From positions 1-56,625 of the forward strand of contig CALLWB010000111.1 of assembly GCA_938016265.1 (NCBI GenBank): 56,625 nucleotides of DNA, read 5' to 3'. The notes below the pieces were generated by a model. It searched no databases. It had not been told where the DNA came from and worked only from the letters and a program-made list of their open reading frames with translations. Made by a program: the position numbers and the translations under genes. Positions 1 through 56,625 of this stretch are shown here, one piece after another. Numbering within the stretch: the first letter of the stretch is position 1; each line of letters opens with the position of its first letter. This stretch comes from an uncultured Saprospiraceae bacterium. GTDB taxonomy: Bacteria > Bacteroidota > Bacteroidia > Chitinophagales > Saprospiraceae.

Positions 1-170
1 AAATGCCCGTCAATATAAAATATAACGGGCATTTCTAATTCTATTGGGTAAGAATCCAAGTATACAATTTTGATGTTACAAGTTTCCATTTGGAGTTGTC
101 TAAGAACCATTAGTTGATTTTTAGGTAGCAAATCTCTTTGCACTGTGGGTACAATCTTTTCTTCAGTCAT
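1..170 (-). CDS. Possible partial gene at left edge, product unknown
   Basis: A leftward frame opens with ATG at 168-170 and stays open for 56 codons to the window edge, so the gene, if real, is cut off. The visible peptide begins MTEEKIVPTV and is mixed charged/hydrophobic, with no signal peptide. A perfect 10-bp inverted repeat (1-10 and 25-34) lies inside it, which is unusual for coding DNA and could instead be a terminator. I do not recognise a family. The open length alone is weak evidence in AT-rich DNA. Confidence 0.3.
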   Translation of the reverse strand, partial: MTEEKIVPTVQRDLLPKNQLMVLRQLQMETCNIKIVYLDSYPIELEMPVIFYIDGH

Positions 171-976
171 AAGTTTTAATTAAAGGGTATGTTGTATACC
201 AAGAACCCTAACAAGAGTTGTAGGAGGCGACAACAAGTATGACAAGACTTATGAAAAACTTATGATCACTAGCGAGGATGTTGGTCAATAATAGATTAAC
301 TAATTATTTCTTATTTAATTCGTTAATATACAAAGCTAACAAGTTTCATCTAATTATATTACAAAACTTTTAATGTGGCAAAGAATAGAGTCATCAAAGC
401 ATTACCTAAAAATAAAAATAGCTGTTTTTAAATATTTAATTTACCTATTGTTTACCTCTTCTATTTAGTTACCTCACATAACTAACTAAGATCCAGGCAA
501 CATATATCAATAGTAGATGTTAAGCCAATGTTAAGAATAGATTGTTTTATACAACCTATTGTCTTTATTGATAATATTGTACGTGTTTAAGGACAATTTG
601 TGACAAAGATTGGGGCAAAATTTTACAAGTTTTTGATAATTAAACCCTTACAGAACCTTTGACCTATTACCCTCGAGGTAAGCAATTTTTCAGGTTTTGT
701 TTATTGCAAGTTTCAGTCAATTTTAAGGACAAATTATTGCAATTGGAATTTTCACAAAAGTAGAAGAATTTTCCTTATAATTTTTGAAATTAATAGACAA
801 TATTTAATCTTCATTTTGTAACTAAGTGGTTTCATTTCTACCCATTTGAAATGGCGGACGTTGATGCTTGGTTTTGTTGGAAGAAAAATATCAAGGAAGA
901 TGAAAATTAAATGTCAGGACTTTCAAAATTACTAGATCGGTGCAAATTTTGTACTTTTACGTCACAACACATTTTT
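171..976. other. Long AT-rich stretch without a convincing gene
   Basis: About 800 bases with no long frame on either strand. It holds two copies of TTTAAGGACAA (near 589-600 and 722-733) and a 19-codon frame at 851-910 (starts MADVDAWFCW) that I do not consider supported. A near-match to the Bacteroidota -7 box lies just upstream of the next gene (TACTTTTA, about 953-960). Nothing else is recognisable. Confidence 0.5.
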
Positions 977-1372
977 ATGAATATTCGAACTGTTTTATTT
1001 GTAGGACTACTATTTCTCTCCGCTGTTTATTTGGGTTGCAATTCATCAAAAAAAACATCGGTAGACAACATTAATAATTTGTACAATATTTGGCAAATAG
1101 ATTCCGTTCAACTTTCGGGGAATATCATTCCTAATAGCCATTTGATTGGAGGTTTGTTAAAGTTTGAAAAGGACGGCAAGCAGACCGTAACTGTTGGAGA
1201 GACCGTAGAAGAAATCAATTTTGAAGTGAAGGATTGGAAATTAATAAATTTAGATAAACCGGACGAAGAACCACTTACGATTTACTCCCTGACCAAAACT
1301 AAATTGGTGCTTGCAGGGGACGAAGGGCTGGGCCCTAAAATTCGGATGGTATTAACCTCGATAAAAAAATAA
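977..1372 (+). CDS. Small lipoprotein, lipocalin-like
   Basis: Encodes 131 residues. The frame is open from 911, but the ATG at 977 is chosen because it begins directly with a lipoprotein signal (MNIRTVLFVG..., lipobox ending at C21); the upstream 22 codons would bury it. The mature part is acidic/basic beta-rich (NIWQIDSVQL, LLKFEKDGKQ, KDWKLINLD), resembling small lipocalin-like Bacteroidota lipoproteins in which an early W-x-hydrophobic motif opens the first strand. It is followed after 4 bases by a second lipoprotein of the same design, so the two probably form an operon and arose by duplication. Function unknown; the location is probably the periplasmic face of the inner or outer membrane. 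Confidence 0.7.
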   Translation: MNIRTVLFVGLLFLSAVYLGCNSSKKTSVDNINNLYNIWQIDSVQLSGNIIPNSHLIGGLLKFEKDGKQTVTVGETVEEINFEVKDWKLINLDKPDEEPLTIYSLTKTKLVLAGDEGLGPKIRMVLTSIKK

Positions 1373-1376
1373 TGAA

Positions 1377-1766
1377 TTGAAAACAAGAGACCTATTCTTC
1401 TTTTTAGTTTTGCTTAGCACCTCCATTCTATCCAGTTGTGTGTCGGAAGCTGATCAAATGAAAGACCAACTCATAGGAGCCTGGGAGCTGGAGGAAGCCT
1501 TCCGTGACGGAGAACTTACCACAACACTCAAAGGTTCGTATATCCGGTTTACTGATGATGATATGATGGAGAGCAATCTTCCTTACACCAGAGCCATTCG
1601 CGATCCTTACAAAAAGAAGTTTATCATAGAGGACGGAATGCTCCTGAGTCCTGAAATTGCTGCCTTCAAATTCAAGATTAAGAAACTGGAGGAAGGCAAA
1701 CTTGTTCTTACTACCAAATTGGCCAACTTCCCCTTCCAATTCAATTTTCGAAAAGTTGGTGGGTAG
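1377..1766 (+). CDS. Small lipoprotein, lipocalin-like, TTG start
   Basis: Encodes 129 residues with a lipoprotein signal (MKTRDLFFFL..., SSC at 19-21). The only in-frame start that keeps the signal is a TTG at 1377; the ATG at 1372 is out of frame and stops at once. The mature protein has the layout of its upstream neighbour (GAWELEEAF early, then KGSYIRFTDD, ending KFKIKKLEEGKLVLTT and a final strand), consistent with a lipocalin-like barrel such as those used as heme/lipid carriers or inhibitors. The family resemblance is by pattern only, and no ligand can be inferred. It runs into a hairpin-rich spacer that faces the convergent fibre gene. Confidence 0.7.
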   Translation: MKTRDLFFFLVLLSTSILSSCVSEADQMKDQLIGAWELEEAFRDGELTTTLKGSYIRFTDDDMMESNLPYTRAIRDPYKKKFIIEDGMLLSPEIAAFKFKIKKLEEGKLVLTTKLANFPFQFNFRKVGG

Positions 1767-1767
1767 T

Positions 1768-1866
1768 TGTTATTTGGTTATTAAGTTATTGGGTTACTAA
1801 GTTATCCGGGGAAAATTCCACCTAATAACTTAGTAACTCCATAACCGAATAACTTAGCAACTCAAT
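1768..1866. repeat. Inverted arrays of a degenerate 8-bp repeat between convergent genes
   Basis: The left arm is made of GTTATTTG, GTTATTAA, GTTATTGG and GTTACTAA-like units; the right arm of ATAACTTA, GTAACTCC, ATAACCGA, ATAACTTA and GCAACTCA. The arms contain a perfect 13-base inverted match (1793-1805 with 1825-1837), so the transcript can fold from either side. It lies exactly between two convergent stop codons and may serve as a bidirectional terminator, but it has no clear T-run. The same 8-mer appears at several other gene ends in this window. Confidence 0.65.
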
Positions 1867-4800
1867 CCAATTGTTCCAGTTTTTCAAGGCGTTTGTTCAA
1901 TAATTCCATTTGTTCCAATAGCACATTGTTTACCTGCTTTAATGACTGAATCTCTGTATTTTGATCCTGGATTTCTGTTTGTTGTTCTTGGATCGCTTTT
2001 GTTAATACAGGAATCAACTCCGTATATCGAATACTCCAAAAGTCATCTTCTTGCTCAGGAATATGGACTATTTCAGGAATTATTTTCTGAATCTCTTGTG
2101 CCATAAAACCAAGACTTTTTACCGTTCCACCTTTGTAGTAATAATTGAAGGCTTTTATCTTTAGAATTTCGTCCAATCCATATTCTAAAGGAAGGATATC
2201 CCGCTTTGCACGCATGTCAGAAATCGCAGCCCAGGTATTTGAACCAGCATTCAGACGTGCCCCAGTAGTAAACGCCTGATTGGTAAACAATCGATAACCA
2301 CTAACAAAATGAGCATTAAATTGATTCGCTAAGGAAGAAGTTGCACCAACAGTGTTATTACCACCTATCGCCCAAGAATTAACATGATTCACCCTATTTG
2401 TATATCCAACCGCTACTGCGTTGGTAGCAGTTACTATATTGTTTTGACCTTGTACCAAGCAATGATCAGATCCAGTATTTATCACATTGTCTGCACCAGC
2501 AACGATATTCAAATCAGAGTCAGTAAGTCTATTCCGAAGTCCCACAACCAAATTTCCATGGCCTGTACCGCTAGGGTTGGTGGTGTAAATCTCATTACCT
2601 ATACCTGCGACGATACTCCATAGGCCATTCATTGTATTTAGAGTACCTGCTACTGTATTGGCAGTGGCACTAGCTGATAAAGTGTTCGTATGACCAGAAA
2701 CTACATTAGAAGGGCCATTTACAATATTGTCTAGACCGGTAACCACATTATTCGTCCCTCCAATAGTATTACGTCCTCCAAATGCGGCACTATTTGTTCC
2801 AGTTATCGCGTTTTGTACACCTCCACTTAGTGAGTTGTTTCCAGATACGTTATTTGCATTTCCAAAAACAACAACAGATTGTCCTGATGCGGAAGTATTG
2901 AGACCTCCAGCCAATGAATACGCTCCAGTTGCTTTATTTGGAACTCCTAGTGCACCATAAGAAATTGATCCATAAGTATAAATATTGTGTGCAATATTAG
3001 TAGGAGGTTGATTCGTATTGACATTATAAAAATCATGATCAGCTACTGGTATCGCCTGTGTTGCAAGAACTCCATTACCGTCAGCAATAACCATTCTATT
3101 GCCTGTGCCGCCAAGGTTAGAAAAACGCCCAGTACCTACAACATGCAATTTTTGAGAGGGAGCAGTTGTTCCGATACCAACATTTCCAGTAGCATTCATG
3201 AAGTTTATTTTACCGCTATTAAAATGTAGATTTCCAGAGGCAAGTTCAATTCGGAGCGGTCGAAGGGCATTGTATGACCCATCAGGGGTATCCGTTATTA
3301 GTGCCCAGAAGTTAGCATTATCATTTCGTAACATCACACTTTTAGTTGGACCTCTTAGTTTGAAGGCGTTTGCATTTCTTGAGGTAATTTCACCAACCAC
3401 ATCAAGTTTGTAAAGTGGAGCTTCTGTACCTATACCAACTCTTCCATTGTCTCCTGCATAAAAGAAAGGCGTATTGTTGTCCCGGATGGCGAAATCTCCT
3501 GTTCCATTCAAATTATAAGTCATTCTCTGTGCCCCTTGAGTTATTGTTGTGGCTTCTACTAAAACACCTCCAAGTTGGATTCTATCTGCTGCTGCATCTA
3601 TATTAATCCCATTATTGGCTGCAGCACTAACAGTTGGTGTTCCAGTGGTTCCTCCCCCGGTCAAACCTGACCCGGCAGTAACTCCAGTAACATCACCAAT
3701 TGGAATAGCTTGAGTGGCAAGATCTCCATTTCCAGTAGCAATAACCATTCTGTTTCCTGTTCCGGCTAAGGTTGATATTCGAGTTGTCCCGACAACATGC
3801 AATTTTTGTGCTGGTGTCATTGTTCCAATACCTACATTTCCACCGGTAAAATAACTGCTACCAAACCCATGGATACGGGTGGTAACTAATCCAGCATTAT
3901 ATACATCAATAACTCCTCGGTCAAGGTTATCAAATATCCTCACCAAATTGTCCCCATTTACTGATCCATCTCTTAGGTATAAATCATCAGATAAAAAGGA
4001 CGTACCAGTTACATTAAAAGCACCAGAATTGGCTATTCCTCCAACCGTAACTCGTCCATTATCCAAAACGGAAAAACGATTGGATCCTGCATCTCTAATT
4101 AAGAAATCACCAGTAGATGTCAGATCATGAATCATGGTATATGCTCCATGGGTAAGGGTGGTAGTTTCAGTAAGAGGTCCACCCAATTGTATTCTATCAG
4201 CGGCGGCATCTATATTTATTCCATTATTCGCTGCAGCAGATACGGAAGGAGCAGTAGCTGTCCCTCCAGGAACTAGGCCAACGCCAGCAACTACGCTCGT
4301 TAGATAGCCATTGTTGTTTACAAAATTGTCTACTTGGGCTTCTGAGAGCTGTGTATTCGTATCGGTGTCCGTAAAAGAACCACCTCCATTGGATAAGGTA
4401 ACCACATTTCCAGTTTCAGAAATGGTTTGAATCTCGTTGGTCGGATTGCTATCTGCATCATTGATCGAAACCGAACCACCACCATTAGAGAGCGTAGCAG
4501 TGCTTCCTGATAGAGATATAGTTTGGGCTCCAATTGGAATTGCTTGAGCGGAAAGCACCCCATTTGCATCAGCGATCACCATACGATTGCCAGTACCAGA
4601 TAGCGAAGAAATTCGTCCGTCCCCTACAACATGTAGTTCCTCTGTAGGAGCTTCTGTACCGATACCTATACGACCATTGTCTCTTGCTATGAAAAGAGGC
4701 AATCCATTATCTCGTATTACAAAATCTCCAGTACTTGTCAGATTATGAGTAATTCGAAAAGCTCCTTGTGTAATCGTTGTGTTTTCCACTAGTGCTCCTC

Positions 4801-6484
4801 CAAGTTGGATTCTATCTGCTGCTGCATCTACATTTATTCCGTTATTTGCTGCGGCTCTAACTGATGGGGCGGTTGCTGTGCCTCCTGGAAGAATACCAAC
4901 ACCTGCAGTTACACCAGTAAGAAATCCATTATTGCTGACAAAATTGTCAACTTGAGTCTCGGAGAGTTGAGTATTGTCATCTGTAAAACTACCTCCGTTA
5001 TTGGAAAGTGTTACTACATTTCCAGTTTCAGAGATGGTTTGAATCTCATTGGTGGGATTGCTATCTGCATCGTTGATCGAAATCGAACCACCGTTATTAG
5101 AAAGGGTGGCCGTGCTTCCTGATAAGGAAATCGTCTGCGATCCTATTGGAATTGCTTGCGTACTAAGAACTCCAGTAGCGTTAGCAATCACCATACGGTT
5201 TCCAGTACCAGAGAGTGTTGATATGCGTCCACGACCAACTACATGAAGTCTTTCGGATGGTGCGGTCGTACCAATTCCTACATTTCCAGTAGCATGGATA
5301 AATCCAACTTTATTGTTTGCCATATAGATATTTCCAGTGGTAAGCTGAATTCTATAGGGGCGTAAAGTATTATAAGTACTATCAGAAGAATCAGTTACTA
5401 AATGCCAGTAGTTATTATTGTCATTTCTTAATAAAACACTTCGGACGGTACCACGCAATCTAAATGCATTTGCAGCCCGACCAGCTATTTCTCCATTTAC
5501 ATCAAATTTGTAAAGTGGGGTTTCTGTGCCAATCCCTACTCTTCTAGTATTCATCGCGGCAAATAAAGGAGAGTTATTATCTCGGATCAAAAAATTACCT
5601 GCTCCACTTAAATTAGTGAGCATAAAATAAGGCCCTTGAGTAATTATGGTATTTTGATTTAATGAACCGCCTAGTCTGAGTTCATCTGCAACCGCATTTA
5701 CATTCAATCCGTTGTTTGCAGATACGGAAAAAGTTGGACTAGTGGCTGGTCCAGTAGTTGTAAGACCGTCGCCAGCTGCTACATTTGTTAAGTACCCATT
5801 ATTACTAACAAAGTTATCTACTTGAGCCTCATTTAGCTGAGTATCGGTGTCTGTATCTATGAATGTACCGCCACCATTGGACAGGGTAACTACATTGCCA
5901 GTTTCTGAGATGGTTTGCAGCTCGTTGGTGACTGATCCGTCTACTTCTGTGAGCAGGTAGCCATTGTTGTTTACATAATTGTCTACATCGGCTTCTGACA
6001 ATTGGGTATCCGTATCGGTAAAAGACCCACCGCCATTGGAAAGAGTAACTACATCCCCGATTTCTGTAATGGTTTGAATTTCGTTGGTTGGATCGCTGTC
6101 TTGATCTGGATCCGCGCTGATTGTTATAGTGTTACCAGATTCCATAATTTGGATATTGGTGCCTGCCTGGAAGATAATACCAGTTCCTCCGTCGATGTTT
6201 AGGATGGTAGAGGTTGGCGTTCCAATTCCCAATGTCAGATTTTGGTCGTCCGTGCCAACCATTGGTAGGGGCATGTGCCTGACCACACCAGTGTTGGGAT
6301 CTATAACCAAAACACTAGTCTCTGACGGAGAAAAGCCTTGCAGGCCTTCAATTCGGAGAGGATCTCCAGAAGTTGACAAGACATGCAACGTATGGGTAGG
6401 GATGGTCGTCCCAATCCCAACATTTTGAGCAAAGCTACTGAAAACAAAAAAAAATCCAGTTGCTAGTAGGAGGAGCTTTTTCAT
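1862..6484 (-). CDS. Giant secreted fibre with YadA-like head and S74 self-cleaving chaperone
   Basis: 1540 residues with a Sec signal (MKKLLLLATG...SFAQ, cleavage about residue 20). Residues 21 to about 1170 are tandem modules found in Bacteroidota tail-fibre-like proteins: NVGIGT-x-P...LHVVG blocks, 'TISETGNVVTLSNGGG' blocks and 'QLSEAQVDNFVSNNGYL' blocks. About 1180-1400 is rich in NxVxGxxNxV/G-x-N repeats like the head of trimeric YadA-type adhesins. Then comes the S74 (endosialidase intramolecular chaperone) domain, AISDMRAKRDI, with Ser1422 and Lys1427 five residues apart as in the Ser/Lys autocleavage dyad of this family. The last 40 residues are a coiled coil (EQQTEIQDQNTEIQSLK), fitting a trimer. 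It lacks a T9SS sorting tail. No phage genes surround it, so a cell-surface or exported trimeric fibre is inferred rather than a virion part. Confidence 0.85.
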   Translation of the reverse strand: MKKLLLLATGFFFVFSSFAQNVGIGTTIPTHTLHVLSTSGDPLRIEGLQGFSPSETSVLVIDPNTGVVRHMPLPMVGTDDQNLTLGIGTPTSTILNIDGGTGIIFQAGTNIQIMESGNTITISADPDQDSDPTNEIQTITEIGDVVTLSNGGGSFTDTDTQLSEADVDNYVNNNGYLLTEVDGSVTNELQTISETGNVVTLSNGGGTFIDTDTDTQLNEAQVDNFVSNNGYLTNVAAGDGLTTTGPATSPTFSVSANNGLNVNAVADELRLGGSLNQNTIITQGPYFMLTNLSGAGNFLIRDNNSPLFAAMNTRRVGIGTETPLYKFDVNGEIAGRAANAFRLRGTVRSVLLRNDNNNYWHLVTDSSDSTYNTLRPYRIQLTTGNIYMANNKVGFIHATGNVGIGTTAPSERLHVVGRGRISTLSGTGNRMVIANATGVLSTQAIPIGSQTISLSGSTATLSNNGGSISINDADSNPTNEIQTISETGNVVTLSNNGGSFTDDNTQLSETQVDNFVSNNGFLTGVTAGVGILPGGTATAPSVRAAANNGINVDAAADRIQLGGALVENTTITQGAFRITHNLTSTGDFVIRDNGLPLFIARDNGRIGIGTEAPTEELHVVGDGRISSLSGTGNRMVIADANGVLSAQAIPIGAQTISLSGSTATLSNGGGSVSINDADSNPTNEIQTISETGNVVTLSNGGGSFTDTDTNTQLSEAQVDNFVNNNGYLTSVVAGVGLVPGGTATAPSVSAAANNGINIDAAADRIQLGGPLTETTTLTHGAYTMIHDLTSTGDFLIRDAGSNRFSVLDNGRVTVGGIANSGAFNVTGTSFLSDDLYLRDGSVNGDNLVRIFDNLDRGVIDVYNAGLVTTRIHGFGSSYFTGGNVGIGTMTPAQKLHVVGTTRISTLAGTGNRMVIATGNGDLATQAIPIGDVTGVTAGSGLTGGGTTGTPTVSAAANNGINIDAAADRIQLGGVLVEATTITQGAQRMTYNLNGTGDFAIRDNNTPFFYAGDNGRVGIGTEAPLYKLDVVGEITSRNANAFKLRGPTKSVMLRNDNANFWALITDTPDGSYNALRPLRIELASGNLHFNSGKINFMNATGNVGIGTTAPSQKLHVVGTGRFSNLGGTGNRMVIADGNGVLATQAIPVADHDFYNVNTNQPPTNIAHNIYTYGSISYGALGVPNKATGAYSLAGGLNTSASGQSVVVFGNANNVSGNNSLSGGVQNAITGTNSAAFGGRNTIGGTNNVVTGLDNIVNGPSNVVSGHTNTLSASATANTVAGTLNTMNGLWSIVAGIGNEIYTTNPSGTGHGNLVVGLRNRLTDSDLNIVAGADNVINTGSDHCLVQGQNNIVTATNAVAVGYTNRVNHVNSWAIGGNNTVGATSSLANQFNAHFVSGYRLFTNQAFTTGARLNAGSNTWAAISDMRAKRDILPLEYGLDEILKIKAFNYYYKGGTVKSLGFMAQEIQKIIPEIVHIPEQEDDFWSIRYTELIPVLTKAIQEQQTEIQDQNTEIQSLKQVNNVLLEQMELLNKRLEKLEQLD
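3030..6090 (-). repeat. Internal coding repeats of the fibre gene
   Basis: Near-identical DNA blocks recur inside the fibre gene. The EIQTI...NNGYL block is at about 5951-6085, 5786-5926, 4921-5048 and 4301-4438. The VGIGT...LHVVG...GNRMVI...TQAIPIG block is at about 5150-5290, 4540-4650, 3700-3840 and 3040-3190. These units could shorten or lengthen the fibre by recombination or slippage. Confidence 0.7.
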
Positions 6485-6644
6485 AGTTTTATAATTTTCG
6501 ATTAGGAAATGCTAGAAGATTTTTGAGTAGGAATTACAATCCAGTGACCAACTTTATAAGTTGATCAATTGGTTATTTTTTGTTGAATTGAAATTTGTTG
6601 GTAGTCAGTGTTTATCGATTGATAAATAATCATTTTGGAGGCCG

Positions 6645-6652
6645 CAAAACTA
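6645..6652 (-). promoter_or_regulatory. Candidate -7 box for the fibre gene
   Basis: Read leftward this is TAGTTTTG, matching the Bacteroidota TAnnTTTG -7 consensus. It lies about 160 bases before the fibre start codon, which would imply a long leader. I see no convincing -33 element. Confidence 0.3.
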
Positions 6653-6874
6653 AATAAACGATAAAATTGAGGTGAGGGCAGCGTTTGGGAACATTCATAG
6701 TGGAGGGTTTTGATTTGCAATGTATCCATTTCAAGATATGAAAAATTAAATAATAAAACGAAATAATAATTTAAATTTAATTACATGTTTCGACCTTTTA
6801 CCTCTGAAAAAACAATTCCTCTTGTTAAATAAGAATAAAACCAACAAATACTACTGGAATACTAGGAAAACGGC

Positions 6875-6882
6875 TATATTTG
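6875..6882 (+). promoter_or_regulatory. Candidate -7 box for the GHKL-nuclease gene
   Basis: TATATTTG fits TAnnTTTG exactly and ends 32 bases before the ATG, the usual distance in this phylum. No clear -33 element is visible. Confidence 0.5.
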
Positions 6883-6914
6883 GCATCGCGAATCTGAAAA
6901 CACACTATTAGGCC

Positions 6915-8681
6915 ATGTCGAAAAATGCACATTTTAAGGTAGATCCTAAACTTGCCACGCTTCTTGGTGAGGACTACCGTTCTACAGAGCTAGCGCTCAA
7001 AGAATTAGTTGACAATGCATATGATGCAGATTCAGAAAATGTAAAAATAAACCTTCCCGAACCCTTTTCAGGAGACCCGATAATCATAGCTGACGATGGT
7101 ACAGGTATGACGGAGAAAGAAATAAGAGAAGAATACCTGCGTGTAGCCAATAGCCGGTTTTCCAGAAAAGGAGAACGAACCAGAGGCAAAAAGAGAATTG
7201 TAAAAGGAAGAAAAGGAATCGGAAAATTTGCCGGATTGTTGATTGCTGAAGTAATGCAAATTGCTTCTGTAGCCAGAGGGATCAAAACTACCCTCACCAT
7301 TTCTAAATCTGCTTTAATGCAGGCGGATTATGACCTAAGCAATATCAACCTCCCAATTGAAACAGAAAAAGTAGATACCGATCAGTCAGGTACCACGATC
7401 ACACTAGCCGGAATAAATGACAATTTACCATTTCCTAATGGGACGCGACTTCGACAATTATTGATTTCAGAATTCGGTAAAATTGAAGATTTTGCACTGA
7501 TCGTAAATGGTTCTGTTATCGATGTTCAAGACATCCCTGGCCAAACCTTCGAAGAAACCGTCTCCTTGCCAAAGGCAGGAACAATACACGCAAAATTTAC
7601 CATTTCCGATCAACGAAAAGTGTTGAAAAAATCGGGTTTAGTCATTCGTGTAAAAGGCCGGATCATTGGCGAACCGATGTTGTTTGGTCTTGAGAAATCA
7701 GAGGTTATTCCCGAAAAATTGATGAAACGAGTGATGGGTGAAATCATTGCTGACGGACTTGAAGATGATGTAACGGGAGACTGGGGAGCGATCATAGAAA
7801 GTAGTGAGATGTTCCAGGAGATAAAAAATTACATCAAGCCAAAACTCGAAGAATCCTTCAAGGAAACGTATGATACGGAGGTAAAAATGGCGAGTGCAAA
7901 ACTCAAAAAACGAGTGACTAAGGGACTGGCTAAATTACCATTGTATAGAAGAGAATTAGCCAAAAAATCACTAGAAAAAGTAATGCTCCGTTTCTTTGGA
8001 GAATCAGACGATAAAATTGCAACAGTGATCAGCGTTGTCCTAGGTGCTTTCGAAAAGGATGACTACGACTTAGTCACGAACAAAATCGAAAAATCAAAAA
8101 ACAAAAGCACCCCAACATTTATCAAGTCTTTCGTTCAATTTGGTGAAGTAGATACTGCAATTATGACGCGACAAGCCCAGAGCAGATTATCATTTATAGA
8201 AGAGTTTGATGGGCTGATCAACAATAAAGGAGCGACCGAACTCCAAATCAACAGTGCCCTTCAAAACAATTTATGGTTACTTGGTGTTGAGTTCCACTTA
8301 TCTTGCACCAACGATACGCTGAAGCAAGTAGTCAATGACTATTTGGATCGTAAATATGAAGAGCGAGCTGGTCGCAAAAAACCAGGCATCTTCTTGCTAA
8401 AAGATTACAAAAAAGACTTCACCCTTGTTGAAGTAAAACGCCCAGGTCATCCTATTCGTCGTGCCGACGAATCGAAGGTGCTCGCGCACAGAGATGATTT
8501 GATGTTGCTATTCCCTAAGAACAAAATCGACATTCTACTCATTGGTGATCGGATAAAAGAGAATACAAAGCTGAACCTAGGTGAAAACTCAAAATTCATT
8601 TCTTACGAAGAATTGGTGTCCAACGCCAAAAGCCAAACCAAATGGCTAAATGAGAGTCTTGTTTATGGAAATAGTTATTGA
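6915..8681 (+). CDS. GHKL-type ATPase fused to a Shedu-like (DUF4263) nuclease domain
   Basis: 588 residues. The N-terminal third carries a GHKL (gyrase/Hsp90/MutL) ATP site: N-box around E30 and N34 (ALKELVDNAYDA), G1 at D60-M65 (ADDGTGM) and G2 at 98-104 (GRKGIGK). The middle (about 170-330) looks like the S5-fold transducer that follows GHKL modules in MutL/MORC-like proteins, then a Lys-rich helical linker. The C-terminus (about 430-560) fits a PD-(D/E)XK nuclease of the Shedu type: E442-x-Q444...NNLWLLG, then a beta hairpin ending VEVKRP with E506 and K508. The ATPase may sense or clamp DNA and license cutting (inference). It stands alone behind its own promoter and lacks a methyltransferase partner, so a stand-alone anti-phage protein is the leading idea. 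Its stop codon lies in a dispersed 8-bp repeat. Confidence 0.75.
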   Translation: MSKNAHFKVDPKLATLLGEDYRSTELALKELVDNAYDADSENVKINLPEPFSGDPIIIADDGTGMTEKEIREEYLRVANSRFSRKGERTRGKKRIVKGRKGIGKFAGLLIAEVMQIASVARGIKTTLTISKSALMQADYDLSNINLPIETEKVDTDQSGTTITLAGINDNLPFPNGTRLRQLLISEFGKIEDFALIVNGSVIDVQDIPGQTFEETVSLPKAGTIHAKFTISDQRKVLKKSGLVIRVKGRIIGEPMLFGLEKSEVIPEKLMKRVMGEIIADGLEDDVTGDWGAIIESSEMFQEIKNYIKPKLEESFKETYDTEVKMASAKLKKRVTKGLAKLPLYRRELAKKSLEKVMLRFFGESDDKIATVISVVLGAFEKDDYDLVTNKIEKSKNKSTPTFIKSFVQFGEVDTAIMTRQAQSRLSFIEEFDGLINNKGATELQINSALQNNLWLLGVEFHLSCTNDTLKQVVNDYLDRKYEERAGRKKPGIFLLKDYKKDFTLVEVKRPGHPIRRADESKVLAHRDDLMLLFPKNKIDILLIGDRIKENTKLNLGENSKFISYEELVSNAKSQTKWLNESLVYGNSY

Positions 8682-8688
8682 GTTATTG
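8672..8688 (+). repeat. Short copy of the 8-bp repeat at a stop codon
   Basis: AGTTATTGAGTTATTG overlaps the last codons of the nuclease gene (AGT TAT TGA), so the repeat itself encodes the terminal -SY and the stop. Confidence 0.55.
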
Positions 8689-8746
8689 CTCATCTAAGGT
8701 CCTAGATTGCGAATTTTTCTCTTCAAACAATTCTAAAAAAAACAAA

Positions 8747-9250
8747 ATGAATCGAAATAATGGAGCAATTGGAGCTTTATTGGATGAATATGAAAAAGCA
8801 ATAAAGGAACTCAAAGTGGTCATTCAAAATGTAACTCCAGATGACTTAGTTCTCGTATTGGACAACGAAACGAAAGATAAAGATTGTAAATCTATCCAAA
8901 CCATTTTAAGTCATGTAGTTGAATCCGGGTACAATTATGCAGTTGTAATCAGAAAATGGCTAGGAGAGGAATTAGAGTACAAGAATAAAGAATCACTTTA
9001 CTCTGTCGTCGATTACAATTTTGCATTAGATAAAATGTTTGAATACAATGAGGAATTGTTTAATAATTACCCAAATATTCAGCTTGAAGAGTATAATCCT
9101 AATAAAAAAATAAATGTGAGATGGGGACAGATATATGATGTTGACCAATTATTCGAACACGCAATAGTACATATTTTAAGGCATAGAAGACAAATTGAAA
9201 GATTTAAAGAAAAACTAGAAGGAAATCCAGTAGAGAACAAAAGCAACTAA
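8747..9250 (+). CDS. DinB-fold protein
   Basis: 167 residues from the ATG at 8747; the frame is open from 8678 but the upstream part overlaps the nuclease stop and has a poor Ser/Cys/Asn-rich composition. It fits the DinB/DUF664 four-helix bundle: a helix with LSHVVESGYNY (metal-ligand His), and a late EHAIVHILRHRRQIERF helix with further His. Members are metal-dependent and include bacillithiol/mycothiol transferases, but many have no known substrate and none can be assigned here. It lies 65 bases after the GHKL-nuclease gene on the same strand, so co-transcription is possible; a functional link is unproven. Confidence 0.75.
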   Translation: MNRNNGAIGALLDEYEKAIKELKVVIQNVTPDDLVLVLDNETKDKDCKSIQTILSHVVESGYNYAVVIRKWLGEELEYKNKESLYSVVDYNFALDKMFEYNEELFNNYPNIQLEEYNPNKKINVRWGQIYDVDQLFEHAIVHILRHRRQIERFKEKLEGNPVENKSN

Positions 9251-9270
9251 CGTCCATGCAGCAGGGTCGT

Positions 9271-9300
9271 CTAGTAACTCAATAACTTAATAACCGTAAT
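9271..9300. repeat. 8-bp repeat array overlapping the end of the metallophosphoesterase gene
   Basis: Units GTAACTCA, ATAACTTA and ATAACCGT in a row. Read leftward, they encode the last residues KLLSY and the TAG stop of the metallophosphoesterase. Confidence 0.55.
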
Positions 9301-10506
9301 TTCCGGCAGCACCCCTATCCTACCACGATAACCAAGTACTCCAAATCCACGATTGACATATAGAAACTGGCCAGACTCTTCATAAAGGCCAGCCCATTGT
9401 TTGTAAAAGTATTTGCTAGGGCTCCATTTGAACCATGGTAAATCTATTCCAAATTGAAAACCGTGGGTATGTCCTGAAAAGGTGATTCGGATATCTTGAA
9501 AATCTTTGATGACCTGATCATCCCAGTGGGAAGGATCGTGAGATAGCAGCACTTTAAAATCGGCGTGCTCCGTACCGTTGGCAGCTTTTGCTAGATCGCC
9601 GTATTTATGAAATCGTCGGTTTGCGGAGTAGTTTTCTACACCGACGACGGCCAATTTGCAGCCTTCGATTTCTACGATGGCGTGATCGTTTAGCAGCAAT
9701 TGCCATCCCATTTCGGCGTGGATCTCTTTTAGACGATTGAAATTGGCGCGTTTGGCTTCTTTGTTTGGCCAATAAGTATAGTCACCGTAGTCGTGATTTC
9801 CGACAATGGAATAGACCCCGTATTTTGCTCGGATTTTTCCAAAAACAGAAATCCAGTCATTCATTTCTGCTGCGATGGAGTTGACTAAATCTCCTGTAAA
9901 AAAGACGATGTCGGGGTTTTGATTATTGATGTCTTCGATTGCCTTTACTACTTTATCCTGTCGGATAAAACTGCCAACATGAATATCTGAAATTTGTATA
10001 ATTTTGAGGCCGACCAGTGCTTTTGGCAGGTCGTCAAGCGTGAGTGTGCTGTTGGTCAGTTTAAATCGGTAAGTATTCCTTAGCATGCCATACGTAAGCA
10101 CCAATAACGGCACCACTCCAAACAACACTGCAAAAATAGCCACGCTCTCCGGCCGGGCGACTGCTCCTTGAAAAACCATCAATATCAGTCGTCTAATATC
10201 ATCCAGAAAGAGAATAATCAACATCAAAAACTTAGACAGGTAGATCATAAAAAAGGACGTCTTCAAATAATGCTTGAGCCGTTCTCCCCAACTTCTAAAA
10301 TCGGTTGTCAATGCTGCAACAGCACCAATAATTGCAAGGATTGAAAGCATCCAATATACTCCGAAAACAACATTAGCTATGCTAGAGTCTAAGCTGCTCA
10401 ATGCTACCTGCAGACCAGAAAAAACATAAAGGTCCAGCCCAAAAATTAAGACCAAAGCAAATAAGATTCTTATCATAGAATTGTTGATTTTCTGTAAGCG
10501 CTTCAA
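9271..10506 (-). CDS. Membrane-anchored metallophosphoesterase (YkuE/YaeI-like)
   Basis: 411 residues. The N-terminal 150 residues hold four or five hydrophobic segments (about 11-35, 45-66, 83-100, 121-140); the catalytic domain follows. All calcineurin-like motifs are present: D174-x-H176 (SDIHVGS), G205-D206, G236-NHD-239, H323 (LSHDPSHW) and G345-HTHG-349. YkuE/YaeI relatives hydrolyse phosphoesters at the membrane, including UDP-diacylglucosamine-type lipids, but the substrate here is unknown. The last residues KLLSY are encoded by a repeat, which suggests the 3' end has been replaced or extended. It is convergent with the DinB gene. Confidence 0.85.
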   Translation of the reverse strand: MKRLQKINNSMIRILFALVLIFGLDLYVFSGLQVALSSLDSSIANVVFGVYWMLSILAIIGAVAALTTDFRSWGERLKHYLKTSFFMIYLSKFLMLIILFLDDIRRLILMVFQGAVARPESVAIFAVLFGVVPLLVLTYGMLRNTYRFKLTNSTLTLDDLPKALVGLKIIQISDIHVGSFIRQDKVVKAIEDINNQNPDIVFFTGDLVNSIAAEMNDWISVFGKIRAKYGVYSIVGNHDYGDYTYWPNKEAKRANFNRLKEIHAEMGWQLLLNDHAIVEIEGCKLAVVGVENYSANRRFHKYGDLAKAANGTEHADFKVLLSHDPSHWDDQVIKDFQDIRITFSGHTHGFQFGIDLPWFKWSPSKYFYKQWAGLYEESGQFLYVNRGFGVLGYRGRIGVLPEITVIKLLSY

Positions 10507-10639
10507 ATGTCTATTTTACAAACTACTTTTTCTAGTGTTTTGTTCTAAAATTCACTTAAAGTAATGTTAAACTTTTAATAGTTTTTAATAACAAAGAGAA
10601 CGCTAGAGCACAAAACCCGAAAACGCTCTTCCAGATTTC

Positions 10640-12136
10640 CTAGGAGGCACCATGAATTTCCTTGATGCTTTTGCCGGTGACTTTGCTCTCTAACCAATAA
10701 AAATCAAAGGCTCCGCTGTTGGGTGGATTGTCCTTATGCTTATTGTAAAACTTCAATAGAATCTCCTGGTCTTTATCTCCTCCACGTTGGCTAATTGCTC
10801 TGCGAAGTACATTTAAAAAATCGGAGATGTACTGGTCTTGGAAGTCGTGATAGGCAATATATTTTCGAAGCGAACCTATTTGTGAAAACGCAATTTGGAA
10901 ATGTTTTTTTTCTATGTGGCATAAAATTGACATCGTTCGATACAACACAAAGTATCGCATTACTGGATAGCGAGCGCGGATGGCATTTTGTGCTCCGTTG
11001 AAAAAGTCGAGTGCTAAATCATAATTGGCAAGCCCAAATGCCATTCTTCCCAAATTGAAATAGAGTGGTCCGACATTGCTGTAAGAAAACTCTTTGTAGA
11101 TCTTTTTATTAAGTTCCCGTTGAGCAAAGGCAATTCCTTTTCCCCATTTATTATTGTTTAAGCAATACCAGACTTCAGCGGTAAACAATCTCAACTTCCC
11201 GCTTTTGTAGGTGACCAGGTGCATCTGTTGTTTATTGTTGTCTAGTAACAAATCCAATTTATTCCTACACTCAATTTGCTTTTTGACTGCTCCTGTTTCG
11301 GAATAAAATTCAATGAGATTCCAATACAATTGGACGAGTCCTTTCCAGGCAGTCTTATTCTTTTTGGGTATTTCCAGGAATTGTTTTATTCCATCTTTCA
11401 ACACTTTGATACTCGCCTGAGCGTCTCCAAGCGAATAAGAAATCAGTGCCTTCGTATTGTACCATAAAAATATATTGTACGTTTTACTTAATGGTTCGAC
11501 TCCCTCAAAAATCGGTTTATTCATTATATCAAGCAATGTTGCTCGATCTTCAGAATTTTCTTTAGGGACAATGTTCCGCAACATAATTTCATAATGGGCA
11601 CAATTGCACTCTATTAAGTCAACGAAATTTGTCATTTCCTTGATCTTGTCGCGCATGGAATGAATGATATCTTTGTTTCGTTGAGCGGAGTATTCACTAT
11701 TGAAATTAGTTTTGTGAAGTTGGATCAACAAGTCAAAGGTTGTACCTGTGTTACAACTGTGTTGATTCAGATCAATCGCTTTTTCCAATACCTTTTTTGC
11801 TTGATCTTTCATCCCAAACCGCCGATAGGTGTTGAAGTATTCTGTTATCAATAAATGTCCCTGGATATGCTCCTGACAATCTCCATTTTGCCGCTCTAAA
11901 GTCTGGATAATTTCATGATACAACTCTTTCTTTCGCCTTGGCAATTGGCCTGCTTGTTTTTTGCTTAGAAAGATCTGCTTCAACTGTTCATCAGATTTAA
12001 TACCCTGCGCGCAAATAGATTGAAACAGAAAGGACAGGTGGGCTACTTTCTGCTTGGAAAGATGTTTTTCCACTGCATTTTTTTCAGATTCGTTTAACGA
12101 ACTGACAAGGTTAATGAGTTTACTTTTTACTGGCAT
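10640..12136 (-). CDS. Helical-repeat (TPR-like) protein, function unknown
   Basis: 498 residues, no signal peptide, no membrane segment. Predominantly amphipathic helices with aromatic/Ala spacing as in TPR-like solenoids (for example AFGLANYDLALDFFNGA near residue 370). The N-terminus begins MPVKSKLINLVSSL and reads like a short helical regulatory domain (SLNESEKNAVEKHL). The total length and plan (an N-terminal helical region, then a long solenoid) match the protein at 37557-39044, and the two may be distant paralogues. Such cytosolic solenoids are common in Saprospiria without assigned roles. The 5' region is long and contains a leftward terminator-like hairpin. Confidence 0.65.
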   Translation of the reverse strand: MPVKSKLINLVSSLNESEKNAVEKHLSKQKVAHLSFLFQSICAQGIKSDEQLKQIFLSKKQAGQLPRRKKELYHEIIQTLERQNGDCQEHIQGHLLITEYFNTYRRFGMKDQAKKVLEKAIDLNQHSCNTGTTFDLLIQLHKTNFNSEYSAQRNKDIIHSMRDKIKEMTNFVDLIECNCAHYEIMLRNIVPKENSEDRATLLDIMNKPIFEGVEPLSKTYNIFLWYNTKALISYSLGDAQASIKVLKDGIKQFLEIPKKNKTAWKGLVQLYWNLIEFYSETGAVKKQIECRNKLDLLLDNNKQQMHLVTYKSGKLRLFTAEVWYCLNNNKWGKGIAFAQRELNKKIYKEFSYSNVGPLYFNLGRMAFGLANYDLALDFFNGAQNAIRARYPVMRYFVLYRTMSILCHIEKKHFQIAFSQIGSLRKYIAYHDFQDQYISDFLNVLRRAISQRGGDKDQEILLKFYNKHKDNPPNSGAFDFYWLESKVTGKSIKEIHGAS

Positions 12137-12508
12137 ATTTATGAATTCTCCTGATATAAATTTCTGAAATTAAGACAATTATAGAAAATATTCCCCATAA
12201 ATTGCAGTTATTTTTCACTTTTTTTCATGTTGTTTTTCCTAAAACATCGTAGTTTATGTTATTAATAAATAATAATTTAGTTGAAACGAATTGCAGCTAT
12301 GAACTGACAATTATTTTCACTAAAACAACCTTATGAATAGCGATTAAACAAAAAAAAGCCATCAGATCTCTAGGAGTCCTGACGGCAAAGTGTGTGGCAG
12401 CGACTAAACGGTTGCCAACAAGCAAAACAAAGTTACCATTTATCTTAAAAAAATGGAGGCGTTTAGCAGAAAAGCCTTTAAAAGAGTATGCGTGATAAAT
12501 TTATAGTA
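12137..12508. other. Divergent intergenic region
   Basis: About 370 bases between the leftward helical-repeat gene and the rightward Trp/Cys-rich lipoprotein. The only clear structure is the hairpin at 12351-12386. No small frame is convincing. Confidence 0.5.
12351..12386 (-). terminator. Leftward terminator-like hairpin upstream of the helical-repeat gene
   Basis: Stem of 8 pairs (12358-12365 GCCATCAG with 12379-12386 CTGACGGC, one G-U type pair), followed on the leftward strand by seven T. It lies about 220 bases before the start of the gene at 12136, so it could be a leader attenuator or end an antisense/small RNA. Confidence 0.45.
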
Positions 12509-13120
12509 ATGAAAAATTTTAAATTAAATTTCATCATCCCCTTCATCGTATTGGGAATAATTTTAGCGATTTCTTCCTGTACACCTGACCAGTCGGAACT
12601 TCTAATTGAGAATGACGTTGCTGAAATGCAAAACACAGATCAAAAAGCTCCAGTCGGTTTTGAACTAGAAAAGAATGTTGAATTCGTACTTCCTGTAGGT
12701 GTAAAATTAACTACGGAGGAGGAAACAGAAACATTTATGGCTTCCCTTACAGCGGAACGTATGGACGAACTGGTAGAGCATACAAGGATTGCAGAGTTCT
12801 TACAATCAATTGGAAAAGTAGATGCTGTTGTTGACAAACTGCAAAATGGCGAAACTCTGTCAAAGGATAAGCTAGCAAGTTCCTTGTCTAGAACACAACT
12901 AAATTCCTTGGATAATTTTCAAGTATCTCAGGAAGCGGATAGCAGATGGTGCGGACCATGGGGCTACACCTACTATTACTGGCAGAACATCTATGTAAAC
13001 GGTTGGTGTCAATGGCATAGAAAAGTGGGTAGACAAAACCGTTCCTGTTCTTGGTGGGATGGACCAAAATATAGATTTGTCTATGTAGGTCCATACAAGC
13101 CTTGTTGGCAATGGTATTAG
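12509..13120 (+). CDS. Lipoprotein with Trp/Cys-rich C-terminal segment, unknown
   Basis: 203 residues from the ATG at 12509; an upstream in-frame ATG at 12488 only adds 7 residues before the signal. A lipoprotein signal ends at C24 (LAISSC). Residues about 25-145 are acidic and helical (TAERMDELVEHTRIAEFLQS). The last 58 residues switch sharply to an aromatic segment with nine Trp, many Tyr and four Cys (WCGPWGYTYYYW, GWCQWHRKV, CSWWDGP, CWQWY), probably two disulfides. The layout resembles a propeptide plus a small exported domain. I do not recognise a family. It is convergent with the phosphoribosyltransferase gene. Confidence 0.7.
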   Translation: MKNFKLNFIIPFIVLGIILAISSCTPDQSELLIENDVAEMQNTDQKAPVGFELEKNVEFVLPVGVKLTTEEETETFMASLTAERMDELVEHTRIAEFLQSIGKVDAVVDKLQNGETLSKDKLASSLSRTQLNSLDNFQVSQEADSRWCGPWGYTYYYWQNIYVNGWCQWHRKVGRQNRSCSWWDGPKYRFVYVGPYKPCWQWY

Positions 13121-13142
13121 TTCGTTGATTGATTAATGGTTG

Positions 13143-13206
13143 ATTGGTTTAATGGATAGTTGCATTTGATATCAAATTCAAAGACTCTGCTAGCTATTAA
13201 ACCAAT
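13143..13206. terminator. Inverted repeat between convergent genes
   Basis: A perfect 11-base inverted repeat (ATTGGTTTAAT at 13143-13153 and ATTAAACCAAT at 13196-13206) with imperfect extension on both sides and a 42-base loop. It sits between two stop codons and has no T-run, so a bidirectional 3'-end structure is only inferred. Confidence 0.35.
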
Positions 13207-13231
13207 TAGCCATTTTCCTATTACCCACTAA

Positions 13232-13726
13232 CTAATTCAAATAAACAGCTTCCTCTTTGCCATTGGCAAAATCCACCTTTATATTTTCCTGTACGGTAGT
13301 CGCCAACTTTAGCCCTACATAATCGGCTGCAACTGGAAATGATTTATGTTTTCGATCAATAAGCACAGCCACTTCTATTTTTTTTGGTACTACTTCCAGG
13401 AATGGTTTCATAGCAAAATGTAATGTGCGTCCTGTATTAGCGACGTCATCTACCACAATCACCACTTTCCCATTGCAAGTAGCTACATCCAGTCCTACAG
13501 TAATTGGCCGCTCCAAAGGATTGGCAGGACTTAGATGAACAGACGTCAGCAGGACTTTGCCGTCGGTAATGGTTTCCATTTCAGATTTCAACCGGGTTGC
13601 AAATGCCGTCCCATTATTATTGATTCCGACCAGAATGATTTCTGGTTCGTCAAAATTGTGTTCCAGTATCTCTATAGCTAGGCGCTTAGTTTTTTGTTTG
13701 ATCTGATTACTGTCTAATAATTTCAT
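13232..13726 (-). CDS. PyrR-like phosphoribosyltransferase
   Basis: 164 residues. The type I phosphoribosyltransferase PRPP loop is clear at about 89-100 (VIVVDDVANTGR), preceded by the hood and a GINNNGTAFA loop near 34-43. Length and sequence resemble PyrR-type proteins, which bind UMP/PRPP and in some bacteria act as uracil phosphoribosyltransferases or RNA-binding attenuators; in the Bacteroidota the regulatory role is not established and this gene has no pyr neighbours here. Cytosolic. A near-match to the -7 box (TGTATTTG read leftward, about 13738-13745) lies 11 bases upstream. Confidence 0.75.
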   Translation of the reverse strand: MKLLDSNQIKQKTKRLAIEILEHNFDEPEIILVGINNNGTAFATRLKSEMETITDGKVLLTSVHLSPANPLERPITVGLDVATCNGKVVIVVDDVANTGRTLHFAMKPFLEVVPKKIEVAVLIDRKHKSFPVAADYVGLKLATTVQENIKVDFANGKEEAVYLN

Positions 13727-13815
13727 AATTTTTGGTCAAATACATTGTTAAAAGTCCCTAGTAGAAATTGAGGTTGGCCGTACTGAAGACTACAATAAAC
13801 TTGGAGAATATTCCA

Positions 13816-16116
13816 TTAAAAAATAACCACTTTACGATTCAGAATCGTCTCTCCTTCCATGGACAATTCCCAAATATAAAATCCAGCGTCCAAATTGCCT
13901 CGCTCAAACTTTATAGATCCTGTAGCTGTAGACAATTCATAGCGATGCACTACCCTTCCCGCCATATCATACAGTGTCAAACCCGCAACTTTATTATTAA
14001 CCTGCTCTGTAAGGTGAAAATCGATGACCGTTTCTTCTGTAAATGGATTTGGCGCTACGAGTAGATAAGGTTTGTCCAGTAATAAATCCTCTCCAGAACT
14101 GAGAAAACAAGTACCGTCATCCACGTTTGCGTCTGGATTGTAGTTAGTTTGTGTTGGATCAGTACAGCCATAAACAATATGATTTGCGACTAAGCTAAAA
14201 GCATCCAACTTACCATACCCCCAAAAATGGCTAGGTGGAGTAGGAAAACCGTTGGTTACAAAAGTATCTATCTTTGCAGAAGCCCTTAAAGCATCTCGTA
14301 TCTCGATGTGCGTCGCTTCTGGGAAAAGCTCTAGAAAGCAGCCGACCGCTCCCGTTACTACTGGCGCAGAACCAGAAGTCCCCCCCATCAACACATGCCA
14401 GCCTTCAGGCGCAAGTCGATCCTGACCGTTTACCATATGAGCTGCCAAACGATCCAATGAGGTCGCAGAAAAGGTGTGATTTCCAGAAGCGGTAATATCT
14501 GGCTTGAAAACGCCAAGACGAGTAGGTCCTCTACTAGAGCTCGGCACTAGTGATCCTCTGTCATAATAAACCTGTCCAGCATTATTCCATAAAGTATCCG
14601 TATCATACATCACCAAATAAGCGGCATTATTATAGTTTCCTACGGTAATAACTTCTTCTGAGCAATTCCACCCACCGACTATAGAATAATCTTTGTCAGG
14701 AAATTGGTAATAGGCCATTCTGGGGATATCTGCTGGGGTGGGAACATTACCTGGCTCCAACATCCTTGAATTAGTGATCAAATTCCGGTGACTCCAAACA
14801 TGGAAATTCCCACTTCCTGTGGTTTGAAACTCCCAATTATCCTGAGTATCTGTAGGAGTAATATGGCAATATAAATAGTAAGAGTCGCCTGCCCATTGGC
14901 CGTAAATAACGACCTCTCCTTTCAATACACCATTGTGATACACCGTTTCATTGATACTATCCAGGGTATGGGTAGAAGAAAGTCCCATTTCTGAAATATT
15001 ATGAAAACTAGTCCCAGAGAAATATTCAAAAGTGTTGCGGTCTACATGTCCTATTGCAAAATCGACGTTGTCAAATTCTGACTGGATAGCATAAACGGGC
15101 CATCCAATTCCACCTTCCGGTGTACTGAAACGGAAATAGGTAAAGGAGGTATCTGCAGTTACTGGATAGTTGAGGTGTACGTAAGAATCTCCACCATTTC
15201 CAGCAGCTTGAACCAACACTCTTCCCGGAGCAGCGTTCAGAATATTCTCAATCATTGAAGTAGATAACTCTCTGGCATCATGTGGTCCGCTATAATAGCC
15301 AACACTTGAATTGATCACACATGGCTTGCCCAATGAAGTAGCCAGATTAAAGGTATAGTATATTCCATCCACAAAATTGGGGACAAAATTATTGAAATCA
15401 ATATTCACATGGATAATGTCAGCGTTTGGGGCGCCTCCTTTGTATTTGCTCACTGCAGATCCATTTCCAGCAGCAATCCCTGCTACTCTTGTACCGTGAC
15501 CAAACTGCACATCCGGATTATGAAAGATATTGCCATTGTCTATCAGAGTAGAACTAAACTCACAACCAAAACCAAATCCAATTGGTGGAGTTGTACAACT
15601 TAGCATTTGATCCCACATGGCGATAATTCTAGTTGATCCATCAGGGTTTTGAAAATCTGGGTGTTGCCACTCCAATCCACTGTCAATAGTTGCTACGATA
15701 ACTCCTTCTCCAGTTATTGGCATTGGTAAATTTCCTTCGCCCGAGTGAAGCGAATCCAGGTTATTGTTTTCTCGCATCAGGTCATTGGAGTCGAGTGCAT
15801 ATCCTTTAACATTATAATATTCTACCTTTTCTACTCCTGGTTTTTCTAGAAAATCGATAATACTGTTGGCTGGAAGAACTACGCTAGCGATATTTTTCAG
15901 ACCAAATTTATAAGTACCACCTGCTAGTCTTACCGCTTCTTGGATCTTAGAAAGATCTCCTTTTACAAATACAGATAATGGTTTAGTCGTATTTTTGGAC
16001 GAATTGAGCTCTAAATGCAAGTCCAAATTTACATTATATCGACCTTGAGCCGATACTGGATTAGAGGAAAAAGTGAAGCTAAAAACCAGTAAGAAAAACA
16101 AGTATAATTTGTTCAT
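13816..16116 (-). CDS. Subtilisin-like (S8) protease with T9SS sorting domain
   Basis: 766 residues. Sec signal (residues 1-24, ending VSAQ), short pro-region, then the S8 catalytic domain: Asp145 (ATIDSGLEW), His207 (FGHGTRVAG) and Ser581 (GGTSGSAPV). A large insertion between His and Ser (about 320-470) is beta-rich. After the protease comes a short Ca-binding-like loop common in Bacteroidota (GCTDPTQTNYNP...DDGTC, about 657-677), then a type A C-terminal sorting domain (VAPNPFTEETVIDF ... GFYIWEL ... KVVIF). Exported through the outer membrane by T9SS and likely surface-anchored or released; probably degrades proteins for nutrition. Confidence 0.9.
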   Translation of the reverse strand: MNKLYLFFLLVFSFTFSSNPVSAQGRYNVNLDLHLELNSSKNTTKPLSVFVKGDLSKIQEAVRLAGGTYKFGLKNIASVVLPANSIIDFLEKPGVEKVEYYNVKGYALDSNDLMRENNNLDSLHSGEGNLPMPITGEGVIVATIDSGLEWQHPDFQNPDGSTRIIAMWDQMLSCTTPPIGFGFGCEFSSTLIDNGNIFHNPDVQFGHGTRVAGIAAGNGSAVSKYKGGAPNADIIHVNIDFNNFVPNFVDGIYYTFNLATSLGKPCVINSSVGYYSGPHDARELSTSMIENILNAAPGRVLVQAAGNGGDSYVHLNYPVTADTSFTYFRFSTPEGGIGWPVYAIQSEFDNVDFAIGHVDRNTFEYFSGTSFHNISEMGLSSTHTLDSINETVYHNGVLKGEVVIYGQWAGDSYYLYCHITPTDTQDNWEFQTTGSGNFHVWSHRNLITNSRMLEPGNVPTPADIPRMAYYQFPDKDYSIVGGWNCSEEVITVGNYNNAAYLVMYDTDTLWNNAGQVYYDRGSLVPSSSRGPTRLGVFKPDITASGNHTFSATSLDRLAAHMVNGQDRLAPEGWHVLMGGTSGSAPVVTGAVGCFLELFPEATHIEIRDALRASAKIDTFVTNGFPTPPSHFWGYGKLDAFSLVANHIVYGCTDPTQTNYNPDANVDDGTCFLSSGEDLLLDKPYLLVAPNPFTEETVIDFHLTEQVNNKVAGLTLYDMAGRVVHRYELSTATGSIKFERGNLDAGFYIWELSMEGETILNRKVVIF

Positions 16117-16345
16117 TTCAATTTTTATTTATTTAGACTCTTTAAAAATACCTAATTTTCCAAACGGAATTGTCATTTAATTGTTTAGAATCTGGTATAC
16201 TTCTTCATTGATAATAGTTTTTTTGGTAACTTTCCTCCCTTGTATTCAAGAGGTAAGTAAAACTACAAGAAAAAAAATGCACTCTCTAGAAAATAAAGTT
16301 AAATATTACAACTTTACGAGTGAAAACTAAGGAAAATTTTAGAAT

Positions 16346-17701
16346 ATGATTGGACAGATTGCCTTTATTCTGGTACTTTTAATAACTGGAGGAATTGCTT
16401 TTAAGAAGTATAGTACACTTAGACGCAATATTTTGTTGGGAAAAGACGAAGAAATTTCCGGTGATACCGGGGAACGAATAAAAAATGTGGTGCTTATTGC
16501 CTTTGGACAGAAAAAGATGTTCAAACGCTTTATTCCTGCCCTCTTCCACTTTTTTATTTATGCAGCATTTATGCTCACGCAGATCGAATTGATCGAAATT
16601 ATGATTGATGGAATATTCGGGACGCATCGTTTTTTCAGGAACGGATTAGGAGGTTTTTACACCTTTCTCATCAGCTTTATTGAAATCCTTTCCGTACTGG
16701 CGCTCGTAGCTACCTTCATCTTTTTGGCAAGAAGGAATCTACTCAAAACGCCTAGATTGCACATGGACGAGATGTCTGGATGGCCAAAATTGGATGCCAA
16801 TCTGATCTTGATTGGCGAGTTGATCCTTGTTACTTGTATCTTCACTATGAATGGAACGGACGAGGTAATGCACCGTAATGCAGGCCAAGGGTCTTATGGA
16901 TTCGCTATTAGTAGTGGACTTGGACCTGCCATTTTTGGCGGAATGTCTTCCGGGACGTTGCATGTACTGGAGCGTGTTGGCTGGTGGGGACATATTCTAA
17001 TGGTATTTGGTTTTATTTTGTATCTCCCGTTTTCAAAACACCTTCATATTTTGTTAGCGTTCCCAAATGTGTTTTATAGCAAGCTGACTTCGCGCGGAGA
17101 AATGAAAAACATGCCTTCGATCATGAATGAAGTAAAAAGCATGATGGGACTTGTAGAAGAAGATCCAAACGCCAATCAAGGAGAAATGGAAGAGCTACCA
17201 AAATTTGGAGCAAACGATATTTTTGATTTGAGCTGGAAAAACATCCTGGACGCATACACTTGCACAGAATGTGGCCGTTGCTCCTCCGTTTGCCCTGCAA
17301 ACATAACTGGTAAAAAACTTTCCCCTAGAAAAATCATGATGGACGTTCGTGATCGAGCGGAGGAAATTGGAAATAACCTGGATACGAATAACCTCGAATG
17401 CGTAAAAGAAGACAAAAAGGAAGGAACCACAAAGTTGACGCCTGATATTTATGATGACGGAAAGACCTTATTCGATTATATTTCTAATGAAGAATTGCAC
17501 GCTTGTACTACTTGTAATGCTTGTGTGGAAGCTTGTCCGGTGACTATTGATCCGCTCGACATTATTCTACAGCTAAGAAGACATGAGATCCTCGATTTGG
17601 CCGCTGGCCCTTCCGATTGGACACCAATGTTTACTGCCATAGAAAATGGCGGCGCTGTCTGGCAGATGTCCGACGACCGTGATAAGTGGACAAAGGAATG
17701 A
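16346..17701 (+). CDS. Membrane iron-sulfur oxidoreductase subunit (HdrD/GlpC-like)
   Basis: 451 residues. About five membrane segments in the first 250 residues (near 2-18, 65-85, 104-126, 155-172, 212-232), then two 4Fe-4S ferredoxin-type clusters: C306-x2-C309-x2-C312-x3-C316 (CTECGRCSSVCP) and C390-x2-C393-x2-C396-x3-C400 (CTTCNACVEACP). It resembles the membrane Fe-S protein common in Bacteroidota next to a CCG-domain protein, thought to link quinone or flavoprotein electron transfer to a heterodisulfide-reductase-like module. The partner gene follows 57 bases downstream. The physiological donor and acceptor are unknown. Confidence 0.85.
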   Translation: MIGQIAFILVLLITGGIAFKKYSTLRRNILLGKDEEISGDTGERIKNVVLIAFGQKKMFKRFIPALFHFFIYAAFMLTQIELIEIMIDGIFGTHRFFRNGLGGFYTFLISFIEILSVLALVATFIFLARRNLLKTPRLHMDEMSGWPKLDANLILIGELILVTCIFTMNGTDEVMHRNAGQGSYGFAISSGLGPAIFGGMSSGTLHVLERVGWWGHILMVFGFILYLPFSKHLHILLAFPNVFYSKLTSRGEMKNMPSIMNEVKSMMGLVEEDPNANQGEMEELPKFGANDIFDLSWKNILDAYTCTECGRCSSVCPANITGKKLSPRKIMMDVRDRAEEIGNNLDTNNLECVKEDKKEGTTKLTPDIYDDGKTLFDYISNEELHACTTCNACVEACPVTIDPLDIILQLRRHEILDLAAGPSDWTPMFTAIENGGAVWQMSDDRDKWTKE

Positions 17702-17723
17702 TTTAATGCTTGAATGCGAGAAT

Positions 17724-17757
17724 GAACTAATAACCTAATAACTCAGTAACTATACAA
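17724..17757. repeat. 8-bp repeat array inside the iron-sulfur operon
   Basis: Units ATAACCTA, ATAACTCA and GTAACTAT fill most of the 57-base spacer between the two iron-sulfur genes, the same repeat seen at other gene ends. It has no hairpin partner here, so it need not terminate transcription. Confidence 0.5.
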
Positions 17758-17758
17758 C

Positions 17759-18559
17759 ATGTCAGATTTAAAAAAATTGAAGATTGATACCATGGCTGAT
17801 TTCTCTGCTAGAGGAGAAGAGCCAGAAATTTTATTCTGGGTAGGATGCGCTGGAAGTTTCGATGCGCGTGCTCAAAAAGTGTCTGTCGCTTTTGTCAAAA
17901 TATTGAATGAGGTAGGAATAAATTTCGCTATTCTTGGAAATGAAGAAAGCTGCACCGGAGATCCAGCTAGACGGGCCGGCAATGAATTCGTTTTCCAAAT
18001 GACTGCCCTTCAGAATATCGAAACACTGAACATGTATAAGGTCAAAAAGATTGTTACTGCCTGCCCGCATTGTTTTAATACATTGAAAAATGAGTACCCT
18101 GCGCTTGGAGGAAACTACGATGTTATCCATCATACTCAATTGCTTCAGGAATTGATCAACGATGGTCGGATCAAAATGAAGGAAGGAGGCGTATTCAAAG
18201 GAAAAAGAATCACCTACCACGATTCCTGTTATTTGGGACGCGTCAACGGGGTGTATGAAGCTCCTAGGAAGGTACTGGAACAGTTGGACTCCGAACTAGT
18301 AGAAATGAAACGATGCAAAACCAACGGTTTGTGTTGTGGAGCTGGTGGCGCCCAAATGTTCAAAGAAGATGAACCTGGTGATAAACGGATCAATATAGAG
18401 CGGATAGAAGAAGCAATGGAGGTAAATCCAGACATCGTAGCAGTCAATTGTCCTTTCTGCCTGACTATGATGACGGATGGCGTAAAAGCCAAGGAGAAGC
18501 AGGAAGATGTTATGGTCTATGACCTTGCGGAATTGATTGTTCAGAATAATGGGATATAG
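17759..18559 (+). CDS. CCG-domain iron-sulfur protein (HdrB-like)
   Basis: 266 residues, soluble. The second CCG module is intact: DSCYLGR, then C192-C193-G194 (CCGAGGAQMF), then CPFC. The first module is degenerate (GCAGSFD, SCTGD, ACPHC). In HdrB/GlpC/LutA-type proteins such modules bind a non-cubane or 4Fe-4S cluster and take part in disulfide or lactate/glycerol-3-phosphate electron transfer. It pairs with the membrane subunit upstream. Which substrate it reduces or oxidises cannot be told from sequence. Confidence 0.85.
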   Translation: MSDLKKLKIDTMADFSARGEEPEILFWVGCAGSFDARAQKVSVAFVKILNEVGINFAILGNEESCTGDPARRAGNEFVFQMTALQNIETLNMYKVKKIVTACPHCFNTLKNEYPALGGNYDVIHHTQLLQELINDGRIKMKEGGVFKGKRITYHDSCYLGRVNGVYEAPRKVLEQLDSELVEMKRCKTNGLCCGAGGAQMFKEDEPGDKRINIERIEEAMEVNPDIVAVNCPFCLTMMTDGVKAKEKQEDVMVYDLAELIVQNNGI

Positions 18560-19033
18560 GAGCTGAAAAGCCTTTTTTGTAGATGGTAGAGCTATTCTAC
18601 TGCAAAGATAGGGGACGTCAACTAGCAGCCGCTATCCGAGCTGCTAAATCCTTTTTGAACACTGCTATTGGGTGGGTACACCAGCTAAGTAGAGTCTTAC
18701 TTCCAAGGATGTCCTATTCTTTCAGAGAGCAACCTTATTGCCAAACCCCATTAATTATTAACCAATATTGGACTTGTTTTCTGAATGGCTAATTTCAGAA
18801 CTTATAGGAGGTGTTTATAGGTCCCGCCACATTTTATTTGAAAGAAAATCCTTAGACCTTCTTTTATCTGTTTTTCAACAAACTACTTTAACAAAACTGG
18901 TCAAAACTTTATGTAATGTACTCTAAAAAATAGAGTTATACATAAATATTTCATAAAATTTTACTATCTTAGTGTCAATTCAACAATAATTTATTTGTTG
19001 AATATCTCATTTTGAACTAAAAATCTATAAATT
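18560..19033. other. Intergenic region with a hairpin and an inverted repeat
   Basis: 474 bases. A stem TAGCAGC/GCTGCTA (18623-18629 with 18640-18646) is followed by a short T-run and may end the iron-sulfur operon. A 69-codon frame at 18583-18792 overlaps that hairpin and looks random. An inverted repeat lies at 18979-19002. Confidence 0.4.
18979..19002. promoter_or_regulatory. Inverted repeat upstream of the conserved 160-aa gene
   Basis: TTCAACAA and TTGTTGAA form a perfect 8-base inverted repeat with an 8-base spacer, 31 bases before the ATG. The position suits an operator or a leader hairpin. No regulator is identified. Confidence 0.35.
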
Positions 19034-19516
19034 ATGACCATGACCACTTCGTTACCTAAAACATCAAGAATTTGGATTTACCAAACCAACCGTCCACTTA
19101 CTGATCTGGAAACGAAAGAGATAAGCCAAAAGGTAGCCGCCTTTACGGATCAATGGACAAGTCATAGCCAACAACTCAAGGCAAATGGGAATGTGTATCA
19201 CAATCGATTTATTGTATTTGGTGTCGACCAATCAGTTGCTGGAGCAAGTGGATGCAGTATCGATGGGTCTGTGCGCTTTGCACAAGAATTAGAGAAAGAA
19301 TACAATCTGGACCTTTTTGATCGAATGTGTTTTGCCTATGAAATCGACGGTGAAATCAAAACTGCCCACAAAGAGGAGTTTCAGTATTTGTATAAGAAGG
19401 GAATGATTAATGAAGATACCATCGTTTACAACAACTTGATTACTACCCTTGAAGAAATGGAGTCTAGCTGGCGTGTACGCTTAGGCGACAGTTGGCACAT
19501 GAACTTACTAGACTAA
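19034..19516 (+). CDS. Conserved Bacteroidota hypothetical (often mislabelled 'ABC transporter ATPase')
   Basis: 160 residues, no signal, no membrane segment. Opens SRIWIYQTNRPLT and contains FIVFGVDQSVAGASGCSIDGSVRF and ends SSWRVRLGDSWHMNLL. I recognise this as a small family conserved in Bacteroidota that databases often call 'ABC transporter ATPase', although no Walker A, signature or Walker B motif is present. A conserved Cys sits in the GASGCSID loop. Function unknown. ATGs at 19034 and 19040 are both possible starts. A strong terminator follows, so it is monocistronic. Confidence 0.75.
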   Translation: MTMTTSLPKTSRIWIYQTNRPLTDLETKEISQKVAAFTDQWTSHSQQLKANGNVYHNRFIVFGVDQSVAGASGCSIDGSVRFAQELEKEYNLDLFDRMCFAYEIDGEIKTAHKEEFQYLYKKGMINEDTIVYNNLITTLEEMESSWRVRLGDSWHMNLLD

Positions 19517-19545
19517 GAACTTTCTATTTTTGAAATATTTAATTG

Positions 19546-19580
19546 AAGGAACATTCGTAAGGATGTTCCTTTTTTTTTTT
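19546..19580 (+). terminator. Rho-independent terminator
   Basis: Perfect 9-pair stem AAGGAACAT/ATGTTCCTT (19546-19554 with 19563-19571), 8-base loop, then an unbroken T-run to about 19580. Ends the gene at 19034-19516. Confidence 0.85.
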
Positions 19581-19760
19581 GTGGATTCCTCCATGATCTC
19601 GAAGAGTTTTGAATGTGGTCTGACTTTCGACAATTCAAAAAATGATGGAACTGCGACGATGGTAATTACTAAGTGATTAACGGTTTATCCTTTAAACAAA
19701 AGCGACATTCCAAAACGGAATAAAATTACCTCAAATATGATTTTCCCCAAATCTAAATTT

Positions 19761-20876
19761 TCAATCGACTACCTCCTTTCTATTCAGGGAAAATACCTCG
19801 TCTCCCAATTTGTTCAGTCGTTTTATTAAGATTTCACTTCCATTTTCCCTGATGTGCGCTCTTTCTTTTTGTGTGATTGGAATCATCCATAGAAAATTGA
19901 TGGTTGATTCTCTGTACTCTCCTAGATCAGGAGTAGGTAAACAATCTAGGCTGTTTGTCAGTAGCACACTATTGAATTTTTCTGCGCTGAATACCTCGAA
20001 GTTGATCGTATGTCCTTCACCAAGGAAAGTAACATTTTGCCAGGGAATTGCTGCTTGACCACTAATCCAGTTTGCTAGATCTTTGGTCTCTTGTTCGTCT
20101 ATCTTTTTGTTTAAAATCATACCCAATTCAATTCTATGATGATCAAATCGGTTGGCCACTTGCATTTCTATAGTGGGCATCGGAAACAAGGAAAGTCCAA
20201 CGGTTGCAAATACAGATTTGAGGTCTCCAATTCTTAAGTATAAACCTCTAGGAGGCCAATCGATTCCATCGATGGAAAAATATTTTTCGCTTTTCCCAAA
20301 TTGTTCGGTGTACACATCAAGAATTCTAGGCTGCTCGGCGGTAAATGGATTGGGTTCGAATTCCCATACTTGCCAAGATTTATTGGCCAATTCTACCCGT
20401 TTGTAAATCTCATTATTCGGTTTCAATTCCCAGGAGAATTCCCCTTCGCCAATACAATCTCTAGCATAGCCTTTAAAGCCACCAAATCCGCTCCAGGCAG
20501 GTATGACAGCAATGATCTTTTGATTTAGCAGCAAAGCAGCGCCATCTCCTTCTTCGAACCAGATGATCTCTAGGTCTTCTTTTTTTAGTTTTTCCTGGCC
20601 CTTCGAAAATCTGCAAAACTGTTTGGTCTGCATGGGTGGGTTACCCTTTTTCAGCTCACTTTCATCTATCGTTTCTGGGGCTTCTTTTAGATTTCTAACC
20701 CAACAGGATTTGACACCAAAATTGGATGACTCAGATCCCCATAGATAAAAATAGACCACATTGGTGTCTTGTTCTACGATTGCAGTAATTGGGCAAATTG
20801 GAGAGCGTTCTTCTAATAGTATTTCTGCTTTTTGAATTTCTTCTTTGGAAGAAAATAACTTCTGTAAAAACTTCAT
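19761..20876 (-). CDS. SUFU-domain protein
   Basis: 371 residues, no signal peptide. The C-terminal half matches the Suppressor-of-fused fold by pattern: a strand with NRFDHHRIELGMIL (about 243-256), then HTINFEVFSAEKFNSVLL, then INFLWMIPITQKERAHIREN with the typical 'P-I-T-x-x-E' and 'G-x-x-x-L-x-x-x-L' end. The N-terminal half (about 20-180) is beta-rich and unassigned. Bacterial SUFU proteins are frequently immunity proteins of polymorphic toxins or stand alone; no toxin gene is adjacent here. Cytosolic. Confidence 0.65.
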   Translation of the reverse strand: MKFLQKLFSSKEEIQKAEILLEERSPICPITAIVEQDTNVVYFYLWGSESSNFGVKSCWVRNLKEAPETIDESELKKGNPPMQTKQFCRFSKGQEKLKKEDLEIIWFEEGDGAALLLNQKIIAVIPAWSGFGGFKGYARDCIGEGEFSWELKPNNEIYKRVELANKSWQVWEFEPNPFTAEQPRILDVYTEQFGKSEKYFSIDGIDWPPRGLYLRIGDLKSVFATVGLSLFPMPTIEMQVANRFDHHRIELGMILNKKIDEQETKDLANWISGQAAIPWQNVTFLGEGHTINFEVFSAEKFNSVLLTNSLDCLPTPDLGEYRESTINFLWMIPITQKERAHIRENGSEILIKRLNKLGDEVFSLNRKEVVD

Positions 20877-21260
20877 CTTGCGTTTTTTGGGGTAGAAAGG
20901 ACGAACCGGAGTTAAGGATTAACGACCTCATGATACTACAAGATAAGAAATAAAATTCACCTGCAAAACCTTTCCAACGATTATAAATCATTGATAAATA
21001 ACATATAATGAAAGCAATTCACGCGTAATATGGCGATTTTGCAAAACTATATATGTACCATTCTATAAAAAAGTAAGTTAGAAACGGAAGTAAATAGACT
21101 AAGTAAATTGACTAGTTTTGAAATAATGAAAAATTAAGTCGACAATATGTTAGAATTCGTTTTTTTCTGAATGATAGTGTTAATAACCAGCACAAACATA
21201 AAAAGCGGATAGCAACCAAAGTCCGCTATCCGCTTTTGTATATCTGATAGTAGTGCTGTA
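20877..21260. other. Intergenic region with terminator
   Basis: 384 AT-rich bases between two leftward genes. The only clear element is the terminator at 21200-21238. No promoter match is convincing for the SUFU gene. Confidence 0.5.
21200..21238 (-). terminator. Terminator of the DUF697-SHOCT gene
   Basis: 13-pair perfect stem AAAAGCGGATAGC/GCTATCCGCTTTT (21201-21213 with 21225-21237) with an 11-base loop, 23 bases beyond the stop codon at 21261. It ends in T-runs on both strands. Confidence 0.85.
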
Positions 21261-21971
21261 CTACATTTCGTCCATCAGTTTCTTCTTCATTTGCTGGAAG
21301 TCTGCTTCAGTGATCACGCCATCATCCCGGAGTTTCGCTAATTTCGATAGCTGATTCAAAACAGCATCCATTCCCTTTTCGGTAGTTTTAGTAGCTTCTT
21401 TGATCGCCTCTTCCTTGTTCGGGGTTTCTTCCTTTGGAGTCGATTCTTTTTGTTCAGAAACAAAGGCATCGAAATCAGACTCTAGCTCTGTTTCCTTTTC
21501 AACTTCCTCTTTTTTGATATCTTTTGCTACTTTTTTGCCTTTTTCAAATTTCTCATCATAATACTTACGGAGACGATCCACATCAAAATCCAAGAAAGTC
21601 CCTCCTGTTTGAAAATGCTCTTTAAAAACTTCCCCCAGGGCATAGGTAGACGCGCCAGACAGTACGGCCATTGCCCCACCACCAACTACAGACCCAAATC
21701 CAGGAATAAGTTTGGCGGCTCCTCCTGCCATTACCCGAGCGATACTAGACCCGACGAGTGAAGTAATCAGGGCTTTGCCTTCCGTCTCTCGGAAGTCAAG
21801 ATCAAAGGTATTGGCCAATTGTTTTACCATGTCAAGTTGTACGGCACTCACAGCAAAAACATCGGCAATCGGTATAGGTATCAAGCCTGCGCCCATGGAC
21901 CAGGCAACGTGATTTCTTATTACTTTATCGCTTTTTTTCAGGCGATCTTCTTCATTTCTAAAAAATGGCAT
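21261..21971 (-). CDS. DUF697-family membrane protein with SHOCT tail
   Basis: 236 residues. Residues about 14-130 match DUF697: a hydrophobic SMGAGLIPIPIADVFAV motif, then VQLDMVKQLANTF, then two glycine-rich segments (LVGSSIARVMAGGAAKLIPGFGS). The middle (135-195) is a charged Lys/Glu linker. The last 35 residues are a SHOCT motif (LSKLAKLRDDGVITEADFQQMKKKLM). DUF697 is seen in GTPase-associated stress proteins; SHOCT is a short oligomerisation/anchoring domain. Likely a small inner-membrane-associated protein of unknown role. A strong terminator follows. Confidence 0.8.
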   Translation of the reverse strand: MPFFRNEEDRLKKSDKVIRNHVAWSMGAGLIPIPIADVFAVSAVQLDMVKQLANTFDLDFRETEGKALITSLVGSSIARVMAGGAAKLIPGFGSVVGGGAMAVLSGASTYALGEVFKEHFQTGGTFLDFDVDRLRKYYDEKFEKGKKVAKDIKKEEVEKETELESDFDAFVSEQKESTPKEETPNKEEAIKEATKTTEKGMDAVLNQLSKLAKLRDDGVITEADFQQMKKKLMDEM

Positions 21972-22169
21972 AATCTAATTTTTGTTTAAAATCTTACTAC
22001 AAAGTAAAGATGTCTGTATAAAACCGTAAATATTTACGACTAATAGTAGACAATCAACGACAAGTTGTTGGCTATTTATTTGTTTTCGTCAAAATTCATA
22101 TCAAAATTACTAAATTTTGTGGAAGATGGAATAACTAAGATTCGGAACAAAATTTGACTATTATAAAAT

Positions 22170-22769
22170 ATGAACAGACTCCTTCTTTTACTGCTTTTCC
22201 CTTTCCTTGGTTGCGCTCCTTCCTTAAAAACTTTACAAAGTTTTGAGCAAATAGAAAAACTGAGGCTTTCAGTACTGCTAGTTAGGCTGGACTGGCCAGC
22301 AGAGAAACTAGCGTTAAAGCAGAAATACGGACAAGCTCAAAAGGCAGACAAGATAGAGACCAGATATGCAAAACGGCATCAAAAAATTGCAGGGGCGTTT
22401 GAGGAATTTCGATTTTGTGAAGTCTATTTTTTTTATGCAGATCCTGCACACGAACTAGCCAGTTTCGAGGTGACTGATTTTCTACTGCATGATAGAAATT
22501 TGCAATCGATTGATTTGAAAATTCAGCCTAACGCCTACTTTATTGGCCAATTTACAACCAGAGTAGTATATAAAGGCAATGAAAACGGGGAATCAGTACA
22601 CGGCTTTGAAATCCTTCCTCCTAGTTTATCACCTCCAGCAGCCCCATTCCCTGGCTTCGAACAGATATCGTACTTGGGTACGCCAGCCTATTACAAAAAC
22701 GCCATCCTTCGTCTTGAAAAAAAAATGGAACGACTCTATCAAAAAAATAGAAAGCACCTAACTAATTAG
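22170..22769 (+). CDS. Lipoprotein, unknown
   Basis: 199 residues with a short lipoprotein signal ending at C15 (FPFLGC). The mature part begins with a charged helix (about 25-65), then mixed strands with YFFYADPAHELASFE and an NAYFIGQFTTRVVY strand, a proline-rich stretch (LPPSLSPPAAPFP) and a basic C-terminal helix (LRLEKKMERLYQKNRK). I do not recognise the family. It is convergent with the methyltransferase gene. Confidence 0.65.
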   Translation: MNRLLLLLLFPFLGCAPSLKTLQSFEQIEKLRLSVLLVRLDWPAEKLALKQKYGQAQKADKIETRYAKRHQKIAGAFEEFRFCEVYFFYADPAHELASFEVTDFLLHDRNLQSIDLKIQPNAYFIGQFTTRVVYKGNENGESVHGFEILPPSLSPPAAPFPGFEQISYLGTPAYYKNAILRLEKKMERLYQKNRKHLTN

Positions 22770-22820
22770 CTTTGCTATACCATCTTCTGGATACATTCAA
22801 ATAGGCGAACTTATATAAAC

Positions 22821-22851
22821 AAAAAAAGGAGCAACAAATGTCGCTCCTTCT
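22821..22851 (-). terminator. Terminator between convergent genes
   Basis: Stem AAGGAGC/GCTCCTT (22826-22832 with 22843-22849), 10-base loop, T-run of seven on the leftward strand. It ends the methyltransferase gene and may also act on the rightward lipoprotein transcript. Confidence 0.7.
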
Positions 22852-22873
22852 TAATTCTTTGTGAGAAAACCAC

Positions 22874-24109
22874 CTATTTAGGCATCACTTTTTTCGTCTT
22901 CGTTTGGTACTCTGTCATTACTTTGTCAGTAGTGCTATCTGAAGATACAGAAGATGAATTAGCAAATTTCTTGTTTTCACCCAATGCCATTTTACCAATA
23001 TATCTATTTCTAGGTACGTTGTTGATGTTCTTGTGGCAAATGATTTGGTAAGCAGAAGAACCGCCGATTGCAGCTATTCTCACCGACCAGCCTAAAAATA
23101 CCTGATACATTCTAAATTGCATCAATCCGTATTTCTCAATTACTTTTTCTTTATTGCTCATCCAGTTATCATACCAAGCAGCAATAGTTTTGCTGTAGTG
23201 GATTCCAACATTTTCTACGGTGTGAATCTCGAATCCAGCTTTTTCAATTTTTCTAAGATCCCAGCTTACAGGCATACTAGCATCTGCTCCTGGGAAAATG
23301 TATTCGTTCATGAATAATCCCCAAACAATTGTTTCTTGATCAGGTCCGTATAGCAAAGATTTACGCTCTCTTAATGCAGCAATTTGCAGATAGAAAATTC
23401 CATCATCTTCAAGCATACCATAAATTTGCTCCATAAACCGTTGGAAATACTTTACACCAACGTGCTCTGCCATTTCCAAACAAGAAATTTTATCGTATTT
23501 TTTCTTAGGAATATCTCTATAATCACATAATAAGATTCTAGCTTGATCTTCTGTTCCGTTTTCCTTAATTAGGTTTCTCCCCCATTCTGCTCCGGCAGGT
23601 GCTATAGTTACACCAGTAGTATCCATATTGTAGTTCTTAGCCATGTGAGCAACTAGCGTTCCCCAACCACAACCTATATCAAGCAAACTTTCACCCTCTT
23701 TCAATTGCATTTTTTGAGCAATCAAGTCCAGCTTATTGTCCTGAGCTTCCTCTAAAGTTTCATCATCTGTTTTGTAATATCCAGAAGTATAAACCATTCT
23801 TGGACCTAAAAACCATCTAAAAATATCATTTTGATCATCATAGTGACTCTTAATGGTCGCTTCATCCATTTTTTGTGAATGACTGAATACTTCTGGTAAA
23901 AATTCAGTGACGAAAAACTTGTAATGATGACTTACAAAGCCAAATTTACACACTTCCTTAATATTGTTAATAAAGTCCATGAAATCTCCTTTCATGTCAA
24001 TATCACCTTTTAAGTAATCTTCTACCCAATGTCCAGCTTCTACTTTATCGCCAGAATATCTTTTAGTTAATTTAGTGTTATTTACTTTTACGAAATCAGA
24101 AATTTTCAT
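22874..24109 (-). CDS. Cyclopropane-fatty-acid-synthase-family methyltransferase
   Basis: 411 residues, soluble. SAM site at about 142-152 (LLDIGCGWGTL), then ITIAPAG-type motif II, LCDYRD, LEMAEHVG and FYLQIAAL. The plan is that of CFA synthases (PF02353), which methylate acyl chains of membrane lipids. The segment FPGADASMPVSWDL...AGFEIHTVENVGIHYS...WYDNWMSNKEKV...KYG reads, from memory, closer to the fungal sphingolipid C9-methyltransferase branch than to E. coli Cfa. Many Bacteroidota make sphingolipids, so a sphingoid or branched-lipid substrate is possible but unproven. The C-terminal 35 residues are Ser/Thr/Lys-rich and probably disordered. Confidence 0.8.
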   Translation of the reverse strand: MKISDFVKVNNTKLTKRYSGDKVEAGHWVEDYLKGDIDMKGDFMDFINNIKEVCKFGFVSHHYKFFVTEFLPEVFSHSQKMDEATIKSHYDDQNDIFRWFLGPRMVYTSGYYKTDDETLEEAQDNKLDLIAQKMQLKEGESLLDIGCGWGTLVAHMAKNYNMDTTGVTIAPAGAEWGRNLIKENGTEDQARILLCDYRDIPKKKYDKISCLEMAEHVGVKYFQRFMEQIYGMLEDDGIFYLQIAALRERKSLLYGPDQETIVWGLFMNEYIFPGADASMPVSWDLRKIEKAGFEIHTVENVGIHYSKTIAAWYDNWMSNKEKVIEKYGLMQFRMYQVFLGWSVRIAAIGGSSAYQIICHKNINNVPRNRYIGKMALGENKKFANSSSVSSDSTTDKVMTEYQTKTKKVMPK

Positions 24110-24167
24110 TAATGTGGGTTTTATTTAAAAATTGTGGGCAGCTCTTTTTCTATACTTATATAGCCTG

Positions 24168-24175
24168 CAAAAATA
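24168..24175 (-). promoter_or_regulatory. Candidate -7 box for the methyltransferase gene
   Basis: Read leftward TATTTTTG, matching TAnnTTTG, 58 bases before the ATG. It is divergent from the purB promoter. Confidence 0.4.
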
Positions 24176-24259
24176 AGCAAACAATATTATTAACCATACA
24201 TTTCTTTGCTTTTTTTATTGTTGAGGGGGGTCATTTATTCAATACAAGCAAATTTTAAG

Positions 24260-24267
24260 TACTTTTG
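24260..24267 (+). promoter_or_regulatory. Candidate -7 box for purB
   Basis: TACTTTTG fits TAnnTTTG and ends 18 bases before the ATG at 24286. It also argues against the TTG start at 24265, which would lie within the box. Confidence 0.55.
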
Positions 24268-24285
24268 CCTCAAATTTTACCAACT

Positions 24286-25632
24286 ATGAAGTTATCTCCA
24301 CTTTCTGCAATTTCTCCTATAGATGGCAGATATCGCAATAAAACGAATGAACTTGCTCCTTATTGTTCTGAATTTGGATTGATTAAGTATAGAGTCCATG
24401 TTGAAATAGAGTATTTTATCGCTTTATGCGAAATTCCTTTGCCTCAACTAAAGACCTTTTCTTCAAGACATTTTACAGACTTACGTCTAATCACCAGTAA
24501 TTTTACAGACGCCGATGCTCAACGAATCAAAGAAATTGAGCGCACGACCAACCATGACGTAAAGGCTGTCGAGTATTTTTTGAAAGAAAAATTTGATGCT
24601 CTTGGATTGTCCTCCTACAAAGAGTTTATTCATTTTGCATTAACTTCTCAAGATATCAATAACACCGCCACGCCTCTTTCTCTCAAACATGCCATCGAAA
24701 ATGTGTATCGGCCTGCTATATTATCCATTCTCGAAAAACTAGCTGAACTAACAGATGAATGGCAAGCTGTCCCCATGCTAGCTAGAACCCATGGACAACC
24801 AGCATCCCCCACCCTCTTAGGCAAAGAAATAAGAGTTTTTCTAGAGCGATTAAAAATTCAATTAGAACGACTAAACACCATCCCCTCCTCCGCCAAATTT
24901 GGAGGAGCAACCGGCAACTTTAACGCACATGTCGTCACTTACCCTGATATTGACTGGGTCGCCTTCTCCAACAATTTTGTAGACAACAAACTAGGGTTAG
25001 TCCGCACACAATACACCACACAAATTGAAAACTACGACAATATCAGCGCGCTATTTCACGCCATGATGCGAATTAACACCATATTAATAGATCTCGCCAG
25101 AGATATTTGGACTTATATATCCATGGACTATTTCAAGCAAAAAGTGATTGCTGGCGAAGTAGGCTCCTCTGCCATGCCACATAAGGTAAACCCGATTGAT
25201 TTCGAAAATGCAGAAGGCAATTTAGGATTAGCAAACGCCATCTTCGAACACCTGGCCTCCAAACTGCCAGTATCAAGACTCCAACGTGATTTAACCGACA
25301 GTACTGTTCTCCGAAACGTCGGTGTTCCCTTAGGGCATTCCATCATAGCATTCAAATCAGTACACAAAGGACTCAATAAACTGCTGCTCAATGAATCTAA
25401 AATCCAGGAGGAACTTGAAAGCAGTTGGATGGTAGTCGCAGAGGCCATTCAAAACATCCTAAGAAGAGAAGGCTATGACCAACCCTACGAAGCACTCAAA
25501 GCACTGACCCGAGGCAAATCATCCGTCAAGCAGCAAGACATCCATCAATTTATTGACGGTCTTTCTGTCAGTGACGGTATCAAGGCAGAATTGAAGCAAA
25601 TCACTCCTCAAAACTACGTTGGCCGACTGTGA
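24286..25632 (+). CDS. purB: Adenylosuccinate lyase
   Basis: 448 residues. Catalyses two steps of purine synthesis: cleavage of SAICAR to AICAR and of adenylosuccinate to AMP, releasing fumarate. The opening LSPLSAISPIDGRYRNKT is typical of the PurB branch found in gamma-proteobacteria and Bacteroidota. The family signature GSSAMPHKVNP lies at about 293-303, with the catalytic Ser in the flexible S294-S295 loop; the HDVKAVEYF and TSQDIN motifs are present. The start is placed at the ATG at 24286, since the frame's earlier TTG at 24265 falls inside the promoter box. Length is normal. Its stop overlaps the next gene by 4 bases. Confidence 0.95.
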   Translation: MKLSPLSAISPIDGRYRNKTNELAPYCSEFGLIKYRVHVEIEYFIALCEIPLPQLKTFSSRHFTDLRLITSNFTDADAQRIKEIERTTNHDVKAVEYFLKEKFDALGLSSYKEFIHFALTSQDINNTATPLSLKHAIENVYRPAILSILEKLAELTDEWQAVPMLARTHGQPASPTLLGKEIRVFLERLKIQLERLNTIPSSAKFGGATGNFNAHVVTYPDIDWVAFSNNFVDNKLGLVRTQYTTQIENYDNISALFHAMMRINTILIDLARDIWTYISMDYFKQKVIAGEVGSSAMPHKVNPIDFENAEGNLGLANAIFEHLASKLPVSRLQRDLTDSTVLRNVGVPLGHSIIAFKSVHKGLNKLLLNESKIQEELESSWMVVAEAIQNILRREGYDQPYEALKALTRGKSSVKQQDIHQFIDGLSVSDGIKAELKQITPQNYVGRL

Positions 25633-25808
25633 CCCTTCGCAAAGACATCGATTATTATATAAATAAAGATGGGCTCTATGTCTTTACAGAACTATATCTG
25701 AAAGAAAGAGGCTATTGTTGTGAGAATGGCTGCCGTCATTGCCCCTATGGATTCGACAAAACCCGTATTGACAACCAAGAACAGCAAACACACGACGAAG
25801 AGGAATGA
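25629..25808 (+). CDS. Small Cys-rich DUF5522 protein
   Basis: 59 residues. GTG start at 25629 overlaps the purB stop (GTGA), so the two are translationally coupled. Sequence order DYYINKDGLYVFTELYL, then RGYCCENGCRHCPYGFDK is the DUF5522 pattern: C30, C31, C35 and C38 can bind a metal (probably zinc or iron-sulfur). The acidic tail (QTHDEEE) is likely flexible. Such mini-proteins are widespread in Bacteroidota and have no known role; genomic association with a core enzyme may hint at a housekeeping function. No ATG alternative exists in this frame. Confidence 0.75.
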   Translation: MTLRKDIDYYINKDGLYVFTELYLKERGYCCENGCRHCPYGFDKTRIDNQEQQTHDEEE

Positions 25809-25903
25809 TCCTAATTCCAACAAGATAAAATTACCGTTAATAGACCTTAAATTATTCATATTCTTATTAATTAAAGCTAATTTCAGGGCAAAATTGTTGC
25901 CTA

Positions 25904-28381
25904 ATGAAAAATGTCTTCTCTGTATTAATCCTTCTGCTCTTTGCTTTTGCCTTGTATGCACAAATACCAGTAAGAGATGGAACCTTTCATTTTGATGGTC
26001 ATGTGAATACACCAATCGGAACCAATAATGAAGATGGAGCTGCCGTTTTAGTCCAACCTGATAACAAAATAATTGTTGCCGGCACGCAGACTGGGCATCC
26101 AACATTTGGTCCGCAAAATTTTGCGTTAGTCAGATATTTATACAATGGTGATTTAGATCCAAGTTTTGGTAATGGAGGTATTGTCGTCAGTTCCTTCGAA
26201 TCACAAAATTATTGCAGGAATGCTGTGCTTCAACCAGATGGCAAAATCATAGCGGTCGGACAATCGTCTACTGGGTTTTGTATCGCCCGCTACCTGAGTG
26301 ACGGTACACTTGATCCGACCTTTGGCAATGCTGGATTCACCGCAACGGCCTCCCCTTTTGGATCAAGCTCGCTAAACGCTGCCACCCTTCTTGTAGATGG
26401 AAGTATCCTTGCCATTGGTAGTGCACAAGTCCCCTATTCCACTAATTTTGAGGTCGCCATTTTAAAATTCACACCCAACGGAGTACTTGACACGAGTTTT
26501 GGCAATGGAGGAATGGCCTTTCCTTCCCTTCCTTATACAACCGTCACCGGGATTAAAATCATCCCACAATCTAGTGGGGAAATTATCCTTGCGGGAATGA
26601 TCCGCTTCCTTAACGGTTCTACAACCATCCGACAAGGATATATTGCACGACTTTTGGCGGATGGGACATTAGATACCAGCTTTGGGACAAACGGGATGGT
26701 CCTATCGAATGCAGTGCTCGGTTTTACTGATTTCACTCAGGAGGTAAGTGGCAAGTTTGTAGGGGTCGGTAATGTTGCTACTAACCAATCAGGTACTAGC
26801 GGAAGCGTTGCCATGGTTAGGTTTAATGCAGATGGTACGCCAGATACTAGTTTTGGGACAAACGGATCTTCTGGTGCTGGTGTCAATTCCTATGCGGAAT
26901 ATGCCCATAGTGTGCTCCTACAACCAGACGGAAAAATCTTGCTTGGTGGAAGTTATTTCGATTTAAGCGGAGGTTCCGTAACGGACTGCGTTATTTTTCG
27001 ATTTTTGACCAATGGCTCTCTTGATCCAACCTTTGGAACAGGAGGTATTTATGAAACCGGTGTTTCCAGCAGCCACGATCGAATCTTGGATATGAAGTTT
27101 GACAACGATTACAAACTGGTCGTCTCCGGCGAAGGCAACTACGGTAGCAATTTTGATTTTATTGCTGGAAGAATACTATTAGATACCTTTATAATTATAT
27201 CAGGAATTCTGGATACTAACTCGGAGGTAACTTGTGCTGGCGGTGCAGATGGCAGTATCACAATAACCCCTACTGGAGGATCTGTGCCCTATTCCTTCCT
27301 CTGGAGTAATGGAGCATCAACCGAAGATATATCTGGGCTTGCAATGGGCTCTTATTCTTGTACGATTACAGATTCCGCTGGGAGTACTGGATTCCTAGGA
27401 CCGATTGTCATTGGTGAGCCTTTAACAATGAATTTTGATTCCTTTGTAAGTAATGCACCCAGTTGTTTCGGTTCAGGGAATTGTGACGGAAGTATCTCGG
27501 TAAGTCTTTCAGGTGGGACACCTCCTTATACGTACTTATGGTCAGACGGTCAAATCACTTCTACTGCAATTGCGCTTTGTGAAGGAACATATACCGTTAC
27601 TGCCACTGATGCGGTGGGCTGTCAGGAAACAAGTGCTTTACTCACTGTAGACGAAGCACCTGGTAATTTAATACCTTTGGTGGTCTCCATGGCGGCAAGC
27701 TGCATAGGGCTTTGTGACGGTAGCATAACTGCAAGTTACTCTGGCGGGACTCCTCCGTATACTTATTTGTGGAGCGATGGACAGACCACAACAACAGCCA
27801 CCAATTTGTGCTCAGGAGTATATTACCTTACAGGAACAGATGCAAATGGATGTCAGTCAAACATAACCTTGACTGTCGGTGAACCCACTTCAATCGGTAT
27901 AACTCTATCTGGTACAGGTGAATCTACTCCTACTGCTGCAGATGGACAAATTTCTTCTACGATCACTGGTGGCATTGCACCTTATCAATATTTATGGGAT
28001 ACTGGTGCACAAACACCAATGGTTTCTGGTCTTACAAACGGCACCTATTGCCTAACCATCACCGATGACAACGGTTGTTCTGAATTTGAATGTACCACCC
28101 TAATGTCTACCAGTCCAATTGAAGAATTAACTTTTGCTAGCGGTATCAAGATCTATCCAAATCCTACCAAGGGATTCCTTAGATTAGAAGTCATAAATGC
28201 CAATTTGAGCATCCATCAACTCAGTTTGTATTCATCGGTTGGACAATTGGTTTTGGAAGAGAATTGGAATGGAACACCAATCAGCAAACAATTTGATTTA
28301 AGTCGGCTGCCTAACGGTGTTTATCTATTGACAATTGAAACCGGACTAGGGACCGTTTGCAAGAAGGTGGTGGTCTATTAA
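25904..28381 (+). CDS. Secreted delta-60 / SprB-repeat protein with T9SS tail
   Basis: 825 residues with a Sec signal (1-21, FALYAQ). About residues 40-420 hold six delta-60 (DUF5122) beta-propeller repeats with the motif LD-x-(S/T)-FG-x-x-G (for example DLDPSFGNGG, VLDTSFGNGG, SLDPTFGTGG). About 440-740 carry four SprB-type repeats (C-x-G...DGSIT...GGTPPYTYLWSDGQ...GTYTVTATDA.GC). The end is a type A sorting domain (IKIYPNPTKGFL ... NGVYLLTIE ... KKVVVY). T9SS cargo; a surface or released adhesive propeller. SprB repeats are known from gliding adhesins, but motility cannot be concluded here. Confidence 0.9.
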   Translation: MKNVFSVLILLLFAFALYAQIPVRDGTFHFDGHVNTPIGTNNEDGAAVLVQPDNKIIVAGTQTGHPTFGPQNFALVRYLYNGDLDPSFGNGGIVVSSFESQNYCRNAVLQPDGKIIAVGQSSTGFCIARYLSDGTLDPTFGNAGFTATASPFGSSSLNAATLLVDGSILAIGSAQVPYSTNFEVAILKFTPNGVLDTSFGNGGMAFPSLPYTTVTGIKIIPQSSGEIILAGMIRFLNGSTTIRQGYIARLLADGTLDTSFGTNGMVLSNAVLGFTDFTQEVSGKFVGVGNVATNQSGTSGSVAMVRFNADGTPDTSFGTNGSSGAGVNSYAEYAHSVLLQPDGKILLGGSYFDLSGGSVTDCVIFRFLTNGSLDPTFGTGGIYETGVSSSHDRILDMKFDNDYKLVVSGEGNYGSNFDFIAGRILLDTFIIISGILDTNSEVTCAGGADGSITITPTGGSVPYSFLWSNGASTEDISGLAMGSYSCTITDSAGSTGFLGPIVIGEPLTMNFDSFVSNAPSCFGSGNCDGSISVSLSGGTPPYTYLWSDGQITSTAIALCEGTYTVTATDAVGCQETSALLTVDEAPGNLIPLVVSMAASCIGLCDGSITASYSGGTPPYTYLWSDGQTTTTATNLCSGVYYLTGTDANGCQSNITLTVGEPTSIGITLSGTGESTPTAADGQISSTITGGIAPYQYLWDTGAQTPMVSGLTNGTYCLTITDDNGCSEFECTTLMSTSPIEELTFASGIKIYPNPTKGFLRLEVINANLSIHQLSLYSSVGQLVLEENWNGTPISKQFDLSRLPNGVYLLTIETGLGTVCKKVVVY

Positions 28382-28438
28382 TTTGAGTGATTTTCATTAA
28401 ATGTAAATTTTATTATTTAAAACATACCTGCTCTCCAA

Positions 28439-28488
28439 AGAACGAACTACCTAGCGACTTAAGTCGCCGCTGCAGGGTTCGTGCTTCA
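28439..28488. repeat. Nested palindrome in an intergenic region
   Basis: A perfect 14-base palindrome GCGACTTAAGTCGC (28454-28467) is enclosed by outer arms ACGAAC and GTTCGT. It is not followed by a T-run. It stands between the delta-60 gene and the lipoprotein protease; origin and function are unknown. Confidence 0.5.
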
Positions 28489-28608
28489 TAATTTATTAAA
28501 AACTATTGCGAAAAATTAAATATTATTTAAGAGAATGGTAACACTTTTATGCTATGAATGATCAATGGGTATAATTTTAATTTATAACACCAAAAAATTC
28601 ATACTTAA

Positions 28609-29796
28609 ATGAAAAATTTAAATCTTTTAACTTTAGCTGGACTAGTAGTCGTTTTATTACTTTCCTCTTGTATGAAAGAAAAAATAGATCAAACTGAATA
28701 CACACCTGATCTTAGCAGTAACTTTACAAAATATGAGACAGTAACCATCAATTACGATCAATTATTAACAAAAGTACAAAGCAATTTAGATCGAACCTTT
28801 ACTATTAATCTTGACATCCCTACTCGACCAGACTGGAATTTCACAATGAGTAACTACGATCTTTCGGAGGTATTCCCAGACCAAAAGACCTATTTAGTTG
28901 GAGAGGGTAATACATTGACAGAAGTAGGACCAACCCAAATTATTGCTTTAGAAGGACGGCACCTCGATGCAACGCTCCCAACCTTGTTTACACTATCAGA
29001 AGGTGTATTTGAGGCGTTAATTATGACACCAGATGGTTCTGAATATTACATTGAGCCAATGCGCAACCTTGACAAAAATGCGCCTCAAGACTTATATGTC
29101 GTCTATAACCACAAAGATATCATTGCAACGGAGGATTTAATCTGTGACCAGGATGGAAGAGTACCACATGGTCAATCTGAAAACGGAGGAAGCGATGAAA
29201 GAGCCTGGTGTCACGCCGTAAAAGTAACTCAAATGGCAGATTATCAGTTCTATGCAAACAAATTTGCTAGCAACTATACCAACACGGCTTCCTTTATGAG
29301 AACTCGGTTATTATATGCTTCCTACAGATACAACACCTACAATCAATTTCCTTTAAATTTTGTAGACAATGTCGTATACATCTATACATTTGATGTTAAC
29401 TACCCAAATGCGGTAAACAACTCAGCAACATTCGTACAACAGTGGGACAATTTCAATGGGTATAGTTGGTTTGTTAATAGTCCAATAAATTATTTGTGGA
29501 CTGGGCGCAATGTCTCAGGAGTTTGGGGGAGAGCTGATGGAATCGCAAAAATGTGTTCTAACCCTACGGATGAGTATAGTTTTGGAGAAAAGATGGCCTC
29601 CAATTACCATTCGAATAATCTGATGGCGCATGAGATTGGCCACACATTGGGTGCGTACCATGATAACTCATCAACCAATTTCATGAATTCAAACTGGAAT
29701 AATTGGAATTCAACACTAGGAATAAATGCCAGAGCTAATTTGTTTGCGCATATTAATTCAAACAACGGATGCACCTACTACAAACAATGTGAGTAA
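28609..29796 (+). CDS. Lipoprotein zinc metalloprotease (metzincin type)
   Basis: 395 residues; lipoprotein signal ending at C21 (LLLSSC). The zinc motif HEIGHTLGAYHD lies at 341-352, giving H341, H345 and H351 as ligands and E342 as the base; a Met after it (FMNSNW) fits a Met-turn, typical of metzincins. About 150 residues before the motif (MADYQFYANKFASNY...TRLLYASYRYNTYN) resemble reprolysin-like peptidase folds. It lacks a T9SS tail, so it is anchored in a membrane, perhaps exposed on the surface. Substrate unknown. Confidence 0.85.
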   Translation: MKNLNLLTLAGLVVVLLLSSCMKEKIDQTEYTPDLSSNFTKYETVTINYDQLLTKVQSNLDRTFTINLDIPTRPDWNFTMSNYDLSEVFPDQKTYLVGEGNTLTEVGPTQIIALEGRHLDATLPTLFTLSEGVFEALIMTPDGSEYYIEPMRNLDKNAPQDLYVVYNHKDIIATEDLICDQDGRVPHGQSENGGSDERAWCHAVKVTQMADYQFYANKFASNYTNTASFMRTRLLYASYRYNTYNQFPLNFVDNVVYIYTFDVNYPNAVNNSATFVQQWDNFNGYSWFVNSPINYLWTGRNVSGVWGRADGIAKMCSNPTDEYSFGEKMASNYHSNNLMAHEIGHTLGAYHDNSSTNFMNSNWNNWNSTLGINARANLFAHINSNNGCTYYKQCE

Positions 29797-29855
29797 TAAT
29801 TTAAAACAGTAAGGTATTATTGTTTTATTGACCTGATAACAATAAATCTATTTAG

Positions 29856-29886
29856 AATCCTTCCATGAATTTGGAAGGATTTTTTT
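29856..29886 (+). terminator. Terminator of the metalloprotease gene
   Basis: 10-pair stem AATCCTTCCA/TGGAAGGATT (29856-29865 with 29872-29881), 6-base loop, six T. The T-run overlaps the stop codon of the convergent leftward gene at 29885. Confidence 0.8.
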
Positions 29887-30892
29887 AGTTGGCAAATCGC
29901 TTCAAATCCTTCTTAGTAAACCGCCATTCAGGAGAATGCAACACTTCACCAAAATCCAAATCGTACCAGGGAGAAAGGCTAGGGTTTTGAAGATTTTTGA
30001 GAATATGCATATCCTGAGCAGGCATATAGCTTTGAGCGATCATAAATATCTTTTTACTAGTGGCGGGATGCACTGCCATATCGACCACAAGGACCGCGTG
30101 TCCTGGAAATCCTCCTTGTATGAAGACGTCTCCTATTTGCATGTTTTTTGTTGGAATGCTGGTCATTTCTTTGGACAAGGAAGCCGTTCCTGCATAGTTG
30201 AAGATGGCATTCATGTACTTTTTGAAATTTGGATAGGAATTATCTGTGGAGCTATTTATGCTGGAAAAACTGACGTTTGAGCCCTTGACAATTGGCTTTT
30301 TGCCCCTCCGCCAATCGTCGAAGGCAACTCGGTCGCCACTTGTGTAGTTGAAGTGGATATGTTGATAATCTTTTTTGCTGTAATGGTATTCAGCTTTGAC
30401 GCGCATCACGGCATCTGCACATTGCTGCAAATCGCGTTTGCCAACATCAAGATCAATGACAGCGGCATGCACTCCTTGATTCGGTTTTTGACTTCCATTA
30501 TATAAATTCACCTTACTGCCTACTGGTTTTAGTGGTAAATGGCGCAGCCAATCTGGGAAACTGCCTGCTTTTTCTACTGTTCGTTGGTATCCTGTTGGTG
30601 GTTTAATGCGATTGACCAGGCTTTGATTAATGTCGTAGTTTTTGGTCCAGGAATACTTGTTGTTGGTGTTTTGTGGTGTTATTTGTCGCTGGGTGGTTGG
30701 TTGGCTAATGGTTCTTGTTGGTGAAGTGGGGAGTTCGGAATCGGTTTCTTTCTTTGCTGAAGTTGTTGAAACGGGGGTTTTGCTCGTTGCAGGCTTTGTA
30801 CTTTTAGTTGGTGGGGCATCATTCACGGAAGTGCATCCTACACAAAAAGTGAAGACCATAAATAAAATACTGCTATAAAAAGTTGTGCGCAT
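29885..30892 (-). CDS. DUF4846 lipoprotein
   Basis: 335 residues with a lipoprotein signal ending at C20 (FCVGC), a Thr/Ser/Pro-rich linker (about 25-80) and then the DUF4846 domain. Diagnostic stretches are GSFPDWLRHLPLKP, QCADAVMRVKAEY and KMQIGDVFIQGGFPGHAVLVVDMA, with His and Asp conserved at the end (H266/D272 region). The family resembles a peptidase/NlpC-like fold in layout, but the reaction is not established. It sits 4 bases after the SBBP propeller gene and is probably co-transcribed. Confidence 0.8.
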   Translation of the reverse strand: MRTTFYSSILFMVFTFCVGCTSVNDAPPTKSTKPATSKTPVSTTSAKKETDSELPTSPTRTISQPTTQRQITPQNTNNKYSWTKNYDINQSLVNRIKPPTGYQRTVEKAGSFPDWLRHLPLKPVGSKVNLYNGSQKPNQGVHAAVIDLDVGKRDLQQCADAVMRVKAEYHYSKKDYQHIHFNYTSGDRVAFDDWRRGKKPIVKGSNVSFSSINSSTDNSYPNFKKYMNAIFNYAGTASLSKEMTSIPTKNMQIGDVFIQGGFPGHAVLVVDMAVHPATSKKIFMIAQSYMPAQDMHILKNLQNPSLSPWYDLDFGEVLHSPEWRFTKKDLKRFAN

Positions 30893-30896
30893 GAGT

Positions 30897-32264
30897 TTAT
30901 TCTTCTATTACCATTTTAAATTTGCCAAGGAAGACATCCGCTTTCCCATTAGAAAACAATAAATCAGTTGGTAGATTCATCATACCTGAAAACCAGCCGG
31001 CCCAGTACAAATTGCCATCGGCGTCCCCTGCAAGCGCTTTCCCATATCCAAGGCCGCGTTGTGGTGGATTATACACCGATATAAATTCGCCCTTATCAGA
31101 TAACGTGGCTAAAAACATGTTATTTCCTCCAAATGCCTTTACTTTGGCGTCTTCCGAAAAACTTGCCGTTTCGAATATCCAGCCAGTGATAAATACCAGA
31201 CTATCTATCGAATAGATCCCCATTCCCTTATCAATATTTTCACCGCCCGCCGAGTACCACCAATTGACACTGCCATCTTCAGGGTGGAGGCTTGTTGCGA
31301 ACAAATCAAATTCGCCTACAGATCCTATGAGTTCTTCCTCTTGGACACCAATTCCCGCATAAGAGCCGGTCATCAGAAGGTTTCCATTGCGGTCAAAGGT
31401 GAGATCTGCGCCAAAGCCTCGGATGCCATCTCCAATTAATCTGTTTATCCAGGTGATTTGGCCTTCTTTGTCGTACTTGGCGTACATAATTCCAGGACTT
31501 GGCGGAAGCGTGTCCTTTGAGAAAATGACTTCTCCGTAGTATTCTCCTGAGACATACACATTCTCCTTGGCATCTACTAGAATCGAATTGCCGAACACGG
31601 CTCCTTCTCCTCGAGTCGGTTTTACCCAAATCAATTCGCCTTCATGGCTGTATTTTCCTACAAAAATGTGATTCCCCTTTTGCCTTTCCAATGCACCAAT
31701 AGCCCGATCTTCAGGCAAATTAGTATAATTGCCAAGCAAGTAAACATTGTTGTTCATATCACAAGTAATATCATAGCCACCGTCAAAGCCTTTGCCTCCT
31801 TCCCTTCTGGACCAAATCAAGGCTCCTTTCGGAGAATATTTTGCTAGGAATAGATCACTGCCGTCTACTGATTTCAAGGTATCTGATTCAAGGTACATCC
31901 ACCCTTCAAACATACCAGCGATCAGTACTTCTCCTAGGGAGTTGACCGTAAGGGCAAGACTTTGATCTTTGGCTGTTCCTCCAGCCTTACGGCTCCAAAG
32001 TAACTGGCCCGTAGAGTCAAATTTTGATAAAAAGACGTCGTGCATACCTAGAGCCACTAGGGTGTCCTGCTCAAAATAAGCCGTCCCTTCGAATGTTCCG
32101 GTAAGGTAAATGTTTCCATCTTTGTCGACTGCGACTTGTTGCCCGTGGTCGAAGGTGACTCCGCCCATGTTTTTAGCCCACTGCCAATCCGGCTGCTGTG
32201 CAAAGGAGCAGCAATAGATAAGAATAAGGATGCTCGTGATGAAGGAAAATCTGTAAAAGTACAT
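30897..32264 (-). CDS. Secreted SBBP beta-propeller protein
   Basis: 455 residues with a Sec signal (1-23). The rest is repeats of the SBBP type: WAKNMGGVTFDHG...VDKDGNIYLTGTF...FLSKFDSTGQLLWSRKAGG and close copies about every 50 residues, giving a beta-propeller. Unlike most of its relatives it lacks a sorting domain and ends GKFKMVIEE, so it may stay in the periplasm or rely on its operon partner, the DUF4846 lipoprotein. Function unknown. Confidence 0.8.
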   Translation of the reverse strand: MYFYRFSFITSILILIYCCSFAQQPDWQWAKNMGGVTFDHGQQVAVDKDGNIYLTGTFEGTAYFEQDTLVALGMHDVFLSKFDSTGQLLWSRKAGGTAKDQSLALTVNSLGEVLIAGMFEGWMYLESDTLKSVDGSDLFLAKYSPKGALIWSRREGGKGFDGGYDITCDMNNNVYLLGNYTNLPEDRAIGALERQKGNHIFVGKYSHEGELIWVKPTRGEGAVFGNSILVDAKENVYVSGEYYGEVIFSKDTLPPSPGIMYAKYDKEGQITWINRLIGDGIRGFGADLTFDRNGNLLMTGSYAGIGVQEEELIGSVGEFDLFATSLHPEDGSVNWWYSAGGENIDKGMGIYSIDSLVFITGWIFETASFSEDAKVKAFGGNNMFLATLSDKGEFISVYNPPQRGLGYGKALAGDADGNLYWAGWFSGMMNLPTDLLFSNGKADVFLGKFKMVIEE

Positions 32265-32312
32265 GGTGGCAATTTACTAACTTCCTTGCATGTATTATTC
32301 CAATTTTTGTAA

Positions 32313-32371
32313 ATAGTTATTTGGTTACGGAGTTATTGGTTATTGAGTTACTGGATAACTGAGTTGATTGG
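32313..32371. repeat. Array of the 8-bp repeat
   Basis: Runs of GTTATTTG, GTTACGGA, GTTATTGG, GTTACTGG and ATAACTGA units lie between two leftward genes. The array is upstream of the SBBP gene rather than in a terminator position. Same family as at 1768-1866. Confidence 0.5.
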
Positions 32372-32501
32372 TGTGATTTCGGAACTTCAGACCAAGTAAA
32401 TTGGACTCCAGGGTACAGTATAAGTCTATGTTTATTTAGGCAGTAACGAATCTAATTTGTGTTGATCAATTCTATCTTAGAAAAGTCTCATTTTTATAAA
32501 A

Positions 32502-32540
32502 AATAAAAGGGCTGCTACCTGTCAAAGAGCAACCCTTCTT
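32502..32540 (-). terminator. Probable terminator of the large HExxH/beta-helix gene
   Basis: Imperfect stem of GGG and GCT blocks with CCC and AGC, followed leftward by T-rich DNA. It lies about 50 bases beyond the stop codon at 32587. Confidence 0.45.
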
Positions 32541-32586
32541 ATTCATAGATTTCTCTATAAACAACTATGAAGTAGGCGAAATGGCC

Positions 32587-35500
32587 TTATTTTGTAGTAG
32601 AATGAACGACCAATTTTTCACTTGTAATACGTTCTGAATTTTGGTATATACTCACCAAATAAATTCCTGAGGCCAATCCACTTAGATCAATATTAGATTG
32701 CGATTGACCATACAAATTGATTGACTTAACTCTATTGCCCATTAAGTCTAGTATGTGGATACTCAATTGTTGATCATTATACTTGCCAGGAACAGAAATG
32801 TTTACTGATGCAGTAGCAGGATTTGGGGATAATTTGAATGCGCTTAATGACTCTTGAGATTCACGTTTCACAATAGTTCCACCTGAGTATGGAAATGAAG
32901 GTGTAATCAGAGACTTCGTAGATCCTAGCGCATTAACCATACATTTTGCAAAATATACTTTTTGTCGACAAACTGGTTTCATAGTAGTTTTACTATTTAC
33001 ACTTGCTACCACAGAGAAGTTTTGTTTTGCACTTGTGTATTTCTCTTGTAAAAGCTCTCTATGACCCGTTTTTGAAATGTTTGCAAGATATACCAGTTTC
33101 CCTTTTACATAGAGGGCACAATTCTGATTAGGTACAGTGGGACCTTGAGGAGGCAATTGAAATAAACATCCATTAGGTTGTCCTGCATAAGTAGTAAAGA
33201 AGTTGGCACCGTCGACTTGAATATAATTGGGCGCACCACAAGAGGAGTGGAACAAGGAAAAATTATTCGAGTACACTGAACTACCTCCCCAGTAATTCCC
33301 TTTCATAGGGATGGTGTAAGGAACGAAGGAAGGATCGGAGTAACAGATATCGAAAAGTTTTTGATTGCCTCCAAAGTTATTAGGTAAGGTTACCGTCTCA
33401 TTTTCTAACCCATGTTCTACCGCATCAATGTGCAAAATAATGTTCTCTCCACGAACGCCTACTTTGTTGTTTTTTATAGCAGCAGCGCCTGCATCACCAA
33501 CTGTCAAAGCAAAATTAGCAACAGAATTAGCATAATATTCGACTCCTGTTTCATTGTCAGTAACTTGCACTCCTTTCCTTAGGAAAGTATTCGTTTGGGA
33601 TGCATTGATTCCGACATAGCAATTTTTAACTTCCCCACAACGAATATTTGCGAAAACAACTTCTTTGAAATTATATCCGTAAAGGGTACTTGCATTAACT
33701 CTATTGTTATCAAGAAATGCAGTTTCGGTTTCGTAAATGCTGACAGCTGCTTCTAGGTTATCGTAGAAGTTACAATTCCGAATTTCAATTTTAGTTTGGC
33801 CATGAGCTTCCACGCCAACAGTACACTTATCAATCCTGGATTGTATAATTTTAGGAATTGTTGTATTTCCATGTAGTTCCAAACCTTTTTCCAATCCTTC
33901 AATTGCAACTTGAGTTGCATTAAAATTAGTTAGATCGTGTCCTTCTAATCCTATTTGGCTATGACCATTCAGCTCAACCATGGAAAGTCTAAACAAATTT
34001 ACTGCTGCATTCGTTGCTTTTATTTTAGCATTTTGACCATACTGTACTTTACCATTTTTCAGGAATAGTGAACGATCGGCAATCTCTAAAACGGTATTGT
34101 TCTTTAGTTCTAGAAAACGATTTTGTCCAGTAGTACGATGGAGAACGAAATCACTGTTTACACCTAGCTCTAATTTGTGTGTTGATTCAAATGAAGCAAA
34201 ACCAGGGCCGGTAAAATTAAAATCAACATTGTCGTCCGTTTTTAAGGTACCACGGAATACTAGAACAGAACCAGATCCATTCGTTTGGATTTTATTCCCC
34301 TTAAGATAAAGTGTCCCTGTTTCTTCTACTACAATACAAGCACCATCTTCCAAAATCACTTCTGCTCCATCCTCGATAATAAGTGTCGAGTGCCGTTTAA
34401 CAGTGATATTACTTTTTTCTAACATATGCACCTTTGAACCGGAGGTTATCGTCATTACAGTTGGTGTAACAAAATCATTAGTCAATGGATGAATCGTCTC
34501 CCTATTTGGTGTCCCGTTAACATCAAGTGTGATTTTTTTACTATTTCCTAGAATAAGATCAGGGTTAGTATCTCCTGTTATATTTGGCAATTCAATATCG
34601 CCTGTCCACCGTACATTGCTATTGACATTGACTTCTTCAAAAGTAACCTCCACCATTGCGGTTGGCCCTGTGGATATGATTTCTACCTTCAGCCCATTTA
34701 GAATATAAGGATCTAGTTGTTGAGTCGATTGGTCGAATCCTGGATGATTCAAAACAGGATTGCCTTGCATTTCGAGTTTGTCTCCAGTTTTGAAGGCCGC
34801 ACTAGGATTGTCGCCGTCGCCACCAGCCCCCCAACCACGGTACCAAAGGTTATCACCATTGGCCAATTCTCTAGCAACACTTAGTGCTTCGCTGCCACTT
34901 GTGCCATTCCATCCATAATCATTTGTAATCACCCCATCATTGTTAAGGTCTACAGGAATGTTTTGAGTTACAGCCAATCCTCCGATGGGATTACGAGCTA
35001 CCTTTTCAAACTGATGCAATTCATTATTCCAATTATTAAATATTGGTGGAGCGGTTGTTTTTCTGAAATCCCAATTACCATCAGGATGAACTGTTTTTAA
35101 ACCTCCTGCACCCGAAGCGACAACATTGACATCACCACGAGTCGGTGCAATATCTTCTACCATCATATAAACACCAGGATCTACATCTGGAAAATTGGGA
35201 CCTATATTGCTTCCCAAATAACTGTGATGATCTAGTTCATGTGAACCTGTATGATTTTCTATCCATAAGTTTTGGTCTCCCGAATTCGGTATTCTAATTC
35301 TTAATGATTCCCCGGTTGTGATAAAATCAGTTAATGGATAAACACCACTTGTGGTTATTTCTACTGGATCTATAAATCCAGCATACCAGCGTTCCCATGA
35401 GTTAAATGTTTGATCGAACCAGCCTGGAAGTGCCATAGCTCCCCAACCTTTTGATAAATAGAGATGATTCCCAATAACCCCATTTGCACCCATTGTATGT

Positions 35501-36327
35501 GGATTACGTATTAAGGTGTGCATAAACTCATGTACAAACAAATTAATCGGTACTCCCTTTCCCTTTGCTAAGGTAAAACCATCACCAAAATCTACTCCAT
35601 TTATAGTTCCAACATCAATGGAAGCAAGCCCACCACCAGAACCAGACCAGCCTGGAATTGTCGGAGTTGGTTGTATTGGCCAACTATTGTCATATCGGTA
35701 GATTATCATTACGTAATCTAGTTCCCCATCTGGGCCAGTATTACTTACATCTTGTGAAAAATTAGGGTTATTGGCTCGTTGATCGTATGCAGCCCAATCA
35801 AAAGTAGGATTAAGTAACATAGCTTGTTGAATAACTCTTTGATTTGCCGTACTCCAAGAACCAAGATTTTGTGGAGCACCAGTAACTGGATTAGTGAACG
35901 GATCGATTACTACAAGAGAAGGATCTCCATTTCCCAAATGGAATACATCTCCATATAAGCGATAGTCTTCATTTGGTTTAGACATTACATTTAAAATTTT
36001 TGACACACTTTTGTTGTCTGGATCACCCATTATTAAAGGATCATCAAAATCTGTTTCTTTATTGAAGAAGAACTTATGTGTTGTAATTTCTGTACCATCA
36101 TACTCAACATAGTTAGGTAGACCATAGTTATTGGCAGGTGTTGGCGTGCCAGTTGGCCAACTGCCAAGTGGTTGATTTAACGCATTTGAAAATGCTGCAT
36201 AAATGATCAGAACGCGTTGTGATCCTTTTGGCGTTAGCGCATGACCATTTGCAGAATTCTGGGCAAACGCTTGGGTGCAAAGCAAGATACTTGCTACTAT
36301 TAATAGAATTTTTAATGTACAATTCAT
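32587..36327 (-). CDS. Large secreted HExxH metalloprotease-like protein with beta-helix and T9SS tail
   Basis: 1246 residues. Sec signal (1-22, TQAFAQ). Residues about 35-560 resemble an immune-inhibitor-A/M6-type peptidase: H266-E267-x2-H270 (FVHEFMHTL) with a possible third ligand H277 (NPH), then a GWGAMALPGWFD strand and WERWYAGFI, as in M6 enzymes. The family's usual third ligand spacing is not matched, so activity is uncertain. About 640-1030 is a right-handed beta-helix (repeats like EIADRSLFLKNGKV, ELHGNTTIPKII). Ends in a type A sorting domain (LSPNPATASVNISV ... ASGIYLVSIYQ). T9SS cargo. The fusion of a protease-like domain with a beta-helix is unusual. Confidence 0.8.
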   Translation of the reverse strand: MNCTLKILLIVASILLCTQAFAQNSANGHALTPKGSQRVLIIYAAFSNALNQPLGSWPTGTPTPANNYGLPNYVEYDGTEITTHKFFFNKETDFDDPLIMGDPDNKSVSKILNVMSKPNEDYRLYGDVFHLGNGDPSLVVIDPFTNPVTGAPQNLGSWSTANQRVIQQAMLLNPTFDWAAYDQRANNPNFSQDVSNTGPDGELDYVMIIYRYDNSWPIQPTPTIPGWSGSGGGLASIDVGTINGVDFGDGFTLAKGKGVPINLFVHEFMHTLIRNPHTMGANGVIGNHLYLSKGWGAMALPGWFDQTFNSWERWYAGFIDPVEITTSGVYPLTDFITTGESLRIRIPNSGDQNLWIENHTGSHELDHHSYLGSNIGPNFPDVDPGVYMMVEDIAPTRGDVNVVASGAGGLKTVHPDGNWDFRKTTAPPIFNNWNNELHQFEKVARNPIGGLAVTQNIPVDLNNDGVITNDYGWNGTSGSEALSVARELANGDNLWYRGWGAGGDGDNPSAAFKTGDKLEMQGNPVLNHPGFDQSTQQLDPYILNGLKVEIISTGPTAMVEVTFEEVNVNSNVRWTGDIELPNITGDTNPDLILGNSKKITLDVNGTPNRETIHPLTNDFVTPTVMTITSGSKVHMLEKSNITVKRHSTLIIEDGAEVILEDGACIVVEETGTLYLKGNKIQTNGSGSVLVFRGTLKTDDNVDFNFTGPGFASFESTHKLELGVNSDFVLHRTTGQNRFLELKNNTVLEIADRSLFLKNGKVQYGQNAKIKATNAAVNLFRLSMVELNGHSQIGLEGHDLTNFNATQVAIEGLEKGLELHGNTTIPKIIQSRIDKCTVGVEAHGQTKIEIRNCNFYDNLEAAVSIYETETAFLDNNRVNASTLYGYNFKEVVFANIRCGEVKNCYVGINASQTNTFLRKGVQVTDNETGVEYYANSVANFALTVGDAGAAAIKNNKVGVRGENIILHIDAVEHGLENETVTLPNNFGGNQKLFDICYSDPSFVPYTIPMKGNYWGGSSVYSNNFSLFHSSCGAPNYIQVDGANFFTTYAGQPNGCLFQLPPQGPTVPNQNCALYVKGKLVYLANISKTGHRELLQEKYTSAKQNFSVVASVNSKTTMKPVCRQKVYFAKCMVNALGSTKSLITPSFPYSGGTIVKRESQESLSAFKLSPNPATASVNISVPGKYNDQQLSIHILDLMGNRVKSINLYGQSQSNIDLSGLASGIYLVSIYQNSERITSEKLVVHSTTK

Positions 36328-36847
36328 AATATTATTTTTTTGTTTAAAAAAGAGGATGATCGTTGATAAAATTTGCTGTGTTTATTGTTATAAATAATTG
36401 ATTGCTATTCTTTTTTTATAAAAATTAGACATAGAAATCCCTTGCCCCTATTAAAAAAATGAGGTCTAAATTATTGTGTTCTATCTTACTTTTAGCTTGA
36501 CAAATAGGTTTGGCAAAGTTGGTAATTGAAAAACACCAACTTGATTAGAATAGAGTCCTACCTTCTATAGATAGAAAAGGAAAGAAAACTGAAATACTTT
36601 TAGTGTTATCCAAGCATAAAGGTGGTCAATTGGCTATTTCTAGGCGAATTATCTTGCTTACTACAAAACTGTAGTAGTGCTTGGACGATGTTACGTACGA
36701 CTGTATACTAAGTGCAATTAGTTATGATTTTATTGAAAATGCAGGCGAATTTAAAGTAAAGGGATTTCAACGAGAATTTTTGAGGAATAAATGAGGTGAG
36801 TAGTTTAGCCAACTCACCTCCTTAATTTATTTGTTTTGTGCTGTTAA
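36328..36847. other. Intergenic region without a gene
   Basis: 520 AT-rich bases. A hairpin at 36793-36820 near the right side ends the next gene. No frame, promoter match or repeat is otherwise convincing. Confidence 0.5.
36791..36822 (-). terminator. Hairpin downstream of the small secreted protein gene
   Basis: 9-pair stem GAGGTGAGT/ACTCACCTC (36793-36801 with 36812-36820), 10-base loop. The leftward T-run is weak. Confidence 0.5.
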
Positions 36848-37279
36848 TTAACAGCCATCGCAAGGCTCTACGATCACGACACAACCGTCATATATTAATT
36901 TGCCTTCAACTCCTTCTCCTGAACATTCCAGGAATAAGTGTGTAGGATCACTACTGCCTGCGAATTGGGCAACTGGTATTGTTACCGAAAATTGAGCAGT
37001 TTGACCATCGTGTAATTCAGTAGGTGAATAAAAAACTATATCCATAATTCGGATTACTGCATAACCACTTTCATTGCAAAAATCTTCTCTTGGACAAAAG
37101 TCCATATCAAAGGTTACAGTTATTTCCACACCACCAGATGAATTGATCCATGCTGTTGCAGCCATATTGGCCACATTACTTTGGGAACTTTGATTAGGAA
37201 CTCCGAACGTTTGGGAGATACTTACATTGGACAATAGAGTAATTAATAGGATAGTTGACAGGATTTTTAAGTAGTTCAT
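36848..37279 (-). CDS. Small secreted protein, unknown
   Basis: 143 residues with a Sec signal (1-23, SNVSISQ). The mature part is beta-rich, with a DFCPREDFCNES loop and Cys near the end (DGCVVIVEPCDGC), suggesting two or three disulfides. No family recognised. It lacks a sorting domain and may be periplasmic or outer-surface. Its neighbours are a large secreted protein downstream and a helical-repeat protein divergently upstream. Confidence 0.6.
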   Translation of the reverse strand: MNYLKILSTILLITLLSNVSISQTFGVPNQSSQSNVANMAATAWINSSGGVEITVTFDMDFCPREDFCNESGYAVIRIMDIVFYSPTELHDGQTAQFSVTIPVAQFAGSSDPTHLFLECSGEGVEGKLIYDGCVVIVEPCDGC

Positions 37280-37529
37280 TGTTTAATTTTTTTTTAAAAC
37301 ATAATTAGTAATTAATTGGTTATTAAGATCTTAGTTAGGTTGCATTGTTATAAAACAAACATACTCCTTTTCTCAGAGAAATGAAATAAAAATTCCAACC
37401 CTTTGTTTTCTATTTTTTTGTTAAATTAGACCACTACAAACAACTAAAACATCATAAAGAATCTGATAAACAACAATTTAAGCAAATACACTTCTATCAA
37501 TTTTGTTTTTCATAATTTAATTATTTTTG

Positions 37530-37537
37530 TACCTTTG
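37530..37537 (+). promoter_or_regulatory. Candidate -7 box for the helical-repeat gene
   Basis: TACCTTTG matches TAnnTTTG and ends 19 bases before the ATG at 37557. A TTTG at 37502-37505 is somewhat too far upstream for a -33 box. Confidence 0.55.
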
Positions 37538-37556
37538 TAGAACAATATTTTAAAGA

Positions 37557-39044
37557 ATGGAAGAAAAAACGGTGAATTCTAGCAGGTTAATCAAATATTT
37601 GAAACTGATCAGGAAAGAAGAATTGAGTAGGGTTATGGCTTTTTTGAATTCCCCATTCTTCAATACCAGAAAAGATGTTGCAGACTTAATGCGATTGATG
37701 TGGAAGTACGCTCCTGATTTTAAACGTTCGCTTTATCGGAAGGATATTTATCACAAATTATTCGATCCTACAAAAAATGTAACGTTTACCGCAAAGGAAG
37801 ACAATAAGATTAGAAACCTAATGAGTCGGTTAATTAGTCTTTTGGAGGCTTATTTAGTCCAAACGAAACAACAGGACCACCCAATTTGGAAGAAAAGGTT
37901 ACTAGTAGATAGTTTGATCGAGCGTAAAAGCCATGAATTGGCAATTCAAAAACTAGATGCATCCAAACAACAATTAAAGGCAGAACCTCATATTAATATC
38001 CAAACATTCTATAGTGATTTTTTGCTCGAAGAAGCTGGTTTTTATTTAAATGTATTGACTAGACAACGCGCTCCTACCACTATTGCGAGACCTGCTGTCA
38101 ATAGTTTACAAATTTATTCAATTACCAATTTGCTCTTTTATTATTGTATTGATGTCAATCAAATGAGGAATACCAGTCATGTTTCTTCCGAGTTAAACTT
38201 TCTAACCCCCTTGACTGAATACTTAAGAGAAAATCTAGAAAAAGTGCCTGTGGTTACTCAAATATACTACAACATCCTAAATATGCTGCTAGATAGAAAT
38301 GGACAAGAATACTTCAAGCAAGCGCTGAATCTGGTGAACGAGCATTTAGAGTTATTTACCTTATCAGATCGTAGGCATATTTATGGGTTTCTAAATAATT
38401 TTTGTGCAGGAAAAATCAGGGGTGGCGAATCCGATTTTCGTAAATACAGATACACTATTTATGACACCAGTATTCGACAATTAGTCTGGACCACCAATTC
38501 TTTTATTCCGCCTCATCATTATGTCATTCATTCTCACAATATGCTGCTGTTAGGTAAATTTGAAGAGACACAAGAATTCATTTCTGAATACGCTGACAAG
38601 TTGCCTTTAGCGCAAAAGGTATCAATCCCTCAACTTTGCCTAACCATGCTTCATTTCCATAAGGAAGAATACGAGGAAGCACATAGCCAGCTGATCTTAA
38701 TACCCAAGCTTCAGGATTATTTATTTGTTCTTTTCGAGAAAATATTATCCATTCAGATCTTCATTGAAAAAAAGGAATTTTTCTTAGCAGAAAGTAATTT
38801 ACAATCCTTACAAGGATTTTTAAGGTCTGGGAGGGGTAGAAATTTATCAAAAACTATACAGAAAGGATATCTAAATTTTGCTTCCTACACTACCCGACTG
38901 CTACCTTACCTGCAATTCGGGAAACTAGCTAAGCTAGATCAAAGTCTTTCGATCAAACTTAGTCTAGAAATAAAAACATCTCCTACACTCTACGAAAGAG
39001 AATGGTTGACAAAATCAGTCGATAAAATTAATATTCGCAAGTAA
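37557..39044 (+). CDS. Helical-repeat protein, function unknown
   Basis: 495 residues, cytosolic, almost entirely helical. The N-terminus (SSRLIKYLKLIRKEELSRVMAFLNSPFFNTRKDVADLMRLM) is a motif I associate with a Saprospiria family of roughly 500-residue solenoids; 'FLNSPFFN' is characteristic. The remainder reads as TPR-like helices. It is comparable in length and plan to the gene at 10640-12136. No enzymatic motif. smc lies downstream on the same strand. Confidence 0.65.
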   Translation: MEEKTVNSSRLIKYLKLIRKEELSRVMAFLNSPFFNTRKDVADLMRLMWKYAPDFKRSLYRKDIYHKLFDPTKNVTFTAKEDNKIRNLMSRLISLLEAYLVQTKQQDHPIWKKRLLVDSLIERKSHELAIQKLDASKQQLKAEPHINIQTFYSDFLLEEAGFYLNVLTRQRAPTTIARPAVNSLQIYSITNLLFYYCIDVNQMRNTSHVSSELNFLTPLTEYLRENLEKVPVVTQIYYNILNMLLDRNGQEYFKQALNLVNEHLELFTLSDRRHIYGFLNNFCAGKIRGGESDFRKYRYTIYDTSIRQLVWTTNSFIPPHHYVIHSHNMLLLGKFEETQEFISEYADKLPLAQKVSIPQLCLTMLHFHKEEYEEAHSQLILIPKLQDYLFVLFEKILSIQIFIEKKEFFLAESNLQSLQGFLRSGRGRNLSKTIQKGYLNFASYTTRLLPYLQFGKLAKLDQSLSIKLSLEIKTSPTLYEREWLTKSVDKINIRK

Positions 39045-39292
39045 AACTGAACGGTGTTTTGATCATCGGTGCCCGCTGTTAAATTATTCATGGTTGTTGT
39101 ATTTAGAATGTAGGCTCTATGTAAAGGTAGTTTACTACATATAAAGGTAGTTCATTATGTATTTGTTTGAACCACATTAAGATGTTGTGGGAATACGTGC
39201 CTGGTACTTCGTTTAATGGATCTTTGGCCCGTTAGTTATTTAAGATTCTTACCTAATACAATCAAAAAATTATAAATAATCACTTCCTAAGC

Positions 39293-39442
39293 ATGGACAA
39301 ACAAATAAATGTGCCTATTTTCGTCCTCCCCAATAAATTCTTAAAAATAGTAGGATTAAAGCGAGATCACGATGCCGTCCGCTTGGTATTAGACAGGATA
39401 TCACCATATGCAGTTAAAAACCTTATCTATAAAAGGGTTTAA
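39293..39442 (+). CDS. Possible 49-residue protein overlapping smc start
   Basis: ATG at 39293, stop at 39440-39442, 49 residues (MDKQINVPIFVLPNKFLKIV..., then LKRDHDAVRLVLDRISPYAV). It runs 35 bases into smc in another frame. The composition is protein-like and the position would suit translational coupling. No family is known and it may be chance. Confidence 0.3.
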   Translation: MDKQINVPIFVLPNKFLKIVGLKRDHDAVRLVLDRISPYAVKNLIYKRV

Positions 39443-42400
39443 AAGTTTTGCTGACAAGACCATTGTCAACTTCAATCAAAACATCACCGGAATCGTTGGT
39501 CCGAACGGTTGTGGCAAGTCGAATATTGTCGATGCGATACGGTGGGTGCTTGGCGAACAGAAAAGTCGGGAACTGCGGTCGGAAAAGATGAGTAATGTAA
39601 TTTTTGCTGGTACTAAAAAGCGGAAAGCGGGTGGCTTGGCAGAGGTTTCCTTGACTTTTGAGAATACTCGGAATTTGCTGCCTACGGAGTATCATACAGT
39701 GACGATTACTAGAATGCTGTATCGTAGTGGGGAGAGCGAATATCGGTTGAACAATGTTCCTTGTAGACTGAAAGATATCAAGACGTTGTTGATGGATACT
39801 GGGATTGGGTCGAATTCTTATGCGATTATTGCGCTTGGAATGGTGGATGATTTGCTAAATGATCATGAAAATTCCAGAAGAAGATTGTTTGAACAAGCTG
39901 CTGGAATCTCTAAGTTTAAAATCAGGAAACGAGAAACGTTTAACAAACTCAAGGGCACAGAGGCTGATCTGGATCGGGTGGAGGATTTGTTGTTTGAAAT
40001 TGAAGGGAATCTGAAGACGCTTGAAAAACAAGCAAAACGAGCTAAAAAATACTTCGAACACAAGGAAAATTACAAGGCCCTAAGTATAGAATTGGCAGTC
40101 TACAGACTGATAGATTTTAAAGCGATTTACAAAGGGCTGAAAGAAAAAATCCAGTCGGAAAGCGATAATAAACTGAAGTTGGAGACCACTTCCAAGAAGT
40201 CCATATCTATTCTTGAAAAAGAAAAAGCCAGCAATCTGGAAAAAGAAAAGGAACTTTCTGACAAACAAAAGGGCCTCAACAAGTTGATAGGGATAACCCG
40301 AAGCAAGGAAAATGACAAAAAAGTCCTAGAACAAAAGGTCAACTTCATCACGCAGAATGAAACCAACCTCTTCCGTCAAATTGAGTCTGGACAGACCAAT
40401 CTCCAGCAAAATGAGACAGACATCGTCTATTATCGAACCGAAATCAATACCGAAAAAAAGATAGAGGAAAAACTAGAAACCCAACTTGAAGCAGCAGAAG
40501 CCCAACTCAAAAAAATAAGGGACAGTCATGGAAGTCTAAAAACAGAGCTGGATGATTTCATGCGAGAACAACAAGCTCAAGAACGCCAAATCTTTGAATT
40601 GGAAAAGAAAAAAGCGATTCAATCCAATCAAAAAGAAAACATCGAAAACGAACTGAGGCGAAACGAAGAAGAAATAAAACGACGCACAGAAGACCTCAAA
40701 TCCCTAAAAGGAAATTTCAAAAAACTCTCCGCCAATCGCAATGAGAAGGAAGAATTAATCGTCAAACTAGAAAAACAAGAAAACGAACGCCAAGTAAAAA
40801 TTGAGTCGACAGAGGAAGAACTCGAAAAAATAAAACAGGAAATCGTCCTCCTAAACCGACAGCTAGACTCCAAACAAAATGAATACAAACTGACAAAAAG
40901 TCTAGTAGACAATCTAGAAGGTTTCCCAGAATCCATCAAATTTCTTAGCAAAAACAAAACCTGGGGAACAAACGCCCCTCTACTTTCTGACGTCATTTAT
41001 TGTAAGAAGGATTACCGTATTGCTATTGAGAACTATTTGGATAATTATTTGAATTATTACGTAGTAAAAAACCTGCAAGAAGCGCTAAAAGCAATTAGCC
41101 TACTAGAGAAATCACAGAAAGGAAAGGCCAACTTCTTCTTGCTAGATCAATTGCCAACCCTGGAGTTAAGAACCGCCCCGCCTCAAAACACCGTCTCTGC
41201 ACTAGAAGTAGTCGAAGTAGAAGAATCGTACCAACGGCTTTGCTATTATCTATTGGACAAGGTATTCCTTACCGACAAAGAGTCTGCTGATGATCTACAA
41301 AACGAGAATCCAGCAGCCATCATTCTATCAAAAAGTGGAAAGTTTGTAAAGTCCAGGTTCGCTATTTCAGGAGGATCTGTTGGGCTGTTTGAAGGAAAGC
41401 GGATTGGCCGAAAGAAAAACCTCGAGGTTTTAACCAAAGAAATCGCAAAATTGGAAGCCAACGGCAAAAAATTGTCCGCCAGTTTTGAAAAAACACACAA
41501 AAGCCTGAATGACCTTAAAAAAGCAACCATCAAACCGCAAATTGAGGTAGAAAAAGTCAGCTTAGGCAAGCTGCAACAAGAAGCCGCCACCATGCAGGCC
41601 AATCTTGAAAACTATGAGACCTTCCTCAACAACGTCCTTGAAAAGAAGAAGCAATCCCTGGACCGAATCAAAGAGATCGAAACAGAAAATAAAAAAATAG
41701 AGGTGGACCTGAAAGCAACTTCCAAAAAGGCTGCCACCCTCAAAAAGAAAATCGAGGACATGGATTCCTCCTACAAAGATATCGCAGACGCACTCAGCAA
41801 AGCATCTACAGAATACAACCAAAAAAACATCGAGTTTATCCGCCAGCAAAATAAGATAAACGCCCTGCAAAGAGAGCTATCCTTCCGAGAAAAACAGATC
41901 TCTGACATCCGCACAAAATTGGAGCAAGATCAACTATCCAGACAAAGCTCGCAGGCAGATCTCGCTAAGGCAAAAGAAGATATCGTCCAACTCGACATCG
42001 ATTTAGTCCAGTGTTACAAAGACAAAAAGGCATTCGAAACCAATTTGAACGACTTCGAACAAAACTATTATCAGTCAAGAGGAACGATCAATGAACAAGA
42101 GGATACCATTAGAAAACTGACAAAATCCATTCAAGATAGCCAGTCTCTACTTGAATCCCTTCGCGAAAAATACAGCGAGGTAAGAATTGAGTTGCATTCT
42201 ATTGGCGAACGCATGAAAATCGAATTTGGAATTGAGGTCAACGAGATCATGAACAATGACCCGAATCCAGATTTCACAATGGAAGAACTGGAAGAAAAGG
42301 TCGCCAAACTCAAGGTTAAAATTGAAAATTACGGAGAGATCAACCCGATGGCTGTCGAAGCATATGATGAAATGAACGAACGCTACCAGTTTATCAGTGC

Positions 42401-42935
42401 CCAGCGAAACGACCTTCGAGAAGCCAAGGACTCCCTATTGAAAACAATTGAGGAAATAGAAATCACTGCTACGGCCCAATTTATGGAAGCCTTTCATCAG
42501 GTAAGGGAAAATTTCAAAATCGTTTTCCGTAGTCTATTTACCGAAGACGACAATTGTGATTTGATGTTGGAAGATCCTGAAAATCCGCTAGAATCTCCTA
42601 TCAAAATTACGGCGAAGCCCAAGGGAAAACGGCCACAGTCCATCAACCAACTGTCAGGTGGGGAAAAGACATTGACAGCAACAGCACTTTTATTTGCGTT
42701 GTATTTATTGAAACCAGCACCTTTCTGTATTTTCGATGAGGTAGATGCGCCACTTGATGATGCCAACATCGGCAAATTCAACAAAATCATCAGCAAATTT
42801 TCGGATGATTCTCAATTCATCATTGTCACCCACAACAAGCAGACCATGGCCTCTGTAGACGTTATATATGGGGTCACGATGGCAGAGCAAGGTGTCTCTC
42901 GAGTCGTCCCGGTTGACTTCCGTAGCTTGGGTTAG
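39408..42935 (+). CDS. smc: Chromosome segregation protein SMC
   Basis: 1175 residues, full length for the family. Walker A GPNGCGKS at 31-38; two long coiled coils (about 170-500 and 670-1000) separated by the hinge (about 515-650); C-terminal signature LSGGE at 1082-1086; Walker B CIFDEVDAPLDD with D1110 and E1111. Forms the ATP-driven dimer that, with ScpA and ScpB, compacts and separates the chromosome; neither scp gene is in this window. Cytosolic, nucleoid-associated. A small frame overlaps its start. Confidence 0.95.
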   Translation: MQLKTLSIKGFKSFADKTIVNFNQNITGIVGPNGCGKSNIVDAIRWVLGEQKSRELRSEKMSNVIFAGTKKRKAGGLAEVSLTFENTRNLLPTEYHTVTITRMLYRSGESEYRLNNVPCRLKDIKTLLMDTGIGSNSYAIIALGMVDDLLNDHENSRRRLFEQAAGISKFKIRKRETFNKLKGTEADLDRVEDLLFEIEGNLKTLEKQAKRAKKYFEHKENYKALSIELAVYRLIDFKAIYKGLKEKIQSESDNKLKLETTSKKSISILEKEKASNLEKEKELSDKQKGLNKLIGITRSKENDKKVLEQKVNFITQNETNLFRQIESGQTNLQQNETDIVYYRTEINTEKKIEEKLETQLEAAEAQLKKIRDSHGSLKTELDDFMREQQAQERQIFELEKKKAIQSNQKENIENELRRNEEEIKRRTEDLKSLKGNFKKLSANRNEKEELIVKLEKQENERQVKIESTEEELEKIKQEIVLLNRQLDSKQNEYKLTKSLVDNLEGFPESIKFLSKNKTWGTNAPLLSDVIYCKKDYRIAIENYLDNYLNYYVVKNLQEALKAISLLEKSQKGKANFFLLDQLPTLELRTAPPQNTVSALEVVEVEESYQRLCYYLLDKVFLTDKESADDLQNENPAAIILSKSGKFVKSRFAISGGSVGLFEGKRIGRKKNLEVLTKEIAKLEANGKKLSASFEKTHKSLNDLKKATIKPQIEVEKVSLGKLQQEAATMQANLENYETFLNNVLEKKKQSLDRIKEIETENKKIEVDLKATSKKAATLKKKIEDMDSSYKDIADALSKASTEYNQKNIEFIRQQNKINALQRELSFREKQISDIRTKLEQDQLSRQSSQADLAKAKEDIVQLDIDLVQCYKDKKAFETNLNDFEQNYYQSRGTINEQEDTIRKLTKSIQDSQSLLESLREKYSEVRIELHSIGERMKIEFGIEVNEIMNNDPNPDFTMEELEEKVAKLKVKIENYGEINPMAVEAYDEMNERYQFISAQRNDLREAKDSLLKTIEEIEITATAQFMEAFHQVRENFKIVFRSLFTEDDNCDLMLEDPENPLESPIKITAKPKGKRPQSINQLSGGEKTLTATALLFALYLLKPAPFCIFDEVDAPLDDANIGKFNKIISKFSDDSQFIIVTHNKQTMASVDVIYGVTMAEQGVSRVVPVDFRSLG

Positions 42936-43004
42936 TTGTCCGGTAATTCACTTGCTAAATTATTGGATTATTTGATTTTACATCCAAACGATCCCGCTTG
43001 CAAC

Positions 43005-43061
43005 ATTACTTAATAATTCAATACACCCAATAACCTTTTAACTTAACAAAATAACTAAACT
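43005..43061. repeat. Degenerate copy of the 8-bp repeat between smc and ribF
   Basis: ATAATTCA, ATAACCTT, TTAACTTA and ATAACTAA units lie between smc and ribF, just upstream of the ribF -7 box. The match to the consensus is weaker than elsewhere. Confidence 0.35.
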
Positions 43062-43069
43062 AAATTTCC

Positions 43070-43077
43070 TATTTTTG
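43070..43077 (+). promoter_or_regulatory. Candidate -7 box for ribF
   Basis: TATTTTTG matches TAnnTTTG and ends 17 bases before the ATG at 43095. Confidence 0.55.
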
Positions 43078-43094
43078 CGGCTTATATTTTTTGA

Positions 43095-44030
43095 ATGAAA
43101 GTACATCGAGATTTAGCGGTTTTGCCCGTGTTCAAAAATGCCGTTTTGACCATCGGCTCCTTTGATGGAGTACACGCTGGTCATCAGGAAATTTTGAAGC
43201 GACTGAATACACTGGCAAAGGAGATTGGAGGAGAAAGTATACTCATTACTTTTGATCCGCATCCCCGATTGGTAGTCTACCCTGATGATAATACGCTGAA
43301 ACTTATTTCTACCGTAGAGGAAAAAGCAAAATTGCTAGAACAATATGGAATTGACCATATGGTAGTGGTCAATTTTACTAAAGAATTTTCCAAGCAATCT
43401 CCTGATGAATACATCTGTAATTTTCTAGTAGAAAAATTCCATCCTAAGCGAATTGTGATTGGCTATGACCATAAATTTGGGAATAAGCGCGCAGGCAACA
43501 TTGATTATCTTCGAAATTTTGAAAAAGAATTCGGATTTAGTGTAGAGGAAATTGACAAACAAGCCATTGAAGACATTGCGGTTAGCTCTACTAAAGTCAG
43601 AAATGCCTTATTGGAAGGAGATATTCAGGCGGCAACCGCTCTATTGAATCACTCGTTTTCCCTTTCTGGTATTATTGAGAAAGGCAAGCAGCTAGGCAAA
43701 TCCATCGGTTTCCCTACAGCAAATTTAAAAATACAATATCCTTACAAAATAATACCTGCCATTGGCATTTATGCGGTGCGTGTTTGGCACAAATCCACCC
43801 GCTACAACGGTATGTTATACATTGGCAAATCACTCGACAATGAACAAGTAACCATTGAGGTTAACATTTTTGATTTTAATAAGGAAATTTATGAGGATTC
43901 CCTCCGTCTTGAGTTTGTCGATTTTGTAAGAAAAGACATCCGCTTTGATAGTGTAAAAGCCCTCACGGAACAACTAAAAAAAGACCAGACCAAGGTATTA
44001 GCCATCTTTAACTCAATTGACAAAGAATGA
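43095..44030 (+). CDS. ribF: Bifunctional riboflavin kinase / FAD synthetase
   Basis: 311 residues, cytosolic. Makes FMN from riboflavin and ATP, then FAD. The N-terminal nucleotidyltransferase has the GSFDGVHAGHQEIL motif (about 22-35; HxGH type) and VSSTKVRNALLEGD; the C-terminal flavokinase has GKSIGFPTANL (about 214-224) and GMLYIGKS. Length normal. The stop overlaps the start of the glycosyltransferase by 4 bases (ATGA), so the two are co-transcribed. Confidence 0.93.
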   Translation: MKVHRDLAVLPVFKNAVLTIGSFDGVHAGHQEILKRLNTLAKEIGGESILITFDPHPRLVVYPDDNTLKLISTVEEKAKLLEQYGIDHMVVVNFTKEFSKQSPDEYICNFLVEKFHPKRIVIGYDHKFGNKRAGNIDYLRNFEKEFGFSVEEIDKQAIEDIAVSSTKVRNALLEGDIQAATALLNHSFSLSGIIEKGKQLGKSIGFPTANLKIQYPYKIIPAIGIYAVRVWHKSTRYNGMLYIGKSLDNEQVTIEVNIFDFNKEIYEDSLRLEFVDFVRKDIRFDSVKALTEQLKKDQTKVLAIFNSIDKE

Positions 44031-45067
44031 CAGGAACTCCAAATGTTGCGGTGGTCATTCTTAATTATAATGGCCAAAAATTTCTGGCAGATTTTCTACC
44101 AGCCGTTTTAAAAACCACGTATTCTAATTTTGACATCTACCTCGCTGATAATAGCTCCAACGATAATTCTGTAGATTTTGTCAAAGAAACATTCCCTACC
44201 GTCAAAATCATCCAACTTGACCAAAACCATGGGTTTGCAAATGGCTATAACTTCGCCTTGGAAAAAATCAAATCTGACTATTTTGTTTTACTTAATTCTG
44301 ATGTCGAAGTTACTCCAGGTTGGATAGAACCGATTATCCAATTGATGGAAAACGACAAATCGGTTGCCGCCGTACAGCCAAAAATAATGATGCACAGTAA
44401 CAAAGGCCTGTTCGAGCACGCTGGTGGAGCAGGAGGATGGATGGACCGACTGGGCTACCCATTTTGCAGAGGCCGAATCTTTTACAAACTAGAAGAAGAC
44501 AAAGGACAATACGATGACAACGCCGAGATATTCTGGGCCTCAGGAGCATCCATGTTCGTCCGTGCTGATTTGTTTGAAAAAATTGGAGGACTGGATGGAG
44601 ATTACTTCGCGCATATGGAAGAAATAGACATGTGCTGGCGCTTAAAACGAGCAGGATACAAGGTCATGGTTTGCCCAAAATCTACGGTCTATCATGTAGG
44701 AGGCGGAACACTCCCCCCTTCCAATCCAAGAAAAACCTACCTCAACTTCCGTAACAGTCTGATTACCTTAATGAAAAATGAGCCCATCTCTAAGTTGTTG
44801 TGGCTTATTCCCTTTCGCTTAATCCTTGATGGGATAGCTGGCATCCGTTTTTTGAAGGAAGGGAAATTCAAAGATATCTGGGCAATATTAAAGGCTCATT
44901 GGGTATTCTACTTCACGCTACCAGCGACTTTAAGAAAAAGGAAAGCTTCCAATCAAAGGATTAAAACTATAAGAATAGCTCCAAACAATATTACCGGAAT
45001 CTATCAGAAAAGTATAGTTGTTCAGTTTTTTCTCCGAAAAAAACATTATTTTAAAGAGTTATTTTAA
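44027..45067 (+). CDS. Family 2 glycosyltransferase
   Basis: 346 residues. GT-A fold: VAVVILNYNGQKFL at the N-terminus, LADNSSNDNSVDFV nucleotide-sugar region and LLNSDVEV as the DxD-like site (near 90). The ASMFVRADLFEKIGGLDGDYFAHMEEIDMCWRLKRAGYK block is typical of rhamnosyl/galactosyl-type GT2 enzymes. Ends with two hydrophobic patches, which may dock it to the membrane. Probably builds cell-surface polysaccharide or glycolipid; sugar and acceptor unknown. Coupled to ribF by overlap. Confidence 0.88.
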   Translation: MTGTPNVAVVILNYNGQKFLADFLPAVLKTTYSNFDIYLADNSSNDNSVDFVKETFPTVKIIQLDQNHGFANGYNFALEKIKSDYFVLLNSDVEVTPGWIEPIIQLMENDKSVAAVQPKIMMHSNKGLFEHAGGAGGWMDRLGYPFCRGRIFYKLEEDKGQYDDNAEIFWASGASMFVRADLFEKIGGLDGDYFAHMEEIDMCWRLKRAGYKVMVCPKSTVYHVGGGTLPPSNPRKTYLNFRNSLITLMKNEPISKLLWLIPFRLILDGIAGIRFLKEGKFKDIWAILKAHWVFYFTLPATLRKRKASNQRIKTIRIAPNNITGIYQKSIVVQFFLRKKHYFKELF

Positions 45068-45108
45068 TATAATTCGTTGCATCTAAAGATGTCAAATACA
45101 TAAATTTT

Positions 45109-46017
45109 ATGTGGGAGGCTGTTGTATTGCTATTCGACACTACAAATCCAGTTCTTTACGCTATTCCTTTCTTTTTTTTGTTGATTGGGGTGGAGCTGTA
45201 TGTCAGTTATCGGGATCGGATGGATATCTATGAAACTAAAGACACGATGGCCAGTCTTACGATGGGCTTGGGGTCTGCATTTATTGATGTATTCACCAAA
45301 TCAGTCGCATTTTTCATCATGTTATGGCTTTACCAGTTTCGGATTTTTGAAGACTTGTTGGCGTTTCATTGGTGGGCTTGGGTGCTTTTGTTTTTTGCAG
45401 ACGATTTTTCGTTTTATTGGCATCATAGATCCTCGCACTCTGTCCGATTGTTGTGGGCGGCGCATGTCAATCATCATTCTTCGCAGCGATATCACTTGGC
45501 TACTGCCTTGCGGCAAAGCTGGACGGAATTGTTCTACAAATACTTTTTCTATATGTGGTTGGCGCTGTTAGGATTTCATCCGATTATGATTATCACACAA
45601 ATTGCGATCAGTTTGATTTACCAATTTTGGATTCATACACAAACCATAGGAAAACTGCCTTTCCCAATAGAATTTGTATTTAATACACCTTCGCACCACC
45701 GCGTTCACCACGCTTCCAACGTAGAGTACCTGGATCGCAATCATGCAGGAATACTGATCATCTGGGATCGGATATTTGGCACTTTCAAGGAGGAAAACCC
45801 GCAAATTCCAGTGGTGTACGGCATTGTTCAAAATATTAACACTAATAATCCCCTAAAAATAGCCACCCACGAGTTTATTGGAATCTGGCAAGATGTACGA
45901 CGAGCCCCTACCCTTTCAGATAAACTCCGATACATATTCAATCCTCCGGGTTGGAGCCACGACGGCAGCAAACTCACTACAAAGGAGATGCAAGAAGAAA
46001 CAGCAGATAGTTATTAA
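45109..46017 (+). CDS. Fatty acid hydroxylase / sterol desaturase family membrane protein
   Basis: 302 residues with four or five membrane segments. The di-iron His clusters are present: HHRSSH (H105-H110), HVNHHSSQRYH (H119-H129), H176, and SHHRVHH (H196-H201). Family members hydroxylate or desaturate lipids (sterols, fatty acids, carotenoids or sphingoid bases) using O2. Substrate unknown; glycosyltransferase upstream might act on the same lipid but this is not shown. The last residues DSY and TAA stop are part of the 8-bp repeat. Confidence 0.85.
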   Translation: MWEAVVLLFDTTNPVLYAIPFFFLLIGVELYVSYRDRMDIYETKDTMASLTMGLGSAFIDVFTKSVAFFIMLWLYQFRIFEDLLAFHWWAWVLLFFADDFSFYWHHRSSHSVRLLWAAHVNHHSSQRYHLATALRQSWTELFYKYFFYMWLALLGFHPIMIITQIAISLIYQFWIHTQTIGKLPFPIEFVFNTPSHHRVHHASNVEYLDRNHAGILIIWDRIFGTFKEENPQIPVVYGIVQNINTNNPLKIATHEFIGIWQDVRRAPTLSDKLRYIFNPPGWSHDGSKLTTKEMQEETADSY

Positions 46018-46041
46018 GTTGGGACTCAATAACTAACTAAA
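46009..46041. repeat. 8-bp repeat with a short hairpin between convergent genes
   Basis: AGTTATT (46009-46015) and AATAACT (46028-46034) form a 7-base inverted pair around a 12-base spacer. The left arm supplies the stop codon of the hydroxylase gene, and the right side lies next to the stop of the DUF1761 gene. Confidence 0.5.
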
Positions 46042-46537
46042 CAAATTGGCAAACCACCCCACACATCAAAAGCAAGGTAACCAACCAATATCCATAATGA
46101 ATCAGGATATATTTCCCTCCACGTCGTTCAAACAGCGCATTGATCGCAATTAGCGGCAGAGCAATTAAGACACTCGCAAACGCTCCATGAACCATTCCGT
46201 GACCAAAACTCCGGTGTGTATCCCCAAATTTATCCATTACCGCTTTATACAAATCACCAGTCTCCGTTCCTGCTACCATCATATTAGGGTCCATTGCAAA
46301 CAGCTGAAAAACTCCATTCTGGTGAATAGTAAGGCCAGAAACTCCAACAGCAAGAATAACACTCAACAGATAAGTCAAGCCAAATATAACAAACATGTTA
46401 GCGCCAGCAAGCTCTTCTTCTGTTTTACCAGCAGCTTTCATCCACGCATTACCAAAGACTTTTGGGTTGTACCAAACAGCACCTACAACCAATGGAATTA
46501 GCCCTGCAAGTAAGAAAAAAATTGGATTATCAAACAT
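46037..46537 (-). CDS. DUF1761 membrane protein
   Basis: 166 residues with four membrane segments (about 8-25, 48-68, 112-134, 145-163). The opening FFLLAGLIPLVVGAVWYNPKVFGNAW is characteristic of DUF1761 (often 'PxxxGxxWYxPxxFGxxW'). Small inner-membrane protein; function unknown. The TATATTTG -7 box lies 25 bases upstream of the ATG. Confidence 0.8.
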   Translation of the reverse strand: MFDNPIFFLLAGLIPLVVGAVWYNPKVFGNAWMKAAGKTEEELAGANMFVIFGLTYLLSVILAVGVSGLTIHQNGVFQLFAMDPNMMVAGTETGDLYKAVMDKFGDTHRSFGHGMVHGAFASVLIALPLIAINALFERRGGKYILIHYGYWLVTLLLMCGVVCQFV

Positions 46538-46561
46538 ATATTTATAAATTTAGTGTGAGTC

Positions 46562-46569
46562 CAAATATA
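46562..46569 (-). promoter_or_regulatory. Candidate -7 box for the DUF1761 gene
   Basis: Read leftward TATATTTG, a full match to TAnnTTTG, ending 24 bases before the ATG at 46537. Confidence 0.5.
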
Positions 46570-46681
46570 CTTATTGTAATGTACTTTGCAAAAAATTAAG
46601 TCAGTATTCCAATCACAATAAAATAAATGCAACAGCAGTCAAAAGTTGTTTTTAAAACCAATAAAGCTATTTTTCGTATTC

Positions 46682-47968
46682 CTACTTCTTTTTCTTACTC
46701 CATCGAGAAGGATAAAACACCACTTGGATCAAATTATATTCTAATTGACTAAAACTAAATTTTCCTCCCTCAACGTCAAACGATGAAAATGGGTACCATC
46801 TTAAGTTGGTTCTTAAAATGAGCGCTTCACTGGTTTTTCCAGGTACGATATCCCAACCAAAAGTGATACCTGGCTCGAAACTGTCAAAGGAGTATTCCTT
46901 AGATTCGCCATCGATACTTTGAGTATATTTCAATCTATCATAAGCTACGTTAACTCCGAGATAAGGAGCAAACCCTGAGTAATCCGTCAAAAATTTATTT
47001 ACCTCAAATGCCAAAGATATCTTCTTTATTTTTTGCTCTGCTCCGTATCCTTCTGTTTTATAGGTCGGATTTCTAAAGGAAAGCGCCGTAAACATCCCTA
47101 ATTTGTTCAATTGATACCCAACCGCCACATCAAAATAGTTGTTGGAAGTTAGTTTATCTTTTAAGTAAGGTAAGTTCTCCTGATTGTAGGAGGACGGTGA
47201 AAGGGAAAACGACAAGGAAGGCCCCGCGCCAATAAAGAAATCACCAAATCGAGTAGCATCATACCCTAACTGAGATGTTTTTGGATAGCTGTTCCATTCT
47301 TCATTGATTACTGGATCTTTTTTCCGAGTGGCATCAAAGGAATAATTTAATCCTATTTGAAAATTGAATTTTGGAGTTTCGATTTCAGCAATCGTAGTCC
47401 TGGACAAGGGATAATCCCATTTATTATCGTAATAATAACCAAGTCCCATCCTAAGCATAACGTTTTTATAGCCATACATCAGCCCGACTTCCGGTACTAG
47501 CATAAAATCTTTAGAAAGTACCGTTTGATTTTCTTCAGGTTTTATTTTTTGTTGAAAATCTGTGGCTCCCCAACTTGCTCCCAAGTATGGCCGCAATTTG
47601 TTTTCTCTAAACGCCCAAGGTAAAATACGTGCACCAGTAACCACATAGTTGATTAGTTGGAAGTCCGTCTCTTCCTCCTTCTTAAAATTCACCTGATTCA
47701 ATGGAAAAGTAATGTAAAACTCTGCGTGGCCCCAAAAATGAAATGCCCCCCAGTTTAGATACTGCGTCATGGAAGCACCATTTTCAAAAGATGTCACTTG
47801 ATTGTTTACCAATCTTTTTCCTGTGAAGGAAGGGGAAAAATTTCCGCCAAGCTCAAAATACATTTTTGCAAAATCCAGACGCTTCTTTCCTTCTAGCTGT
47901 GATTCCTCCTGAGCAAAACCGTTTAGGCTAAATAATGCTATAATTCCAATTAATACATACTGCTTCAT
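46682..47968 (-). CDS. Outer membrane beta-barrel protein
   Basis: 428 residues from the ATG at 47968, chosen because it begins a Sec signal (MKQYVLIGIIALFSLNGFAQ) and has a TACATTTG -7 box 18 bases upstream; the frame itself is open to 48088 but the extra 40 residues (Cys-rich) are not signal-like. The mature chain is alternating strands with aromatic girdles and Gly turns, as in OmpA/porin-type barrels (YGYKNVMLRMGLGYYYD, FNFQIGLNYSFDA). Two similar halves may each be a barrel-like unit. The C-terminal stretch ends LIQVVFYPSRWSKKKK, not the usual terminal Phe. Function unknown. Confidence 0.8.
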   Translation of the reverse strand: MKQYVLIGIIALFSLNGFAQEESQLEGKKRLDFAKMYFELGGNFSPSFTGKRLVNNQVTSFENGASMTQYLNWGAFHFWGHAEFYITFPLNQVNFKKEEETDFQLINYVVTGARILPWAFRENKLRPYLGASWGATDFQQKIKPEENQTVLSKDFMLVPEVGLMYGYKNVMLRMGLGYYYDNKWDYPLSRTTIAEIETPKFNFQIGLNYSFDATRKKDPVINEEWNSYPKTSQLGYDATRFGDFFIGAGPSLSFSLSPSSYNQENLPYLKDKLTSNNYFDVAVGYQLNKLGMFTALSFRNPTYKTEGYGAEQKIKKISLAFEVNKFLTDYSGFAPYLGVNVAYDRLKYTQSIDGESKEYSFDSFEPGITFGWDIVPGKTSEALILRTNLRWYPFSSFDVEGGKFSFSQLEYNLIQVVFYPSRWSKKKK

Positions 47969-47986
47969 AATTTCTATTTTTTGAAA

Positions 47987-47994
47987 CAAATGTA
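47987..47994 (-). promoter_or_regulatory. Candidate -7 box for the beta-barrel gene
   Basis: Read leftward TACATTTG, matching TAnnTTTG, 18 bases before the ATG at 47968. It lies inside the longer reading frame and so supports the shorter start. Confidence 0.55.
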
Positions 47995-48308
47995 TCTGAA
48001 GAAATCGGTTCTGGCAATCGGGCAAAAGTAGGAAATACAAGCAAATACAGGAATTCATACAAAAGTATGACTCCTGATAATCAATCAATTAGGCAAAACT
48101 CAATAAAACGAGGCTATTTTAAGAATAAACTACAAACAAGCAAAAGAACAAACCGTTACGTATAAAATGAAGAATAAAAGAGCAGCATTTAATCAACTTT
48201 ATACTAAAACCACTGCTGATCACCTATTTTGGCTTAATACATTCTACCCTACATCTAGTAAATAAACTTATTGTTTGTAACTTGCAATCCAAGAATAAAA
48301 CAGGATTT

Positions 48309-49439
48309 ATGCACAAAGCTTTCCATTCGTTGATTGGTCTTTTTTTTATTTTAATGTTAAGTTGCTGTCAGACCCCATCAGCAAATCAAGGCACACCGAA
48401 CTCCAACCCGGAGATTCAGTTCGCCAAGAATTTCACCATCGAAAATAAGAAAGGATATTCCGTCCTAACAGTAAAAAACCCTTGGAAGGGCTCCAATCAG
48501 ATATTTAAATACGTAGTACACCCTCGTGGAGCACCAGTTCCAACCGGACTTAAGAACGCAGTATTCATTCCTACCCCAATAAAATCAGTAGCCTGCCTGT
48601 CTACCACCCATGTTGGCCTTTTAAACTTTCTGGATGCTGGTGATTTGATCACAGCGATGTCAGGAACTGCCTATGTTTATGATGAAAAGATTCGCCAACG
48701 AATACAATCAAACGAAATAACAGAACTAGGAAATAGCGAAAACCTCAATTTTGAAAAACTGATAGAGGCGGCGCCTGATGTGGTATTCACCTACAGCCTG
48801 GGTACAGACAACAACATGGCAAAGATGAAAGAGTTAGGCATAAAACCAGTCATCCTCGCTGAATATATGGACCATAGCCCCCTCGCCAGAGCAGAATGGG
48901 TCAAATTCTTAGCCGTCCTCCTAGGCAAACAACAACTTGCCAATCAAAAATTTGATAAAATAGCTACCGAATACCACCAATTAGAAGCCAAAGTAAAAAA
49001 CCTTAAACAACCCTCTGTGTTCACCGGAATGGGTTACGAAGGCAATTGGTACGTACCAGGCGGAGAAAGCTACGTGGCACAGAACATAAAGGACGCAGGG
49101 GGCAATTATCTATGGAAGGATCAAAAAGGCCACAGCAGCATCATGCTCGACTTTGAAGCAGTATTCGACAAAGCCAAAGAAACAGATGTCTGGATAAATG
49201 TCGGTATCGTAAACAACAAAGAAGACATCAGCAAGATTGATGAGCGATATGCAAAATTTAACGCCTATCAATCCGGACGAATCTTTAATGGAAATGCTAG
49301 AGTGTCCCAAGGTGGTGGCTACGACATCTACGAATCAGCAGTTGTCCATCCACACATTGTCTTAAAGGACATGATAAAAATTTTCCACCCGAATACAATC
49401 CCGGACCATAAACTATATTATTACCAGCAGCTGAAGTAA
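48309..49439 (+). CDS. ABC transporter substrate-binding lipoprotein (metal-chelate/B12 type)
   Basis: 376 residues from the ATG at 48309; the frame extends to a TTG at 48282, which would put nine residues before the signal. A lipoprotein signal ends in LMLSCC. The fold is the class III periplasmic binding protein: VACLSTTHVGLLNFLDA, DLITAMSGTAYVYD, NLNFEKLIEAAPDVVFTY and a final YDIYESAVVHPHIVLKDMIKIFHP that is typical of the ferric-siderophore/heme/B12 group. Captures an iron complex or cobalamin and hands it to the FecCD permease encoded 2 bases downstream. No ATPase follows. Confidence 0.88.
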   Translation: MHKAFHSLIGLFFILMLSCCQTPSANQGTPNSNPEIQFAKNFTIENKKGYSVLTVKNPWKGSNQIFKYVVHPRGAPVPTGLKNAVFIPTPIKSVACLSTTHVGLLNFLDAGDLITAMSGTAYVYDEKIRQRIQSNEITELGNSENLNFEKLIEAAPDVVFTYSLGTDNNMAKMKELGIKPVILAEYMDHSPLARAEWVKFLAVLLGKQQLANQKFDKIATEYHQLEAKVKNLKQPSVFTGMGYEGNWYVPGGESYVAQNIKDAGGNYLWKDQKGHSSIMLDFEAVFDKAKETDVWINVGIVNNKEDISKIDERYAKFNAYQSGRIFNGNARVSQGGGYDIYESAVVHPHIVLKDMIKIFHPNTIPDHKLYYYQQLK

Positions 49440-49440
49440 T

Positions 49441-50463
49441 TTGGAAGATCAAAAAAACAGAAAGACCATTTGGATATTAGGAGCATTAGGGGTATTCGCC
49501 TTTTTGCTCCACATTGCCATTGGGTCGGTCTATATTCCTATTGCAGAGGTGGTTACCGCATTATTTGGAGGAATCCCTTCAAAAGAAACCTGGTCAACAA
49601 TAATTTGGAGTTTCAGAATACCTAGAGCTACGACTGCCGTTCTCATTGGTGCAAGTCTTTCCTTAAGTGGATTGATGATGCAAACCTTGTTTCGCAATCC
49701 CATCGCAGGTCCATTTGTACTTGGGATAAGTGCTGGAGCAAGCCTAGGAGCAGCTATTTTGATACTAGGAACTGGGATGCTAGGCATCAATCTATATCTA
49801 AACCCTTTAAATCACTGGAATCTTGCCATTTTTTCCATCCTTGGTTCAATCCTCGTTTTATTAATGGTTCTAGCGGCTTCTCTTCGTGTAAGAGACGTAG
49901 CCACCTTGCTTATTGTGGGCTTGATGTTTGGCAGTGCCACAAGTGCCCTGGTGACAATTTTACAATATAATAGTGAGCAGGAAGCCTTAAAACGTTTTGT
50001 ATTGTGGAATTTTGGTAGTCTAGGAGGTGTTACTCAGTCAGAGTTACTCGTCCTTTTTTCTGCAGTAGCTATCGGCACCCTATGGACTTTTGGCCTTGCA
50101 AAATCCTTGAATGCCTTGCTGATTGGTGAAGATTATGCTAAAAGTTTGGGCTTAAATGTAAAGCGTGCTCGTTTTCAGATTATTTCAGCCACAGCTTTAT
50201 TGGCTGGCACTGCTACTGCTTTCTGCGGGCCAATTGCTTTTGTTGGGATCGCAGTCCCTCACCTTACCAGAATGTTACTTCGAACCCGCCAGCATGTTCA
50301 ACTGATTCCAGCTACAATTTTATTTGGAATATTGGTCATGCTCCTTTGTGATCTGATTGCTCAACTACCCTTTCTGGAGCAAAACCTTCCAATTAATGCC
50401 GTAACTTCTCTACTTGGAGCACCAATGGTAATTTGGATAATCCTGAAAAGACGAAGAGTTTAA
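49441..50463 (+). CDS. FecCD-type ABC transporter permease, TTG start
   Basis: 340 residues with about ten membrane helices. The FecCD pattern is clear: WSFRIPRATTAVLIGASLSLSGLMMQTLFRNPIAGPFVLGISAGASLGAA near 55-105, LGLNVKRARF, and CGPIAFVGIAVPHLTRML (EAA-like loop) near 262-280. Start is a TTG at 49441, two bases after the previous stop, since no ATG lies near the first helix. Moves the siderophore or B12 complex across the inner membrane. The ATP-binding subunit that should follow is not in this window; the next gene is leftward purC, so it must be encoded elsewhere. Confidence 0.9.
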   Translation: MEDQKNRKTIWILGALGVFAFLLHIAIGSVYIPIAEVVTALFGGIPSKETWSTIIWSFRIPRATTAVLIGASLSLSGLMMQTLFRNPIAGPFVLGISAGASLGAAILILGTGMLGINLYLNPLNHWNLAIFSILGSILVLLMVLAASLRVRDVATLLIVGLMFGSATSALVTILQYNSEQEALKRFVLWNFGSLGGVTQSELLVLFSAVAIGTLWTFGLAKSLNALLIGEDYAKSLGLNVKRARFQIISATALLAGTATAFCGPIAFVGIAVPHLTRMLLRTRQHVQLIPATILFGILVMLLCDLIAQLPFLEQNLPINAVTSLLGAPMVIWIILKRRRV

Positions 50464-50494
50464 TCAATGTTCAATAATCGAAGCAGGCAGTCCC

Positions 50495-51463
50495 CTACCC
50501 TGCTAACTCACCAATTGCGCTATCTATATTACGCTTAATCCGCTCCTGCAAATCGCCTTCAGGGGCACGCTCAAATTTAAGGCCGGTTATCTTTTCGTAC
50601 AATTCGATATATCGATCAGTTACCAAATTGATAAACTCATCTGGCATAAAAGGCATTTGTTGTCCTTCTTTCCCTTGAAATCCGTTTTCCATTAGCCATT
50701 CCCGCACAAACTCCTTAGAAAGCTGTCGCTGTCGCTCTCCGTTATCCTGGCGCTCTGCATATCCATCCAAGTAAAAATAGCGAGAGCTATCCGGTGTATG
50801 GATCTCATCGATCAAATAAATTTTGTTGTCTGCTTTGCCAAACTCATATTTGGTGTCTACTAGGATTAGCCCCCTCTCTTTCGCCATTTCTGTTCCCCGT
50901 TGAAACAAAGCCTTTGTATAGTTCTCTAATTGTATGTAGTCCGCCTCAGAAACAATTCCTTTTGCTAGAATTTCTTCTCTGGAGATATCTTCATCGTGCC
51001 CTACATCTTCTTTTGTTGTAGGTGTAATGATTGGTGTTGGAAATCGGTCATTCTCCTTCATACCATCAGGCAATGGAACACCGCAGAGCATTCGTTTACC
51101 AGATTTGTAGGTACGCCAGGCATGTCCTGTGAGATAACCTCTAATCACCATTTCAATTGCAAATGGCTCGCAAAAGGTACCTATCGTCACATTAGGATCC
51201 GGGCTGGAATGCACCCAATTCGGTACCACATCTCTTGTAGCATTCAAGAAGAAGGCAGCAGTTTGATTAAGGACTTGTCCTTTACAGGGAATTGGACGAG
51301 GTAATACATGATCGAAAGCAGAGATCCTGTCGGAAGCTACCATAATCAAGTATTGGTCATCAACAGTATAGACATCTCTTACTTTACCACGGTAAAAGTT
51401 AGTTTGACGGTCAAATTTAAAATCAGTCTGGTGGATAGAATTACTTTCTATGGTCATGCTCAT
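50495..51463 (-). CDS. purC: SAICAR synthase
   Basis: 322 residues. Joins CAIR and aspartate with ATP to SAICAR, a step before the PurB reaction. Motifs: [10 protein letters not shown] near 23-32 (glycine-rich ATP loop), [30 protein letters not shown] and [10 protein letters not shown], then the [14 protein letters not shown] block. It is longer than the about 240-residue E. coli type because it is of the larger form with a C-terminal helical extension (residues 250-322). Start at ATG 51463; a second ATG two codons later is possible. CAAAATTA (leftward TAATTTTG box) lies 24 bases upstream. Confidence 0.95.
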
Positions 51464-51486
51464 TGATTTAGTGATATTTAATATGG

Positions 51487-51494
51487 CAAAATTA
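51487..51494 (-). promoter_or_regulatory. Candidate -7 box for purC
   Basis: Read leftward TAATTTTG, matching TAnnTTTG, 23 bases before the ATG. Confidence 0.5.
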
Positions 51495-51661
51495 AGACTT
51501 TTGAATTCATAAAAGCACTAAATTTTCATAATAGAAAGTTATCCACAAACTTGGCATTTTTATCCACATAATCAGGTAAAATCATAAACCCAATTTTGTC
51601 ATTTAGTTAAATTTCCAAGAACAAATTTGGATTACCATACTTCCTACCCTTCAGACTTGGA

Positions 51662-51692
51662 CAAAAAAAAGGAGAAAGCAAAGCTTTCTCCT
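51662..51692 (-). terminator. Terminator of the T9SS protein gene
   Basis: Perfect 10-pair stem AGGAGAAAGC/GCTTTCTCCT (51670-51679 with 51683-51692), 3-base loop, eight T on the leftward strand. Lies 44 bases beyond the stop codon at 51736. Confidence 0.9.
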
Positions 51693-51735
51693 ATGAATTA
51701 TAACCTATTTCTAGATTAGATTCGCACTTAATATA

Positions 51736-52917
51736 TTAGTCTACTTTTACAAATTTCTTAGGAGTGGAGAACCAATCTGAATCTTTAATTTGCATGAAGT
51801 AAGTACCAGAAGATAACTTCGCAGCATCATACTGTAGCAAGTTAGGTCCTTCAGTAAGTGTAATTGTTCTTTCTTCAATGATTTTACCATCTACAGAAGT
51901 AACAACTAGTCGAGCATCTGCAGTAAAAGTATCATTTACTAACTTGATGTTTACAACCTCATTTGTTCCAACTGGGTTAGGATAAAGTTCTGAAATACCT
52001 CTTACTTCAGCAAAACAAGTTGATTTAACTTGTATTACATTGAATGTTTCAGCTGTACCGTCAGTATCAACCTGAGACAATCTATAGTAGTTAAGTACCC
52101 CAATGTTTCTATCTGTAAAGTTGTAAGTATGAGCATCAGTTGTAGTTCCTTGTCCATCAATCATTGCTATTTGGTCGTAATCGTCACCATTGTAGCTTCT
52201 TTCAAGAATAAAGTGATCATTGTTAGACTCTGTTAGAGTAGTCCAGGTAAGATCAATTGTACATTCATTCTCAGTACCTTTAAATTCTTTCAATTCAATT
52301 GGTAATGGACCACAAATAGGACCTGCACAGTTTTCGAAATCTGTGTAAATGTTTTCTGCAGCAGCAAACAAGGTACCAGCAGATTTTTCACCAATAAATG
52401 TAGGAGGGAAATTTTCAGGAGCAGAATCATGCCAGATTAAATCAGGGCAAAGATTACCATCTAAAATTTCAAAGCTAAGTCTACCTACTTTTGTCCATAC
52501 AAGTTCTTTTACAGGATATCCATCTCCTCCAGCAAGAACCACGTTATATGATGATACGGAATCGATAGATCCAGTTAATGTATGTGGATCATAAAAACTT
52601 CCAGTTCCATCAACTTGAACGAAACCAGTAATAAATTCTTGAACTATTTGAACACTTCTATCTGCGATTGGAAGACTTAGATCATAAGCCTTGATTGCAC
52701 TCTTGTTGAAAGAGAAACGATAGTTTTGATCTGACATATTGAATTCTGAAGCAGCGTCTTTTGCTCTAACTTCAACATCAACAAAATAATACCCTCCTGT
52801 ACAATCGAAGCTCGCCATATTGAATCGAACATCAAATGCGCCATTGTTTTGGGCAAAAATAGCAGCAGAGCTAAACAAAAATAGTGCTACTAGGGAAAGG
52901 TTAATAATAAATTTCAT
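51736..52917 (-). CDS. Secreted protein with T9SS sorting domain
   Basis: 393 residues. Sec signal (1-22, AAIFAQ). The first domain (25-205) is a beta-sandwich, probably cohesin-like or a cellulose-binding-type fold (FDVRFNMASFDCTGGYYFVDVEVRAKD), seen in many Bacteroidota secreted proteins. A fibronectin-like linker follows (ELKEFKGTENECTIDLTWTTLTESNND ... YRLSQVDTDG), then a type A sorting domain (SELYPNPVGTNEVVNIKL ... SSGTYFMQIKDS ... KFVKVD). T9SS cargo; function otherwise unknown. Its 5' region of about 500 bases is AT-rich. Confidence 0.85.
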   Translation of the reverse strand: MKFIINLSLVALFLFSSAAIFAQNNGAFDVRFNMASFDCTGGYYFVDVEVRAKDAASEFNMSDQNYRFSFNKSAIKAYDLSLPIADRSVQIVQEFITGFVQVDGTGSFYDPHTLTGSIDSVSSYNVVLAGGDGYPVKELVWTKVGRLSFEILDGNLCPDLIWHDSAPENFPPTFIGEKSAGTLFAAAENIYTDFENCAGPICGPLPIELKEFKGTENECTIDLTWTTLTESNNDHFILERSYNGDDYDQIAMIDGQGTTTDAHTYNFTDRNIGVLNYYRLSQVDTDGTAETFNVIQVKSTCFAEVRGISELYPNPVGTNEVVNIKLVNDTFTADARLVVTSVDGKIIEERTITLTEGPNLLQYDAAKLSSGTYFMQIKDSDWFSTPKKFVKVD

Positions 52918-53432
52918 GACTCTGTTGTTTAATAATTGTAAAAGTAAATCTTATAAATCTCAATTTGTGACTTGAATTATTGCTAGTAATTAATACAAAT
53001 TTATCATTTATCATCAAAATACAAAAAACTTTTCAATTGTTTTTTCGATAAAAATCGTTTTTTTCAATCAGACAGTATTTTGAAAATTGTGACAATAATA
53101 ATAGATAAATTCTATCAACAAAAACACACTTCAAGGCGTGAAACACCCAATCAAACTATTCTTTACGGCCTAAATTACAAAAAACAATATTTCTATAAAA
53201 TGTGACACAGAACAAGCGTTTTTATCATTGTGCTTCTAGAATATAAGTCGAGAAACACTCAGTTTCGGTTGCACCCAAAGATAAATATTTTTTCATTAAA
53301 TTCCATCAAATTTAATGCAGTATTCCCTGAATACTAACACAATACAAGTAAATCACGTAAATAATAAAGCCACGTGTTCGAGATTGAACACGTGGCTTTT
53401 TTATTACGCAATAAATCGCGTTTTATTTATGA
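52918..53432. other. Intergenic region with terminator
   Basis: 515 AT-rich bases between two leftward genes. The terminator at 53366-53405 is the only clear element. No small gene or -7 box of good quality seen. Confidence 0.5.
53366..53405. terminator. Terminator of the giant adhesin gene
   Basis: Perfect 14-pair stem (53366-53379 with 53386-53399; core GCCACGTGTTC) with a 6-base loop, T-rich on both sides. It lies 28 bases beyond the stop codon at 53433. The T-run is longer on the rightward strand, so it may also block readthrough in that direction. Confidence 0.85.
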
Positions 53433-56400
53433 CTATTTCTGCCATCTTGAAGAGATACCGTTATTAGCACTCCATAAGATTTTATCGGCACCGTTTACAT
53501 CACCATTAAGGTCGTAATCGGCAAGTCTGTACTGGTCAAATGTACCATTTTCAGAGTTCCATAAGATATTATCTTGTCCTGTAATATCATAACTGAAAGT
53601 ATCTGAAATTTGATCACTATCTCCAGTATACATCACGTACGTACCAGGAGTGACCTGTTTTTGGCCAAATCCTGTTCCTGTTCTGTATGACTCTTGAATT
53701 CTAAAATCCCAAGTCAATGTACCGTTAGAGAAATCAACAGGGTTTGGAGATCCAACTCCCATGTGGTTTCTATGTTCAACAGCTATATAAACTTGTGCTG
53801 GATTCGCATCACCAAGTTTCAATAAACAAGGCTCAATGAATTCAATGTGTCCATCCTCAAAAATAAGTCCGGCTGCCTTAACGATTTCCGTAGCAGGATC
53901 AAGATCAGTTCTTAAAGAAACTAATACCCAATCAGTTACGCCTGGATCATAAGGACCAGCATATGCATTTTCAAGAGCAGTACCTACGTAGTTCCAAGGT
54001 GCAGCATTATAAGGCTGACCTGCAGGTGTTGGACTTACTAGATCATTAAGCGGGGTTTGACCCGGTAACAATCCACGGTGCAACAAGTCTCCGCCTGGAT
54101 CTAAGTTCAAGAAGTTAGACATCATGCCCAAAGACGCATCAAATGGTCCTTCAAGGAACGCAGCAACCTGAATATCTACACATGGATTAACCACGATATA
54201 GATAACTGCAGAATCACATTGTACCGGAGTTCCATCATCACACATTACGTACTCAAATGAATCAGTACCAGTAAACGTTGGTCCAGGGAAGTAATTAAAT
54301 GATCCGTCAGGAAGGATTGTAATATAGTTAGTAGGATCAACTGTACTCTGTAAAGAGTCAACTGGAACTACTGCAATATTATCACCATCTGGGTCAGAAT
54401 CATTAATCAGGATACCATCAGGGTATGTACCATTAGGTACATCCAACTGAACACCTTGATCTGTTTCGTAGAAATCGTCTTCAGCAATAGGTGAATCATT
54501 ACATTGCTCAACATTTACAACTACTGTATCTGTTGCAGTACATCCTCCGAAGGTTACTGTTACTACATATACTGTTGTATCTGTAGGCGTAGCAACTGGA
54601 TTAATCGCATTAGGATCATCTAAACCAGCAGCAGGGCTCCAAGTAAAGATTGCTCCTCCAGCACCAGTTGGGTTACCTCCAATGATTGCTCCTTCTCCAT
54701 CACAAACTGATTGATCCATTCCTGCATCAACAGCTGGTAAAGGATTAACTGTCACTGTCACATCATCACACTTAGTACAAGTGTTATTTGTAACACATAC
54801 AGTATAGATAGCAGTTGTAATTGGATTAACTGTTGGATTAGCAGATGTTGCATCATCAATTGATGCAGGATCTCCATCAGTAGTCCAGGCAATAGTCGCT
54901 GTTGCTGCTATTGATGGATCTAATGTTGGCATTCCTCCAATCACTACAGATGCTCCTTCACAAATCGCTTGATCCATACCAGCCTCTGCAAATGGTACCG
55001 AAGTAGCATCTACAGTTACTGTTACCATGTCAGTAGTTGTACAACCACCTTCTATTACAAACAATGTATAAGTAGTAGTTGATGCAGGAGATGCAATTGG
55101 GTTAGCCTCAAATTGAGAACTTAATCCGGTTGCTGGACTCCATACATATACTGCACCTGGAACAGGCGATGTACCAATTTGAACTGCTTCTCCATCACAA
55201 ACTATTTGATCAGGACCTGCGTCTGCTGCTGCTCCACCAACAATATTTACATCTTGTTGGAATTCTGTAGTACATCCGTTTTGTTCAACAGTTAAAGTTA
55301 CTGTCTTGATACCTATAGCACCATAAGAAACAGCATGTCCTCCTGCTCCACTAGCAGTAGCAGGTGTAGCATCGGTACCGAAGTCCCAGCTATAAGTAGC
55401 ACCTGTACCAGAAGTAAGCGCTGCAGTAAACAATCCAAGCTCATCGACACAAAGCTCAGTTGGAGCCATGCTGATTGAAGCTGTTGGACTTTCGTTTACT
55501 TCAACATCAAACGTTTCTGTTCGCTCACATCCAAAGTTTAACACAGTTAAACTAACTGATTGAGTTCCGGCTGCGTCAAAAGAAACAATATGTGGTCCTT
55601 GACCGAATGCAGTAGCAGGTGTTGCCGCTGATCCGAAATCCCAATTGTATATAGCTCCTGAACCTGCGCTAGCAGCTAGGAACGTACCTGCCTCATCCAC
55701 ACACAATGGTGATGGATTAACAGCAAGTGCTGGGGCCGGACATGGAGTAATATTTACAGTTACTACTGCTGTATCACAAAGTCCGTCAGAATCACATACT
55801 TGATACTCAAACGTATCAACTCCAGTATAACCAGCATTAGGTACATAATTCACTTCACATCCTGGAACAGCTCCTACATAAGCAGTACCGTTTGCAGGTT
55901 GATTAAGCAATGTAACATTACATGGTTCTAATGGAGATCCATCTTCAACATCAGAATCGTCACCAACTACGTCGATAACAACTGGTGTATCTTGTTGAGT
56001 AGTTTCACTATCATCTACAGCTACTGGTGGATCGTTTACTGGAGTTACTACAATAGTAACAACTGCATCATCACACTGAACTGGTGCCGGTGTACCTGTA
56101 TCACAAATTTCATATAGGTATGTATCCGTACCATTGAAATTAGCATCTGGCGTATAAGTAACTGACCCATCAGGATTAACAACAAGAGTACCATTATCTG
56201 GTGGAGTCAATATTGTAATACTACTTGGATCGATTGCTGCGTCAGAATCTGAATCATTATCAGAAATAGGCATTGTAATCGGTGTATCTTCTGGAGTTGT
56301 ATCCATATCATCAACCGCAATAGGTGCATCATTAACACCTTCTACAATAATTGTAACAACTGCTTCATCACACTGAGCTGGTAACGGAGTTCCATCATCA

Positions 56401-56606
56401 CATACTTCGTATGCAAAGGTGTCTGTTCCATTAAAGTCAGGATCTGGAGTATAAGTTGCATCTCCTGTTACAGGATCAATTACTACTGTACCATTCATTG
56501 GTGGTGTAGTTACTGTTACTGTTGTAGGATCAATATTACCATCTGTATCTGAATCATTAGGAGTAACAGGAACTGTTATCGGAGTATCCTCCGGTGTAGT
56601 GTCCAT
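53433..56606 (-). CDS. Giant Ig/cadherin-like surface adhesin, 5' end cut by window
   Basis: 1057 residues are visible; the frame remains open to the right edge, so the start, signal and more repeats are missing. Domains in order: three tandem-95-like repeats (VDDMDTTPEDTPITVP...NDSD...YTPDPDFNGTDTFAYEVCDDGTP); two PKD-like units (YNWDFGSAATPA...); four Ig-like units beginning DAGxDQxVCDGE; another cadherin-like repeat (EDDFYETDQGVQLDVP). The C-terminal 200 residues end in a duplicated EF-hand-like block (ITGQDNILWNSENG and LNGDVNGADKILWSANNG), dockerin-like. No classic T9SS type A tail. Probably a surface adhesin or scaffold partner. Confidence 0.82.
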   Translation of the reverse strand: MDTTPEDTPITVPVTPNDSDTDGNIDPTTVTVTTPPMNGTVVIDPVTGDATYTPDPDFNGTDTFAYEVCDDGTPLPAQCDEAVVTIIVEGVNDAPIAVDDMDTTPEDTPITMPISDNDSDSDAAIDPSSITILTPPDNGTLVVNPDGSVTYTPDANFNGTDTYLYEICDTGTPAPVQCDDAVVTIVVTPVNDPPVAVDDSETTQQDTPVVIDVVGDDSDVEDGSPLEPCNVTLLNQPANGTAYVGAVPGCEVNYVPNAGYTGVDTFEYQVCDSDGLCDTAVVTVNITPCPAPALAVNPSPLCVDEAGTFLAASAGSGAIYNWDFGSAATPATAFGQGPHIVSFDAAGTQSVSLTVLNFGCERTETFDVEVNESPTASISMAPTELCVDELGLFTAALTSGTGATYSWDFGTDATPATASGAGGHAVSYGAIGIKTVTLTVEQNGCTTEFQQDVNIVGGAAADAGPDQIVCDGEAVQIGTSPVPGAVYVWSPATGLSSQFEANPIASPASTTTYTLFVIEGGCTTTDMVTVTVDATSVPFAEAGMDQAICEGASVVIGGMPTLDPSIAATATIAWTTDGDPASIDDATSANPTVNPITTAIYTVCVTNNTCTKCDDVTVTVNPLPAVDAGMDQSVCDGEGAIIGGNPTGAGGAIFTWSPAAGLDDPNAINPVATPTDTTVYVVTVTFGGCTATDTVVVNVEQCNDSPIAEDDFYETDQGVQLDVPNGTYPDGILINDSDPDGDNIAVVPVDSLQSTVDPTNYITILPDGSFNYFPGPTFTGTDSFEYVMCDDGTPVQCDSAVIYIVVNPCVDIQVAAFLEGPFDASLGMMSNFLNLDPGGDLLHRGLLPGQTPLNDLVSPTPAGQPYNAAPWNYVGTALENAYAGPYDPGVTDWVLVSLRTDLDPATEIVKAAGLIFEDGHIEFIEPCLLKLGDANPAQVYIAVEHRNHMGVGSPNPVDFSNGTLTWDFRIQESYRTGTGFGQKQVTPGTYVMYTGDSDQISDTFSYDITGQDNILWNSENGTFDQYRLADYDLNGDVNGADKILWSANNGISSRWQK

Positions 56607-56625
56607 GTCATCTTCTGCTACTGGT

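Follow-up and report, generated by a model that had tools for sequence, protein, structure and literature searches.

The gene at positions 6,915 to 8,681 of the window (the whole stretch of DNA analysed, 56,625 nucleotides from an uncultured member of the Saprospiraceae) encodes a 588-aa protein in which an N-terminal GHKL ATPase is joined to a C-terminal PD-(D/E)XK-like domain related to the Shedu nucleases. The ATPase motifs are intact, and glycine occupies the position of a nuclease aspartate. With confidence evenly balanced, we favour the view that the gene is an accessory relative of the GHKL-Shedu (paraMORC3-type) proteins that has lost the normal nuclease site and kept the ATPase, and whose product would hold DNA in an ATP-driven manner without normal cleavage. 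The pairing of a GHKL ATPase with a Shedu-type nuclease is already known; retention of the ATPase together with repeated loss of the nuclease site is the new part.

Gene and domain organisation

The features of the gene, all on the forward (+) strand, are as follows.

6915..8681, +: whole gene, 588 aa, from the ATG at 6915 to the stop at 8681; GHKL ATPase, S5-like, helical and PD-(D/E)XK-like parts in that order
6915..7532, +: GHKL ATPase domain, residues 1-206 (Pfam HATPase_c_3; invariant columns; Foldseek matches to TRAP1 and MORC)
7002..7016, +: GHKL motif I, E30-N34 (sequence, alignment)
7092..7106, +: GHKL motif II, D60-DGTG (sequence, alignment)
7206..7226, +: GHKL motif III, G98-RKGIG-K104 (sequence, alignment)
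7533..7805, +: S5-like transducer domain, about residues 207-297 (model strands between 209 and 278; 11 of 12 invariant columns over residues 207-310)
7806..8219, +: long helical region, about residues 298-435 (model helices 298-338, 343-359, 365-381, 384-393 and 399-435)
8220..8654, +: degenerate PD-(D/E)XK-like domain related to Shedu SduA_C, about residues 436-580 (10 of 20 invariant columns over residues 431-588)
8238..8240, +: E442, helix acid of the nuclease site, kept (alignment)
8385..8387, +: G491, a catalytic Asp in 17 of 23 core rows (alignment)
8430..8438, +: E506-V-K508, E-x-K motif, kept (alignment)
8475..8489, +: K521...H525, Q...Y in intact relatives, a QxxxY-like motif (alignment)

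The open reading frame is real, and the residues singled out in an earlier note on this DNA are all present at the positions it gave them: E30/N34, D60-D-GTG and G98-x5-K104 in the ATPase, and E442-x-Q444, NNLWLLG (451-457) and E506-V-K508 in the nuclease. The N-terminal GHKL site that it proposed was borne out by a Pfam match to HATPase_c_3 (97.7 bits against a cut-off of 25, E 7e-28), with every motif kept. Membership of the MutL or Hsp90 families was rejected, N-terminal matches to these reaching 13-37 bits against cut-offs of 180-937.

An AlphaFold model of the protein, built from a 7-row alignment, had a mean pLDDT of 74.4 and a pTM of 0.55, with low confidence at residues 383-417 of the helical region. 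The C-terminus was modelled as helix 442-451, strands 492-496 and 502-507, helix 516-532 and strand 538-544, a predicted alpha/beta domain whose order of helices and strands is PD-(D/E)XK-like, as the earlier note had anticipated. In a Foldseek comparison of the whole model with the PDB, the best 50 matches were to TRAP1/Hsp90/HtpG and MORC2/3/4, with E values from 1e-13 to 8e-12. Most of the TRAP1 and MORC matches span about 370-450 columns and the query TM-scores are low (0.24-0.29), the domains perhaps being set at other angles. No Shedu structure was found among the best 50 matches of either whole model, in searches of a kind that the GHKL part dominates. Judged by its sequence, the 588-aa protein is no obvious pseudogene, and its parts appear to be under differing pressure.

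Distribution of relatives

Full-length relatives were detected in 11 of 398 genomes of the family (one of them a contig-end fragment), 4 of 395 of the phylum and 2 of 248 of the order, the genome of the window being included in each count. Another order yielded four in 164 genomes, of which one was already in the phylum sample and three were 28-30% identical. Matches to the GHKL part alone were excluded as relatives: of 148 genomes, 34 gave a match at E 1e-3 and only 4 (own genome included) gave a full-length one. The gene is present in two of the three genomes of its own genus. Relatives also occur on six plasmid records, from Azospirillum, Agrobacterium, Sinorhizobium (two), Caballeronia and Rhizobium, and on five viral contigs, at 38-42% and 37-40% identity respectively; there were none among 50,697 phage records. 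The gene is accessory and patchy in its distribution.

Residues were compared in a core alignment of 23 full-length rows, consisting of the 588-aa protein and loci from 13 other genomes, four plasmids and five viral contigs. Three loci were left out before counts were made, namely L036, whose frame ends early and in which the nuclease motif is absent, L051, an 89-aa contig-end piece (80% identical), and the partial L065. Outside this sample lie H4, a second plasmid record from Sinorhizobium, and H9-H13, which are distant plasmid records. Identity of the 588-aa protein to the 17 core rows with an intact nuclease motif ranges from 37 to 46% over 97-99% of its length.

The nuclease site

The Asp of KRPDLLL...LLIEFKRP is kept in 17 of the 23 core rows. 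The remaining six carry G (the 588-aa protein, at G491, and L002), Q (L043), A (L044), F (L045) or E (L059). The stretch around G491 is ungapped in the 588-aa protein, in which the Pro and the E-x-K motif are retained. Five distant rows that align at the nuclease (L088, L089, L090, L066 and L037) possess the Asp, and in a profile of the intact rows it aligns with the D of the Shedu structure 8ti8, the match being weak (E 0.094). Because the 17 core rows and the five distant rows keep this residue, which is also found in 8ti8, it is most likely ancestral. The viral-contig locus L066, a distant GHKL relative, keeps the Asp and has Met in place of the Lys of E-x-K, perhaps another route to a damaged nuclease.

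Loss of the Asp is accompanied by wider change in the same domain. Of the columns invariant in the 17 intact rows, the 588-aa protein retains 44 of 46 in the GHKL domain, 11 of 12 in the S5 region, 13 of 17 in the helical region and 10 of 20 in the nuclease; when the 17 intact rows were left out in turn, each kept 20 of the 20-22 nuclease columns. The changed nuclease positions include H446, E450, R489, Q521 and Y525. The sole changed invariant position of the S5 region is K249, now R (7659-7661); its relative at 73% identity has K, and the substitution might touch ATP coupling.

The Shedu relationship that the earlier note had assigned to the C-terminus holds by way of the intact relatives and fails when the protein is searched by itself. 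Twelve of the 17 intact rows were scanned with the Pfam SduA_C profile, and every one matched at E up to 1 (best 1e-7), the match of L061 lying at 24.5 bits, below the Pfam cut-off of 27. A full-length profile of intact relatives (A3) matched Shedu structure 8ti8 in the PDB at E 7e-4, and a nuclease-only profile (A4) matched Shedu there weakly, at E 0.094. Three of the six Asp-less rows matched SduA_C at E up to 1, and the 588-aa protein was not among them: the DUF4263 profile check put forward in the earlier note failed, SduA_C/DUF4263 being absent from two C-terminal stretches at E up to 10 and from the whole protein at E up to 1. The PADLOC model of SduA gave just 12 bits (E 0.021).

The E-D-ExK set of the 588-aa protein is accordingly incomplete, with E442, E506 and K508 present, as they are in the 73% relative, and D replaced by G491. 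The nuclease site proposed earlier was thus correct in its residues and overlooked the glycine in place of the motif Asp. On this evidence the nuclease of the 588-aa protein is probably dead and normal DNA cutting improbable. The further proposal that ATP-dependent clamping controls a Shedu cut becomes doubtful, given the loss of the Asp, of half the nuclease-invariant columns and of the Q and Y of the QxxxY-like motif.

It is unlikely, in our estimation, that the protein is instead an active GHKL-Shedu defence nuclease resembling VcSduA of Vibrio cholerae, in which another residue or a water molecule replaces the Asp in an unusual working site. Such a site would accord with the retention of E442 and E506-x-K508, with the Lys of E-x-K in all six Asp-less rows, with the SduA_C matches of the intact relatives and with the dependence of VcSduA on its nuclease Lys (PMC12137116). 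Against this, the 17 other core rows and the five aligned distant rows all have the Asp, the five positions H446 to Y525 named above have changed as well, and two Asp-less rows have lost more of the site, the E of E-x-K being absent from L045 and the helix E from L059.

Origins of the loss and selection

In a tree built on residues 1-430 the Asp-less rows formed two groups, each beside Asp-bearing rows. A single origin of the loss was rejected by the AU test (p 0.012 for residues 1-430, 0.011 without the long row L063 and 0.035 for the GHKL domain alone). These trees indicate at least two losses of the Asp within the Bacteroidota rows sampled. Summed branch lengths of the nuclease relative to the N-terminal part, on a fixed topology, came to 2.50 on Asp-less branches against 1.21 elsewhere, which indicates faster evolution of the nuclease domain on the Asp-less branches (Mann-Whitney p 0.001 for 10 and 33 branches respectively, each branch being taken as independent).

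The closest Asp-less pair, L044/L045, gave dN/dS values of 0.029 for GHKL, 0.030 for S5, 0.050 for the helical region and 0.172 for the nuclease. The corresponding values for the intact pair L048/L057 were 0.050, 0.046, 0.023 and 0.025; a second intact pair, L033/L034, gave 0.024 for GHKL and 0.092 for the nuclease from very few changes, and in other intact pairs the nuclease dN was 1.1 to 1.6 times that of GHKL. Synonymous sites were saturated between the 588-aa protein and L002, for which the nuclease dN of 0.295 was 2.4 times the GHKL value of 0.124. In L044/L045, the sole Asp-less pair with measurable dN/dS, these ratios indicate strong purifying selection on the ATPase. The nuclease ratio of the same pair is well below 1, and its fold therefore appears still to be used.

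These figures also bear on a decaying defence gene, in which the nuclease was lost once defence no longer paid and the remainder is disappearing. Change in half of the nuclease-invariant columns would fit decay, as would the patchy presence of the gene (two of three genomes in the genus, and 11 of 398 in the family with one a contig-end piece). However, the six Asp-less frames are open, with no internal stops, the ATPase residues are almost fully retained after long divergence, the ATPase dN/dS of L044/L045 is 0.03, and the same pattern recurs in two lineages; we regard decay as distinctly unlikely.

Loss of normal cutting with retention of the ATPase, the explanation favoured here, has difficulties of its own. 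The retained E442, E506 and K508 are odd for an abandoned site, and metal could be bound otherwise; the nuclease dN/dS of L044/L045 is well below 1, and greater change in the nuclease was seen in the intact pair L033/L034 too.

Comparison with known systems

The earlier note was not aware of any characterised system with this exact pairing. That claim falls, and an unknown pairing was rejected, fusion of GHKL with a Shedu-type nuclease being already in the literature; the novelty of the pairing is reduced because paraMORC3 was defined in 2008 and the anti-phage activity of VcSduA was shown in 2025. In Iyer, Abhiman and Aravind 2008 (PMC2292703), paraMORC3 comprises GHKL, S5 and a C-terminal RE-fold domain with E-D-ExK, stand-alone members are noted in proteobacteria and bacteroidetes, and such proteins are suggested to act possibly outside restriction-modification (R-M) systems. 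The 588-aa protein shares the GHKL, S5 and C-terminal RE-fold-type arrangement and stands alone, but differs in having G where paraMORC3 conserves the D of E-D-ExK (PMC2292703).

As described by Adams et al. 2025 (PMC12137116), VcSduA combines GHKL with DUF4263, is assigned to Shedu type I-D and protects against phages in plating assays, and its defence is abolished by E27A or K557A; an ATPase clamp around DNA is proposed, and the role of the ATPase part alone is only hypothesised. The likeness to the 588-aa protein extends to an N-terminal GHKL ATPase, a middle clamp-like region, a C-terminal Shedu-related PD-(D/E)XK domain and a single gene, whereas the nuclease Lys is needed in VcSduA and the 588-aa protein lacks the Asp. 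From the GHKL Glu to the nuclease Lys there are 530 residues in VcSduA (E27 and K557, in the numbering of that paper) against 478 here, which, by published numbering of unaligned sequences, suggests a subfamily other than that of VcSduA.

The remaining comparisons are more partial. Shedu SduA (SduA_C, PDB 8ti8) resembles the protein in C-terminal motif order, by way of the intact relatives, and differs in that the protein itself lacks both an SduA_C match and the Asp. The GHKL N-terminus resembles the BbrUII/HgiDII restriction enzymes (NCBIfam NF050001) at 161.9 bits, far below the 550-bit cut-off, the best stretch covering residues 21-206 only. Identity as a type II enzyme of this kind was rejected on that score and with no linked methyltransferase named among the 33 window proteins scanned with PADLOC (E 1e-5). 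Eukaryotic MORC proteins share the GHKL and S5 module, MORC2, MORC3 and MORC4 being among the Foldseek matches, whereas the 588-aa protein has no CW or coiled-coil parts. MORC ATPases work without a nuclease of their own, and to our knowledge MORCs have not been described as fused to a dead nuclease. A literature search, in which subscription papers are poorly covered, brought up no recognised report on inactive GHKL-Shedu proteins.

Proposed function

GHKL proteins undergo ATP-dependent dimerisation and clamping. By analogy with these relatives, and with the proposal made for VcSduA, binding of ATP would close a dimer of GHKL, S5 and helical arms around DNA. The architecture suggests that the protein might then hold, bridge or compact DNA, probably foreign DNA, without normal cutting, and that the C-terminal fold may serve as a dimerisation or DNA-binding part and not as a cutter. 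A bolder form of this explanation, possible but tentative, is that on at least two occasions in the Bacteroidota a GHKL-Shedu/paraMORC3 defence nuclease became a nuclease-free clamp, driven by ATP, that restrains foreign DNA uncut, a bacterial counterpart of the eukaryotic MORC proteins. Natural relatives in which the ATPase is kept and the nuclease site lost would represent a ready-made experiment on whether GHKL clamping alone restricts phages or plasmids, and could model how the nuclease-free MORC ATPases arose.

As GHKL proteins act as dimers, an Asp-less protein could also regulate an intact GHKL-Shedu protein or act as its dominant-negative partner. This is barely credible in view of the Asp-less genomes themselves, in which no second full-length copy was found: G000 was searched at E 1e-3, G002, G079, G226 and G322 at 1e-30 with every candidate scored, and G865 with five of seven candidates scored, G322 and G865 being 73% and 86% complete.

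Genomic neighbourhood

In the window the gene is surrounded by genes for a phosphoesterase, a TPR protein, a DinB-like protein and a surface protein of the endosialidase-chaperone type. A comparison of 59 proteins encoded beside the six Asp-less loci showed only five to be shared (E 1e-3), all between L044 and L045. No partner gene common to the loci was found, in agreement with the single-gene nature suggested earlier. The DinB-like gene (8747-9250) lies on the same strand, 65 bases past the stop of the 588-aa gene, and its Pfam DinB match (22.3 bits) is just below the cut-off of 23; a co-transcribed DinB-like partner was rejected, since the other five Asp-less genes have no such gene next to them, and at L002 the corresponding downstream position is held by an AAA-type gene. 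An R-M partner was likewise rejected, no methyltransferase, helicase or Vsr gene being named among the window proteins scanned (Pfam; PADLOC, 33 proteins, E 1e-5). The distant relative L038 (3940-7637) adjoins genes for a DNA cytosine methyltransferase and a very-short-patch endonuclease, like an R-M-type paraMORC locus, and the intact L033 and L034 adjoin a DEAD/DEAH helicase gene.

In L044 and L045 the gene lies between Band_7 and PhoD-like genes. These two genes are adjacent in the congener G324, from which the gene is absent, representing an empty site; in the congener G283 the PhoD-like gene was found and the Band_7 gene was not, in the 6 kb taken. The gene occurs in two of five genomes of this genus. 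Patchy presence and an empty site fit defence, decay or chance gain alike. No flanking gene was shared between G000 and its congener G002 in the stretches compared; since the metallophosphatase homologue of G002 also occurs in another context, this missing synteny does not separate transfer from rearrangement.

Takeover for a chromosomal task other than defence, such as repair or chromosome organisation, has little probability. The scanned neighbours of the Asp-less genes are mostly ordinary, as such a task would have it, and the possible role outside R-M systems that Iyer et al. suggested for stand-alone paraMORC3 proteins (PMC2292703) points the same way. A core task would however be expected to be conserved within a genus, and the gene is sporadic, has no flanking gene common to G000 and G002 in the stretches compared, and is missing from an empty site in a congener of the other lineage.

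The survey of defence genes around homologues that the earlier note had proposed gave a divided result, intact loci being richer in defence families and Asp-less loci offering nothing convincing. The 33 window proteins scanned (the SMC-like ORF and small ORFs left out) matched two PADLOC families at E 1e-5, subtilase and mad2, and 36 proteins from around the remaining five Asp-less loci also matched two, by one protein each (LmuA, 5e-9; RTasMBL, 5e-8). At the same threshold the intact loci, for which 81 of 131 neighbours were covered (16 of the 17 loci represented), yielded 177 PADLOC families (families, not proteins). In same-phylum genomes, 3 of 10 neighbours of eight intact loci matched. 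The richer surroundings of the intact loci are weak evidence because plasmids and viral contigs are over-represented in that set, the same-phylum sample reaching only 3 of 10.

Several further features of the window were observed. A 16-base repeat like AGTTATTGGGTTACTG is present in nine copies with up to 3 mismatches (mean of 0.6 in shuffles), at 1784-1799, 1839-1854, 8673-8688, 9272-9287, 17728-17743, 27253-27268 and 32315-32361. Inverted copies flank the DinB-like gene, one lying over the stop codon of the 588-aa gene and the inverted one after the DinB-like gene. On the reverse strand, positions 1862-6484 (-) encode a 1540-aa repetitive surface- or fibre-like protein that has a C-terminal Peptidase_S74 endosialidase-chaperone domain and a match to the trimerisation domain of the phage Gp34 fibre. 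Positions 39408-42935 encode a 1175-aa protein that by eye is an SMC-like coiled-coil ATPase, with an N-terminal GPNGCGKSN and a C-terminal LSGGEK, and this ORF would account for the strong AT skew seen at 40-42 kb.
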